Part shown: positions 1 through 50,490 of the stretch, piece after piece | Position numbering within the stretch: the stretch's first letter is position 1 | How the letters are laid out: every line of letters begins with the position of its first letter | Origin: Hamadaea tsunoensis DSM 44101 | Lineage (GTDB): Bacteria; Actinomycetota; Actinomycetes; Mycobacteriales; Micromonosporaceae | DNA length: 50,490 nt | NCBI RefSeq assembly: GCF_000428945.1 | Contig: NZ_AUAX01000043.1 | Coordinates: 1-50,490, forward strand | Direction: 5' to 3' | The notes under the pieces: model-generated | What the model saw: the letters and a program-made list of their open reading frames with translations, nothing else | What the model was told of the DNA's origin: nothing | Database searches by the model: none | Made by a program: the position numbers and the translations under genes

Positions 1-53
1 GGGCACGGCCACGCTTCAGCGACCCGCAGCACCCCTGAACGGCTTCGTAAATG

Positions 54-131
54 TGGATCTTGACGGATGTCTAGAAAGCAACGTCAAACCGGCCAGAATG
101 ATGTTTCTTTCCCGACATCCGTCAAGATCCA
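54..131. repeat. 78-bp hairpin with perfect 18-bp arms
   Basis: The arms at 54-71 and 114-131 are perfect reverse complements (TGGATCTTGACGGATGTC and its complement). The sequence differs from the family A hairpins elsewhere in the window, but it takes the same place beside the 'acaagtcggacagtcgcgac' arm sequence. It lies downstream of the MATE gene, so it could also end its transcript. The repeat pairing is seen directly; the role is inferred. Confidence 0.8.
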
Positions 132-148
132 GCCCACTGCGACCGCCC

Positions 149-330
149 ACAAGTCGGACAGTCGCGACAAAGTCCGGACGGGGGTTGGGGGTAAACAGTG
201 ACCGGACGACGGTGGACGATGCGTCGCCCCACCAACCTGGCAGTGGAGTCCCCGGAGCGCAGCGATAGGGGCGCAACGGTCTCCCGCGGGAGGAGCGGAA
301 GCGAGATCGACGAACCCGGGACAAAGATCT
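149..330 (-). repeat. Solo arm of the composite inverted-repeat element
   Basis: This non-coding stretch matches, in the same orientation, the right arm of the 49.1-50.3 kb element. Shared landmarks are the cggacagtcgcgacaaag box, the cctggcagtggagtccccgg box, the cgggaggagcgg box and the terminal gacgaacccgggac. No gene is visible in 1-348 apart from this arm and the hairpin before it. Confidence 0.75.
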
Positions 331-348
331 TCAAAAGATCTTGATTCT

Positions 349-1674
349 TCAAAGAGATCCGGGAACCGCCCAGGCGCCGCCGCGCAGGCGCAGGAGGACG
401 GCGACGAGGCGCAGGACGATGAAGAGGGTCAGGCCCGCCCACACCCCGTTCAGGCCCCAGTCGAAGATCAGCGCCGCCCAGATCGCCGGCAGGAAACCGC
501 ACAGGGCCGCGACGAACGTGAGATTCCGCAGGTAGCGTGCGTCGCCCGCGCCGACGAGCACGCCGTCGAGGGCGAAGACCACGCCGTTGAGCGGCAGCAT
601 GGCCACGAACCACGGCCAGACCACCGCGGCCTGCGCGAGCACCGCCTCGTCGTCGGTGAAGACATGCGGGAGTACGCCGGCCAGCGCGAGCACGATCAGC
701 GCCAGGCCGCCGCCGCTGACGAGGCCGAGCCAGCCGATCCGCGCACCGGTACGCCGGGCGGCCATGACGTCGCCGGCGCCGAGCGCGGAGCCGACGAGGG
801 ACTGGGCTGCGATGGCGACCGCGTCGAGGGCGAACGCGCAGAACATCCAGAGTTGCAGGCCGATCTGGTGGGCGGCGACCGCGGCGGCGCCGAATCGGGC
901 CGCGACGGCGGCGGCCGACAGGAAGCAGGCCTGGAAGGCGGCGCCGCGCAGCAGCAGGTCGCGGCCGAGGACGAGCTGGCGGCGCAGGACGGCGGGCTGC
1001 GGGGTCAGCGGTACGCGTTCGGCGATCAGCGCGCGCAGGAACAGGACGCCGGCGGTGATCTGGGCGGCCACGTTGGCGACGGCCGAGCCGGCGAGGCCGA
1101 GGCCGGCCGGGTAGACCAGCAGCGGGCACAGGACGGCGGACAGGACGTTCGCGCCGAGCACGTAGTACACGGGCCGGCGGGTGTCCTGGACGCCTCGCAT
1201 CCACCCGTTGCCCGCGAAGATCAACAGGATGAACGGTACGCCGAGACTCGCGATGCGCAGCCACGTGTGCGCGGCCGCGGCCACTTCCGGATCGCCGCTC
1301 AGGGCGCTGGTCAGCGGGCCTGCCCCGAACTGGGCGAGGACCACGAAGACGAGTCCCACGCCGAGGGCGAGCCAGGTCGCCTGGACGCCTTCCGCCACCG
1401 CCGCCGGTCGCGAGCCCGCACCGAAACTACGGGCGGCCCGTCCGGTCGTCCCGTACGCCAGGACGTTGCCCAGCCAGGCGGTCACGGCCAGCACCGTGCC
1501 ACCGATGGCGAGGCCGGCCAGGGGAACGCGCCCGAGGTGGCCCACGACGGCGGTGTCGACGAGGAGGTAGAGCGGTTCGGCGGCGAGGACTGCGAGCGCC
1601 GGTAGCGCGAGTCCTGCGATACGCCGGAAGCTGGCGGTCTGGCCGGAGTGGATCGTCACGGCGGTCACCCGCAC
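349..1674 (-). CDS. dinF: MATE-family multidrug/Na+ antiporter, DinF type
   Basis: The 441-residue product is the normal length of a MATE exporter and shows about 12 hydrophobic segments in two halves. The N-terminal half carries the MATE signature around residues 24-48 (ALPALAVLAAEPLYLLVDT, then VVGHLG). MATE proteins expel cationic drugs in exchange for H+ or Na+. The gene is the last of the minus-strand translation operon, as dinF is near rbfA/nrnA in Mycobacterium. The GTG start at 1674 has a GGAG about 10 nt upstream; another GTG two codons later is possible. A 270-bp gap separates it from the upstream gene, so it may have its own promoter. Substrate is unknown. Confidence 0.92.
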   Translation of the reverse strand: MRVTAVTIHSGQTASFRRIAGLALPALAVLAAEPLYLLVDTAVVGHLGRVPLAGLAIGGTVLAVTAWLGNVLAYGTTGRAARSFGAGSRPAAVAEGVQATWLALGVGLVFVVLAQFGAGPLTSALSGDPEVAAAAHTWLRIASLGVPFILLIFAGNGWMRGVQDTRRPVYYVLGANVLSAVLCPLLVYPAGLGLAGSAVANVAAQITAGVLFLRALIAERVPLTPQPAVLRRQLVLGRDLLLRGAAFQACFLSAAAVAARFGAAAVAAHQIGLQLWMFCAFALDAVAIAAQSLVGSALGAGDVMAARRTGARIGWLGLVSGGGLALIVLALAGVLPHVFTDDEAVLAQAAVVWPWFVAMLPLNGVVFALDGVLVGAGDARYLRNLTFVAALCGFLPAIWAALIFDWGLNGVWAGLTLFIVLRLVAVLLRLRGGAWAVPGSL

Positions 1675-1740
1675 ATCGTGCCGTCTCCGTTGTAAGGAGT
1701 CAACACGGCCTTGCTTGTTACAGGTCGCGGAGCGGGTCGA

Positions 1741-1848
1741 TTACTGGCGGGTATCCATGGACGTCTGCAGGGCGCGACGCAGCTGTTCGCGAGCCTCTTC
1801 GGTGGTCGGACGCGGCTTGGCCGGGGCTGACTTAACGTTAGTTTGCAT
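1741..1848 (-). CDS. Possible 35-residue peptide
   Basis: A short reading frame of 35 codons begins with ATG at 1848 and ends TAA at 1743. From codon 8 on it uses GC-rich third positions like its neighbours and encodes a charged, probably helical tail (TTEEAREQLRRALQTSMDTR). There is no Shine-Dalgarno; the ATG overlaps the edge of a 17-bp palindrome at 1847-1863, so any translation would be leaderless or the palindrome would be an operator on it. No family is recognised. It could be the remnant of a longer regulator gene. Confidence 0.4.
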   Translation of the reverse strand: MQTNVKSAPAKPRPTTEEAREQLRRALQTSMDTRQ

Positions 1849-1863
1849 AGTTTCCGAAACTAT
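1847..1863. promoter_or_regulatory. 17-bp palindrome, likely operator
   Basis: ATAGTTTC-c-GAAACTAT is a perfect palindrome with 8-bp arms and one central base in an AT-richer patch. It lies between the MATE gene and the two small membrane-protein genes. The symmetry is typical of a dimeric repressor site; no regulator gene is adjacent. Confidence 0.5.
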
Positions 1864-1943
1864 CGTTCAAGTCCACGAAGCGATACGACTTTCCCGCCCT
1901 GTGGAACACCGAATTTCGCCGGTGACGTTGTTCCGACACCTGC

Positions 1944-2159
1944 TCAGCGGGCCAGGAAGTGCCAGCCGACCCACCACCAGAAGCCGAAGACCGCGATCCG
2001 GCCGACCGGGATCCGGCCCGCCTCGTGGGTCATGATCACCGCGGCCATGTCCCCGAGGGTGGGGATGCGGTGCCAGCGGCGGGCCGCCCACTCGACCCCG
2101 ACGACGAGCAGGGCCGCGAGCACGAAGCCCCCGATCGCGATCATGCGCGTGACACTCAT
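1944..2159 (-). CDS. Small membrane protein (71 aa)
   Basis: The 71-residue protein has two hydrophobic segments (about residues 6-24 and 54-69, the latter very Trp-rich: FGFWWWVGW) separated by a short basic/polar loop. Its ATG overlaps the stop of the upstream gene (ATGA at 2156-2159), so the two are translationally coupled. It resembles short uncharacterised actinobacterial membrane proteins (DUF6186-like), an assignment I hold loosely. No function can be stated. Confidence 0.65.
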   Translation of the reverse strand: MSVTRMIAIGGFVLAALLVVGVEWAARRWHRIPTLGDMAAVIMTHEAGRIPVGRIAVFGFWWWVGWHFLAR

Positions 2160-2560
2160 CGGCGTACCAGCCCCCAGAAGCCGCTCAGCCACCCGAAGTA
2201 GACGAGGGCGCGCGGCACGTAGTGGTCGAGAACCGGGTCGGCGAGCAGGGAGAGGGTCGGGTACTCCTCGGTCGAGCCGAAGGCGAACGTGGACAGCTCG
2301 AAGAAGACGAACACGCCGACCGGCAGGAGCCACCAGACGAGCCCTCTGGGCAGCCGGCGGGGCGGTGGCCGCCGGGGTACCCGCTGCGACAGGCCCAACC
2401 ACAGCATGACTGAGCCGAGGGCGAAGATGTAGAGATTGGCCTCGATGGAAAACGACGGGAGCAGGCCGCCGAGGAGCGACGCCACGGTGAAGATCGGCAT
2501 CATCACGACCGGGCGCGACCAGGCGGGAGCGCTCGGAACGGCGAGTTCCGGTTGATCCAT
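2156..2560 (-). CDS. Hypothetical integral membrane protein (134 aa)
   Basis: The 134-residue product has about three hydrophobic stretches: residues 17-35, 40-56 and 73-92, with a very aromatic one at 73-88. A basic, Pro/Arg-rich loop lies around 59-71. It overlaps the next gene by four bases and starts 40 bp after nrnA ends, so it probably belongs to the same transcript. I do not recognise a family; the pair with the 71-aa protein may form a small membrane complex. Confidence 0.7.
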   Translation of the reverse strand: MDQPELAVPSAPAWSRPVVMMPIFTVASLLGGLLPSFSIEANLYIFALGSVMLWLGLSQRVPRRPPPRRLPRGLVWWLLPVGVFVFFELSTFAFGSTEEYPTLSLLADPVLDHYVPRALVYFGWLSGFWGLVRR

Positions 2561-2600
2561 CCCTCGATTGTGGCTCGTCGGATTGCCCCCGTGGAGGGTT

Positions 2601-3581
2601 TTAGCGTCCCAACTCCGCCCGGATGCGACCTATGACCTCATCGGCCGCCCCGGTTCCGGTGAAGCCGGCCGCCAGCCGGTGGCCGCCGCCGCCCAGCGCG
2701 ATCGCGACCCGGCTGACGTCGGTGCCGCCCCGGCTGCGCATCGACACCGACCAGCGCTCGTCGGCGATCTGCTTGAGCAGGCAGGCGACGTCCGCCTCGG
2801 CCGCGCACCGGATGCCGTCGATCAGGCCCTCCAGCACGTACGCCGGCTGCCCGTGCCGTTCCAGGTCGGCCAGGGTCGCCGTGGTCCACACGAGACGGTG
2901 CTCGGGTTCGAGCACCGCGCGGCTGAGGACGTCGCCGTAGAGGCGTACCGCCCCGAAGGGACGGGTGTCGAAGACGCGCCGCGAGATCTCCCCCGGCCGC
3001 AGCCCGGTCGCGAGCAGCTTGGCGGCCAGCGCGTGCACGGCCGGAGTGGTCAGGTCGTACCGGAACGAGCCCGTGTCGGTGATGATCCCGACATACAGGC
3101 AGTACGCGATGTCCCGGTCGAACGGCACGCCCAGCCGCTCGATCAGCTCGGCGGCGAGGACGGCGGTCGCGGCGGCGCCCGGGTCCACGATCGGGATCCC
3201 GCCGAACCCGGTGTAGCTGGCATGGTGATCGAGCACGACGCTCGGTACGCCGTCCAGCAGGGCGGCGAACCGGCCGACGCGCTCCTCGCTGGCGGCGTCC
3301 AGGGTGACGATCACGTCAGGTACGCCGACAGCTTCCTCCGCCACCAGCAGATGCTGGCCGGGCAGGCCGGCGAGGGGCTCGGGCAGCTCCAACGGACCCG
3401 GGAAGGTCGCCTGTACGCGACCGCCCAGCGCCGTCAGCGCCTGACCGACGGCGAGCAGGCTGCCCAACGCGTCCCCGTCCGGGTTCACGTGGCAGACCAG
3501 CAGGATCCGCCGGTCGTGCTCGACCGCCTCCCGAAGGAGACGGACGGCCGCCGCCCAGTGCTCCTCGCCGACCCCTCCCAT
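2601..3581 (-). CDS. nrnA: DHH/DHHA1 phosphoesterase, NrnA-type oligoribonuclease/pAp phosphatase
   Basis: At 326 residues the protein has the full NrnA layout. Near residue 31 is the motif HVNPDGDAL, then DAAS, the DHH triad (LDHHASY), ITDTGSFRY, and the C-terminal DHHA1 motif GGGGHRLAAG near 300. The Asp/His residues bind two Mn2+ ions. The family degrades nano-RNA and c-di-NMP linear products and dephosphorylates pAp. The ATG shares one base with the rbfA stop (TGATG), so the genes are coupled. The same rbfA-nrnA-dinF order is found in other actinobacteria. Confidence 0.93.
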   Translation of the reverse strand: MGGVGEEHWAAAVRLLREAVEHDRRILLVCHVNPDGDALGSLLAVGQALTALGGRVQATFPGPLELPEPLAGLPGQHLLVAEEAVGVPDVIVTLDAASEERVGRFAALLDGVPSVVLDHHASYTGFGGIPIVDPGAAATAVLAAELIERLGVPFDRDIAYCLYVGIITDTGSFRYDLTTPAVHALAAKLLATGLRPGEISRRVFDTRPFGAVRLYGDVLSRAVLEPEHRLVWTTATLADLERHGQPAYVLEGLIDGIRCAAEADVACLLKQIADERWSVSMRSRGGTDVSRVAIALGGGGHRLAAGFTGTGAADEVIGRIRAELGR

Positions 3582-4072
3582 CAGCGGCGCGCCGCGGCCG
3601 GCGAGTCGGACTCCTCGTCCTCGCTGTCCTCGTCGAACTCCTCGTCGTCGAGATCGTCGTCGACCTTGTAGGGCTGCGGCTCACCGGCGTACGCGGCGCC
3701 CTCGGCGAGCTTGTGCACCTGCTCGTCCTTGTGGCGCGCCTCGGCGATCAGGTCGTCGATGTGCTTCACGTGCTCCTGGACGTCATCGAGCACGAAGGCC
3801 AGCGAGGGCGAGTGGCGGATGCCCAGCGCCTTGCCGACGATGCTGCGCAGCAGGCCCTTGCCGCTCTCCAGGGCGGCGGCCGTGCCCGCCTTGTCCTCCG
3901 CGTCGCCGAGCACTGTGTAGAACACGGTCGCCTCGCGCAGATCGGCCGTGATCCGGGCGTCGGTGATAGTGATCATGCCGAGCCGGGGGTCCTTGATCTG
4001 CGTCCGCACCGCAGACGCCACCAGTTCCCGGACGCGCTCGGCGTGCCGGCGTACCTTGGCAGGATCAGACAT
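3581..4072 (-). CDS. rbfA: Ribosome-binding factor A
   Basis: The product (163 aa) starts MSDPAKVRRHAERVRELVAS, and a clear GGAGGTGGCGAG precedes this ATG; the longer frame upstream is not needed. The KH-like core has the family pattern (DPRLGMITITDARITADL, then VFYTVLG, and RHSPSLAFVLDD). RbfA binds helix 1 of 16S rRNA during 30S maturation. The last ~35 residues are an acidic, disordered tail (DDDLDDEEFDEDSEDEE) common in actinobacterial RbfA. Confidence 0.95.
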   Translation of the reverse strand: MSDPAKVRRHAERVRELVASAVRTQIKDPRLGMITITDARITADLREATVFYTVLGDAEDKAGTAAALESGKGLLRSIVGKALGIRHSPSLAFVLDDVQEHVKHIDDLIAEARHKDEQVHKLAEGAAYAGEPQPYKVDDDLDDEEFDEDSEDEESDSPAAARR

Positions 4073-4179
4073 CTCGCCACCTCCACACGTGATCGGACAG
4101 CGGAGACTCTCTCCGGGAGAGGATCTCCGGATTCTCAGCCTACCTGGCGGTCCTCGGCCCGGCCCGGCGCGGAAATCCG

Positions 4180-4473
4180 TCAATCCTCCGAGCTGAACAG
4201 CCGCCGCCGCACCGAGAGCAGCTCCATCTCCGGGCGCGCCGCGACCGCGCGCTCGCACTCGTCGAGCACCCGGTTCACGTGGCGGGCCTCATCGGCCACC
4301 GCCGCCACACCGATGCGCGCCCGGCCGTGCCGGTCCTGGTCGCCGACTTCGGCGGCGGCCACCTCGAACTTGTGCAGGGCGGCGATGACCGGGCGGACGT
4401 AGCCGCGCTTGTCCTTCAGCGACCGCGAGTCGCCAGGCAGGAGCAGGTCGAATTCCAGGGTTCCAGTGAACAC
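4180..4473 (-). CDS. ylxP: DUF503 family protein (YlxP-like)
   Basis: A 97-residue protein with the DUF503 pattern: an N-terminal LEFDLLLPGDSRSLKDKR segment, VAAAEVGDQD, and a helix ending in an acidic tail. The family is short, usually lies between infB and rbfA, and is thought to take part in ribosome assembly. Here it is separated from infB by two extra genes and a palindrome. It ends 107 bp before rbfA. Confidence 0.88.
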   Translation of the reverse strand: MFTGTLEFDLLLPGDSRSLKDKRGYVRPVIAALHKFEVAAAEVGDQDRHGRARIGVAAVADEARHVNRVLDECERAVAARPEMELLSVRRRLFSSED

Positions 4474-4526
4474 GCGCCGATCCTAAAGCCTTCCAAGATC
4501 ATATTCACCCCGATTCCGCTCACCCC

Positions 4527-4607
4527 CATGATCCCGTTTGGATCAGGGAAATCACCCGAATCTTGGGCCATGATTCGGGTGGCAACCGTGATCCAAACGG
4601 GATCATG
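4527..4607. repeat. Family B palindrome, copy 1
   Basis: Perfect 19-bp arms (CATGATCCCGTTTGGATCA at 4527-4545, complement at 4589-4607) enclose a second pair, cccgaatc/gattcggg. It lies between ylxP and the methyltransferase gene, both on the minus strand. The same sequence recurs at 14053-14135 and 20679-20753, with a half copy at 41470-41515. Confidence 0.9.
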
Positions 4608-4635
4608 GCGGCCAGGAGCGTCAGGCGGGCGGGAG

Positions 4636-5637
4636 TCAGCGGCGGGCCAGGACGATGTCCCGGTTGATCGCCTGGTCGACCCGGTGTTCGAAGCCGAGCG
4701 CCGGCTCGATCGGCGTCAGGCCCGCGTCCGCCAGCAGCTCCAGCGCATGCTCGCGCGGCGCGACGTGAGTGTTCCAGCTCAGGCCCAGCGCCCCGCCGGG
4801 CCGGATCAGCTCGACCCACCCGGGCAGCGCCGTCTCCAACAGGTCCAGCGGTCCCCGCTGCAACTTTCCGCCGGTACGCGAGCCGTGCACCACGCCGTAC
4901 GGCAGGTCGGCGACGATGAGATCGGTGCTCTGCCGCTTCATCAGGAGCCGGGCGTTGACCGTGTCGGCCTCGAACAGCGTCAGGCGCTGGCTGGTCGTGG
5001 GCAACTGCACGTCGAACCGGCGGCCGAGCCGGCGGCCCTCCCGGCGCAGCGGGGTGACCTCGGCGGAGTGCTTGATCCGCTTGCGGCGCAGCCAGGTCTT
5101 CAGGAACGCCTCGTACGCCTCCAGGTCCTTGCCGTCGACTTCGATGCCGAGCGCGTCCCACCCGTACATGAGGGCCTGGTTCAGGGTGGTCCCCCGGCCG
5201 GCGACCGGGTCGAGCACGGTGAAGGTACGCGTACCGAAGTCGGCACCCCAGGCGCTGGCCAGCGCGGTGACGTTGAGCAGCAGCTGGGTGAAGTGCTCGT
5301 TGGTCTTGCCCGAGTACTTGGGGATGCTGATCAGGTCGTCGTCGAACGTGGCCATCGGCGGCGTCAGCACCGGCCGCAGGAGGCCCTCGCCGGCGAGTTC
5401 GAAGAGCGCGAAGCCGCTCGACAGATTCCCCAGTACGCCCAGTTCGGCCTCGGTCAGCGGATTCTCGGTCGCGAAGACGAGATAGGGCCGGCCGCCGAAC
5501 TCCCGCCGTTCGACCGGGCCCAGGGCACCGCCGAGCGCCCCGGCGGAGAAGGCCGCCAGCTCCGCACGCGTGAGATCGGGGGCGGACTGGGCGTACACAC
5601 GGTTGGCCGAGGGCGCTACGAGCAGGGCGTATTCCAC
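4636..5637 (-). CDS. TRM11/UPF0020-like nucleic-acid methyltransferase
   Basis: The 333-residue product has an N-terminal ~130-residue domain, then a Rossmann methyltransferase domain. SAM motif I is VLDPVAGRGTTLNQAL near residue 142; the catalytic motif is DLPYGVVHGSR near 240, of the (D/N)PPY type that methylates exocyclic amines of guanine or adenine. The pattern fits TRM11/TrmG10 tRNA guanosine methyltransferases, though an N-terminal THUMP domain is not evident, so the substrate could be another RNA or DNA. It sits inside a ribosome-biogenesis operon, which favours an RNA substrate. Confidence 0.8.
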   Translation of the reverse strand: MEYALLVAPSANRVYAQSAPDLTRAELAAFSAGALGGALGPVERREFGGRPYLVFATENPLTEAELGVLGNLSSGFALFELAGEGLLRPVLTPPMATFDDDLISIPKYSGKTNEHFTQLLLNVTALASAWGADFGTRTFTVLDPVAGRGTTLNQALMYGWDALGIEVDGKDLEAYEAFLKTWLRRKRIKHSAEVTPLRREGRRLGRRFDVQLPTTSQRLTLFEADTVNARLLMKRQSTDLIVADLPYGVVHGSRTGGKLQRGPLDLLETALPGWVELIRPGGALGLSWNTHVAPREHALELLADAGLTPIEPALGFEHRVDQAINRDIVLARR

Positions 5638-5700
5638 CGGGCTGAGCTTAGCGGGCGGGTTCGTCCGGCTTCGCGCCAGCTCCTGTCCATCCGCTTCGCG

Positions 5701-7341
5701 TCAGCTCCTGGTGTGGGCGGTCCAGACGCGACCGTCCCACCAGCGCAGCCGGGCGTGCCGCCACGGATCGGCGTACCAGCCGGCGCGGGGCAGCGGAGCC
5801 GCCTGCACGGGCGGCGTGGGCGGTTCGGCGGGGGGCTGAACCGGTGGCTGCGGCGGCGCGGGCGCCTGCGTCGCCTGACCAGGCGGCTGCACGGGCGGCT
5901 GCACAGGCGCTTGCGTCACCTGGCCGGGCAGAGCGGGCGGCTGGACCGGCGGAGCCGGCGGCTGGACCGGCGGAGCGGGCGGGGCGGGCGGGGCGGGCGG
6001 GGCGGGCGGGGCCGGCGGCTGGACCGGCAGCGCCGGCGGGACGACCGGCGGCAGGCCCGCGATCGGTACCGCCGGCAGGACGATCGGCGGCTTCCCGCCC
6101 GGCTGGACCACGACCAGCGGAGCGGCCGGGAGCGGCGGGGCCGGCGAAAACGGCGGAGCCGGGGAGATGGGCGGCGGGGCCGGGGAGACGGGCGGCACCG
6201 AGACCGGCGGCCCCGAGATCGGTTGCGGCGGGACGACGACCGGCCGCAACAGCGCCGGATCCTCCCAGGCCACCCGGGGCAGCCCGGTCAGGTCGCAGAT
6301 CATCGCCTGGATGCCGGCCGGCGTGTAGTCGGCCGGGCGGCCGTCGAAGACCTCCCCGCTGCCCTTGAACCGGTTGAAGATCAGGGTCGGCGTGTGCACC
6401 ACCGCGAGTTCCAGCTGCTGCTGGCCGAGGGGGCCGGAGACGCGTACGGCGGCGAGGTCGGGCCAGTCGAGCGTGCCCGTGCTCAGCTTGGCGGCCATCA
6501 GCGACCAGGCCCAGATCAGCCGGCGGGAGGTCAGCAGCACGGCCACGCTGCCGAGGGCGTCCCCCGGCCGGCCGCAGCGGAACAGGCACACCAGATCCTC
6601 GTCCGGCTCGACCGCGTCGACGATGTGCTGCCGCTGTCCGGCGGGCAGCTCCTCGGTCGCGCGCCGCAGCCGGGCCGCCAGTTCCGCCACCCGGTACGCC
6701 GATTCCGCCGCCGCGGCCGTCATCCACAGTGGCGGCCGGTCCGGCGGCCCGAAGGCGTACCCGCAGTCGGGGCAGCTGATCAGCACGGACTCCTCGCGCA
6801 TCGCCCGGCAGCCGGGGCAGAACGTGACCGCCGGCGAGTCGAACTCGACGCCGTCGCAGCGCGTACAGACCGGGATGTCGGCGATCACGCCGGCCCGGAT
6901 CTTGCCCATGCCGCCCATGAGGCGTACGACCGCGAGGACCGGGTGCTCGACGGCCATGTCCACAGTGGAGATGATCGCGTCGGCGACCTCTCCGCTCTTG
7001 CCGGCCTTCGGCTTGGTCGGGTTCACCAGCTTCTCCGCCGCCAGCCCGCAGGCCGCGCAGGTGGGCCGGATCCGCAGGGGCAGAGTCGCCCGCAGCGCCA
7101 TCTGCTCCTGCAGCAGTTCGAGATCGGCCGCCTCGCCGGGCTCCACCTCGGCGTCGTAGGGGCCGGCCAGTGCCTCACCGAGGCGGCGCAGCCGGGCCGG
7201 GTCGACGAGGCCGCCCGCCACAGTCGGCGTACGCGTGACGACGGCGATGAGTTCTCGCAGGGCGACCAGCACTTCCGCCGGCAGGTACGCGGACCGCGGC
7301 TCCGCACCGCGGACGGTGAGCACGATCCCGGGCCTGTCCAC
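5701..7341 (-). CDS. Zinc-ribbon, proline-rich protein with C-terminal DUF2510
   Basis: The predicted 546-residue protein has three parts. Residues ~1-200 carry Cys pairs for zinc ribbons (CAACG, then CTRCDG, CPGC, CPDCG). Residues ~200-370 form a globular domain resembling short-chain/PH-like SHOCT-type folds (LLTSRRLIWAW). A ~140-residue Pro/Ala/Gln region with repeated PPAPPAPP and VQPP units leads to a DUF2510 motif (AGWYADPWRHARLRWWDG) at the C terminus. The GTG start at 7341 avoids an Arg-rich extension; the Shine-Dalgarno is poor. It lies directly after infB, where I would not expect it. Function unknown. Confidence 0.75.
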   Translation of the reverse strand: MDRPGIVLTVRGAEPRSAYLPAEVLVALRELIAVVTRTPTVAGGLVDPARLRRLGEALAGPYDAEVEPGEAADLELLQEQMALRATLPLRIRPTCAACGLAAEKLVNPTKPKAGKSGEVADAIISTVDMAVEHPVLAVVRLMGGMGKIRAGVIADIPVCTRCDGVEFDSPAVTFCPGCRAMREESVLISCPDCGYAFGPPDRPPLWMTAAAAESAYRVAELAARLRRATEELPAGQRQHIVDAVEPDEDLVCLFRCGRPGDALGSVAVLLTSRRLIWAWSLMAAKLSTGTLDWPDLAAVRVSGPLGQQQLELAVVHTPTLIFNRFKGSGEVFDGRPADYTPAGIQAMICDLTGLPRVAWEDPALLRPVVVPPQPISGPPVSVPPVSPAPPPISPAPPFSPAPPLPAAPLVVVQPGGKPPIVLPAVPIAGLPPVVPPALPVQPPAPPAPPAPPAPPAPPVQPPAPPVQPPALPGQVTQAPVQPPVQPPGQATQAPAPPQPPVQPPAEPPTPPVQAAPLPRAGWYADPWRHARLRWWDGRVWTAHTRS

Positions 7342-7453
7342 GGCGGAATGGTATCGACGGCGCCCGACCCGGGGGCATCGTCCGGCCAGCCGTGTCGGCA
7401 ATGCGATAAGGGGCGCCCGGGAGAACCCGGACGCCCCTTGTCCACATCTCAGC

Positions 7454-10510
<3,057 letters not shown>

Positions 10511-10679
10511 TGCACTCCTCACTCCGAGGTCGCGCGGGCGGCAGCCCACAGCGACCTCACTTGTGCACTTGAAGCCTGTTCATTTCAGGGACTTCATCGT
10601 GTGCTCATGTCGGTCGTCCTACCTTGCTCAACATCCATCCGGGGCGAGGTGCCCCGGAGGTCTGCCAGTCTGATCCACC

Positions 10680-11000
10680 TCAGCGGACGGTCCCGCCGTG
10701 GATCGCCTCGGTCAGCGGACCGGTGTCGCAGACACCCGCCACTCGCAGCGCGCGCCCGAAGGCGCGGCGCCGCTCCGCCAGCGCGAGACATGCCGGGGTG
10801 GGGTGCAGATGCGCGCCCCGGCCCGACGCCCTGCGGCGCGGATCCGCAACGATTCTGACCTGGCCGCTACCGGCCCCGTCAGCCTCGGCGACCGCGATGA
10901 CCCGCAGCAACTCGGAGGCTGTCGCGCGTTGCCGACAGCCGACGCAGGTTCGCACAGGACGTGTTAAACCCGCGTCGCCCGGTTCCGCGCGACGTACCAC
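10680..11000 (-). CDS. ylxR: YlxR/DUF448 RNA-binding protein
   Basis: This 106-residue protein has the DUF448 signature: RTCVGCRQR near residue 17 and GRGAHLHPTPACL near 60. In Bacillus and other bacteria ylxR lies between nusA and infB and encodes a small basic nucleoid/RNA-binding protein. The position here (nusA-ylxR-infB) is the same. The GTG start has a GGAG about 12 nt upstream; the spacing is long, so a start a few codons later is possible. Confidence 0.9.
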   Translation of the reverse strand: MVRRAEPGDAGLTRPVRTCVGCRQRATASELLRVIAVAEADGAGSGQVRIVADPRRRASGRGAHLHPTPACLALAERRRAFGRALRVAGVCDTGPLTEAIHGGTVR

Positions 11001-11033
11001 CGGGAAAGTCTACTCCTACACCCGAGGCTTGCC

Positions 11034-12083
11034 TCAGGCCGGTTCGGCTTCGTGATCCAGACCTCGTGACGGGCGGCCCGGCGCCTCCGCCGGCCGACGC
11101 TCGCCGGTCTCCGGCTGATCGGAACGGATGTCGATCCGCCACCCCGTCAACCGCGCTGCCAGACGGGCATTCTGCCCCTCCCGGCCGATCGCCAACGACA
11201 GTACCTCACCCGGCACGGTGACCCGGGCCGCGCGGGACGCGAGATCGACGACCTCCACCTTGACGACCCGCGCCGGCGAGAGGGCGTTGCCCACGAACTC
11301 GGCCGGATCGTCGGACCAGTCGATGATGTCGATCTTCTCACCGTGCAGCTCGCTCATGACCGCGCGTACGCGCTGGCCCATCGGCCCGATGCAGGCCCCC
11401 TTGGCGTTGACGCCGGTGACCGTCGAGCGTACGGCGATCTTGGTGCGGTGGCCCGCCTCACGGGCGATGGCCGCGATCTCGACCGTGCCGTCGGCGATCT
11501 CCGGAACCTCGAGCGCGAACAGCTTCTTGACCAGCGCCGGGTGGGACCGCGACAGGGTCACCTGCGGGCCGCGCGGGCCCTTGACCACGTGCACGACCAC
11601 GCAGCGGATCCGCTCGCCGTGCCGGTACGCCTCCCCCGGCACCTGCTCGGACTGGGGCAGGACGGCCTCCAGCTTGCCGAGGTCGACCGAGACGATGCCC
11701 TTCTCCGAGCGCGTCTCGTGGGCCTGGATCACGCCGGTGACCAGGTCGCCGTCGCGGTTGACGTACTCACCGAAGTGCACCTCGTCGGTGGCCTCCCGCA
11801 GCCGCTGGAGGATCACCTGCTTGGCCGTCATCGTCGCGATGCGGCCGAAGTCATGGGGAGTGTCGTCCCACTCCCGGACGATGCCGCCGTCCTCGTCGAT
11901 CTCCTGGGCCAGCACGGTCGCGGCGCCGGTCTTGCGGTCGATCTCGACGCGCGCGTGCGACTCCGCCCCCTCGGTGTGCCGGTACGCCGTGAGCAGCGCC
12001 GACTCGATCGCAGCCAAGATCGTCTCGAACGGGATCTCGCGTTCCCTCTCCAGCGCGCGCAGCGCCGCCAGGTCGATGTTCAC
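11034..12083 (-). CDS. nusA: Transcription termination/antitermination factor NusA
   Basis: At 349 residues this is the short actinobacterial NusA. It has the N-terminal RNA-polymerase-binding domain ([18 protein letters not shown]), an S1 domain ([19 protein letters not shown]) and two KH domains ([14 protein letters not shown] and [16 protein letters not shown]). It modulates pausing, termination and rRNA antitermination. The ATG overlaps the rimP stop by four bases. The tail after the last KH domain is short and has no acidic repeat. Confidence 0.96.
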
Positions 12084-12838
12084 CGTTCCTCCACGTCTTC
12101 GTCCGCGTCTTCCTCGTCGTCCAACCCGTCGGCGTCTTCGTCGCCGGCGTCGTGCTCGTCGGCGCCGGTGTCGTCGCCGCCGATCTCTTCCAGGTCCTCG
12201 TCGGAGATCTCCTCCAGCCGGGAGAACTCGACCTGCACGTGCCCCGGGCCGAGCTCGGCCAGGTCCAATACGTGCCGCGTGGTCGACTTCTTCTCGGCGA
12301 CCTCCAGGGTGACCGTCTTCTCGTCGGCCGCAATCACCCGGCCGGTCACGGTCGTGCCACCGCTCGCCTTGGCCGGCGTCACGGTAGCGGAATTCTTACC
12401 AGCTTTGCCGGGTTTGGCGACACTCGGCAGGATCTGGGTGGTTTTCACGGTCACCAGCCGGCCGACCGCCCGGCGCCAGTGGCGCGCCAGCGTCAACGGC
12501 CGGTCGACGCCGGGCGAGCTGACTTCCAACTGGTACTCGCCCGGCACCAGCTCCTTGCCGGTCGCCTCCGCGTCGTCGAGCGCGTCGGCGATCAGCCGGG
12601 ACAGGTCGGCGATGGTGTCCAGGTTCACGCCGCCGTCGCCGTCGACCGTGACGCGCAACTGGTGGCGTCGGCCGATCTGGCGTACGGCAAGGTCTTCGAG
12701 GTCGTAGCCGGCCGCCTCGAGCAGCGGGGCCACCAGGTCGCCGACCCGCTCGCGGACCTCGGTCAGGCGGGCGGGGGACGTCCGTGCGATGACCGGGGCG
12801 GCAGTCGGGGCCGCGCTGCGACGGTTACGCTGAGCCAT
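12080..12838 (-). CDS. rimP: Ribosome maturation factor RimP
   Basis: The first gene of the operon encodes 252 residues. The N-terminal domain has the RimP motif [20 protein letters not shown] near residue 98, then an Sm-like domain that is widened by a ~20-residue Lys/Gly/Thr insertion ([20 protein letters not shown]). The last ~45 residues are almost wholly Asp/Glu. RimP is needed for 30S assembly. The family is usually 150-180 residues, so insertion and tail explain the extra length. The intergenic stretch 12839-13095 upstream must hold the operon promoter; I see a TATAC-containing patch near 12869 but no clear -35. Confidence 0.94.
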
Positions 12839-13095
12839 ACGCAGACCCCTCTCGGTGATGATCGGATGTATACCGACTCTCCCCGCGGGTCGGACGACCC
12901 GCAGATAGGGCAGGCAACGGCTGGGCAGAGCCTAACGCGAGGTGACTACCGAGCGTGAATCGGCGCGCGGGCCATCCGCCGTACGCCTGCTCCGCGTACT
13001 GATCGCGGCATCTCCTCAGGATGATCATGGCATCCCGGGCATCGACGCGGACCCTAACTTCGTGATCGGCCGGTCCGTAGTGTTCACTGGTCAGG

Positions 13096-13551
13096 ATGCA
13101 GACGCCGAATCATCGCGCCGGACGCCCGCGGCGCGACCTGTTGCGGGGGCTGGCGGCGATCGGGGCGGCGGGTGTCCTCGCGGGATGCGACCTGCTGGGC
13201 GATCCCGAGCCGCCGGCACCCGACCCCCTGCTGGGCTTCCTCGGCCAGACGCGGGCGCTGCTCGCGGCGTACGAGGCGACGATCGCGGCCGTTCCCGATC
13301 TCGCGGGCCGGCTGCAACCGATCCGCGAGACGCACGCCGCCCATGTGACCGCGCTCACGGAGATCATCAAGCCGCCCTCCGGTACGCCGGTGCCGTCCTC
13401 GTCCACGCCGGCGACGCTGGCCGGGCTGAAGACCGCGGAGGCGGCCGCCCAGAAGAGCGCGTACGCGACCGCGCTGAGCGTCCCGGCCGGCCGGGCCACC
13501 CTGCTCGGAGAGATCGCGGCCGCCCGGTCGACCCACCTGGCGGTGCTGTAG
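13096..13551 (+). CDS. Predicted Tat-type lipoprotein, Rv2843-like position
   Basis: This 151-residue protein begins with a twin-arginine-like, hydrophobic leader ending in a lipobox (GRPRRDLLRGLAAIGAAG, then VLAGC). The mature part is Ala-rich and helical with no recognised domain. It is immediately followed (0 bp) by the ferritin-like gene, and both are divergent from rimP. Mycobacterium has the same pair, Rv2843-Rv2844, beside rimP. A role as extracytoplasmic partner of the ferritin-like protein is an inference. Confidence 0.8.
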   Translation: MQTPNHRAGRPRRDLLRGLAAIGAAGVLAGCDLLGDPEPPAPDPLLGFLGQTRALLAAYEATIAAVPDLAGRLQPIRETHAAHVTALTEIIKPPSGTPVPSSSTPATLAGLKTAEAAAQKSAYATALSVPAGRATLLGEIAAARSTHLAVL

Positions 13552-14022
13552 ATGACCTCCCCGTCCGGTTCCGCCGCGCCGAGTCCGGCCGCCGAACTCA
13601 CCGCCGCCGGCAAGGCCCGGCTGGCGACCGCGCTCACCTTGGAACACCAGGCGATCTACGGCTACGGGATCCTCGGGCCCTTCCTCAAGAGCGGCGAGAC
13701 GACCACGGCCCGCACCGTCGAGGCCGTCCACCGGGCCCGGCGCGACCGCCTCGACGACCTGCTCGGCGCGGACGCACCCGGCAGCGAAGCCGCGTACGCG
13801 CTGCCGGAACCGGTCGCGGACCGGGCCGGCGCCCTGAAACTGGCCGCCCTGCTCGAGGACGGCGTGACGACGGCGTACCGGGCGGCGCTGGCCGACACCG
13901 AGGGCGCGTACCGGAAGCTGGCCCTGGACGCGATGGTGGACGCGGCGAACCGGGCGACCGCCTGGCGCAAGGTCGCGGGCCAGACCCCGCTGACCCTGCC
14001 CTTCCCCGGCCGCCCCGCCTGA
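13552..14022 (+). CDS. Ferritin-like DUF4439 protein
   Basis: The 156-residue product matches the DUF4439 ferritin-like pattern: an ALTLEHQAIYGYGILGP helix near residue 24 with the conserved Glu-His, and a second helix ALLEDGVTTAYRAALADTEG near 100, followed by WRKVAG. Two more helices make a four-helix bundle. Glu/His residues could bind a di-metal centre, but not all classical ferritin ligands are apparent. The ATG directly follows the TAG of the lipoprotein gene. Confidence 0.85.
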   Translation: MTSPSGSAAPSPAAELTAAGKARLATALTLEHQAIYGYGILGPFLKSGETTTARTVEAVHRARRDRLDDLLGADAPGSEAAYALPEPVADRAGALKLAALLEDGVTTAYRAALADTEGAYRKLALDAMVDAANRATAWRKVAGQTPLTLPFPGRPA

Positions 14023-14052
14023 TCGAGCCCGCTCCACGACCCAAAACCCAAA

Positions 14053-14135
14053 CCAAGATCCCGTTTGGATCAGGTTTTCGCCCCGAATCTTGGCCCAAGA
14101 TTCGGGTGATTTCCCTGATCCAAACGGGATCTTGG
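14053..14135. repeat. Family B palindrome, copy 2
   Basis: Perfect 22-bp arms (CCAAGATCCCGTTTGGATCAGG at 14053-14074 paired with 14114-14135) surround an inner cgaatcttgg/ccaagattcg pair. It lies between two convergent genes, where it could act as a bidirectional terminator, though it has no T-tract. Confidence 0.92.
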
Positions 14136-14182
14136 CGTCGGAGCCGGGCTCCCGGTCGGGAGGGCTTCCGGTCAGGAGCTGG

Positions 14183-16825
14183 TCAGGAGCGGCGTTCGAT
14201 GGGTAGGCGGGAGCGGGTCAGCATGCCCGCGCCGAGCATCGCCACCAGCGGCACGACCAGCACGATCAGCAGCTGGGACCACGGCACCGCCAGCCCGAGC
14301 GGTGGCAGTGGCGGCCAGGCGTCCGCCCCGCTCGCCCGGTTGATCGCGGCGATCAGCGCGAACGCCGCCCCCACGCCCGCCGCCACGCCGAGCACCGTGC
14401 CCAGTCCGGCGATCACCCCCGACTGGCTGAGCGCCATGAGCCGGCGTACGCGTGGCGCAGCCCCCACGGCACCGAGCGTGGACAGGTCGGCGCGGCCGTC
14501 GGCAGCGGCCAGACCTGTCACGACGGCGGTGGCGGCCAGCGTGACCAGGGCCGACGCGACGGCCAGGATGATCAGCGTGATGTCGACGCTGTTGTCCGGG
14601 CCACCCTCCACGTACGCCCAGATCCCGTTGCCGTAGCCGTCCAGCACGGCCTGGAAGGCGTCCTGTTCGGCGGTGGTCGGCGTGCGCCGGGTGGCGATGA
14701 CGAGCACCGACGGCGTCGGCGTGAGGCCCAGGTCCGGCAGCAGCCGCGGCGAGATGATCGCCGGCATGCCGGTCGGCCCGCTGTGCAACGCGTACGCGGG
14801 GACCGTCTTGGTCTTCCCCTTGTCGCCGTTCGCGTTCTCCTGGGTCCCGTCGGCGTACTCGAGGATCGTGTGGCCGTTGCTGACGAACGCGGAGTCGCCG
14901 ACGACCACGCCGCCGTCGCGCAGCATCGCCCGGGCGGCTTCGAGGTCGGTCGGGTCGGCGCCGGTCAGGTCGTTCAGGCCGGTTCCATCGTCTACGTAGT
15001 AGCCCATGAAGCCGCCGGCCGAGTGCGTACCCGTGCACCGCTTATCGGCACGGGCCCGGTCGAGGTCGGCGGCCGGGGGCTTGTCGCTCCACGGGCAGAC
15101 GTTCTCGGGCGGCATCGTGAGGGTGATGTAGCAGGGGTTCTCGGGCTTGGCCTGGGGGCCGGCGCATTCGCCGAGGCTCGTGGTGATGAAGTGGTCGACC
15201 GGCATCGTCCCGGCGACCCGGCCCTTGAGGTCCGCGATCTCCGCGGCGCTCATCAGGTGCGGGTGCCCGACCCGGTCGTACTCGGTGAGCGTGACCGCGG
15301 CATAGCCCTCCGGCAGCGCCGCCCGGTAGTCGTCGACGTCGCGGGCGTGGCCGCTGGAGTAGTAGACGCCGATCATCACCGAACCCGCCACCACGGCCAT
15401 CACCGCCGAGATGGCCGGCGCCGCCGAGGACCGGTTGCGCGCCGTGTCCCGCAACGCGATCCGCGGCGCGAGCGGTAGCACGCGCCCGGCGCGGCCGAGC
15501 AGACCGATGATCGACGGCGTCAGGACGACCAGCGCCAGCTGCCCGAGCACCAGCCCGACCAGGATCACCGTCGCGTCGCTGCGCGCGGCCCCCGCCACCG
15601 TGATCACCGCGGCTCCGCCCAGCATGAGTACGCCGGTCGCCACCCACCGCTTGCGCGACCGCACGATCCCCCGGCGGCCGGCCAGCGCGGCGACGACGTT
15701 CTGCCGGGCGGCGTTGATCGCGGGGAAGAGCGCGGCCAGTACGCCGGTCACGGCGGCCAGCACGATGCCGGCGGCCAGCACCTCGGGGAAGAAGCGCAGC
15801 GCCCCGGACCGGCGGTGGACCAGCAGCGTCTCCATGAACGGGCGGGCGATCACCGCGAGCGGCGTACCGAGGACGACGCCCACGACCGAGCCGGCCAGAC
15901 CGAGCAGCAGCCCGTCGGCGAGCACGATCCGGCGCAGCTGCTTCGCGGTGCCGCCGTTGGCCGCGACGAGCGCGAGATCGCGCTGCCGCCGCCGGGCGCC
16001 GACGGCGAACGCCGGTCCGCACAGGAGGATCACCTCGAACGCGATCAGGCCGCAGACGATCACCGGCAGCTCGAAGTCGGATGCCGTCATCGACTCATCG
16101 GTGCTCTCGTCGTGCGACCACAGCAGGCCGTTGGCCTTGAGGTGATCGGCGACCTGCGGCGTGATGCCGCCCGGCACCTTGATCAGCCAGGAGCCGCCCG
16201 GTTCGGCCGGCAGCGCGCTCGGCGGGAACACGAGGGCCGCCGACAGGTCGTCCGGCAGCTCGACGACCTCGGTGACCTTGTAGGACTGGTCCGGGTCGAC
16301 CAGGCGTACGCTGCCGCCGATGTCGACGCCCAGCCGGGAGACGGCGTCCTCGGTGATCGCCACCTCGTCGGCGGCCTTCGGCGCGGTCCCGCGCAGCCGC
16401 GTCACGATGCCCTGCGTGACCGGGTCGTCGATCGGCAGGTAGTACGACGGCAGCCCGCCGATCCCCGTCGCCGTGTGTACGCGTACCTGCCCGCCGCCGG
16501 TCTGGACGCGGGCCACGGAGCTGCCCGCGGGCAGCACCTTGAGCAGGTCGGCGTCGGTCGCCACCGGCGGGGCCGGGCTGTCGGTGCCGTCCTCGTGCAG
16601 CGGCCCGGTGCTCGCCCAGTAGACGAGTCCGTCGGCGGTGCCGAGGTTGCGCGCGTTCTTCTCCGCGGCGGTGAGGTTGAAGGTGTCGTACGAGACCGCG
16701 ATGAACGCCAGCGCGAGCACCGGTGCGCCGATGAGGAGCATGACCAGCGCCGTACGGCCCTTGCTGCGGCGCATCTCGCGGAACGCCAGCTTGAGCGACA
16801 CCGTCCAGCTGCGGAGCCACATCAC
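14183..16825 (-). CDS. ABC transporter permease with two FtsX/MacB domains
   Basis: The 880-residue protein begins with a cytoplasmic-to-membrane segment (SLKLAFREMRRSKGRTALVML), a ~180-residue extracellular domain, and a first FtsX block of about four membrane helices near residues 250-420. A second FtsX block follows, with another external domain of ~200 residues (about 510-710) and a final FtsX motif (LSTLGAVGAAPRVRRLMALS). This is the layout of LolC/MacB-type permeases that export lipids, peptides or antibiotics. Its ATG overlaps the ATPase stop by four bases. Substrate unknown. Confidence 0.9.
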   Translation of the reverse strand: MMWLRSWTVSLKLAFREMRRSKGRTALVMLLIGAPVLALAFIAVSYDTFNLTAAEKNARNLGTADGLVYWASTGPLHEDGTDSPAPPVATDADLLKVLPAGSSVARVQTGGGQVRVHTATGIGGLPSYYLPIDDPVTQGIVTRLRGTAPKAADEVAITEDAVSRLGVDIGGSVRLVDPDQSYKVTEVVELPDDLSAALVFPPSALPAEPGGSWLIKVPGGITPQVADHLKANGLLWSHDESTDESMTASDFELPVIVCGLIAFEVILLCGPAFAVGARRRQRDLALVAANGGTAKQLRRIVLADGLLLGLAGSVVGVVLGTPLAVIARPFMETLLVHRRSGALRFFPEVLAAGIVLAAVTGVLAALFPAINAARQNVVAALAGRRGIVRSRKRWVATGVLMLGGAAVITVAGAARSDATVILVGLVLGQLALVVLTPSIIGLLGRAGRVLPLAPRIALRDTARNRSSAAPAISAVMAVVAGSVMIGVYYSSGHARDVDDYRAALPEGYAAVTLTEYDRVGHPHLMSAAEIADLKGRVAGTMPVDHFITTSLGECAGPQAKPENPCYITLTMPPENVCPWSDKPPAADLDRARADKRCTGTHSAGGFMGYYVDDGTGLNDLTGADPTDLEAARAMLRDGGVVVGDSAFVSNGHTILEYADGTQENANGDKGKTKTVPAYALHSGPTGMPAIISPRLLPDLGLTPTPSVLVIATRRTPTTAEQDAFQAVLDGYGNGIWAYVEGGPDNSVDITLIILAVASALVTLAATAVVTGLAAADGRADLSTLGAVGAAPRVRRLMALSQSGVIAGLGTVLGVAAGVGAAFALIAAINRASGADAWPPLPPLGLAVPWSQLLIVLVVPLVAMLGAGMLTRSRLPIERRS

Positions 16826-17538
16826 GACGAGACCTCCAGCAGCTGCTCGGCCGAGCCGATGCCGGTGGAGGTGTCCACGATGACGCCGTCGCGCAGGAAG
16901 ATCACGCGGTCGGCCCAGGCCGCGTGGCGGGCCTCGTGCGTCACCAGTACGCCGGCCGCCCCCGCGTCCACCTTGGCCCGCAGCAGCCGCAGGACCGCCT
17001 CGCCGGTCTGGGAGTCGAGGGCCCCCGTCGGCTCGTCGGCGAGCACCAGTCGCCGCTCGCCGACCAGGGCCCGGGCGATCGCCACCCGCTGCTGCTGACC
17101 GCCGGACATCTGGTCGGGGAAGCGCTCCGCGTACCCTTCGAGATCGACCTCGGCCAGCGCGGCCTCGGCCAGCGGGCGGGCCTTGCGGGGCGCCAGGCCG
17201 TCCAGTTCGAGGGGCAGCGCGATGTTCTCGGCGGCCGTGAGGCTCGCGAGCAGGTTCAGGTCCTGGAAGACGTAGCCGATCCGGCGGCGGCGCAGGCGGG
17301 CCAGGCCCGAGCGCGACAGCGAGCCGAGGACGGCGCCCTCGACGACGACCTCGCCGGTGCTCGGCGCGTCCAGGCCGCCGGCCAGGTTGAGCAGGGTGGA
17401 CTTGCCCGATCCCGACGGTCCCATGACCGCGACGAACTCCCCTGGTTCGACGCTGACCGAGACGCCGCGCAGGGCGTGCACCTCGGTGGCGCCCTGGCCG
17501 TGCCTACGGTGGACGTCGCGCAGTTCCAGCACGCTCAT
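16822..17538 (-). CDS. ABC exporter ATPase, LolD/MacB type
   Basis: The 238-residue ATPase has Walker A (GPSGSGKST, near residue 41), the Q-loop VFQDLNLL, the signature MSGGQQQRVAIARAL, Walker B LVLADEPTGALDS and the switch His in VTHEARHAAW. The EPTGALDS form is typical of the LolD/MacB/BceA group that pairs with FtsX permeases. It is coupled by ATGA overlaps to PadR upstream and the permease downstream, so all three form one operon. Confidence 0.94.
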   Translation of the reverse strand: MSVLELRDVHRRHGQGATEVHALRGVSVSVEPGEFVAVMGPSGSGKSTLLNLAGGLDAPSTGEVVVEGAVLGSLSRSGLARLRRRRIGYVFQDLNLLASLTAAENIALPLELDGLAPRKARPLAEAALAEVDLEGYAERFPDQMSGGQQQRVAIARALVGERRLVLADEPTGALDSQTGEAVLRLLRAKVDAGAAGVLVTHEARHAAWADRVIFLRDGVIVDTSTGIGSAEQLLEVSS

Positions 17539-18107
17539 CGCTTGCTCCCCGTGATCTCGTCGGCCGCCTGCGCCGCGGGCACGTCGCCCGCGGTCGCCGG
17601 CGGCACGTACCGCACCAGTGACGCCTCGCAGTGGTCGAGCCAGCGCAGCTCCGCCTCGGCCTGGAAGATGAGTGAATCGAGGACCAGCCGCCAGGGCAGT
17701 TCCGCGCCGTCCTTCTTCAGGCGCGTGTACTGCTGCAGGGTCCGCATCGTCGACGAGCGCTGCGTCTGCACGACCGACGCCACGTCCACGCCGGGCGTGG
17801 TGATCGCGAGCGCGAGTTTGATCGCCAGCTCGTCGCGCGGCCGGTCGGCGTGGGCGATGGGGGTGGCGAACCAGATCGCCAGCTCCGCCCGGCCGGCATC
17901 GGTGATCTCGTACGGGCGCTGCCCCCCGTCGTGTTCCGGCAGCGCGCGTACCAGGCCGTCGCGTTCGAGCCGGGTCAGCGTCGAGTAGACCTGGCCGATG
18001 TTGAGGGGCCAGGTGGCTCCGGTCTCCGTCTCGAAGGACGTCCGGAGTTGGTAGCCGTACATCTGCCCGCGCTCGAGAAGCGCCAGCAGACCGTGTCTGA
18101 TGGACAT
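17535..18107 (-). CDS. PadR-family repressor of the ABC exporter operon
   Basis: The 190-residue protein has the N-terminal PadR winged helix (ALLERGQMYGYQLRTSFE, then VYSTLTRLERDGLV) and a C-terminal Vir_act_alpha helical dimerisation domain ending in LRWLDHCEASLVRY. It is the first gene of the exporter operon. There is no Shine-Dalgarno before the ATG; promoter elements at 18116-18144 place the transcript start at or beside the ATG, so translation is probably leaderless. Confidence 0.9.
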   Translation of the reverse strand: MSIRHGLLALLERGQMYGYQLRTSFETETGATWPLNIGQVYSTLTRLERDGLVRALPEHDGGQRPYEITDAGRAELAIWFATPIAHADRPRDELAIKLALAITTPGVDVASVVQTQRSSTMRTLQQYTRLKKDGAELPWRLVLDSLIFQAEAELRWLDHCEASLVRYVPPATAGDVPAAQAADEITGSKR

Positions 18108-18109
18108 GA

Positions 18110-18144
18110 GTACTGAGTATGCATACCGAGTATGCTCGCCGCAA
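18110..18144 (-). promoter_or_regulatory. Leaderless promoter with PadR-type operator repeats
   Basis: Read on the minus strand, TTGCGG, 17 bases, CATACT and 8 bases lead straight to the ATG of padR. The same stretch contains GAGTATGCATAC followed by CGAGTATGC on the plus strand: a GTATGCATAC palindrome plus a repeated GAGTATGC. The operator covers the spacer and -10, as expected for autorepression. Confidence 0.6.
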
Positions 18145-18198
18145 CCAGGGGATTCCCTTAGGGGCGTACGCAGCGCGGACGCCCCCGGGAAGGAGGAA

Positions 18199-18570
18199 CT
18201 ACATCTGGAGGCCCTCCTCGATCGTCTTCAGCCGGTGCCGGGCGAGCGCCAGGTTGGCCCGCGACTTGATCAGCACCAGGTAGAGGAAGAGGCCCTGGGT
18301 GTTCCGGCTCGTCAGCGGCCGGATGATGTGGTACTGGCCGCCCAGGGTGATGAGGATGTCCTCGATCTGGTCCTTGAGCTTCAGCATCTCGATCGTGCGC
18401 AGCTTGGCCCGCACCACGTCCGTGTTGCCGGCGGCCGCCACGGTGAGGTCGAAGTCCTTGGTGCTGCCGAGCGTGCCGAGCGCCATGCCCGAGGTGTAGT
18501 CCACGAGCGCGACGCCGATGGCGCCGTCGATCTCCATGGCCTCCTTGAGCGAGCCTTCCATGTCGGTCAT
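18199..18570 (-). CDS. Roadblock/LC7 protein (copy 3 of cluster)
   Basis: The 123-residue single-domain protein fits the Roadblock/LC7 (MglB-like) fold: IDGAIGVALVDYTSGMALGTLG near residue 14, a five-strand sheet with LITLGGQYHIIRPL near 74 and a final long helix. Roadblock proteins dimerise and act on small Ras-like GTPases or scaffold signalling complexes. It is the last gene of a four-gene set and lies 31 bp after its upstream neighbour. Confidence 0.85.
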   Translation of the reverse strand: MTDMEGSLKEAMEIDGAIGVALVDYTSGMALGTLGSTKDFDLTVAAAGNTDVVRAKLRTIEMLKLKDQIEDILITLGGQYHIIRPLTSRNTQGLFLYLVLIKSRANLALARHRLKTIEEGLQM

Positions 18571-18601
18571 GCGGGTTCCTCCCCTGAAAGATGTACGGAC
18601 T

Positions 18602-18982
18602 TCACCCGAGGCCGGCGGACGCGAAGATCTCGCCCACCCGCTCGGCCACGGGACGTGCTTCGTGCTGGAGGCGCCCGACGTTCAGCTCGGGCCCTGCCAG
18701 GACGGTCATCAGCGCCGCGTCTCCGGCGGCGAACGAGGCCACGTAACCGGTCGCTGCGCGTACGACGGTCTCGCGGAAGGCACCCGAGCCGGCCGCCGCG
18801 GCGATCTGCTGGCTGAGCCCGAGGTGGGCGGCCGACATCGCGGCGAACGTCTCCGCCTGTACGCCGGGAGCGTCGTGGGTCACGAGCAGGCCGTCGACAC
18901 TCGCGACGACGACGCCCGCGACGTGGGGCAGGTTCTCGCGCAGTTTGCGGATCTCGGCGTACACCGCGTCTTCGATGCCCAC
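18602..18982 (-). CDS. Roadblock/LC7 protein (copy 2 of cluster)
   Basis: The 126-residue product starts at a GTG at 18982 preceded by GGGAGGAAC at good spacing; a longer frame upstream lacks this. It shows the Roadblock pattern (NLPHVAGVVVASVDGLLVTHDA near residue 16, MSAAHLGLSQQIAAAAG, then a final VGEIFASAGLG helix). It follows the PATAN/DUF4388-like gene by 44 bp. It differs markedly from the two other Roadblock proteins here, so the copies are old rather than recent duplications. Confidence 0.82.
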   Translation of the reverse strand: MGIEDAVYAEIRKLRENLPHVAGVVVASVDGLLVTHDAPGVQAETFAAMSAAHLGLSQQIAAAAGSGAFRETVVRAATGYVASFAAGDAALMTVLAGPELNVGRLQHEARPVAERVGEIFASAGLG

Positions 18983-19026
18983 GTACCTGTTCCTCCCTTT
19001 CCACCCGAGCCGCTGCAGGACAGGCC

Positions 19027-19989
19027 TCACCGCAGGGCCTCCAGCCCGTCGAGCAGGCGCAACAGGATGTCCGAGTCGTCGTACGCCGACCCGCCGGCCG
19101 GGGCGGGCGGGTACTCCTGCGTACCGGGGGCACGGCGGGGCAACGGGATGCGCGGCCCGACCGGATCGGCGGCCGCCGCCTCCGCCACCGGCTCGGCGGG
19201 CTCCGGCGGCTCAGGTTCCGGTGGTTCGGGTACGCGCCGCAGCGGAAACCCCGACGGCGGCACGGCGGCCCGGGCCCGGACGGTCGCCACCGAACCGGCG
19301 GCCGCGGAGCCGCCCGGCCGGCCCGGTTCGACCAGGCCCGACCGGGTCATCCGGCGGACTTCCAGCATCACCGTGAAGGTGTCGCGGCCGAGCAGGCGGG
19401 CGAGGTCGATCGGGCTGCGCCGGCGGTCGGCGTTGGCCACGATCTCCCACTGCAACGCGGACAGCGCCACCGTGCCGCCCGGCAGCCGCCGCTGGGGCAG
19501 CACCGCGGCGGTGTCGATGGCGGCGTCGGGCCAGGCGTCGGCGAGCAGCCGGCGGCGCCGGTCGACCTCCTGGCAGACCGGGCGCAGGTCGAGCGGGCGA
19601 CCGGCGCCCTGCTCCGGCCGCGCACCCGGTTCGAACCGCACCCCGGCGGCCAGGTCGAAGAGGAAGTGGGCGGCGTCGTAGAGCGACAGCAGGACGGTCG
19701 CCTCCCACTCCGCCCGGCTCAGCACGCCCGACGCGACCAGTTCGTCGCCGACCCGGCGCCCGGCGCGTACGGCGGCCCGCCAGGTGTCCGGCGCGATCCG
19801 GCCCGAGGCGGTCAGCAGCCGTTCCGGCGGCGAGGCGACCGGGCTCTCGGCGAACTCGACCCGTCCGTCCAAGATGTACACCGCGCCGCCCGGGGCGTCG
19901 AGTACGCGCAGCGCACCCGTCAGCCCCGCGGCGCACCACGGTTCGAGGGCATCGCGTACCAGGGGCGGTGTACGCGCTGAGGAAGACAC
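19027..19989 (-). CDS. DUF4388/PATAN-like protein with winged-helix segment
   Basis: The 320-residue protein begins with a PATAN/DUF4388-type domain (LTGALRVLDAPGGAVYILDG near residue 23, then RLLTASGRI and VGDELVASGVLSRAEW). Around residues 170-225 there is a winged-helix-like segment (LSALQWEIVANADRRRSPIDLARLLGRDT) and then a Pro/Glu-rich linker and a short acidic C-terminal helix (DDSDILLRLLDGLEALR). DUF4388 proteins often accompany Roadblock and receiver proteins. The helix could dock on a Roadblock dimer; that is inference. Confidence 0.72.
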   Translation of the reverse strand: MSSSARTPPLVRDALEPWCAAGLTGALRVLDAPGGAVYILDGRVEFAESPVASPPERLLTASGRIAPDTWRAAVRAGRRVGDELVASGVLSRAEWEATVLLSLYDAAHFLFDLAAGVRFEPGARPEQGAGRPLDLRPVCQEVDRRRRLLADAWPDAAIDTAAVLPQRRLPGGTVALSALQWEIVANADRRRSPIDLARLLGRDTFTVMLEVRRMTRSGLVEPGRPGGSAAAGSVATVRARAAVPPSGFPLRRVPEPPEPEPPEPAEPVAEAAAADPVGPRIPLPRRAPGTQEYPPAPAGGSAYDDSDILLRLLDGLEALR

Positions 19990-20056
19990 GCGGATGTACC
20001 TCTCGGCGTTCTCGGTCGGTCCCGGGGACGGCGGCCGGTCTCCCGGCCGGGATCGG

Positions 20057-20434
20057 TCAGTTCGCGGAGATCGCGTCGGCCAGTGCGCCCATGTGGCGCT
20101 GGGTGACGGCGAGGTTGCCCAGCATCCGGTCGAGCCAGACGTAGAGCACCAGCCGGCCGGATCCGCCCTGATCGAGGGTCTGCAGCAGGTGGTAGCCGTT
20201 GCCGGCGGTGATCACGACACCCTCGACCCGCTCGGGCCGGCCGACCGTGGCGAACGCGGCCGTCTGCAGCGCGGCGTGCACCATCTGCGCGGCACCGCCG
20301 CCGTCGAGATCGGATCCGCCCGGACCACGGCCGGCGGCGCCGACGGTCGATCCACTCGGGAAGTCGATGAGTCCGGCGCCCAGGGCACCCTGGATGGACA
20401 TCATCTGCCGGAGACATTCATCTATGTCGAGCAC
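20057..20434 (-). CDS. Roadblock/LC7 protein (first gene of cluster)
   Basis: The 125-residue product starts at GTG 20434 with AAGGAG five bases upstream. It follows the Roadblock plan: MMSIQGALGAGLIDFPSGSTVG near residue 11, VEGVVITAGNGYHLLQTL, then LYVWLDRMLGNLAVTQRHM. It heads the set Roadblock, DUF4388-like, Roadblock, Roadblock, all on the minus strand with short gaps. The promoter must lie in 20435-20680, where I see no clear consensus. Confidence 0.85.
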   Translation of the reverse strand: MLDIDECLRQMMSIQGALGAGLIDFPSGSTVGAAGRGPGGSDLDGGGAAQMVHAALQTAAFATVGRPERVEGVVITAGNGYHLLQTLDQGGSGRLVLYVWLDRMLGNLAVTQRHMGALADAISAN

Positions 20435-20678
20435 ACAAGCTCCTTGTACCAGCGGTTCGCGTGACTGCGTCGAAGCCCACGCCCGATCGCTTCCGGCCAA
20501 GGAACGAACGACTACAGGACCGCATTGCGACACTACAACGGGTAGCGGAGTGGTTGTTGATCCACTTAGGAGCACATCGGGCCGAGTTTCCCGGCCGCTC
20601 TCCCTATTGCGCATCCATGTCGATCTCTGCGGCGATACGCCAAGATCTACGCGGGCCAGCCGCGATCACTGCCCCCAA

Positions 20679-20753
20679 GATCTGGTTTGGATCAGGGATC
20701 GCCACGTAATCATGGCCCAAGATTCGGGTGAAAACCCTGATCCAAACGGGATC
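20679..20753. repeat. Family B palindrome, copy 3 (degenerate arms)
   Basis: Arms at 20679-20697 and 20735-20753 are complementary over 19 bp with mismatches in the ctgg/cggg block. It lies between the Roadblock cluster and the small CelR-box gene. Confidence 0.85.
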
Positions 20754-20787
20754 AACGCTATGCGCGAACGGATCCGCGAATGAAGGT

Positions 20788-20826
20788 GCGGGCGGGGAAC
20801 CGGTGCTCACCCGGTTCCCCGCCCGC
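20788..20826. terminator. Perfect 16-bp hairpin after the small gene
   Basis: GCGGGCGGGGAACCGG (20788-20803) pairs perfectly with 20811-20826 across a 7-base loop. It begins 16 bp after the stop codon of the 20843-21106 gene and looks like its intrinsic terminator, with only a weak T-run beyond it. Confidence 0.8.
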
Positions 20827-20842
20827 GACCGGCGGCGCGTGC

Positions 20843-21106
20843 CTATGAAACGGGCGGATAGGCGGGCGCCGGCAGGGTACGCCGAACCGCGCCCGTTTGC
20901 CCCGACAGCAGGGCGGCGGGCGGCGTACCGAGGGGAGGGACGAAGCGGAGATCGTGGTTCCGGACGGCCGTGGAGTGGGACACCGGGACGGACGAGGCGT
21001 GACGGACGGGACGGACGGTGCGGGCCGGCGCCGTGGGCGCGGTGCCGGCCACGGAACCGCACGACCCGGGACTCGCCGCGCGGCGCGGCAGCCGGTTGTT
21101 CGTCAT
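20843..21106 (-). CDS. Small unknown protein under a CelR/CebR-type operator
   Basis: The 87-residue product is unrecognised. Evidence that it is a real gene: AAGGAG lies five bases before the ATG at 21106, third positions are about 90% G/C with the codon style of the neighbours, a perfect hairpin follows the stop, and a perfect CelR/CebR box lies 22 bp before the start. The sequence is Arg/Pro/Ser/Ala-rich, has no membrane segment or signal peptide, and contains a single Cys near residue 16. It could be a small regulator, an adaptor or a leader peptide. It is divergent from the first LuxR-type gene. Confidence 0.6.
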   Translation of the reverse strand: MTNNRLPRRAASPGSCGSVAGTAPTAPARTVRPVRHASSVPVSHSTAVRNHDLRFVPPLGTPPAALLSGQTGAVRRTLPAPAYPPVS

Positions 21107-21127
21107 GCGATCTCCTTGCTAAGATGC

Positions 21128-21141
21128 TGGGAGCGCTCCCA
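21128..21141. promoter_or_regulatory. Perfect CelR/CebR operator
   Basis: TGGGAGCGCTCCCA is a full 14-bp palindrome identical to the operator bound by the LacI-family regulators CelR (Thermobifida fusca) and CebR (Streptomyces), which release DNA on cellobiose/cello-oligosaccharides. It lies 22 bp upstream of the small gene on the minus strand and 205 bp upstream of the LuxR-type gene on the plus strand. Confidence 0.85.
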
Positions 21142-21346
21142 ACTGGATGTGAAGAAGCGTATTTCCGGCGGTCACCGGCCGGAAACAGTTCCGGCGGTTG
21201 TGGCACCTTTGTCCCGCGTACCCCGGGACACCGTCGGCGTACGGTCCTGCCGGAGCAGGACTTACGTTTCCACGGCCGGCCCGCTCGCCCCTCGCCGCCG
21301 TCAGGACTCGTTACAGCGGGATGTCCGCGCCGTATCCTTGCTGACC

Positions 21347-21985
21347 ATGACGATCGATCGGCCCCATCCCGACGAGCACATCACCCTGCTCGTGGCCGAC
21401 GACAACAGCGTCGTCCGCGCGGTCGTCCGCGAGATGATCCCGGCCGGCAGCGGGATCGAGGTCGTCGGCGAGGCGGCCAACGGCGTCGAGGCCCTGCGCC
21501 TGGCGGTCGCCCTGCGGCCCACCGTCACCCTGCTCGACCACCGGATGCCGTTGCGCGACGGGCTGTCCGTCGTGGCGTCCATCGGCGCGATCAGCCGGGT
21601 GCTCATGCTGACGCGTACCGCGGACGACGCCGTCGTGGTCGACGCCATTCGGGCCGGCGCGCTCGGCTACCTCATCCACGGCCAGTTCGTCCCCGCCGAG
21701 TTGCTGCTCGCCGTACGGTCGGTCGCCGCCGGCGAGGCGTACCTGTCGCCGACCGCGGCCCGCGCCCTGGTCACCAGCGTGCGCGCGGCCCCGCAGAGCC
21801 GCGCCGGGCTGTCGCGCCGCGAGACCGAGGTCATGAACCTCATCGCCGCCGGCCTCACCAACGCCGAGATCGCCGGGTCGCTCGTACTCTCGCTCAAGAC
21901 CGTGGAAAACCATGTCAACCACATCTTCGGCAAGCTCGGCGCCGGTGGGCGTACCGAGGCGATCGCGCTCTGGCGCCGCCCCTGA
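21347..21985 (+). CDS. NarL/LuxR-type response regulator
   Basis: The 212-residue protein has a receiver domain with the acidic pair at Asp18-Asp19, phosphoacceptor Asp64 (TLLDHRMP) and Thr89, but the invariant Lys is replaced by His111 (GYLIHGQF). A LuxR helix-turn-helix follows (LSRRETEVMNLIAAGLTNAEI, then LSLKTVENHVNHIFGKL). It should accept phosphate from a HisKA_3 kinase such as the one at 22747-24390. The Lys-to-His change may alter the phosphorylation switch. The ATG at 21347 has only a weak upstream Shine-Dalgarno. Confidence 0.9.
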   Translation: MTIDRPHPDEHITLLVADDNSVVRAVVREMIPAGSGIEVVGEAANGVEALRLAVALRPTVTLLDHRMPLRDGLSVVASIGAISRVLMLTRTADDAVVVDAIRAGALGYLIHGQFVPAELLLAVRSVAAGEAYLSPTAARALVTSVRAAPQSRAGLSRRETEVMNLIAAGLTNAEIAGSLVLSLKTVENHVNHIFGKLGAGGRTEAIALWRRP

Positions 21986-22137
21986 CTTGCCCGCCCCGGG
22001 CACCCAAGTTTCCTGGGTGCCGCCCGGCGTCGGGGGCCGGTGCGGCCTCGCGTACCCCTTTGTTCACACCCATTTCGCGTACGCGCAACGCGGCGGCCGG
22101 TCTTGGCAGCGGGTCGGCCAGGTGCTTCCCTGACGTC

Positions 22138-22746
22138 ATGAACCCGCCCCGTGTCGTCCTCGTCGGAGCCGCCGACGGTGCCTTCGCCGCGATGCTGGGC
22201 GGCCACACCACCCTGCTCGGCTGCCTGCCCCTGGCGGCGGCCGTGATGCAGGGCCGGATGCCGGCCGACCTCATCCTGCTGCGCACCGACGAGGTACGCG
22301 ACGTCTCCGCGCTCGCCCGCGCGATGCCCGAACCGGCCCCGCCGATCCTCGTCCTGACCCGGACGATGGAACCGGCCGACGTGGTGCCCGCGCTGCGCGC
22401 CGGCGCGACGAGCCTGCTCGTCGAGGGACAGTTCACCCGGGCCGACCTGCTCGACGCCGTGCACGGCACGATCCACGGCCAGAGCCGGCTGTCCCCCGCC
22501 TGCCTGACGGCCGTCGTCCGCCACCTGCGCCACCCGTCGGCCCCGTCCCACCGCCGGGCGCTGCACACGCTGACCCGGCGCGAACGCGAGATCATGGAAC
22601 TCGTGGTCGCCGGCGAGAGCAACGGTTCCATCGCCGCCAAGCTGTGCGTCGCCGAGAAGACCGTCCGCAACGCGGTGAGCCGGATCTACAAGAAGCTGCG
22701 CGTACGCAACCGGGCCGAGGCGATCGTCGCCTGGCTCGCGGGCTGA
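22138..22746 (+). CDS. LuxR-type regulator with degenerate receiver
   Basis: This 202-residue protein parallels the upstream regulator in length and layout but its receiver has lost key residues: the phosphoacceptor position is Arg49 (LILLRTDEV) and the conserved Lys is Glu96 (LLVEGQF). Thr74 is kept. The LuxR DNA-binding domain is intact (LTRREREIMELVVAGESNGSI, then VAEKTVRNAVSRIYKKL). It is probably phosphorylation-independent, perhaps forming heterodimers with its neighbour or sensing a ligand. Its TGA is directly followed, with no spare base, by the kinase stop codon on the other strand. Confidence 0.88.
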   Translation: MNPPRVVLVGAADGAFAAMLGGHTTLLGCLPLAAAVMQGRMPADLILLRTDEVRDVSALARAMPEPAPPILVLTRTMEPADVVPALRAGATSLLVEGQFTRADLLDAVHGTIHGQSRLSPACLTAVVRHLRHPSAPSHRRALHTLTRREREIMELVVAGESNGSIAAKLCVAEKTVRNAVSRIYKKLRVRNRAEAIVAWLAG

Positions 22747-24390
22747 CTAACGGCAGACGGTTCCGTTGAGCGAGTAGCCCGACGGAACCGGGTTCGTCTT
22801 GGCGAAGGTCCCCTGGAACCCGATCAGGATCGAGTCACCGGGGCGCAGGGCCGGCGTACCGGTGTCCTCGGCGAGCACGTCCCGGCCGGTCTGCGTCCAG
22901 ATGGCGGCCCAGCCGCTGGTCAGCTTCTGGTCGCCGAGCGGGAAGGCGAAGGTCAGCTGCCACCCGTCGATGATCGTGGTCCCCGTGTTGACGATCGTCA
23001 CGTCGGCGACGAAGCCGCCCTCCCACTGATTGCGCTTGGTGTACTTCACGTGGCACGCCAGCGCCGCCGGATCGGCCGCCGCCGGGCTCGCGGTCTTCCC
23101 GTCGTGCCCGGACCCACTCGGTTTCGGCTGCGCGGACGCGTTCGGCCCGGTGGACGGCCCGGTGGACGGCCCGGCCGACGGCGACGAGGCGGCACCGGTC
23201 ACCCCGGACCCGGCGCCCTCGACGAAGGGCGACGGCCGCAGAACGCTCACCCCGATGACGAGCGCTCCACACAGGACGGACGCACCCGTGATCGCCAGGA
23301 ACCGCAGCCGCCGGGGAATCCCGGGCCGCCCGGCGGCCCCGTGACGGGGAACGAGCGCCACGATACGCGTATTATCAAGGGTAAATATCGAAAGAGATCC
23401 GCCGCAGAGGCGCGCGCGTTCCGTCATGCCCACGAGCCCGTGGCGGCCTGTTCGCGGCAGGGCCGCGAGGTCGGGTTCGGCGAAGCCGGTGCCGTCGTCG
23501 CGGACCTCGAGCCGCACGGCGTCGCCCTCGGCGGCGAGCCGGACCTCGGCGTGCGAGGCGCGGGAGTGCTCGGCGACGTTGCGGAGTGCCTCTCGCAGAA
23601 TCCACGAAAGTTCCGCGGCGACCCGGCCCGACACCTCGACCGGCTCGGTACGCACGATCGCCGGCAGCCCGGTCACCGCCGACCAGTCGTCGCAGATGGC
23701 GCGGACGGTGTCGGCGAGCGGCGCGGACAGCGCCGGCGAGCGCAGGTCGTCGATGATCGCGCGGGCGTCCCGGGCGGCGTCGAGGGAGCCTTCCCGCAGC
23801 GAGGCGGCCAGCCGGACGGCCCGGTCGGGCTCGCCGAGCGAGGTCGGCAGCGCGGCCGCGCCCAGGGCCAGCGCGTCCAGGGTCTTCGACAGCGAGTCGT
23901 GCATCTCGCGGGCGAGCCGCGCCCGCTCGGCGGCGGCCGCGGCCCGGCGGGACTCGCGGATCCGCTCGGCGGCGGCCCGCACCCAGCCGGAGATGAGCGC
24001 GCCGGCGACCCCGCCCAGCGGCGCGAAGACGCCGCCCGCGACGGTGACCAGCCCGGCGATCACCCCCGGCCAGCCCAGCAGCGCCCCGGCGAGCCCGGCG
24101 GACCCGAAAGCAGTGATCATCACCGGCGTCCGGCCGACCACGAAGTACGCCATCAGCACGGCCAGCACCAGATCGCCGCCGGCCAGCACCCACCGCCGCG
24201 AGGTGGTCAGGGCGGAACTCAGCGAGAGCCCGGCGAACAGCGCCGGCACCGTCCACACCAGCACCGGCCAGCGGTGCCCGGCGTCCAGCAGCACCCACGC
24301 CAGTACGGCCGCCGACCGGCCGGCCAGCGCGACCCCGGCCAGCAGCGCGCGGACCTGATGGTCCGCGCCGCCCCGCCCTGTCGGATTCAC
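22747..24390 (-). CDS. NarL-family sensor histidine kinase fused to an extracytoplasmic CBM2
   Basis: The 547-residue protein (start at the GTG preceded by GAGGGAA; a GTG at 24411 adds 7 residues) has about five N-terminal membrane helices, a HisKA_3 domain with phospho-accepting His164 (AREMHDSLSKT), and an HATPase domain (ILREALRNVAEHS, RDDGTGF, GRHGLVGMTERA). After the ATPase come a basic stretch, a membrane helix (about 363-384), a Ser/Pro/Gly/Thr linker and a family-2 carbohydrate-binding module at about 446-546 with the flanking Cys446/Cys546 pair and Trp456, 477, 494 and 498. The topology places the CBM outside. CBM2 binds cellulose or xylan. Confidence 0.88.
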   Translation of the reverse strand: MNPTGRGGADHQVRALLAGVALAGRSAAVLAWVLLDAGHRWPVLVWTVPALFAGLSLSSALTTSRRWVLAGGDLVLAVLMAYFVVGRTPVMITAFGSAGLAGALLGWPGVIAGLVTVAGGVFAPLGGVAGALISGWVRAAAERIRESRRAAAAAERARLAREMHDSLSKTLDALALGAAALPTSLGEPDRAVRLAASLREGSLDAARDARAIIDDLRSPALSAPLADTVRAICDDWSAVTGLPAIVRTEPVEVSGRVAAELSWILREALRNVAEHSRASHAEVRLAAEGDAVRLEVRDDGTGFAEPDLAALPRTGRHGLVGMTERARLCGGSLSIFTLDNTRIVALVPRHGAAGRPGIPRRLRFLAITGASVLCGALVIGVSVLRPSPFVEGAGSGVTGAASSPSAGPSTGPSTGPNASAQPKPSGSGHDGKTASPAAADPAALACHVKYTKRNQWEGGFVADVTIVNTGTTIIDGWQLTFAFPLGDQKLTSGWAAIWTQTGRDVLAEDTGTPALRPGDSILIGFQGTFAKTNPVPSGYSLNGTVCR

Positions 24391-24428
24391 GATCGTTTCC
24401 CTCGCTGCCACGCCTGCGCATCGCAGTA

Positions 24429-24442
24429 TGGCCGCGCTCCCA
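24429..24442. promoter_or_regulatory. Degenerate CelR/CebR-like box before the kinase-CBM2 gene
   Basis: TGGCCGCGCTCCCA matches 12 of 14 bases of the CelR/CebR operator, with one half-site intact. It lies about 40 bp upstream of the kinase start. In GC-rich DNA a 12/14 match may arise by chance, so its value depends on the perfect box 3.3 kb away. Confidence 0.45.
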
Positions 24443-24497
24443 CTCCATCCGCTAGTGGGCGGTCGCGTCAGCGAGCGCGGGGCTCGGCCGGAAAGTC

Positions 24498-24542
24498 GTA
24501 GATCGGATCCAGGTAGAGCGCGTCTACGTAGATCCGATCTAC
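24498..24542. terminator. Nested palindrome after the conservon
   Basis: GTAGATCGGATC (24498-24509) pairs with GATCCGATCTAC (24531-24542); between them GTAGA and TCTAC form a second stem. It follows the GTPase stop by about 30 bp and precedes the kinase-CBM2 gene, so it likely ends the conservon transcript. Confidence 0.6.
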
Positions 24543-24574
24543 CTACAGCACCGGTTCTTCGATCATGAAGCCGG

Positions 24575-25183
24575 TCAGCGGGACGGGACGACCTCGGGAT
24601 TCTCCTCGCGCAGCGCGTTGATCGCGTGCTCGACCGACTTGATCAGCACCTGCTTGGTCGACTCCCGGTGCCGGGCGTCGCACTCCAGGATCGGTACGCG
24701 GGCCGGGATCGCCAGCGCCTCGGCGACCTCCTCCAGGGCGTACCGCTGGGTGCCGTCGAAGATGTTCAGCGCCACGATGTAGGGCAGGCCCCGGCTCTCG
24801 AAGAAGTCGATGGGCGCGAACGAGTCCGACAGCCGGCGCGTGTCGACGAGGACCACGGCGACCAGCGCGCCGCGCATCAGCTCGTCCCACATGAACCAGA
24901 ACCGCGTCTGGCCCGGCGTACCGAAGAGGTAGAGGATGAGGTCCTTCGCCATCGTGATCCGGCCGAAGTCCATCGCCACCGTGGTGGATTCCTTGCCGGG
25001 CACCTTCGAGGCGTCGTCGATGCCGACACCGGCGGCGGTCATCACCGCCTCCGTCGTCAGCGGGGCGATCTCGGACACCGTGCCCACGAGGGTGGTCTTC
25101 CCGACGCCGAAACCGCCGGCGATGACGATTTTCGCGGAGGTGATCTGCGAGGACCCCGTGGTGTCAAAGCCTGCGTAGTCCAC
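24575..25183 (-). CDS. cvnD: Conservon GTPase (CvnD-type, Ras/MglA-like)
   Basis: At 202 residues this small GTPase has a P-loop GGFGVGKTTL near residue 24, a switch II FGTPGQTRFWFMW near 88, and ALNIFDG near 138 in place of the usual NKxD. These changes are typical of the conservon GTPases of actinobacteria. The start overlaps the DUF742 gene by 20 bp. It is expected to cycle at the membrane with the Roadblock protein and the kinase-like sensor, by analogy with Streptomyces Cvn9. Confidence 0.93.
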   Translation of the reverse strand: MDYAGFDTTGSSQITSAKIVIAGGFGVGKTTLVGTVSEIAPLTTEAVMTAAGVGIDDASKVPGKESTTVAMDFGRITMAKDLILYLFGTPGQTRFWFMWDELMRGALVAVVLVDTRRLSDSFAPIDFFESRGLPYIVALNIFDGTQRYALEEVAEALAIPARVPILECDARHRESTKQVLIKSVEHAINALREENPEVVPSR

Positions 25184-25541
25184 TCAAGACCCTTTCCAAG
25201 ACGTGCAAACGATCGTTGACGCTCTGTTCCCGGTTCAGCTCGTGCAGGTCGAGGAGCCCCTCGGCGACCATGTCGGCGATGAGGACGCGTACCACACCGA
25301 AGGGCATCCTCATCAGCGCCGACACCTCGGCGAGGGAACGCGGCACGCCGTCGCAGAGGGTGATGATGCGGTTCTTGTGCTGTCCGGCGAAGCGTCCCTC
25401 CTGCCGGCCCGTCGCGTTCGTGACCAGCACGGCCTCGATCGCGATGTCCCGGCGCGGCTCGGTACGCCCGCGCGTGACCGCGTACGGGCGCACCAGCGCG
25501 CCCCGCGGATCTCGGCGCAGACTCTCGTCGTCAGGCCCCAC
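25164..25541 (-). CDS. cvnC: DUF742 conservon protein (CvnC-type)
   Basis: The 125-residue DUF742 protein has the family's LVRPYAVTRGRTEP motif near residue 16, a basic middle (GQHKNRIITLCDG) and the PRSLAEVSALMRMPFGVVRVL winged-helix-like segment, ending in LHVLERVLSGLRRL. It is the third member of the conserved kinase-Roadblock-DUF742-GTPase set. The gap to cvnB is 33 bp. Confidence 0.93.
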   Translation of the reverse strand: MGPDDESLRRDPRGALVRPYAVTRGRTEPRRDIAIEAVLVTNATGRQEGRFAGQHKNRIITLCDGVPRSLAEVSALMRMPFGVVRVLIADMVAEGLLDLHELNREQSVNDRLHVLERVLSGLRRL

Positions 25542-25574
25542 AGCGCACCATCCCCCACCTTCCCCCTCGATCGC

Positions 25575-25982
25575 CTACGGCTGACCGGCGAGTTCGCGGG
25601 TGCTGGGCGTCAGCGCCCCACCCACCCGGTCGACCAGCAGGGCCATCTCGTAGCCGACCTGGCCGACGTCGCAGCTGCGCGCGGCGAGCACGGCGAGGGC
25701 GGAACCGTCGCTCACCGCCATGAGGAAGAGGTACCCGCCGTCCATCTCGATGATCGTCTGGCGGATCCCGCCGCCGTCGAAGCAGCGCGAGGCGCCGTCG
25801 GTCAGGCTCACCACGCCTGCCGTGATCGCCGCCAGCTGGTCCGCGCGGTCGCCGGGCAGATCCTGGGTCGATGCGAGCAACAGGCCGTCCGCCGACACCG
25901 CCACCACATGTGCCACACCGGGCACCTGGTACGCGAAGTTGTTCAGCAGCCAGCTGGTATGGGCCATCTTCGGGCCGGTCAT
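25575..25982 (-). CDS. cvnB: Roadblock/LC7 conservon protein (CvnB-type)
   Basis: The 135-residue protein begins MTGPKMAHTSWLLNNFAYQV and shows the Roadblock pattern of conservons (VAHVVAVSADGLLLASTQDL, TAGVVSLTDGASRCFDGG, GYLFLMAVSDGSALAVLAA). It is expected to be the GTPase regulator for CvnD. Its ATG overlaps the cvnA stop by four bases. Confidence 0.93.
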   Translation of the reverse strand: MTGPKMAHTSWLLNNFAYQVPGVAHVVAVSADGLLLASTQDLPGDRADQLAAITAGVVSLTDGASRCFDGGGIRQTIIEMDGGYLFLMAVSDGSALAVLAARSCDVGQVGYEMALLVDRVGGALTPSTRELAGQP

Positions 25983-28675
25983 CGGTTTTCCTCATTCTGT
26001 ACTGGTACCTGCGGGCCGCTGAGGTCGTCGCGGCCCCGCTGAACACCACGGGTGTACGCCGAGAGCAGGCCCTGTACCTGCTCGGGAGTGCGCTTGACCC
26101 GGGCGACCGTCGGCTCGCCGACGCTGCCGGGAACGAGGTTCTCCTGGGGCCGGCGGATGGGCAGGCCCGACCGGGTCGTCGAACCGGTCACCGGGCTCGA
26201 CGCGGCGGCGGCGGCCTGCCAGCCGAGGTCGGCGGAGGTCTGCCACTCAGGATTCGCCTCGGCGGCCTGCCGCTGGCGCGGTATGCCCGCGTCCTCGGCC
26301 GCCCCGTCGAGCCGGGCGGCGGTCGCGGGCTGTCCCGGTGTGACCGGCTGCGCCCCGGCGATCGGCCAGTCGCTGCGTACCGTGTTCTGCTGCACGGCGG
26401 CACGTCCCTTCGCGGGGATCGCCGGCGCCTCGATCGTGCGTCGCGTACCCCAGGAATCGGACTCGGATTCGGGCTCGGCGGACGAGCCGAACCACGAAGC
26501 CTGCATCTGCCGGAAGATCGGCAGTTCGGTGGTGTCGTCGACGGCGGGCGCGGCCAGCGGCGCCGAGACCGGCACCGTGGAGACCGGGACCGCGGAGACC
26601 GGGACGGGCACCTCGTACTCGCCCGCGACGTGCTGGCCCGGGACCCGCGTCGGCAGGAGGGGCCGGCCCGCCGGTACGCCCGCGCCGGACGGCAGTGCCT
26701 GGTGGCGGCCCTCCTCCAGGGCGAGGTGACGGCGTGGCCGCAGGCTCACGTCGGCCCGCGGCAGCACGAGGATGTTGCGCGGCAGCACGAGGCCGGCGGT
26801 GATCCCGCTGTCGGTGTTGCGCCGCAGTTCGGCCTTGATGCCGTAGCGGTCGGCGAGCCGGCCGACGACGCCGAGGCCCATCATCCGGAACGCGGAGACG
26901 TCGACCTGGCCGGGCGCGGCGAGCCGCTCGTTGACGGCGTGGATCTGGTCGTCGGTCATGCCCAGGCCGCGGTCCTCGACCTGGATGAGCACGTAGTCGC
27001 CGATGCGCCGGGCGTCGGCGACGACGACCGTCCCCGGCGGCGAGAAGCGGGTGCCGTTGTCCATCAGCTCGGCGACCATGCGGACGACGTCGTTGACGGC
27101 GTGCGCCGCGATGCCCGTGTCGCCGTCGACCGTGCTGAACTCGACGCGGTCGTAGAGCTCCACCTCGGACTGGGCGGCGCGCAGGACGTCCTCCAGGCCG
27201 GCGTCCTCACGGCGGCCGGGGCTCGCGTCGGCGCCGGCCAGTACGAGCAGGTTCTCGTCGTTGCGGCGCATCCGGGTGGCCAGGTGGTCCAGCCGGAACA
27301 TGCGGGCCAGGCGGGCCGGGTCCTGCTCGTGCTGCTCGATCGCGTCCAGCTCGGCGATCATCCGGTCGACCAGGGTCTGGGACCGGCGGGCGAGGCTGAG
27401 GAACATCGCCGAGACGGTGGCGCGCAGCACGGCCTGCTCGGCCGCGATGCGTACCGCCTCGCGGTGGACGATGTTGAAGGCCGCGGCCACCTGGCCGATC
27501 TCGTCCCGCCCCGGTACGCGGATCTCGTCGTGCACTTCGTTGGCGAACGTCTCGGCGGTGCGCTCGTCGAGGCCCCGGATGTCGCGCAGCCGCTCGACCA
27601 TCGCCGGGAGGCTGTGGTCGGCGACGGCGAGCGCGCCGCCCCGCAGGCGTTCGAGCGAGCGGACCATCATCCGGGCGACCAGCGCGGCGATCAGGATCGC
27701 GGCGAGCAGCAGGGCCGGGTGCAGGATCCACTCCGCGATCACCTGCCGCGTGACGGCGTCCGTACGCGTCTGGATCTCGGAGTTGAGCTGGCTCTCCAGC
27801 CGCAGCTGGGCGAACCGCATGAGGTCGACGACGGCGCCCAGCGACCGGGACGCGTCCTCCGCACCGATCCAGGCACGGGTGCCGGTCGACCGGCTCACCT
27901 GGAAGGCCGCCCAGTCGGCGAGGGTGACCGCGTCGCCGGAGACGAAGTTGCGCACCACCGTCCACTGCTGTTCGCTGGCGTCCTTCAGGAACTCCTTCAG
28001 CGACTCCTGCGCGGTGGTCATGCTCGCGACGAAGCTCGCGTGCTGCTCGTCGCTGACCGCGCCCCCGCTGAGCAGCACCACGTACGCCGACGCCTGCTGG
28101 TCGGCCGCGGCCGACTGGGTCATCGCGAACGCGGCCACGGCGCGAGGCTGGTCGACCACGTCAACGATCTTGCCGACGAACTCGGCCGCATCAGAGACAT
28201 AGGTGTTCAGGTCAGCCAGGATGACGCCGTATCGCAGGACCATCTGCGCGGCCGACGTGTCCTTGCGCGACTGCGCCTCTTCGCGGATCGAGCCGAGGCC
28301 GTCGAGATGGGTGCCGATCCGGTCCAGGCCCGGGCCGAGCTCGTCGGGCGGCGTACCCAGCGCCTCGCGCGCCTGCCGGAACGCGGTGATGCGCTCGTCG
28401 GTGTCGGCGAGCCGGGCACGCAGCTGCGCACCGTCGTCGCTCGGGTGCGCCAGGTACTCCGCCACCGCCATGCGCTCGTGGTGCAGCGCGTAAGCGAGTG
28501 ACGTCACCTGGGCGGAGAGCGTCGTGAGGTGGTTGGACAGACGAGCGGCGGCGGCCTGCTGCCCGGCCTGGAAGAGGTTGACTCCGCCCAGAACGAGAGT
28601 ACTGATCACAGGGATCAGGAGGACCACGGCCAACTTCGTCCGAATCCGAGCGTCCCGCAGGTTCAAACGTGGCAC
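25979..28675 (-). CDS. cvnA: Nitrate-type (NIT) sensor kinase of the conservon (CvnA-type)
   Basis: The 898-residue protein starts at GTG 28675 behind GGTGGA; a much longer open frame upstream crosses the divergent gene and is rejected. There is a membrane helix (about 15-35), an extracytoplasmic NIT-type helical domain (about 50-310, ALHHERMAVAEYLAHP), a second helix, a HAMP-like region, a kinase dimer helix, and an HATPase domain with N-box MVAELMDNGTRFSPP and VEDRGLGM. The last ~250 residues are Pro/Ala/Glu-rich and likely disordered. A canonical phosphorylated His motif is not evident, as in other conservon kinases. Confidence 0.9.
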   Translation of the reverse strand: MPRLNLRDARIRTKLAVVLLIPVISTLVLGGVNLFQAGQQAAAARLSNHLTTLSAQVTSLAYALHHERMAVAEYLAHPSDDGAQLRARLADTDERITAFRQAREALGTPPDELGPGLDRIGTHLDGLGSIREEAQSRKDTSAAQMVLRYGVILADLNTYVSDAAEFVGKIVDVVDQPRAVAAFAMTQSAAADQQASAYVVLLSGGAVSDEQHASFVASMTTAQESLKEFLKDASEQQWTVVRNFVSGDAVTLADWAAFQVSRSTGTRAWIGAEDASRSLGAVVDLMRFAQLRLESQLNSEIQTRTDAVTRQVIAEWILHPALLLAAILIAALVARMMVRSLERLRGGALAVADHSLPAMVERLRDIRGLDERTAETFANEVHDEIRVPGRDEIGQVAAAFNIVHREAVRIAAEQAVLRATVSAMFLSLARRSQTLVDRMIAELDAIEQHEQDPARLARMFRLDHLATRMRRNDENLLVLAGADASPGRREDAGLEDVLRAAQSEVELYDRVEFSTVDGDTGIAAHAVNDVVRMVAELMDNGTRFSPPGTVVVADARRIGDYVLIQVEDRGLGMTDDQIHAVNERLAAPGQVDVSAFRMMGLGVVGRLADRYGIKAELRRNTDSGITAGLVLPRNILVLPRADVSLRPRRHLALEEGRHQALPSGAGVPAGRPLLPTRVPGQHVAGEYEVPVPVSAVPVSTVPVSAPLAAPAVDDTTELPIFRQMQASWFGSSAEPESESDSWGTRRTIEAPAIPAKGRAAVQQNTVRSDWPIAGAQPVTPGQPATAARLDGAAEDAGIPRQRQAAEANPEWQTSADLGWQAAAAASSPVTGSTTRSGLPIRRPQENLVPGSVGEPTVARVKRTPEQVQGLLSAYTRGVQRGRDDLSGPQVPVQNEENR

Positions 28676-28900
28676 GGCGCCGATTCCACCATGTTCAGTC
28701 CGATCACGACAAGCCGCGCAGGCCAAGTTCCCCTTATTAAATGTTTGATTCACCGAAAGCTTGATCAACAACAACATGATCGTAGTTGGTTGTGTGTTCA
28801 CACAGTGGACTGTCGCCACTAGACAGAGAACGTTTCCGCGACTTGACCCCCGGAATGGCGGCTGGCAAGGTGTCCTGCGGCTCTCTCGGAAGGATCTGCG
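28676..28900. promoter_or_regulatory. AT-richer divergent promoter region
   Basis: This 225-bp gap between cvnA and the binding-protein gene is far less GC-rich than its neighbours around 28730-28840, with a short GTGTGTTCACAC-like symmetry near 28793. It must contain both divergent promoters. I cannot fix the -35/-10 pairs with confidence. Confidence 0.5.
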
Positions 28901-30073
28901 ATGCGTACCGACCGCGCACGACTGTCCATTGTGGTTGTCGCCGTGTCCGCACTGGTCGGCACGGCCGCCTGCGCCCCGTCCCCGGAACGCGTGGCGAAGG
29001 GCAGCCTGCCGGAGCTCGTCATCGGCGCCGACCTCGAACTCTCCGGCGCGTACGCGGAGATGGGCCAGGCGTACGAGCGGGCGCTGCGGCTGCGGGTGGA
29101 CCAGATCAACGCCACGGCGGCCCGCCCGGTGCGGATCGTCATCAAGGACAACCGCTCCGACAAGAGCCTCTCCCAGCAGAACATCGGCACGCTCGCCGCC
29201 GACCCGACGATCAGCGCGATCATCACGGGCGCCTGCGCGGAGTGCGCGATGGCGTCGGTCGGCACCGTCACCGAGCGCGGCGTCCCGCTGCTCTCGCTGT
29301 CGGGCGCCACCGAGGTCGCGGACCCGAAGAAGGCCGGCAAGTTCGTCTTCAAGGTCGGCCCCAACCCCAAGGACAGCGCGGCCAGCCTCGTCGGCGAACT
29401 GCACCAGCAGAAGATCGGCACGACCGCCGTGATCGCGACGAACGACGCGTACGGCGACGACGGGGTGGCCGCCCTCACCGACGCGCTGAAGAACGCCGAC
29501 GTGCAGCTGGCCGAGACGCGGCGGGTGGCGGTGACCGCGACCGAGGTCGGCCAGACCGTGGCCGCGGCGCTCGCGTCCGACCCCGAGTCGCTCATCGTCT
29601 GGACCGGCTCGGCCCAGGCCAACGCCATCGCGGTCGAGGCGCGCGGAGCCGGGTACACCGGCCAGATCCTCTTCGACACCGGAGCGGGCGGCGATCTCTT
29701 CTTCGGGCAGGCCACGGCCCACGCCGCCGAGGGCGCGCTGATGGCCTTCCCGCAGACCATGGTCATCGACGAGATCATCGCGACCAGTCCGGCCAAGTCC
29801 ACCCGCCAGCAGTGGTTCCGCGACTACACGTCCGCCTACGGCGAGTACGTCGGCTACGCGTCCTTCGCCGCCGACGCCCTCCAACTCGTCGTCGAGGCGG
29901 TCGCCCAGGGCGGCGGCACGGCGCGCGCCTCCGTCCAGGCGACCCTGCAGTTCCTGCAGATCGACGGCTACAGCGGCCCGCTGAGCCTGCTGCCCGACGA
30001 CCACTCCGCGGTCATGCCCCAGGCCCTGACCATGCTCGTCGTACGCGGTGGCCGCTGGCGGTTGTCCGAGTAG
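28901..30073 (+). CDS. LivJ-like branched-chain amino acid/amide binding lipoprotein
   Basis: The 390-residue protein starts at an ATG with GGAAGGA upstream. A signal peptide ends in a lipobox (ALVGTAAC). The body follows the type-I periplasmic-binding fold of LivJ/AmiC: IGADLELSGAYAEMGQAYER, IITGACAECAMASVG, VPLLSLSGATE, FVFKVGPNPKD, IVWTGSAQANAI, and a C-terminal GGRWRLSE. No LivHMGF genes follow; instead it is divergent from the NIT-domain kinase of the conservon, so a ligand-presenting role for that sensor is plausible. It ends one base before the convergent permease gene. Confidence 0.87.
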   Translation: MRTDRARLSIVVVAVSALVGTAACAPSPERVAKGSLPELVIGADLELSGAYAEMGQAYERALRLRVDQINATAARPVRIVIKDNRSDKSLSQQNIGTLAADPTISAIITGACAECAMASVGTVTERGVPLLSLSGATEVADPKKAGKFVFKVGPNPKDSAASLVGELHQQKIGTTAVIATNDAYGDDGVAALTDALKNADVQLAETRRVAVTATEVGQTVAAALASDPESLIVWTGSAQANAIAVEARGAGYTGQILFDTGAGGDLFFGQATAHAAEGALMAFPQTMVIDEIIATSPAKSTRQQWFRDYTSAYGEYVGYASFAADALQLVVEAVAQGGGTARASVQATLQFLQIDGYSGPLSLLPDDHSAVMPQALTMLVVRGGRWRLSE

Positions 30074-30820
30074 TCAGGCCGTCGTGGCCGTGTGCCACGG
30101 CAGCAGCAGCTTCTCCAGAAGTTCGATCGCGAAGTAGAGCACCACGCTCACCAGCGCCAGCAGCAGGAGTGCCGCGAACGTCAGCGCCATGTCCGACGAG
30201 CCGCTGGCCGTGCTGACGACGAAGCCGAGGCCGCTGTCGCCGCCGATCATCTCGCCGATGGTCGAGCCGACGGCGGCCAGCGGCATCGCGACCCGCAGGC
30301 CGACGAACAGCTGGGGCAGCGCGCCGGGCAGCCGGAACTTCGCGAACGTCTGCAACCGGTTCGCCCGCAGCGACCGGGCCAGTTCGGCCACTTCGGACGG
30401 TGTGGCGCGCAGCCCGGCGACCGTGCCGAGCACGATCGGGAAGAAGCACAGCAGCATCACCATCGTGATCCGCGACTGCCAGGTGAGGCCGAGCCACACC
30501 ATCAGCAGCGGCGCCAGCGCGATCTTCGGGACCGCGTTGACGGCGACCAGCAGCGGCGAGAACATCCGGTCCACGACCCGCGAGCCGAACAGCCAGATGC
30601 CGCCGAGCACGCCGAGGAGTGTCGCCAGGGCGAACCCGGCGCCGATCTCCTGAGTGGACACCCACGCCATGTCCAGCAGGTACGCCGTGTGGTCCCGGAA
30701 CGCCTCCCAGACCATGACCGGGGCCGGCAGCACGATCGGCTGGGGCTCGAACACGGCCACCCCGGCCCACCACGCGCCGAGCAGGACGAGCAGGCCGATG
30801 ACCGGGTAGACCGCGCGCAC
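30074..30820 (-). CDS. SsuC/TauC-type ABC permease
   Basis: I choose the GTG at 30820 (248 aa) because GGAGG lies five bases before it and a strong hairpin occupies the codons an earlier start (30892, 272 aa) would need. The protein has about six membrane helices and the EAA-type loop (ELARSLRANRLQTFAKFRLPGALPQ near residue 137-170) with the conserved Gly. The C terminus has IGGDSGLGFVVSTASG. It works with the binding protein upstream and the divergent ATPase. Confidence 0.87.
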   Translation of the reverse strand: MRAVYPVIGLLVLLGAWWAGVAVFEPQPIVLPAPVMVWEAFRDHTAYLLDMAWVSTQEIGAGFALATLLGVLGGIWLFGSRVVDRMFSPLLVAVNAVPKIALAPLLMVWLGLTWQSRITMVMLLCFFPIVLGTVAGLRATPSEVAELARSLRANRLQTFAKFRLPGALPQLFVGLRVAMPLAAVGSTIGEMIGGDSGLGFVVSTASGSSDMALTFAALLLLALVSVVLYFAIELLEKLLLPWHTATTA

Positions 30821-30843
30821 GCGTACCTCCAAGGAAGAAAAGG

Positions 30844-30882
30844 GCCCCGCCCCGGCGAAGCGAAAGGGAGCCGGGGCGGGGC
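30844..30882. terminator. GC hairpin between binding-protein and permease genes
   Basis: GCCCCGCCCCGGC (30844-30856) pairs perfectly with 30870-30882 around a 13-base loop. It begins 7 bp after the binding-protein stop codon on the minus strand. It resembles the attenuating or RNA-stabilising hairpins found after abundant binding-protein genes. Confidence 0.75.
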
Positions 30883-30888
30883 GGGCGG

Positions 30889-31923
30889 TCACTGCGGCGC
30901 GAGGCCGAAGCTGACCAGCTGGCTCGGCTGCACACCGCTCGGTATGGTGCCGGAACCGCTGAGGATCGCGAGGGATCGGGCCACGCGGTCCTCCGTCATC
31001 GCACCCACGGTGGAGCCGGACGCGCGTACGTAGGATGCCATGATCTTCAGCTCGGCCGACGCGATGGGTGCCTTCGCCGTGGGAATGGCCGACGCGAGGA
31101 TCTGACCGGCCTCGTCGGGGTTGTCCACGGCGTACGCGAGACCCTTCATGAGCGCGTCCCGGAAGCGCTTCACCACGTCGGGCTTGTCCTTGGCGAGCTT
31201 GTCGGTGGTGATGACCGTGTTGCCGTACAGGTCGGTCAGGTACTCGCTGTACGCGAGGGTCACCGCCGACTTGCCGGCCGCCGCCGCCTCGATGGTGGGC
31301 TTGCCGACCACGAACTGGCCGATGACGTCGACGCTGCGCGACGCGAGCGCCGCCGGCAGGTTCGGGGCGGGCAGGTTCACGAACGTCACCTTGCTGGCGT
31401 CCACGCCGGCCAGCTTGGCGTACGTGGGGAAGAGCGTGGTGTTGATCGAGCCGGTGGGGTCGCCGACCTTCTTGCCTTCGAGGTCCTTGGGAGTGGTGAT
31501 GCCGTAGCCGTCCAGCGTCATCAACCCCGCGAGGGAGCGCTGGAGGATGGCGGCGAACGCGGTCAGGCCCGACACCTGGCCCTTGCCGACCGAGATCGCG
31601 AGCGCGGCGAAGTCGACCACGACGATGTCGGCCTGGCCGCCGGCGAGCAGCTTGATGTTGTCGCCGCTGCCGTTGCCGGGCTTGATGGTGACGTCGAGAC
31701 CGGCGTCGGTGAAGAAGCCCTTCTTCTGGGCCACGTACGCGTATGACTCACGACCGAACGTGCCGAACGAAGTGAGATAGTTCACTTTGTCGAGCGAGCC
31801 GGACGAGGGCGCGGACGTCGATCCCGCCGAACCGGTGGCCGTGTCCGAGCAGGCGGACGTGGTCACGGCCGCGGCCGCGCCGAGGGCGGCCAGGAGGGCG
31901 GAGCGTCGACTGAATGTCGTCAC
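30889..31923 (-). CDS. NMT1/SsuA-type substrate-binding lipoprotein
   Basis: The 344-residue protein has a Tat-like, lipobox leader (MTTFSRRSALLAALGAAAA, then VTTSAC). The fold is the SsuA/THI5-NMT1 group: VAQKKGFFTDAGLDVTIKPG near residue 66, LLAGGQADIVVVDFAAL near 92, and GKKVGDPTGS near 149. Family ligands include alkanesulfonates, taurine, thiamine or pyrimidine precursors and nitrate. No TPP-type leader or other ligand-defining element is visible upstream, so the substrate is open. GTG start behind a GGAAGGA. Confidence 0.88.
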   Translation of the reverse strand: MTTFSRRSALLAALGAAAAVTTSACSDTATGSAGSTSAPSSGSLDKVNYLTSFGTFGRESYAYVAQKKGFFTDAGLDVTIKPGNGSGDNIKLLAGGQADIVVVDFAALAISVGKGQVSGLTAFAAILQRSLAGLMTLDGYGITTPKDLEGKKVGDPTGSINTTLFPTYAKLAGVDASKVTFVNLPAPNLPAALASRSVDVIGQFVVGKPTIEAAAAGKSAVTLAYSEYLTDLYGNTVITTDKLAKDKPDVVKRFRDALMKGLAYAVDNPDEAGQILASAIPTAKAPIASAELKIMASYVRASGSTVGAMTEDRVARSLAILSGSGTIPSGVQPSQLVSFGLAPQ

Positions 31924-32142
31924 GAGGGGGGTTTCCTTCCAGGACTGTCTGAGGTCGTACCGGGAAGCGCTTGCGCGACACGCCGGGTATGCGGTCGGAT
32001 CGTTCCAAGCGGACAGCCTAAAAGAGGACCCTCCTCGGTGGACAGAGGAGCCCAGGTCTCGGAACGGCTACGGTCCGAAGAACGTTTGGCGTTACTAGAC
32101 TCACCCAAACTGTCCCGCCTCGACGGAGCGATCGGAATTCGA

Positions 32143-32895
32143 GTGATCACATTAGAGGGTGTGTCACAAAGCTTTACCAGCAAGCGGACCAGCATCGATG
32201 CTCTCACGAACGTCGATCTGACGATCACCGATGGCGAGTGTGTGGCGGTAATCGGACGCTCCGGTTGCGGCAAGTCGACGCTGCTGCGGTTGGTCGCCGG
32301 ACTGCTGACCCCGTCCCGGGGCACCGTACGCATCGACGGCACGCCGGTCACCGCCCCGCGACCGGACGTCGCCATGATGTTCCAGCGGCCGGCCCTGCTG
32401 CCGTGGCGTACCGTGCTGCAGAACGTGCTGCTGCCCACGGAGATAGGCGGGCGGCGCCCCGGGGACCCTCGGGACCTCGCCCACGAACTGCTGGCCCTGG
32501 CCGGGCTGCGGGGCTTCGAGAAACGGCTGCCGCACGAGCTCTCCGGCGGCATGCAGCAACGCGTCGCGCTCTGCCGCGCACTCGTCGTGCGGCCCGCCGT
32601 CCTGCTCATGGACGAGCCGTTCTCCGCGCTGGACGCGCTGACGCGTACGGAGCTGGGCGAGGAGCTGCAGCGCGTACACATGGAACGGGGCACCACCATC
32701 GTCCTCGTCACGCATTCGATCGAGGAGGCCGTGCTGCTGGCCGACCGCGTCGTCGTGCTCAGCCCGCGCCCCGGCCGCGTACGCGAGATCGTCGACGTCA
32801 AGATCCCCCGGCCGCGCGAGCTGGGCCCGAACGGCCACCTGGTCGAGGTCGCCGAAACCGGCGCTGTCCTGCACGAACTTCTCGCCGATAGGTAG
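32143..32895 (+). CDS. SsuB/TauB-type ABC ATPase
   Basis: The ATPase (250 aa from the GTG at 32143) has Walker A GRSGCGKST, Q-loop MFQRPALLPWRT, signature LSGGMQQRVALCRAL, Walker B LLMDEPFSALDA and THSIEEAV, all typical of the SsuB/TauB/NrtD group. A GTG at 32038 would add 35 residues, but those codons have only about half G/C at third positions, so I exclude them. The gene is divergent from the binding-protein/permease pair and is probably their partner. Confidence 0.88.
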   Translation: MITLEGVSQSFTSKRTSIDALTNVDLTITDGECVAVIGRSGCGKSTLLRLVAGLLTPSRGTVRIDGTPVTAPRPDVAMMFQRPALLPWRTVLQNVLLPTEIGGRRPGDPRDLAHELLALAGLRGFEKRLPHELSGGMQQRVALCRALVVRPAVLLMDEPFSALDALTRTELGEELQRVHMERGTTIVLVTHSIEEAVLLADRVVVLSPRPGRVREIVDVKIPRPRELGPNGHLVEVAETGAVLHELLADR

Positions 32896-32928
32896 CTACT
32901 TCGGGGTAACTCCCGGTAGCCTGTCGCG

Positions 32929-33390
32929 ATGCCACAGACTCTGATCCAGCGCCTCGGCTCCCGGCGCTGGTTCGCCCGGATGGGACGCGCCCTCGTCCCG
33001 GCCGACCGCTTCATCGCGAAGATCACCAAGGGCCGGGTGGTCGCCCTCGGCCTGCTGCCGATGCTGACGATCACGACCACCGGCCGCAAGTCCGGCCAGC
33101 CGCGCGTTCAGCCGCTGGTCTACGTGCCGGACGGGGAGGGCTTCGCGGTCATCGGCTCGAACTGGGGACAGGCCGGCCACCCGGCCTGGTCGGGAAACCT
33201 GCTGGCCCACCCCGACGCCGTCATCCGGGTCAAGGGGCACGACATCCCGGTCCGCGCCACGCTCGCGAAGGGGGCCGAACGGGAGCGGCTCTGGAAGCTG
33301 CTGCTGGGGGCCTGGCCGGCCTACGAGGCCTACGCCGCCCGCGCACCGCACCGCGAACTGCGCATCTTCTCCCTCACCCGAAAAGCCTAA
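32929..33390 (+). CDS. F420-dependent nitroreductase family (DDN-like) protein
   Basis: The 153-residue protein matches the deazaflavin (F420)-dependent nitroreductase family: LTITTTGRKSGQPRVQPLVY near residue 46, FAVIGSNWGQAGHPAWSGNL near 72 and HPDAVIRVKG. M. tuberculosis Ddn is the best-known member, reducing quinones and activating nitroimidazoles. The gene starts 34 bp after the ATPase gene and may be cotranscribed. Confidence 0.88.
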   Translation: MPQTLIQRLGSRRWFARMGRALVPADRFIAKITKGRVVALGLLPMLTITTTGRKSGQPRVQPLVYVPDGEGFAVIGSNWGQAGHPAWSGNLLAHPDAVIRVKGHDIPVRATLAKGAERERLWKLLLGAWPAYEAYAARAPHRELRIFSLTRKA

Positions 33391-33463
33391 GTTCTTTGTC
33401 CCGGGTTCGTCGATCTCACCCCCGCCCGGCCTTTGTCCCGACTGTCCGACTTACGCCCGCCGC

Positions 33464-33543
33464 GGTCGAGGATCTTGCGCGAATGTTCGGGCATTTCGGG
33501 TGTATCGGTCGAAATTCGGGGCATTCACGCAAGATCGTCGACC
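33464..33543. repeat. Family A hairpin, copy 1
   Basis: The arms GATCTTGCGCGAATG and CATTCACGCAAGATC, extended by ggtcga/tcgacc, pair with two mismatches. The interior holds cgggcattt/cgaaatt, as in other copies. Confidence 0.85.
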
Positions 33544-33645
33544 ACCTTGAAGATCGGGGGCACCATCCGGCCCTGGCCGGTTCTGGCCGTTCGTGACTTT
33601 GTCGTGACTGTCCGACTTACGCGCCCAGCCACCGGCCTATGAGGT

Positions 33646-33789
33646 GATCGTTTACGGCTGAGGTGCGAAAACGGCCACCCACTGCATGATCGTTTACGGT
33701 TCCGGAGCGCACTGACCGGGTTCTGCTACACCTGACACGTAATCGATCATGCAGATCGGGCCGGATTTACACCCCAGCCGTAAACGATC
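33646..33789. repeat. 144-bp nested palindrome, copy 1
   Basis: Outer arms GATCGTTTACGGCTG (33646-33660) and CAGCCGTAAACGATC (33775-33789) pair perfectly; inside, tgcatgatcg and cgatcatgca form a second stem. The same 144-bp structure recurs at 49496-49639. Confidence 0.8.
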
Positions 33790-34124
33790 AAGAAATCAGC
33801 GCACCGCGCCCATCTGACGGAAGATCGTTCCCGCATCACGGGCAACGGCCGGGGACAGGATGGCGTGGACGTGATCCACAGCGGCTGAGATGTCAAAACG
33901 CACCCCATCCCCTCGATCCACAGCGGTCGGGATGGAGGAAAACGGCGCCTACCTACATCTGAGCCGCAATGGATCGAGAGGACGGGCCGGGAAACTACAT
34001 CCCGACCGCGAACGATCACCGACCAGCCGACCCGCCCGGCCGCCATATCGGACAGTCGGGACAAAGGCCAAGGGGGTGCGGGGTTAGGACGATCACCGCG
34101 CTGATTGACGTTGCTTCAGAGGGG

Positions 34125-34865
34125 TCAGGAGACTCCGTTGATGAGGGTGCCGATGGCGAAGGTCGCTCCCGCCGCCACCGCTCCCATGATCAGCTGGCGC
34201 AGCCCGCTCCCCCACCAGCTCCGGTGCGTGAACCGGGCGGTCAGCGCACCCGCGGCGAACAAGCCCACGCCCCCGACGCCCAGAGCCAGTCCCAGCGAGT
34301 CGCTGCCGAGGAGGTAGGGCAGCAGCGGAATCAGCGCGCCGATCGAGAAGCAGATGAACGAGGAGATCGCCGCCGTCCATGGGCTCGGCGCCGCGTCCGG
34401 CACGATCCCCAGTTCCTCCTGCGCGTGTACGCGCAGCGCCTCCTCCGGGTTCGCGGCGAGCACGGTCGCCACCTGGCGGGCGAGGTGCTCGGGCAGGCCG
34501 CGGTCCATCCAGCGCAGCGCGAGTTCCTCGGCCTCGGCCTCGGGGTAGTTCTCGAGTTCCCGGCGCTCCTTGGCGAGCTCGGCGGCCACCTGGTCGTTGG
34601 CGGTCGAGACGCTGGTGTACTCGCCCAGCGCCATCGAGATCGCGCCCGCCACCAGGCCGGCGAGGCCGGTCAGGATGATCGCGTGCGGAGCGAGGCCGCC
34701 GCCGCCCACGCCGGCGATGAGGCCGATGTTGGTGACCAGGCCGTCCATCGCGCCGAAGACGGCCGCGCGCAGCCAGCCGCCCGAGACGTCGCTGTGGTGG
34801 TGCGGATCGAGGGCGGCGGGTCCGTCCGGATGACCGGTCTCGCCGGCAATGACCAAGCCTGTCAC
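34125..34865 (-). CDS. VIT1/CCC1-family iron/manganese transporter
   Basis: The product from GTG 34865 (246 aa) shows the VIT pattern: [22 protein letters not shown] near residue 30, [17 protein letters not shown] near 75, a Glu-rich cytoplasmic insertion ([21 protein letters not shown]) that binds metal in the family, and three C-terminal membrane helices. The family loads Fe2+ or Mn2+ into vacuoles or exports it. Its GTG overlaps the map stop codon (GTGA), so it is translated with map. A longer upstream frame inside map is rejected. Confidence 0.9.
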
Positions 34866-35716
34866 GGCAGTGTGAGGATGTCGTAGCCGTCTTCGGTGAC
34901 CACGAGCGTGTGCTCGAACTGGGCCGTCCACCGGCGGTCCTTGGTGACCACCGTCCAGCCGTCGTCCCACGTGTCGAAGTCGATCGTGCCGAGTGTGATC
35001 ATCGGTTCGATCGTGAAGGTCATGCCCGGGACCATCTCCTGCGTCGCCGAGGGCGAGTCGAAATGCGGGATGAACAGTCCGCTGTGGAAGCCCCGGCCGA
35101 TCCCGTGGCCGCCGAAGTTGCGGACGACGCCGTAGCCGAAGCGCTTCGCGTACGACTCGATGACGCGGCCGATGACGTTGACCTGCCGGCCGGGCGCCAC
35201 CGCCTTGATGCCGCGCATCATCGCCTCGTGCGTACGCTCGACGAGCAGCCGTGCTTCCTCGGCGGTCTCGCCCACGCAGAACGTGGCGTCGGTGTCCCCG
35301 TGCACCCCGTCCTTGTACGCGGTCACGTCCACGTTGATGATGTCGCCGTCCTCCAGGACGGTCGAGTCGGGGATGCCGTGGCAGATGACCTCGTTGAGGC
35401 TGGTGCAGCTGCTCTTGGGATAGCCGCGGTAGCCGAGCGTCGACGGGTACGCCCCGTGGTCGCAGAGGAAGTCGTGCACGAGCCGGTCGAGTTCGTCGGT
35501 CGTGACGCCCGGCTTGCAGTGCTCGCCCGCGAGCTGCGTGGCCTGGGCGGCGAGGCGGCCGGCGACGCGCATCCGCTCGATCGTCTCGGCGTCCTGGATC
35601 TCGGTGCCGAGCCGCTTGGGCTCCTTGCGACCCACGTACTCCGGTCGGACGATGGACGGCGGGACCTCGCGCGTCGGCGAGAGGCGACCAGGCTGCAGCG
35701 GCGCGCGTACGCTCAT
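34862..35716 (-). CDS. map: Type I methionine aminopeptidase
   Basis: The 284-residue enzyme removes initiator Met. Metal ligands are in place: Asp in [11 protein letters not shown], Asp in [11 protein letters not shown], His in [11 protein letters not shown], Glu in MTFTIEPM and Glu in QFEHTLV. An N-terminal extension of ~40 residues (with [14 protein letters not shown]) is typical of actinobacterial MapB. It corresponds in position to mapB (Rv2861c), next to glnA4. The gap to the GATase gene upstream is 18 bp. Confidence 0.95.
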
Positions 35717-35734
35717 GATCCGACCCTACCGCCG

Positions 35735-36460
35735 TCAGGCGGCGAGAGGCGCCGGGGTCGTCCCCGAGGCGGACGCCACGAGGGCCTCGAAGAGACGCGG
35801 ATCACCCTCGGCTTCGGGATGCCACTGGATCGCGACCGCGAACCGGTGCGCCGGGTCCTCCATCGCCTCGATCACGCCGTCCTCGATGCACCAGCCCACC
35901 GCGGTGAACGTGCCGGGATCGGCGACCGCCTGGTGGTGCAGCGAGTTGGTCTTCGCCACCCCGCCGAGGATCGAGTGGCAGCGCGTGTCCGGCTCCAGGT
36001 GCACGACGTGCTCGCCGTAGGTGGGCTTGTCGAACGGCGCCGGGCGGTGCAGATGCGTCCCCACGAACTCGGGCAGGTGCTGGTGCAGCGCTCCGCCGGT
36101 GGCCACGGCCAGCAGCTGCATGCCGCGGCAGACGCCGAGGACGGGCAGGTCGCGGGCGAGCGCGCCGCGGGCCAGGATCAGCTCGCCGGGATCGCGGCCG
36201 GGCTTGAGGTGGGTGGCCTCGTGCTTGACCGCCCCGTAGTACGCCGGGTCGATGTCGGCGCCGCCGGTGAGCACCAGCCCGTCGAGCCGGTCGAGGATCG
36301 CGTCGTCCACGTCGTCCGGTGGCAGCAGCACGGGCCGTCCGCCCGCCGCCTGGATGCGGTGGACGTAGGTCTGGTGCAGCAGCATGGCGGGCACATCGCG
36401 GTAGAGGGCCCAGGAGGCGGGCTCCGCGTACGTCGTCAGTCCGATGATCGGTCTAGTCAC
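35735..36460 (-). CDS. puuD: Gamma-glutamyl-GABA/gamma-glutamyl-amide hydrolase (class I GATase-like)
   Basis: The 241-residue product belongs to the PuuD/peptidase C26 group. The nucleophile Cys lies in LGVCRGMQLL and the His-Glu pair in IQWHPEAEGD; an N-terminal LVLTGGADIDPAYYG motif is typical. PuuD hydrolyses gamma-glutamyl amides, releasing glutamate. In M. tuberculosis a homologue (Rv2859c) lies beside glnA4 and aldC. Here it lies after the SDR and before map. It should carry out the last step of the cluster's pathway. Confidence 0.87.
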   Translation of the reverse strand: MTRPIIGLTTYAEPASWALYRDVPAMLLHQTYVHRIQAAGGRPVLLPPDDVDDAILDRLDGLVLTGGADIDPAYYGAVKHEATHLKPGRDPGELILARGALARDLPVLGVCRGMQLLAVATGGALHQHLPEFVGTHLHRPAPFDKPTYGEHVVHLEPDTRCHSILGGVAKTNSLHHQAVADPGTFTAVGWCIEDGVIEAMEDPAHRFAVAIQWHPEAEGDPRLFEALVASASGTTPAPLAA

Positions 36461-36538
36461 AGTGCTCCCCAGTCTGCCTCACCGCGTCCATCCGCGCCGC
36501 CCGCCACTCCCGGGTCAGCCGCCTGAGCTGCGAAGATG

Positions 36539-37297
36539 CTAAAGAGGTGTGACGTACGCCCCGGTGATGCCGCCATCGACCACGAACTGCGACGCCGTGA
36601 TGAACGACGCGTCGTCACTGGCGAGGAAGGCCACCGCCGCGGCGATCTCCTCCGGTTGGGCGAACCGGCCGACCGGAACATGCACCAGCCGCCGGGCCGC
36701 CCGCTCGGGGTCCTTGGCGAACAGCTCCATCAGCAGCGGCGTGGCGACCGGGCCGGGGCAGAGCGCGTTGACGCGTACGCCTTGCCGGGCGAACTGCACC
36801 CCCAGCTCCCGGCTCATCGCGAGCACCCCGCCCTTCGACGCCGTGTACGCGATCTGCGAGGTCGCCGCGCCCATCAGCGCCACGAAGCTGGCCGTGTTGA
36901 TGATCGAGCCGCGGCCCTGCTCCAGCATGATCGGAAGGGCGTACTTGCAGCCGAGGTAGACGCTCGTGGTGTTCACCCGCAGGACGCGCTCCCAGGCGTC
37001 GATCCCGGTCTCCAGGATCGAGTCGTCGTCGGGCGGGGAGATGCCGGCGTTGTGGAACGCGACGTCCACGCGGCCGTGGCGGCTCTTCACCCCGGCGTAC
37101 AGGTCGGCGACGGCCGCCTCGTCGGCGATGTCGGCGATCACCGCGTCGCCGCCGATCTCGGTCGCGATGTCCGCGGTGTCGGTCAGGTCGACCGTGACCA
37201 CGGTGGCGCCCTCGGCGGCGAACCGGCGCGAGGTGGCCAGCCCGATCCCGCTCGCGGCACCCGTCACCACGGCGATCCGGCCCTCAAGTCTGCGCAC
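36539..37297 (-). CDS. Short-chain dehydrogenase/reductase
   Basis: The 252-residue SDR starts at GTG 37297 behind AGGAGA. It has the NAD(P) motif VVTGAASGIGLA near residue 10, HNAGIS near 80, catalytic Ser in INTASFVALMG and Tyr-Lys in IAYTASKGG, and a C-terminal VDGGITGAYVTPL. An Asp after the second strand (VVTVDLTD) suggests NAD+ preference. In this cluster it could oxidise the hydroxyl of a gamma-glutamyl alcohol. It corresponds to Rv2857c. Confidence 0.88.
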   Translation of the reverse strand: MRRLEGRIAVVTGAASGIGLATSRRFAAEGATVVTVDLTDTADIATEIGGDAVIADIADEAAVADLYAGVKSRHGRVDVAFHNAGISPPDDDSILETGIDAWERVLRVNTTSVYLGCKYALPIMLEQGRGSIINTASFVALMGAATSQIAYTASKGGVLAMSRELGVQFARQGVRVNALCPGPVATPLLMELFAKDPERAARRLVHVPVGRFAQPEEIAAAVAFLASDDASFITASQFVVDGGITGAYVTPL

Positions 37298-37320
37298 GTA
37301 TGTCTCCTGGTCTCGTGATC

Positions 37321-37447
37321 GCGGGCGCTCGCGCCCGCCCGGCTCGGCCACACGTGTGTGCGCCGAACGTTATTGCGGGCGCCTGTTCCCGCCCGGCTCG
37401 GCCACACGTGTGTGCGCCGAACGTGATTGCGGGCGCCTGCGTCCCGC
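37321..37447. repeat. 54-bp tandem repeat with CACACGTGTG palindromes
   Basis: Units begin at 37321 and 37375, with a partial unit at 37429, so the period is exactly 54. Each full unit holds a gcgggcg/cgcccgc-like hairpin and CACACGTGTG inside cggccacacgtgtgtgcgcc. The array fills the gap between the ALDH stop and the SDR start. Confidence 0.88.
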
Positions 37448-37455
37448 AAGGTATC

Positions 37456-38799
37456 TCAGCTGGCGAAGTAGACGGTTTTGACGTCGGTGAACGACAGCGG
37501 CGCGTCCGGCCCCAGTTCCCGGCCGAGTCCGGACTGCTTCATGCCGCCGAACGGGGTCCAGTAGCGGACGCTGGAGTGCGAGTTCACGCTCAGGTTCCCG
37601 GTACGCACAGCCCGCGCCATCCGCAGGGCGCGACCGGAGTCCCGCGTCCACACCGATCCCGACAGCCCGTACGCCGAGTCGTTGGCCAGCCGGACGGCGT
37701 CCGCCTCGTCGTCGAAGGGCAGCACGCTGGCGACCGGGCCGAAGATCTCTTCGCGCCACGAGCGGGCGGACGGGTCGCCGGCGAGGACGGCCGGGGCGTA
37801 CCAGAAGCCGTCGCCGGTCGGGGCCGAGCCGCGCATCAGCACGTCTGCCTCGTCCACATAGGAGGCGACGCGTTCGCGCTGGGCCGCCGAGATGAGCGGG
37901 CCCATCTGCGTCTCGGCCGACGTGGGATCGCCGACGCGCCAGGCGGCCACGGCCGGTTCCAGCCGGGCGAGGAACTCGTCGTAGACCGTACGCTGCACGA
38001 GCAGCCGCGACCGGGCGCAGCAGTCCTGCCCGGCATTGTCGAAGACGGCCTCGGGCGCACTCGCGACCGCCGCGTCCAGGTCGGCGTCGGCGAACACGAT
38101 GTTCGCGCTCTTGCCGCCCAGTTCCAGCGTCACCCGCTTCACCTGGCCGGCACACGTTTCCATGATCTTCTTGCCGACCGCCGTCGACCCCGTGAAATTG
38201 ATCTTCGCGACGTCCGGATGGCTCACCAGCCGCGCGCCGGCCACCGGGCCCTCGCCGGGCAGCACCTGGAACACGCCCGCCGGCAGGCCCGCCGCCAGCG
38301 CCAGTTCGGCCAGCCGCAGCGCGGTCAGCGGCGTCGTCTCAGCCGGCTTGAGCACCACGCAGTTGCCGGCCGCCAGCGCCGGGGCGTACCCCCAGGTGGC
38401 GATGGGCATCGGGTAGTTCCAGGGGACGATGATCCCGATCACGCCGAGCGGCTCGTGGAACGTCACGGCCAGCCCGCCGGCCACCGGGATCTGCTGCCCG
38501 ATCAGCCGCTCGGGCGCGCCCGCGAAGTACTGCAGGACGTCGCGTACGTGCTGGGCCTCCCAGGACGCCAGGCCGACCGGATGGCCCGCCTCCTGGACGC
38601 TCAACGCCTCCAGCTCCGCGCGGTGCGCGTCCACCTCGGCGGCGAACCGCAGCAGCAGGCGCGCCCGATCGCCGGGCGCCACCGCCGCCCACGCCGGGAA
38701 GGCGCGTACCGCACGCTCGACCGCCTGATCGACATCCTCGATGGAGGCTGCCGGCACGTCGCGGACCACGGCCCCGGTGGCCGGGTTGATGATCTTCAC
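37456..38799 (-). CDS. aldC: Aldehyde dehydrogenase (AldC/PuuC-like)
   Basis: The 447-residue NAD(P)-dependent ALDH is slightly short at the N terminus. It has the IVPWNYPMPIATW motif near residue 123, INFTGSTAVGKKI near 203, the general-base Glu in LELGGKSAN near 228, and the catalytic Cys in NAGQDCCARSRLL near 260. A C-terminal FGGMKQSGLGRE motif is typical. Its ATG overlaps the GS stop by four bases. It corresponds to aldC (Rv2858c) and probably oxidises a gamma-glutamyl aldehyde. Confidence 0.93.
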   Translation of the reverse strand: MKIINPATGAVVRDVPAASIEDVDQAVERAVRAFPAWAAVAPGDRARLLLRFAAEVDAHRAELEALSVQEAGHPVGLASWEAQHVRDVLQYFAGAPERLIGQQIPVAGGLAVTFHEPLGVIGIIVPWNYPMPIATWGYAPALAAGNCVVLKPAETTPLTALRLAELALAAGLPAGVFQVLPGEGPVAGARLVSHPDVAKINFTGSTAVGKKIMETCAGQVKRVTLELGGKSANIVFADADLDAAVASAPEAVFDNAGQDCCARSRLLVQRTVYDEFLARLEPAVAAWRVGDPTSAETQMGPLISAAQRERVASYVDEADVLMRGSAPTGDGFWYAPAVLAGDPSARSWREEIFGPVASVLPFDDEADAVRLANDSAYGLSGSVWTRDSGRALRMARAVRTGNLSVNSHSSVRYWTPFGGMKQSGLGRELGPDAPLSFTDVKTVYFAS

Positions 38800-40139
38800 A
38801 GGCGCTCGAACCCCCGGTGCAGTTCCCAGTCGGTCACGGCGGCGTCGAACGCCTCGATCTCGACCTCGGCCGCCCGCGCGTAGTGTGCCACGACTTCATC
38901 GCCGAAGGCCGCACGGGCGAACTCCGAGCCCCGCCACAACGCCAGCGCGTCGCGCAACGTTCCGGGCACGCGCGGGGCGTCCGGGTCCGCGTACGCGTTG
39001 CCGGTGAACTCGGCCTCCAGCTCCAGCTCGTTCGCCAGGCCGTGCCGGGCCCCCGCCACCAGTGCGGCGACGGCCAGGTAAGGGTTCACGTCGGCGCCGG
39101 GCACCCGGTTCTCCACCCGCAGCGAAGCCCCGTGCCCCACCACCCGCAGCGCGCACGTGCGGTTGTCCACCCCCCACTTCAGCGCCGTCGGCGCGAAGGA
39201 CCCCGCCTGGAACCGCTTGTAGGAGTTGATGTTCGGCGCCAGGAACAGGGACAGCTCACGCGTCGTCGCCTGAATGCCCGCGATCACCGCGCGCCCCGCT
39301 CTGGACAGGCCCTCACCCTCTCCCATGATCGCTTTCCCCTCGGCCGTACGCAGGGAGAAGTGCACATGGCACGAGTTGCCCTCGCGGGCGTTGGGCTTCG
39401 CCATGAAGGTGATCGAGCAGCCCTCCTGAGCCGCGATCTCCTTGGTGCCGTGCTTGAAGACGACGTGGTTGTCGGCGGTGGCGAGCGCGGTGTCGTAGCG
39501 GAACGCGATCTCGTGCTGGCCGAGGTTGCACTCGCCCTTGGCGCTCTCGGGGTAGAGCCCGGCGCCGGCCATCTCCAGCCGGATACGCCGCAGCAGCGGC
39601 TCGACCCGGGACGTGCCCAGCAGGGAATAGTCCACATTGTAGGAGTTGACCGGCGTGAGCTGCCGATAGCCGGCGCGCTGCGCATCCTCATAGGAGTCCT
39701 GGAACGCCACGAACTCCAGCTCGGTCCCCACGTACGCGCGCAGCCCGTGCTCGGACTCCAGCAGGTCGAGCTGATGGCGCAGGATCTGCCGGGGCGACTC
39801 GACGACCGGCGTGCCGTCCAGCCACGCGAGATCGGCCTGCACCAGCACCGTCCCCGGCAGCCACGGCACCCGGCGCAGCGTACGCATGTCGGGGACCATC
39901 ACGAAGTCCCCGTAGCCGCGTTCCCAGCCGGAGATCGCGTACCCGCTGACGGTGTTCATCTCGACGTCCACGGCCAGGAGGTAGTTGCACGCTTCGCTGC
40001 CGTGGGCCAGTACCTCTTCGAGGAAGTACGGTGCGTGCAGCCGTTTGCCCTGCAAGCGTCCCTGCATGTCGGTCAGGGCGAGCAGGACGGTGTCGACGGT
40101 GCCGGACGCGATCGCGACCCGCAGCGCCTCGATCGTCAT
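38796..40139 (-). CDS. glnA4: GlnA4-type glutamine synthetase-like gamma-glutamyl-amine ligase
   Basis: The 447-residue product begins MTIEALRVAIASG with GAGGTGGAAG upstream; 48 further in-frame codons cross the divergent promoter and are rejected. It has GS motifs: TELEFVAF, KGECNLGQHEIAFRYD, CHVHFSLR, NSYKRFQAGSFAP and LRVENRVPGADVNPYL. The adenylylation site NLYDLPP is absent, so it is not an assimilatory GS. Streptomyces GlnA4 makes gamma-glutamylethanolamide and GlnA3 glutamylates polyamines; this protein is likely one of these. It heads the operon glnA4-aldC-SDR-puuD-map-VIT. Confidence 0.92.
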   Translation of the reverse strand: MTIEALRVAIASGTVDTVLLALTDMQGRLQGKRLHAPYFLEEVLAHGSEACNYLLAVDVEMNTVSGYAISGWERGYGDFVMVPDMRTLRRVPWLPGTVLVQADLAWLDGTPVVESPRQILRHQLDLLESEHGLRAYVGTELEFVAFQDSYEDAQRAGYRQLTPVNSYNVDYSLLGTSRVEPLLRRIRLEMAGAGLYPESAKGECNLGQHEIAFRYDTALATADNHVVFKHGTKEIAAQEGCSITFMAKPNAREGNSCHVHFSLRTAEGKAIMGEGEGLSRAGRAVIAGIQATTRELSLFLAPNINSYKRFQAGSFAPTALKWGVDNRTCALRVVGHGASLRVENRVPGADVNPYLAVAALVAGARHGLANELELEAEFTGNAYADPDAPRVPGTLRDALALWRGSEFARAAFGDEVVAHYARAAEVEIEAFDAAVTDWELHRGFERL

Positions 40140-40242
40140 CGGAGCTTCCACCTCGCTAGATCTACCCGGCGACCGGATCGGCGTCAACAGCGGGCTGGTC
40201 AGACTCTGGCGTGTCGCGCTTCGCTTTGATAGATCTCTCTGG

Positions 40243-41451
40243 GTGACCACCGACACTCGGGCCGTTGTCATCGGCGGCGGCATCGTCGGCTGTTCCGTGG
40301 CCTACCATCTGGCGCGTCTCGGGTGGACGGACACGATCCTCGTCGAACAGCACGACCTCACCGACGGTACGACGTGGCACTCGGCCGGCTTCGTCACCGC
40401 ACTGCGCGGCGTACCCGCCCATCGCAAGCTCGTCTCCTACTATCCGGCGCTGGCCCGGGTGCTGGCCGCCGAGACCGGACGGGACGCCGGCTGGCGCCCG
40501 GTCGGCGGGCTGCGCCTGGCGACCACCTCCGCCCGCGTCGACGAACTCCGCCGGCAGGCCCACGCGGCCGAGGACGCCGGGATCATGATGGAGCTGCGGA
40601 CCGCCTCCTCGGCCGCGCCCCTGGCCCCGCTGCTCGACCTGGACGGCGTACAGGCGGCGGCCTGGCTGCCCGGCGACGGCTTCGTCCGCCCCAAGGACGC
40701 GTCGGCGACGCTTGCGGAAGCGGCCGGCGCCCTCGGCGTACAGGTGAAGAAGGGTGTGAAGGTCAGCGGGCTGAAGCTGAACGGGAAGAAGATCGCCGGT
40801 GTGACGACGAGCGAGGGCACGATCCACGCGGACACCGTCGTCCTCGCGACGGGCGCGGCAACCGCGAGCCTCGGCCACCTCGCCGGCGCGGCGGTGCCGG
40901 TGGTCCCGCTCAAGCACCAGTACGCGGTGACCGCGGCGTTCGATCCGGCGCTGGACCCCGACAAGCTGCCCACGGTCCGCGACCCGGACGCCAACCTCTA
41001 CCTGCGCGGCGCCGGCGGCGGACTGATCATCGGCGGGTACGCGACGGTCCCCGAGCCCGCCTGGCCGACCGATGGATCGGCACCCCTGGCCGAGCCGCGC
41101 GCCCTGTTCAAGCCACAGTCCACTGAGGAACTGGCGGTCGCCGCGGCGGCCCGGGTGCCGGGCCTGCCGGACATCATCAAGATCGTCAACGGCCCGGAGG
41201 GCTTCACTCCCGACGGCGAACCGCTCATCGGCGCGACCGAGGTACCCGGCCTGTGGGTCGCGGCCGGCATGGGCCTGCACGGCCTCGGCCTGGCCGGCGG
41301 CGCGGGCAAGTGCCTCGCCGAGCTGATCACGGCCGGCCAGTCCGAGTGGGACATGCAGCCGTTCAACCCGCAGCGGTTCGGCCCTTTCGCGCACAACCGC
41401 CACTGGATCACGACCCGGGCGGTGGACGCCTTCCAGCGCACCTTCCGCTGA
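40243..41451 (+). CDS. FAD-dependent amino-acid oxidase-like enzyme (DAO family)
   Basis: The 402-residue protein starts with a Rossmann FAD motif (AVVIGGGIVGCSVAYHLARLG), then LVEQHDLTDGTTWHSAGFVT, a form typical of sarcosine/dimethylglycine dehydrogenases. C-terminal NGPEGFTPDGEPLIG and GMGLHGLGLAGGAGK complete the fold. There is no folate domain. It is divergent from glnA4, 103 bp apart. No Shine-Dalgarno is visible before the GTG at 40243; GATAGAT about 13 bp upstream could be a -10 element giving a leaderless message. Glycine, sarcosine or a gamma-glutamyl amine are possible substrates. Confidence 0.86.
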   Translation: MTTDTRAVVIGGGIVGCSVAYHLARLGWTDTILVEQHDLTDGTTWHSAGFVTALRGVPAHRKLVSYYPALARVLAAETGRDAGWRPVGGLRLATTSARVDELRRQAHAAEDAGIMMELRTASSAAPLAPLLDLDGVQAAAWLPGDGFVRPKDASATLAEAAGALGVQVKKGVKVSGLKLNGKKIAGVTTSEGTIHADTVVLATGAATASLGHLAGAAVPVVPLKHQYAVTAAFDPALDPDKLPTVRDPDANLYLRGAGGGLIIGGYATVPEPAWPTDGSAPLAEPRALFKPQSTEELAVAAAARVPGLPDIIKIVNGPEGFTPDGEPLIGATEVPGLWVAAGMGLHGLGLAGGAGKCLAELITAGQSEWDMQPFNPQRFGPFAHNRHWITTRAVDAFQRTFR

Positions 41452-41469
41452 CCCGCCACCTCCGCGCCC

Positions 41470-41515
41470 CAAGATCCGGTTTGGATCAGGTTTTCGCACG
41501 TAATCTTGGACCGCG
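41470..41515. repeat. Family B half copy
   Basis: ccaagatccggtttggatca through cgtaatcttgga matches the left half of family B; the right arm is missing. It lies 20 bp after the oxidase stop. Confidence 0.7.
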
Positions 41516-41599
41516 ATCGGGCTCTTCGCCGGCATGCATGGGTTGGTGGGCGACCGCGATGTGGAGAGATTCGCCCTGGTCGCCGAGGCGAATCACCTT

Positions 41600-41701
41600 G
41601 ATCAAGTACCGCTATCACGGCGGGAGAGCGCTTCCCTGCCAGATACGCGGTACCTGATCAAGCCGATCCACAGCGGGCTGCCGTAATAGCGGTAAATGAT
41701 C
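41600..41701. repeat. 102-bp inverted repeat
   Basis: GATCAAGTACCGCTATCACG (41600-41619) pairs, with a few mismatches, with the stretch ending aatagcggtaaatgatc at 41701. An alternative inner pairing joins cttgatcaagtaccg (41598-41612) to cggtacctgatcaag (41648-41662). Its outer gatcaNtttac-like end resembles the 144-bp palindromes. Confidence 0.7.
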
Positions 41702-41732
41702 ACCTCGCCGCCTCCCACTCGGCGCCCATATC

Positions 41733-42075
41733 GGACAGTCGCGACAAAGCCAGAACCAGCCAGGGCCGGATGGTGTCCCGACCTTCAAGGTGGTCGACGA
41801 TCTTGCGCGAATGCCTCGAATTTCGTCCGACGCACCCGAAATGCCCGAACATTCGCGCAAGATCGTCGACCGTGACGGGCACAAGTCGGACAGTCGGGAC
41901 AAAGGCCGGGCAGGGTGGGGTGAGGCCGGGCGGGGGCGGGGTGAAGCGGTGACCGAACCGCGGTGAACGATGCGTCGCCCCACTCACCTGGCAGTGGAGG
42001 CCCCCCGGGCCGGAACGGTCTCCCGCGCGAGGAGCGGAGGTGAGATCGACGAACCCGGGACATGAATCTGATCTT
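41733..42075 (-). repeat. Solo arm of the composite element
   Basis: This stretch runs from cggacagtcgcgacaaag through a family A hairpin to acctggcagtgga and gacgaacccgggacatgaat, in the same order as the right arm of the 49.1-kb element. It ends in a tandem aatctgatcttg run at about 42064-42100. It lies between convergent genes. Confidence 0.8.
41792..41871. repeat. Family A hairpin, copy 2 (perfect 22-bp arms)
   Basis: The left arm 41792-41813 (starting ggtcgacgatcttgcgcg) pairs perfectly with 41850-41871 across a 36-base interior. Confidence 0.92.
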
Positions 42076-42099
42076 GAATCTGATCTTGAATCTGAGATT

Positions 42100-42630
42100 C
42101 TAGGCTCCGCCTTCGGGCTGGGCGGGGGCGGGCACCGACGCCGGCCCCTTCGTCGACACACTCGTGCCGAGCTTGTCCCAGAGCAGGCCGAACTGCCGCG
42201 CGACCGCGCTGACCACGGCCGGTACGACGGGGAGCACCCAGTCGTAGAACCAGCCGGTCGGGCTGAGGTTGATGATGAGGACCGCGGCGAGCGCGCTGCC
42301 CACACCCATCACGAGCCCGCGCCACGCGGCCTTGCCACTGTGGCCGATGGACGCCCGCCGGGCGGCCTTGTCACCCATGCCGGGGAAGCCGGAGAGCGCC
42401 TTGCCGTCGCGACGGCCGAGGTTGAAACCGGCCATCGCCAAGGTGACCGACGTTCCGGTCACCACCGCGGCGACGCTGTTGCGAGTGACCAACATGAGCA
42501 GGGCCGCCACCGCGGCTCCGACTCCCAGCGCCACCGCCGCGCGTACCCATTCTCGTTTCTCACCTGGGTACCAGTAGTACTTGACCGTGGTATCGGAGAG
42601 CTTCTTCTCGATCCGCCCCATCGGGCTCAC
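42100..42630 (-). CDS. Hypothetical membrane protein (176 aa)
   Basis: The product has a charged N terminus (IEKKLSDTTVKYYWYPGEKRE) and about four hydrophobic helices, at residues 31-47, 52-68, 100-124 and 127-144. It ends in a Pro/Ala-rich tail. It is not one of the families I recognise; a link to the ispG/GNAT region is positional only. GTG 42630 and ATG 42621 are both possible starts behind a GAGG. Confidence 0.65.
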   Translation of the reverse strand: MSPMGRIEKKLSDTTVKYYWYPGEKREWVRAAVALGVGAAVAALLMLVTRNSVAAVVTGTSVTLAMAGFNLGRRDGKALSGFPGMGDKAARRASIGHSGKAAWRGLVMGVGSALAAVLIINLSPTGWFYDWVLPVVPAVVSAVARQFGLLWDKLGTSVSTKGPASVPAPAQPEGGA

Positions 42631-42744
42631 ACACCTCGAACATCAGTAACCCGCGTACCCGTTAATGGTTACTGAACGTAGTGGCTCATGTGCCCAAAGT
42701 CTTGGAAGATCTACGCCGGGCGCGGCGAGATGCTATGCGGCCGC

Positions 42745-43581
42745 CTAGAACAGGACCGTCGCCAGCTCGGCGACCTGCTGGAAGCCGCAGCTCGCGTACG
42801 CCCGGCGGGCCGGAACGTTGTAGTCGTTGACATACAGGCTCACCGTCGGGGCCACCCGCCGCAACGCGTCGTTGACGACGGCCGCCATCCCGGCGGTCGC
42901 GATCCCCTTGCCCCTCCACTGTGGATCGGTCCATACGCCCTGCACCTGGGCGGTGTGCCGGGTGACCACGGCGAGGTCGGCCTTGAACACGACCCTGTCA
43001 TCGACGATCTTCGCGTACGCCCGACCGGCCCGGACCAGCTCAGCGACGCGATGACGGTAGCCGCGGCCACCGTCCAACGGGGAGACTCCGACCTCCTCCG
43101 TGTACATCGCGACCGACGCCGGGAACAGCAGGTCGATCTCGTCGGGGCGGATGAGGCGCACCGAGTCGTCGGCCGGGACCGGCGCCGGTTGCGTGGCGAC
43201 CAGCAGCGGCTGGACGGCACGGACGTCCCTGGCCCGGCCCCATCGCGGCGACAGGCGCTCCCACAGGTCGATCACCTGGTCCCGCTGCCCCACGATCGAC
43301 GTGCACGTACGCCCGAACCGCGAGAGCAGATCCGCGAACGCAGCCAGCGCCTCGGGGTCGGCCGCCACCGGCGTCAGCTGCGTACCGAGCCAGCAGACGG
43401 CCTCCAGCCGGTGCCGCGAGCCGTAGCCGTAGATGCGCCCGTCCGAGCGCCACCATCCCAGTCCCCGGGCCGCGATCCGCTCGGCGACCTGCGCGGAGAC
43501 GTACGGGTCGGCGGACAGCAGCCGCTCGATCTCCGGCCGCTCGCCCTCGCCGAGCTGACGTACCGCCGATTTCGTGAGCAC
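42745..43581 (-). CDS. GNAT acetyltransferase with N-terminal DUF4081
   Basis: The 278-residue product starts at GTG 43581 (GGAG upstream). Residues 1-125 fit the DUF4081 domain (IERLLSADPYVSAQVAERIA, GLGWWRSDGRIYGYG) and the C-terminal half is a GNAT domain with the acetyl-CoA motif VWTDPQWRGKGIATAGMAAV and LYVNDYNVPARRAYASCGFQ. In M. tuberculosis a GNAT gene (Rv2867c) follows gcpE/ispG, and here the same type lies downstream of ispG after two insertions. Confidence 0.9.
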   Translation of the reverse strand: MLTKSAVRQLGEGERPEIERLLSADPYVSAQVAERIAARGLGWWRSDGRIYGYGSRHRLEAVCWLGTQLTPVAADPEALAAFADLLSRFGRTCTSIVGQRDQVIDLWERLSPRWGRARDVRAVQPLLVATQPAPVPADDSVRLIRPDEIDLLFPASVAMYTEEVGVSPLDGGRGYRHRVAELVRAGRAYAKIVDDRVVFKADLAVVTRHTAQVQGVWTDPQWRGKGIATAGMAAVVNDALRRVAPTVSLYVNDYNVPARRAYASCGFQQVAELATVLF

Positions 43582-43664
43582 GCTCTCCAGCGTGCCAGAA
43601 GGGGACGATTCGCGCGACTGCCCTCCCGGCCGCAGTGGTGTCCTTTCTCTGTCGCGCATGCGGG

Positions 43665-43704
43665 TTGACGGCGATGCGTTACCGATATATCGTTAACGCA
43701 TCGC
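43665..43704 (+). promoter_or_regulatory. PadR promoter embedded in a 34-bp palindrome
   Basis: TTGACG at 43665-43670 and TATCGT at 43688-43693 are 17 bp apart. The segment 43671-43704 is a palindrome: gcgatgcgtta and taacgcatcgc are perfect arms round a cgatatatcg core. The operator thus covers the spacer, the -10 and the start site, 27 bp before the PadR start codon. Confidence 0.75.
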
Positions 43705-43730
43705 CAATAGTTCAACGATAGGAGTACGAG

Positions 43731-44315
43731 ATGTTGAGGCATCACCACCGGCACGATCACGGCGGGTTCGACCCGCGACAGTTCGCCTTCGGCCGCCCGC
43801 CGTTCCCCGGCTTCCCGGGCTTCGGCCCCGGCGGCGGAGGTCCCGGCTTCGGCGGCGGACGCGGACGCCACGGCGGCGGACGCGGCCGGCGAGGCAACGT
43901 CCGCGCGGCCATCCTGGGCCTGCTCCAGGAGCGCCCGATGCACGGCTACGAGATGATCTCCGAGCTCGAGTCGCGGACCGGCGGCGCCTGGCGCCCCTCC
44001 CCCGGCTCGGTCTACCCGACCCTCCAGCTGCTGGAGGACGAAGGACTCATCGAGGTCACCGCGGAAGGCGGCCGCAAGAGCTACACCCTCACCGACGCCG
44101 GCCGCCAGGCCGCCGAGGCCGAGACCGACCAGGCGCCGTGGCAGCAGTTCACGCCCGACGAGGTCAGCGAGGCGCAGGACTTCCGGGAAGCGAGCTTCGG
44201 CCTGCTCCAGGCGCTGCGTCAGGTCGGCATGACCGGCAACGACGAGCAGCGGGCTCGCGCGCTGGAAGTCCTCCAGGACGCCAAGCGCAAGATCTACGCC
44301 ATCCTCGCCGAGTAA
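43731..44315 (+). CDS. PadR-family regulator with His- and Gly-rich N terminus
   Basis: The 194-residue protein starts MLRHHHRHDHGGF, then a Gly/Pro/Phe/Arg-rich 50-residue arm, then a PadR winged helix (VRAAILGLLQERPMHGYEM and PSPGSVYPTLQLLEDEGLI). The C-terminal domain is helical and short (QDFREASFGLLQALRQVGM). The His cluster could bind a divalent metal, so metal-dependent repression is possible. No target gene follows it in operon, so it may regulate only itself or distant genes. ATG is preceded by AGGAGT. Confidence 0.9.
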   Translation: MLRHHHRHDHGGFDPRQFAFGRPPFPGFPGFGPGGGGPGFGGGRGRHGGGRGRRGNVRAAILGLLQERPMHGYEMISELESRTGGAWRPSPGSVYPTLQLLEDEGLIEVTAEGGRKSYTLTDAGRQAAEAETDQAPWQQFTPDEVSEAQDFREASFGLLQALRQVGMTGNDEQRARALEVLQDAKRKIYAILAE

Positions 44316-44396
44316 CACCATGCCCACCCGGGCACCCGCTCCGGGCGCGCCCCTCGCGGCGCCCACCAGGCGCGTCGCTCACGGCGCCCCCTCTCT

Positions 44397-44472
44397 GCGA
44401 CGATCTTGCGCGAAGATACCGGCATTTCCGGCATAAGCCACGGAAATTGAGGCATTCGCGCAAGATCGTCGC
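44397..44472. repeat. Family A hairpin, copy 3
   Basis: GCGACGATCTTGCGCGAA (44397-44414) pairs perfectly with 44455-44472. It lies in the gap before the DUF559 gene; the rest of 44316-44648 holds no gene I can support. Confidence 0.92.
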
Positions 44473-44648
44473 GCGTCTTGGGCCGCCGTGCGGCGGCGCG
44501 CGGGTGGCACGTCACGGGTGGAACGTCACGGGCGGCGCGCGGGCGGGCTCGTCTCGGGCGGGCGGCTTTGTCCACAAGGGGTGGTCGTCCACAGTTGCGG
44601 CCAGGGAAGGCAAGCGCGCTCCCGCTCCGCGCGGCAACCTCGGGCGGC

Positions 44649-45341
44649 ATGACGTCCACGTTCCGCGAGCTCCGCGACGCCGGCCACAGCCGCCGCACGA
44701 TCGCCGCGAGGCCGTATCACCGCCCGTGGCGAGGCGTCTACCTGCCCGATGACGACGAACTGACACGCGTACGCGCGCTGCTGCGGATCGTTCCCGAGAA
44801 GGCCGGGCTCGGCTATCACACCGCTGCCCGATGGCTCGGTTTCGGAGTGTTCCCTTCGGCTGAGATCCACATCGTGGTGCCGGCCGGAACCGCACATCCA
44901 CGACTTGCCGGCGTACGCGTCCACGAGACAGCCGTCCCGGTCGCCTGGTCACCCGTCGAGGGAATCCGTCTCGAAGTCGAGCGGCACAAGGGTTTGCGGG
45001 GCGTCGCGCGTACCCGGGAGCTGGTGCCGCTGGCCGACGCGCGGGCGGAATGCGTACAGGAAAGCCATCTGCGGTTGTTGCTCGGAGACGGCCTGATGCG
45101 GATGCCCGCGCCGCAGGTGGCGGTGGGGCGTTACCGGATCGATCTCGCGTATGAGCGGGAGAAGATCGGGATCGAGTACGACGGGGTGAGCCACGCCGAT
45201 CGGGAGACCATGCGCTACGACCGGCAGCGGATGAACACGCTGGCGGGGATGGGCTGGCGGATGCGCTACTTCACGGACCGGGACCTGTACGACGCCCCGA
45301 ACCGGATCATCGCCACGATCCGCGCGCTCCTGACCCCCTGA
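44649..45341 (+). CDS. DUF559 (VSR-like endonuclease fold) protein, shortened
   Basis: The 230-residue product starts with a basic helix-turn-helix-like segment (LRDAGHSRRTIAARPYHRPWRGVYLP), as in AbiEi-type proteins, and ends in a DUF559 domain with the IGIEYDGVSHADRE motif and the YRIDLAYEREKIG strand. The acidic residues (Asp, Glu-x-Asp) match the VSR/PD-(D/E)xK fold. Relatives are usually ~280-320 residues; the middle (near residue 105-125) is short, as if a segment were deleted. A family A hairpin lies on each side. Confidence 0.82.
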   Translation: MTSTFRELRDAGHSRRTIAARPYHRPWRGVYLPDDDELTRVRALLRIVPEKAGLGYHTAARWLGFGVFPSAEIHIVVPAGTAHPRLAGVRVHETAVPVAWSPVEGIRLEVERHKGLRGVARTRELVPLADARAECVQESHLRLLLGDGLMRMPAPQVAVGRYRIDLAYEREKIGIEYDGVSHADRETMRYDRQRMNTLAGMGWRMRYFTDRDLYDAPNRIIATIRALLTP

Positions 45342-45351
45342 CGCAGGGCTT

Positions 45352-45423
45352 GACGATCTTGCGCGAATGTCTCGAATTCCGCGGCTTATGCCGGAAATGC
45401 CAGTACATTCGCGCAAGATCGTC
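45352..45423. repeat. Family A hairpin, copy 4
   Basis: GACGATCTTGCGCGAATGT (45352-45370) pairs perfectly with 45405-45423. It sits 10 bp past the DUF559 stop and 22 bp from the ispG stop, between convergent genes. Confidence 0.92.
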
Positions 45424-45445
45424 GCAAAGAGGTGCCGCGAGTGGG

Positions 45446-46630
45446 TCAGTGGACGGTGACGATGGGGCCGGCCAGCTCGCGCAGCTCCTCGGGCAGTTCC
45501 ACGCCCATCTGCACGGACAGCTTGAGCGCCTCTTCGACCAGCGTCTCCACGATCGCCGACTCGGGCACGGTCTTGATGACCTCGCCCTTGACGAAGATCT
45601 GGCCCTTGCCGTTGCCGGACGCCACGCCGAGGTCCGCCTCGCGCGCCTCGCCGGGTCCGTTGACGACGCAGCCCATGACGGCGACGCGCAGCGGGGCCGG
45701 GAAGCCTTCGAGCGCGGCGGTCACCTGGTCGGCGAGGGTGTAGACGTCGACCTGGGCACGCCCGCAGGACGGGCAGGACACGATCTCCAGCCCGCGCTCC
45801 TTGAGGCCGAGCGACTCCAGGATCGACAGGCCGACCTTGACCTCTTCGACCGGCGGGGCCGACAGCGACACCCGGATCGTGTCGCCGATGCCCTCGGCCA
45901 GCAGCGCGCCGAAGGCGACCGCCGACTTGATGGTGCCCTGGAACGCGGGGCCCGCCTCGGTCACGCCGAGGTGCAGCGGGTAGTCGCACTTCTCGGCCAG
46001 CTGCCGGTACGCCCGGATCATGACCACCGGGTCGTTGTGCTTGACACTGATCTTGATGTCCCGGAAGCCGTGCTCCTCGAACAACGAGCACTCCCACAGG
46101 GCGCTCTCGACGAGGGCCTCGGCGGTCGCCTTGCCGTACTTCTCCAGCAGCCGCTTGTCCAGGGACCCGGCGTTCACGCCGATCCGGATCGGGATGCCCG
46201 CGTCGGAGGCCGCCTTCGCGATCTCCTTCACCTTGTCGTCGAACTGCCGGATGTTGCCCGGGTTGACGCGTACGGCGGCGCAGCCCGCGTCGATGGCGGC
46301 GAAGACGTACTTCGGCTGGAAGTGGATGTCGGCGATGACCGGGATCTGCGACTTCTTCGCGATCGCCGGCAGCGCCTCGACGTCGTCCTGGCTCGGTACG
46401 GCCACCCGGACGATCTGGCAGCCGGACGTGGTGAGCTGGGCGATCTGTTGCAGGGTCGCGTTGACGTCGGCGGTCAGCGTCGTCGCCATGGACTGCACGC
46501 TGACCGGCGCGCCGCCGCCGACGGGTACCGAGCCCACCATGATCTGGCGGCTCTGGCGGCGCGGTGCGAGCGGCGGTGGAGGGGTGGCCGGCATACCGAG
46601 GTTGATCGCGGTCACGGTCTCGAGCCTCAC
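45446..46630 (-). CDS. ispG: 4-hydroxy-3-methylbut-2-enyl diphosphate synthase
   Basis: The 394-residue enzyme of the MEP pathway converts MEcPP to HMBPP with a [4Fe-4S] cluster. The TIM-barrel start ([20 protein letters not shown]) and the three cluster Cys are visible: CPSCGRAQ and, later, [29 protein letters not shown] is the family signature. It overlaps the rip1 stop by four bases and completes the operon dxr-rip1-ispG. Confidence 0.95.
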
Positions 46631-47874
46631 TTATACAGGGTGATCGGATTCACGACGTCCGCGGTGACGGTCAGCAGGGTGAACGCACCGAAGATCAGGA
46701 TGACTGCGTACGTCAGCGGCATGAGTTTGTAGTAGTCGACGCGACCAGGGTCGCGCCTGCCGAGACGAGCGTAGACCCATGACCTGGCCCGCTCGAACCA
46801 GGCGATCGCGATGTGACCGCCGTCGAGCGGGAGCAGCGGCAACAGGTTGAAGATTCCTACGAAGAAGTTTAGAGAAGCGGCAATCAGGAAGAAAGTCGCC
46901 CAAGAGCCGTATTCGACCGCTTCGCCGCTGATCCGGCTGGCGCCGACGACGCTCACCGGGCCGTTGGGGTCCCGCTCGCCGCCGCTGATCGCGCTGAACA
47001 GGCCGGGGATCTTCGCCGGCAGGTTCTTCAGCGAGGTCAGCACGCCCGAGAACGCCTGGCCGATCATCTTGCCCGCCTGCGGGAACGCCTCGGCCGCGGT
47101 GTACTCGACCTGCCTCGGCAGGGCCGGGTTGAAGCCCAGGCCGACACCGATGGCGCTGACAGTCGTCACCGCGCCGCCGTCGTCGTCGATCGGCGGGCGC
47201 TGGGCGGCCTGGGTCTTGACGGCGGTGGTGACCTGGTTGCCGTCGCGTACGTAGGTGATCGGGACGGTCTGGCCCGGCGGCAGCGAGCGCACGACGTTCA
47301 CCAGGTCGGCGTAGTTCGTGATGGCGGTGTCACCCACCTTGACGATCTCGTCGCCGTCCTTGATCCCCGCCACGTACGCGGGCCCGTCCAGGCCGTTGCA
47401 CTGCGTCTTCATGTCGGTGGGTACGCATTCGCCGACGCTGACGTAGGGGGCGGTGGTCGCGTACTGCGCCGGGGTGGCCATGTAGCCGGGGTTGTCGGGG
47501 TTGGGCATCGCGGCGTTGGCGGCGACGCCCCAGAAGATCAGGAACGCCAGGATGAAGTGGACGACCGAACCGGCCATCATCACGATCGTGCGCTTCCAGA
47601 CCGGGAAGCGCCACATCGCACGCGGGTCGTCCGCGTCGTCCTCCTGCGGCGTCATTCCCGTGATCTTGACGAACCCGCCCAGCGGGATGCCCTTCACGCC
47701 GTATTCGGTCTCACCCTTGCGAAACGACCACAGGGTCGGGCCGAAGCCGACGAAGTAACGGGTCACCTTCATCCCGAACATCTTGGCCGTGCCCATGTGG
47801 CCGGCCTCGTGCAACGAGACGGAGACCAGGATGGCGAGGGCGCCCAGGACGATCCCGACGACGTTGAGCATCAA
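46627..47874 (-). CDS. rip1: Site-2 intramembrane zinc metalloprotease (Rip1/RseP)
   Basis: The 415-residue M50 protease has the zinc motif HEAGH near residue 22 ([17 protein letters not shown]), a membrane core with [13 protein letters not shown], a PDZ domain at about 150-215 ([19 protein letters not shown]), and the third ligand in [16 protein letters not shown]. It cleaves anti-sigma factors and other membrane proteins within the bilayer. The order dxr-rip1-ispG is as in Mycobacterium (Rv2870c-Rv2868c). Its start overlaps the dxr stop. Confidence 0.94.
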
Positions 47875-49079
47875 GCACCCTTCTCAGCGATCAGCTCGTT
47901 GGCGCGAGCGCGCGCCCACACCTCGGCGGTGAGCACGTCTTCGACGGTACCCGGTTCGGCGTAATCGGGCGCCCCGGCGAGCACCTCCGCGACCGTGTCC
48001 ACGATCGCCAAGAATGGCAGGCGTCCCTGGGAGAAGGCTGCGACGCACTCCTCATTGGCGGCGTTGTAGATCGCCGGCCGGCACCTACCCGCCCGCCCGG
48101 CGGCCTTCGCCAGGTCCACGGCCGGGAACGCCTCCCGGTCCAGCGGCCGCAGTTCCCAGTTGTGCGCCTGCGTCCAGTCGACCGGCGCGGCGGCCGCGCG
48201 TACGCGGTGCGGCCAGTCGAGGGCCAGGGCGATCGGCAGGTGCATGTCCGGCGGGCTGGCCTGGGCGAGCGTCGAGCCGTCGACGAACTCGACGAGGCTG
48301 TGCAGCACCGACTGCGGGTGCACCATCACCTCGATGTCGTCGTACGCGACCCCGAACAGCTCGTGCGCCTCGATGACCTCCAGGCCCTTGTTGACCAGGG
48401 TGGCCGAGTTGATCGTGACGACCGGGCCCATGTCCCACGTGGGGTGCTTCAGGGCCTCCTCGACGGTCACGTTCTCCAGCTCGGAGCGCCGCCGGCCGCG
48501 GAAGGCGCCGCCGCTGGCCGTGAGGACGAGCCGGCGTACCTCCTCGCGGGCGCCGCCGAGCAGGCACTGGGCCAGCGCCGAATGCTCGCTGTCGACCGGC
48601 ACGAGCTGGCCGGGCTTCGCGATCGCGCGGACGAGGGGGCCGCCGGCGACCAGCGACTCCTTGTTGGCCAGGGCCACGATCCGACCGGCCCGCACCGCGG
48701 CCAGCGTGGGCGCCAGGCCCAGCGAGCCGACCACCCCGTTCAGCACGACGTCACACGGCCACTCGGCCAGCTCGGTCATCGCCTGCGGACCGGCGAGGAT
48801 CTTGGGAATCTTGAAACCGCCCTGCGCGTACCCCCGCTTGGCCGCCTCCGCGTAGAAGGCGAGCTGGAGGTCCTGCACGGCGCTCGCCTTGGCGACGCCT
48901 ACCGCCTCGACCTCCAGCGCCAGGGCCTGCGCGGCGAGCAGCTCGACGTTGCCGCCGCCCGCGCCGATCGCGACCACCCGGAACCGGTCGGGGTTGGCGC
49001 GGACGATGTCGATGGCCTGCGTCCCGATGGACCCGGTCGAACCGAGCAGCACGATGCCCCGAGGGTTGCTCACCCTCAT
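47871..49079 (-). CDS. dxr: 1-deoxy-D-xylulose 5-phosphate reductoisomerase
   Basis: At 402 residues the enzyme is full length. The NADPH motif [14 protein letters not shown] is near residue 13, [11 protein letters not shown] near 137, [12 protein letters not shown] near 158 and the [14 protein letters not shown] loop near 250. It makes 2-C-methyl-D-erythritol 4-phosphate. It is the first gene of the dxr-rip1-ispG operon. The promoter must lie within 37 bp or in the repeat element, since a composite inverted-repeat element fills 49116-50282 just upstream. Confidence 0.95.
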
Positions 49080-49327
49080 AACTTACTGTGCCGTTTTACA
49101 AGATCAAATTCAAGATTCAAGATCAGATTCATGTCCCGGGTTCGTCGATCTCACCTCCGCTCCTCGCGCGGGAGACCGTTCCGCCCCTATCGCTGCGCTC
49201 CGGGGACTCCACTGCCAGGTGAGTGCGGCGACGCATCGTCCACCGCGGTTCGGTCACCGCTTCACCCCACCCCCACCCCGCCCCGCCCGGCCTTTGTCCC
49301 GACTGTCCGACTTGTGCCCATCGCGGC

Positions 49328-49401
49328 CGACGATCTTGCGCGAATGTCCGGGCATTTCGGGTGCATCGGACGAAATTCGAGGCATTCACGCAAGATCGTC
49401 G
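49328..49401. repeat. Family A hairpin, copy 5
   Basis: CGACGATCTTGCGCGAATG (49328-49346) pairs with CATTCACGCAAGATCGTCG (49383-49401) with one mismatch, in the left arm of the composite element. Confidence 0.9.
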
Positions 49402-49495
49402 ACCACCTTGAAGGTCGGGGCCACCGTCCGGCTCTGGCTGGTTCTGGCTTTGTCGTGACTGTCCGATATGGGTGCTGGGCGGCGGTCAGTGGGGT

Positions 49496-49639
49496 GATCA
49501 TTTACGGCCGTGGTGCCGAAACGTCCACCCGGCGCATGATCGTTTACGGTTCTGGAGCGCGTTGACCGGCTTCTGCTACACCTGACGCGTAATTGATCAT
49601 GCAGATCGGGCTGGATTTACACCTCAGCCGTAAACGATC
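49496..49639. repeat. 144-bp nested palindrome, copy 2
   Basis: Outer arms start gatcatttacgg and end cagccgtaaacgatc; inner stem tgatcgtttacgg to cgtaattgatcatgc. Length equals copy 1 at 33646-33789. Confidence 0.75.
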
Positions 49640-49872
49640 AAGGAACCAGTGCGCCGTGTCCGCCTGACGGAAGATCGTTCCCGCATCCCGGACGTTGACT
49701 GTCGGCAGGACGGCTTGGACGCGATCCACAGCGACTGAGATGTTGAAACGCACCTCTCGCCCAAGATCTACAGCGATGGGGATGCAAGAAGTCGGCCTTA
49801 CCTACATCCCGGCCGTATTGGATCGAGGGGACGGGGTCGAAACCTACATCCCCACCGCGAACGATCACCACC

Positions 49873-49912
49873 CAGCCGCCCAGCCGCCCAGCCGCCCAGC
49901 CGATCCGCCCAG
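49873..49912. repeat. 9-bp tandem repeat (cagccgccc, about four units)
   Basis: Four near-identical cagccgccc units lie in the element's inner right side, absent from the 33.4-kb copy, so copy number probably varies. Confidence 0.8.
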
Positions 49913-49974
49913 CCGGCCACAGCGGACAGTCGCGACAAAGCCCAGACCGGCCAGGGCCCCGATCTTCCCTGCGG

Positions 49975-50050
49975 TCGACGATCTTGCGCGAATGTTCGGG
50001 CATTCCGGGTACACCGGACGAAATTCGGGGCATTCGCGCAAGATCGTCGA
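49975..50050. repeat. Family A hairpin, copy 6
   Basis: TCGACGATCTTGCGCGAATG (49975-49994) pairs perfectly with 50031-50050, in the right arm of the composite element. Confidence 0.92.
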
Positions 50051-50283
50051 GCATCTCGGGTGCACGCCGGGCAATCGCCGACCATCTCGGGGCACAAGTC
50101 GGACAGTCGCGACAAAGGCTCGGGGGTGAAGGGTGAAGCGGCGACCGGACCGCGGTGAAGGATGCTTCGCCCCGGAAACCTGGCAGTGGAGTCCCCGGAG
50201 CGCAGCGATAGGGGCGGAACGGTCTCCCGCGGGAGGAGCGGAGGTGAGATCGACGAACCCGGGACATGAATGTGATCTTGAAG

Positions 50284-50490
50284 TTATCGCAAGACGTAGC
50301 ACTCTGCTTCGCGGTCGTACCAGCGGTCGGTGCGGCCCAGGTAGGACATGCCCAGCCGGCGCATGACGGCGAGCGACGGATCGTTGCCGGGCCAGGCGAT
50401 CGCGAAGATCTCGGTGAGGCCGTAGGAGTCGGCGAGTTGGAGGGCGCCGCGGGCGGCTTCGGTGGCGTAGCCGCGGTGCCAGGAGTCGGG
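50284..50490 (-). CDS. GNAT acetyltransferase, C-terminal part (cut by window edge)
   Basis: The last 68 codons are present and end TAA at 50286. The sequence has the GNAT core of the ribosomal-protein-acetylation type (SWHRGYATEAARGALQLA, ending WPGNDPSLAVMRRLGMSYLG and WYDREAECYVLR). The upstream part lies outside the window. The stop codon is two bases from the composite element's end. Confidence 0.85.
   Translation of the reverse strand, partial: PDSWHRGYATEAARGALQLADSYGLTEIFAIAWPGNDPSLAVMRRLGMSYLGRTDRWYDREAECYVLR

Follow-up and report, generated by a model that had tools for sequence, protein, structure and literature searches.

Insoluble cellulose cannot enter a cell, and its detection in aerobic actinobacteria is explained mainly via soluble cello-oligosaccharides and the repressor CebR. 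At the DNA level, the CebR/CelR regulon of Streptomyces and other actinobacteria is characterized by a 14-bp operator upstream of cellulase genes, as described in the accessible portions of three papers (PMC5332605, PMC4898821, PMC3377646), two of which print the consensus TGGGAGCGCTCCCA (PMC5332605, PMC4898821). A CBM-bearing kinase is not mentioned in these portions. Signalling proteins near CelR sites are reported in one of the papers, two of them weakly similar to histidine-kinase ATPase domains (PMC3377646, in part); hence, part of the theme of the present study was already foreshadowed there.

The closest described system in terms of domain order is RsgI of Clostridium thermocellum, which consists of a cytoplasmic output domain, a membrane helix, a wall-spanning region and a C-terminal outer sensor. 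According to the accessible part of the source, this sensor, in some cases with a CBM, binds plant polysaccharide and controls cellulosome genes, while the protein keeps a sigma-I factor bound and acts through proteolysis (PMC12203970). XydS/XydR of Clostridium cellulolyticum is a two-component system that adjoins and controls plant-wall enzyme genes; its regulator is of the AraC type, the system is called prototypical, and the accessible text mentions no CBM on the kinase (PMC3572039). At the level of the kinase itself, the comparison is with the HisKA_3/NarL-family sensor kinases (MctS, NarX, MadS, MacS, UhpB, LiaS), which combine a dimerisation/phosphoacceptor (DHp) domain, an ATPase domain and an N-terminal membrane part with partners of the NarL/LuxR type. 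DesK is likewise a member of this family.

The gene studied here lies in a window of 50,490 nucleotides (the whole stretch of DNA that was analysed) from Hamadaea tsunoensis DSM 44101, a soil-dwelling member of the Micromonosporaceae. Its product shares all these features with the HisKA_3/NarL-family kinases and differs from them by an extra C-terminal membrane helix and a CBM (Table 1). The similarity to RsgI is one of order, not of kinship: no anti-sigma domain was matched by Pfam in the kinase, which contains kinase domains instead and is thus not a member of RsgI. Unlike RsgI, moreover, it has a histidine kinase as output, NarL-type regulators and extra N-terminal helices, and it belongs to the Actinomycetota. 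The original prediction that no standard family possesses this order was too strong in view of the clostridial RsgI proteins; what stands is that no such histidine kinase, i.e. with a CBM or with C-terminal sensing, was found in searches of open-licence papers, and that a kinase topology driven from the catalytic end was not found in the accessible part of a review on sensing by kinases from 2021 (PMC8534201).

We presume that the locus probably encodes a cellulose-sensing two-component system within the CebR network, with an inverted, RsgI-like kinase, which is present in part of the Micromonosporaceae. If this is true, a kinase wearing an outer CBM would be a direct contact sensor for solid cellulose, an undescribed way of sensing, and the cell would compare the touch of cellulose with the taste of cellobiose. 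Furthermore, histidine kinases would be drivable from the end of the catalytic domain, and a part would be at hand for building polymer-responsive sensors. The question of a contact sensor is approachable by one gene deletion.

Table 1. Position of the kinase gene, its encoded regions and the neighbouring features in the window.
Feature	Position	Strand	Basis or remark
Histidine kinase with C-terminal CBM2	22747..24411	-	single ORF, 554 aa; alternative start 24390
N-terminal membrane region, residues 23-135, four membrane-like segments	24007..24345	-	hydropathy
HisKA_3 dimerisation/phosphoacceptor domain, residues 162-227, motif REMHDSLSK	23731..23928	-	Pfam
HATPase_c catalytic domain, residues 267-355	23347..23613	-	Pfam
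C-terminal membrane helix, residues 372-390	23242..23298	-	hydropathy; AlphaFold2 helix 367-390
Ser/Pro/Gly/Thr linker, residues 391-452	23056..23241	-	mostly without confident structure; pLDDT <50 in 389-445
Family-2 CBM, residues 453-553, Cys453/Cys553, W463, W501	22753..23055	-	Pfam; 1exg sequence match
RR2, NarL/LuxR-type regulator, receiver unrecognised by Pfam, acceptor Asp replaced	22138..22746	+	gene call, Pfam, alignment
RR1, NarL-type response regulator, Pfam receiver	21347..21985	+	gene call, Pfam, alignment
87-codon frame with ribosome-site-like stretch just past the CebR box	20843..21106	-	no similarity found
Exact CebR operator TGGGAGCGCTCCCA	21128..21141	.	consensus from PMC5332605; 219 bp before RR1
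Inverted repeat TGTCCCG-N7-CGGGACA upstream of RR1, candidate RR operator	21210..21230	.	exact in window

The fusion of kinase, membrane helix, linker and CBM2 in one frame, as originally predicted, is confirmed by a single open frame with a GTG start, whose three Pfam domains all score above their cut-offs: HisKA_3 (PF07730; 8.7e-11, 42.7 bits against a cut-off of 24), HATPase_c (PF02518; 1e-8, 36 bits against 26.4) and CBM_2 (3.8e-22, 79 bits against 24), the last covering its model completely (1-101 of 101). The end of the feature had been set at 24442, which is out of frame with the stop codon; the frame begins at the position given in Table 1 or, with the GTG chosen by the gene caller, at the alternative start, and the kinase is then 547 aa long. 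Counted from this alternative start, the predicted Cys pair 446/546 is right, and it equals 453/553 in the numbering of the longer form, which is used here. Besides the motif listed in Table 1, the kinase part contains REALRN, DDGTGF and GRHGLVGM. An alignment of six proteins, i.e. the window kinase and five relatives, shows the phosphoacceptor H171, the N- and G-box residues N278, D305, G307, G309 and G325, and the Cys pair of the CBM to be invariant. A short AT-rich patch (23360-23399, 38% GC) lies close to the end of the kinase part.

By its domains, the protein belongs to the HisKA_3 kinases. With each of the 10 NCBIfam models listed, its score stays far below the curated cut-off, e.g. 50.4 bits against a cut-off of 300 for the MacS model NF047322. 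An orthodox N-terminal sensor is not apparent: Pfam recognizes no sensor domain in the N-terminal part, and the C-terminal CBM2 is the sole recognized outer domain; sensing by the membrane helices themselves is conceivable. According to hydropathy, four membrane-like segments already precede the kinase part, and the C-terminal helix is hence not the second membrane helix for which it had been taken. The 15 residues preceding this helix carry a net charge of +4 and the 15 residues following it a net charge of 0, which by the positive-inside rule suggests that the CBM is situated outside the cell. The AlphaFold2 model, built from six sequences (mean pLDDT 65, pTM 0.36), places the domains relative to each other in an unreliable way; it contains the helix and the poorly predicted stretch given in Table 1, and the beta-rich CBM is better predicted.

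A scan of a GTDB collection yielded 13 loci, five of them with the whole fusion, namely in Dactylosporangium siamense (L021), Catellatospora sp. KI3 (L022), D. aurantiacum (L023), Catelliglobosispora koreensis (L024) and Rhizocola hellebori (L025). HisKA_3, HATPase_c and CBM_2 are recognized by Pfam in the window kinase and in all five (6/6); the identity of the five aligned relatives to the window protein amounts to 42-47%. Four further CBM-bearing proteins belong to the family, of which L047 and L048 are complete and L046 and L042 lack a recognized DHp domain. Separate genes for kinase and CBM were sought in the relatives, and each CBM protein proved to be one ORF: the window protein and nine others, i.e. 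the six aligned proteins and these four. The claim that two genes had not simply been read together is thus upheld, and an artefact of separate genes or of a frameshift is ruled out.

The distribution was assessed in a family sample of 150 genomes from 44 genera, drawn evenly from the larger group. Ten of these genomes match at E<=1e-40, and the match reaches the CBM in nine, while that of G027 is confined to the kinase. CBM-bearing homologs are accordingly present in 9 of 150 genomes and 5 of 44 genera; the kinase is complete in eight of the nine, and the ninth (G138) possesses solely a form without DHp domain. Apart from the genome of the window, these are three genomes of one genus (G019, G132, G148), three of another (G070, G105, G138), one of Catelliglobosispora (G020) and one of Rhizocola (G068). 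None of the three other genomes of the window's own genus matches at E<=1e-25. In a phylum sample of 346 genomes, the window's included, no second fusion was detected by a less sensitive search, in which, among the matches listed, four candidates were scored per genome instead of the nine of the family search, so that absence outside the family is weak; one of the 345 other genomes (G252) matches at E<=1e-38 with the kinase part only. A single origin of the CBM fusion is conceivable. On a tree of CBMs, those of the kinases cluster, with two label changes (a number this low arose in 0 of 500 shuffles) and with one change in 32% of the bootstrap trees; the CBM of L042 falls outside this cluster.

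A neutral or erroneous fusion without function could be suspected from the AT-rich patch near the end of the kinase part. It is contradicted by the conservation, i.e. by the single ORF in five genera and by kinase motifs and a Cys pair that are kept at 42-47% identity, and we regard it as extremely improbable.

With regard to the sensor, the two membrane regions were compared. The N-terminal segments are variable: four in the window kinase, two in Rhizocola (L025), one short segment in Catelliglobosispora (L024) and, according to hydropathy, three to five in six of the eight complete kinases. The C-terminal membrane segment is found in all ten CBM proteins, flanked by a net charge of +1 to +4 before and of -1 to +1 after it, and it is accompanied by linker and CBM in each of them; the related kinases without CBM (L043, L005, L006) lack it in all three cases. 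The protein L024, with its one short N-terminal segment and no other recognized outer domain, therefore points to the CBM as the sensor. The idea of a sensor behind the ATPase domain is hence borne out as to the order, since the CBM follows ATPase domain and helix; its outer position is suggested by the charges, and its sensory role by L024.

The CBM might instead be an anchor by which the kinase, or the hypha, stays attached to plant fibres, while the N-terminal helices read a signal such as the state of the membrane, in a DesK-like manner. Such a division of labour would fit the three to five N-terminal segments of most complete kinases and the fact that the best-scoring named kinase models (MctS, NarX, MadS, MacS) are ordinary ones. 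We consider it unlikely, as the N-terminal region varies down to the single short segment of L024 whereas C-terminal helix and CBM are constant, and as the genes are linked to cellulases and CebR boxes.

In the model of a contact sensor, which we favour, the N-terminal helices would anchor the kinase, with the DHp and ATPase domains in the cytoplasm. The second anchor, right behind the ATPase domain, would cross the membrane, and the presumably disordered Ser/Pro linker would span the wall and display the CBM2 outside. The ATPase domain of histidine kinases must move in order to reach the His. Binding of the CBM to solid cellulose could alter the position or the freedom of the ATPase domain, or could cluster the dimers, and either effect would change autophosphorylation. 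A stronger version of this model, which we propose only tentatively, is a class of kinases controlled from the C-terminal end, in which the CBM, via the helix, would set the freedom of the catalytic domain and not turn the DHp helices from the N-terminal end, and which, along with one intact and one receiver-less regulator, would be wired into the CebR network.

Two natural proteins are of special interest in this respect: L046 (genome G138) and L042, a second copy in Catelliglobosispora, lack a recognized DHp domain and keep ATPase domain, helix and CBM, so this module may serve without phosphotransfer. No RR1 or RR2 homolog was found near L042 and L046 within the 10 and 19 kb fetched. Together with the domain order of RsgI, these proteins would suit an RsgI-like release, in which the protein, once bound to its substrate, is cut at the C-terminal helix and the kinase is freed or removed without any allostery. 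Yet Pfam matches no domain between C-terminal helix and CBM, and the linker looks disordered; release by cleavage is therefore very unlikely in our view. With regard to a counterpart of the periplasmic autocleavage domain of RsgI, Pfam gives no hit in residues 356-452.

Less straightforward is the assignment of a ligand. The best sequence match of the CBM in the PDB is 1exg, named exo-1,4-beta-D-glycanase (3.5e-18), a CBM2a reference with three Trp residues which we take to form its flat face. Surface Trp residues had been predicted for the window CBM, and two of them, W463 and W501, indeed match flat-face positions of 1exg that are Trp in all ten kinase CBMs aligned. The third is replaced: it is Trp in none of the ten and Tyr in one, the other nine having T, V, V, N, N, R, R, D and S. 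Among six CBM2s of enzymes aligned for comparison, this position is W in one, Y in three and H in two. Binding by the kinase CBMs may hence be weak or different. Members of the CBM2 family also bind chitin and xylan, and a further PDB match, 2rtt, is named ChiC; together with the replaced Trp, this leaves room for a CBM2 with a different target, either a polymer such as xylan or chitin or the wall of the cell itself. We give little weight to such a ligand, given the match to 1exg, the neighbouring GH5, GH6 and GH9 enzymes and the CebR type of the boxes, and cellulose remains the ligand that we presume.

The original prediction was silent on the surroundings of the gene, i.e. on the two convergent regulators, on CebR operator and inverted repeat, and on the cellulases next to most copies in the relatives. 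In the window, RR2 is convergent with the kinase gene, and the two stop codons abut. In all four RR1-type proteins scanned, Pfam recognizes a receiver together with a DNA-binding domain of the LuxR type. For the RR2 proteins, the DNA-binding domain alone is recognized, and Response_reg was found in none of six at E up to 10 (HMMER filters on). In the four RR2 sequences aligned, Arg or His stands in place of the acceptor Asp; the N-terminal columns are out of register, and the acidic pair was judged by eye. A NarL-type regulator convergent to the kinase is present at 8 of 8 loci with a complete kinase (RR1-type in 8/8, RR2 in 6/8), though these loci are related by descent and do not represent eight independent trials. 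The Catelliglobosispora and Rhizocola loci have a single regulator. In our model, the phosphate would pass to RR1, whose intact receiver makes it the likely phosphoacceptor; RR2, with the same type of DNA-binding domain and a degenerate receiver, is probably a partner or an unphosphorylated regulator.

GH5, GH6 or GH9 cellulase genes are divergent from RR1 in six of the eight complete-kinase loci. The genomes G019, G132 and G148 encode a GH6-GH5 enzyme with FN3 and CBM3 (1418 aa) at this position, D. siamense a GH5-FN3-CBM3 enzyme, and Catelliglobosispora and Rhizocola a GH5-FN3-CBM2 enzyme followed by a GH9-FN3-CBM2 enzyme. In a seventh locus, that of D. aurantiacum, decayed GH5 pieces occupy the position of the cellulase; there, as in the window, no intact cellulase lies beside the regulators. 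A tblastn search of the window with four cellulases of the relatives, as a search for a remnant, matched the kinase gene alone. The 87-codon frame could, speculatively, be the start of a lost cellulase gene.

Upstream of RR1, all eight loci have a CebR box with at most one mismatch (0 or 1 in 1000 dinucleotide shuffles of these regions); in the window, the exact box precedes RR1 and not the kinase gene. In contrast to the CebR/CelR regulon described above, two-component regulators here share an intergenic region with the operator. CebR, a repressor that is released by soluble cello-oligosaccharides, would act on the same intergenic region as the RRs, so that solid and soluble signals would be read together. 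CebR itself is presumed to be present. Two genes of the LacI type are located close to one of the cellulases with a box (L057). The window's genome (9.48 Mb) contains four exact boxes, against 0 in a reversed control, and 39 boxes with at most one mismatch, against 1. The window's box is one of the four exact ones, and the other three precede enzymes of the types GH9-CBM3-FN3-CBM2, CBM2-GH48 and CBM4-GH9-CBM2. In the fetched stretches of L042, L046 and the paralog L043, no box with at most two mismatches was found. A CebR-like site with two mismatches at 24429, just before the kinase gene, is at chance level (two such sites in the window against a mean of 0.5; 11 of 100 shuffles).

Closer to RR1 than the CebR box lies the inverted repeat TGTCCCG-N7/8-CGGGACA. 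Seven of the eight loci match it with no more than one mismatch (0-2 in 1000 shuffles), and all eight with no more than two (3-25 in 1000). A second copy with at most two mismatches exists in four loci (L045, L047, L048, L051). The distance from the repeat to a CebR-like box is 76-82 bp in all eight loci, if boxes with 2, 2 and 3 mismatches are counted in the three loci of the Catellatospora group; in these three, the box at 76 bp is degenerate, and the exact box is found nearer to the cellulase, at a distance of 201-209 bp from the repeat. That the box belongs to the neighbouring cellulase alone is a weakened explanation, because the distance persists where the cellulase is missing or decayed. 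The RRs would act at this repeat and hence, in loci that have kept it, on the divergent cellulase gene.

Genome-wide, the repeat (N7, at most one mismatch) has 5-7 sites in each of six genomes that carry the system and 1-6 in each of four that lack it; reversed controls gave 0-5. These overlapping counts leave a wide regulon of the RRs through the repeat unsupported. Six exact copies exist in the ten genomes, four of them at RR1 promoters (G000, G020 and twice G068) and the remaining two elsewhere, in G070 and in G001, a genome without the system. Given these counts and the four exact copies at RR1 promoters, the repeat is most likely an autoregulatory site. The window's genome has six one-mismatch copies elsewhere, two of them on contigs C5 and C18. 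Among the four examined, two (L094, L096) fall within called genes, and a third (L095) is situated between genes and has no CebR box. The fourth precedes a GH6-CBM2 gene and begins at a distance of 61 bp from a CebR box with one mismatch, which makes this gene a possible target of the RRs elsewhere in the genome.

The NarL-type regulator RR2 is present in six of the eight loci with a complete CBM kinase, adjoining an intact RR1 and convergent with the kinase gene (see table). Its receiver part is not recognised by Pfam, and RR2 is likely a pseudo-receiver partner. In D. aurantiacum (L049), the decayed pieces of a GH5 cellulase gene remain upstream of RR1 (7457-7841); judged by eye, the genes beyond them resemble a DNA-ligase set.

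Two further CBM2 proteins, one encoded by the second copy in Catelliglobosispora (L042) and the other in genome G138 (L046), possess the ATPase domain, the C-terminal helix and the CBM2, while no DHp (phosphoacceptor) domain is recognised in either. No homologs of RR1 or RR2 were found in the sequence stretches around these two genes. These proteins represent a natural version of a 'kinase without histidine'.

RR2 genes and genes of CBM2 proteins without a recognised DHp domain
Feature	Locus	Coordinates	Strand
RR2	window	22138-22746	
RR2	L044	6494-7177	
RR2	L047	8453-9139	
RR2	L048	10328-11023	-
RR2	L049	8881-9498	
RR2	L050	8348-8965	
CBM2 protein	L042	5088-6074	
CBM2 protein	L046	8903-10261	

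Within the window's kinase gene, a short AT-rich patch (23360-23399; 38% GC) lies right where the ATPase domain ends; the residues at this point are DNTR in the window protein and GGGT in several relatives. Upstream of the gene, the inverted repeat GTAGATCGGATC ... GATCCGATCTAC (24498-24542) is a possible operator or hairpin. A conservon-like gene set adjoins the kinase (24575-28627, minus strand); according to Pfam, one gene encodes a NIT/HAMP/HATPase protein and another a small GTPase, and the two small genes between them appear by eye DUF742-like and roadblock-like.

The inverted repeat found upstream of RR1 also occurs at other loci. In the window's genome, the DNA upstream of a GH6-CBM2 gene (L092 2982-4587) contains a CebR box and a copy of this repeat, each with one mismatch and with starts 61 bp apart; the gene is possibly a trans target. 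In D. siamense (L097, region 5019-7778), an exact copy, which could reflect chance or a second system with the same site, directly precedes a gene of 684 aa, followed by what looks by eye like a response-regulator gene.
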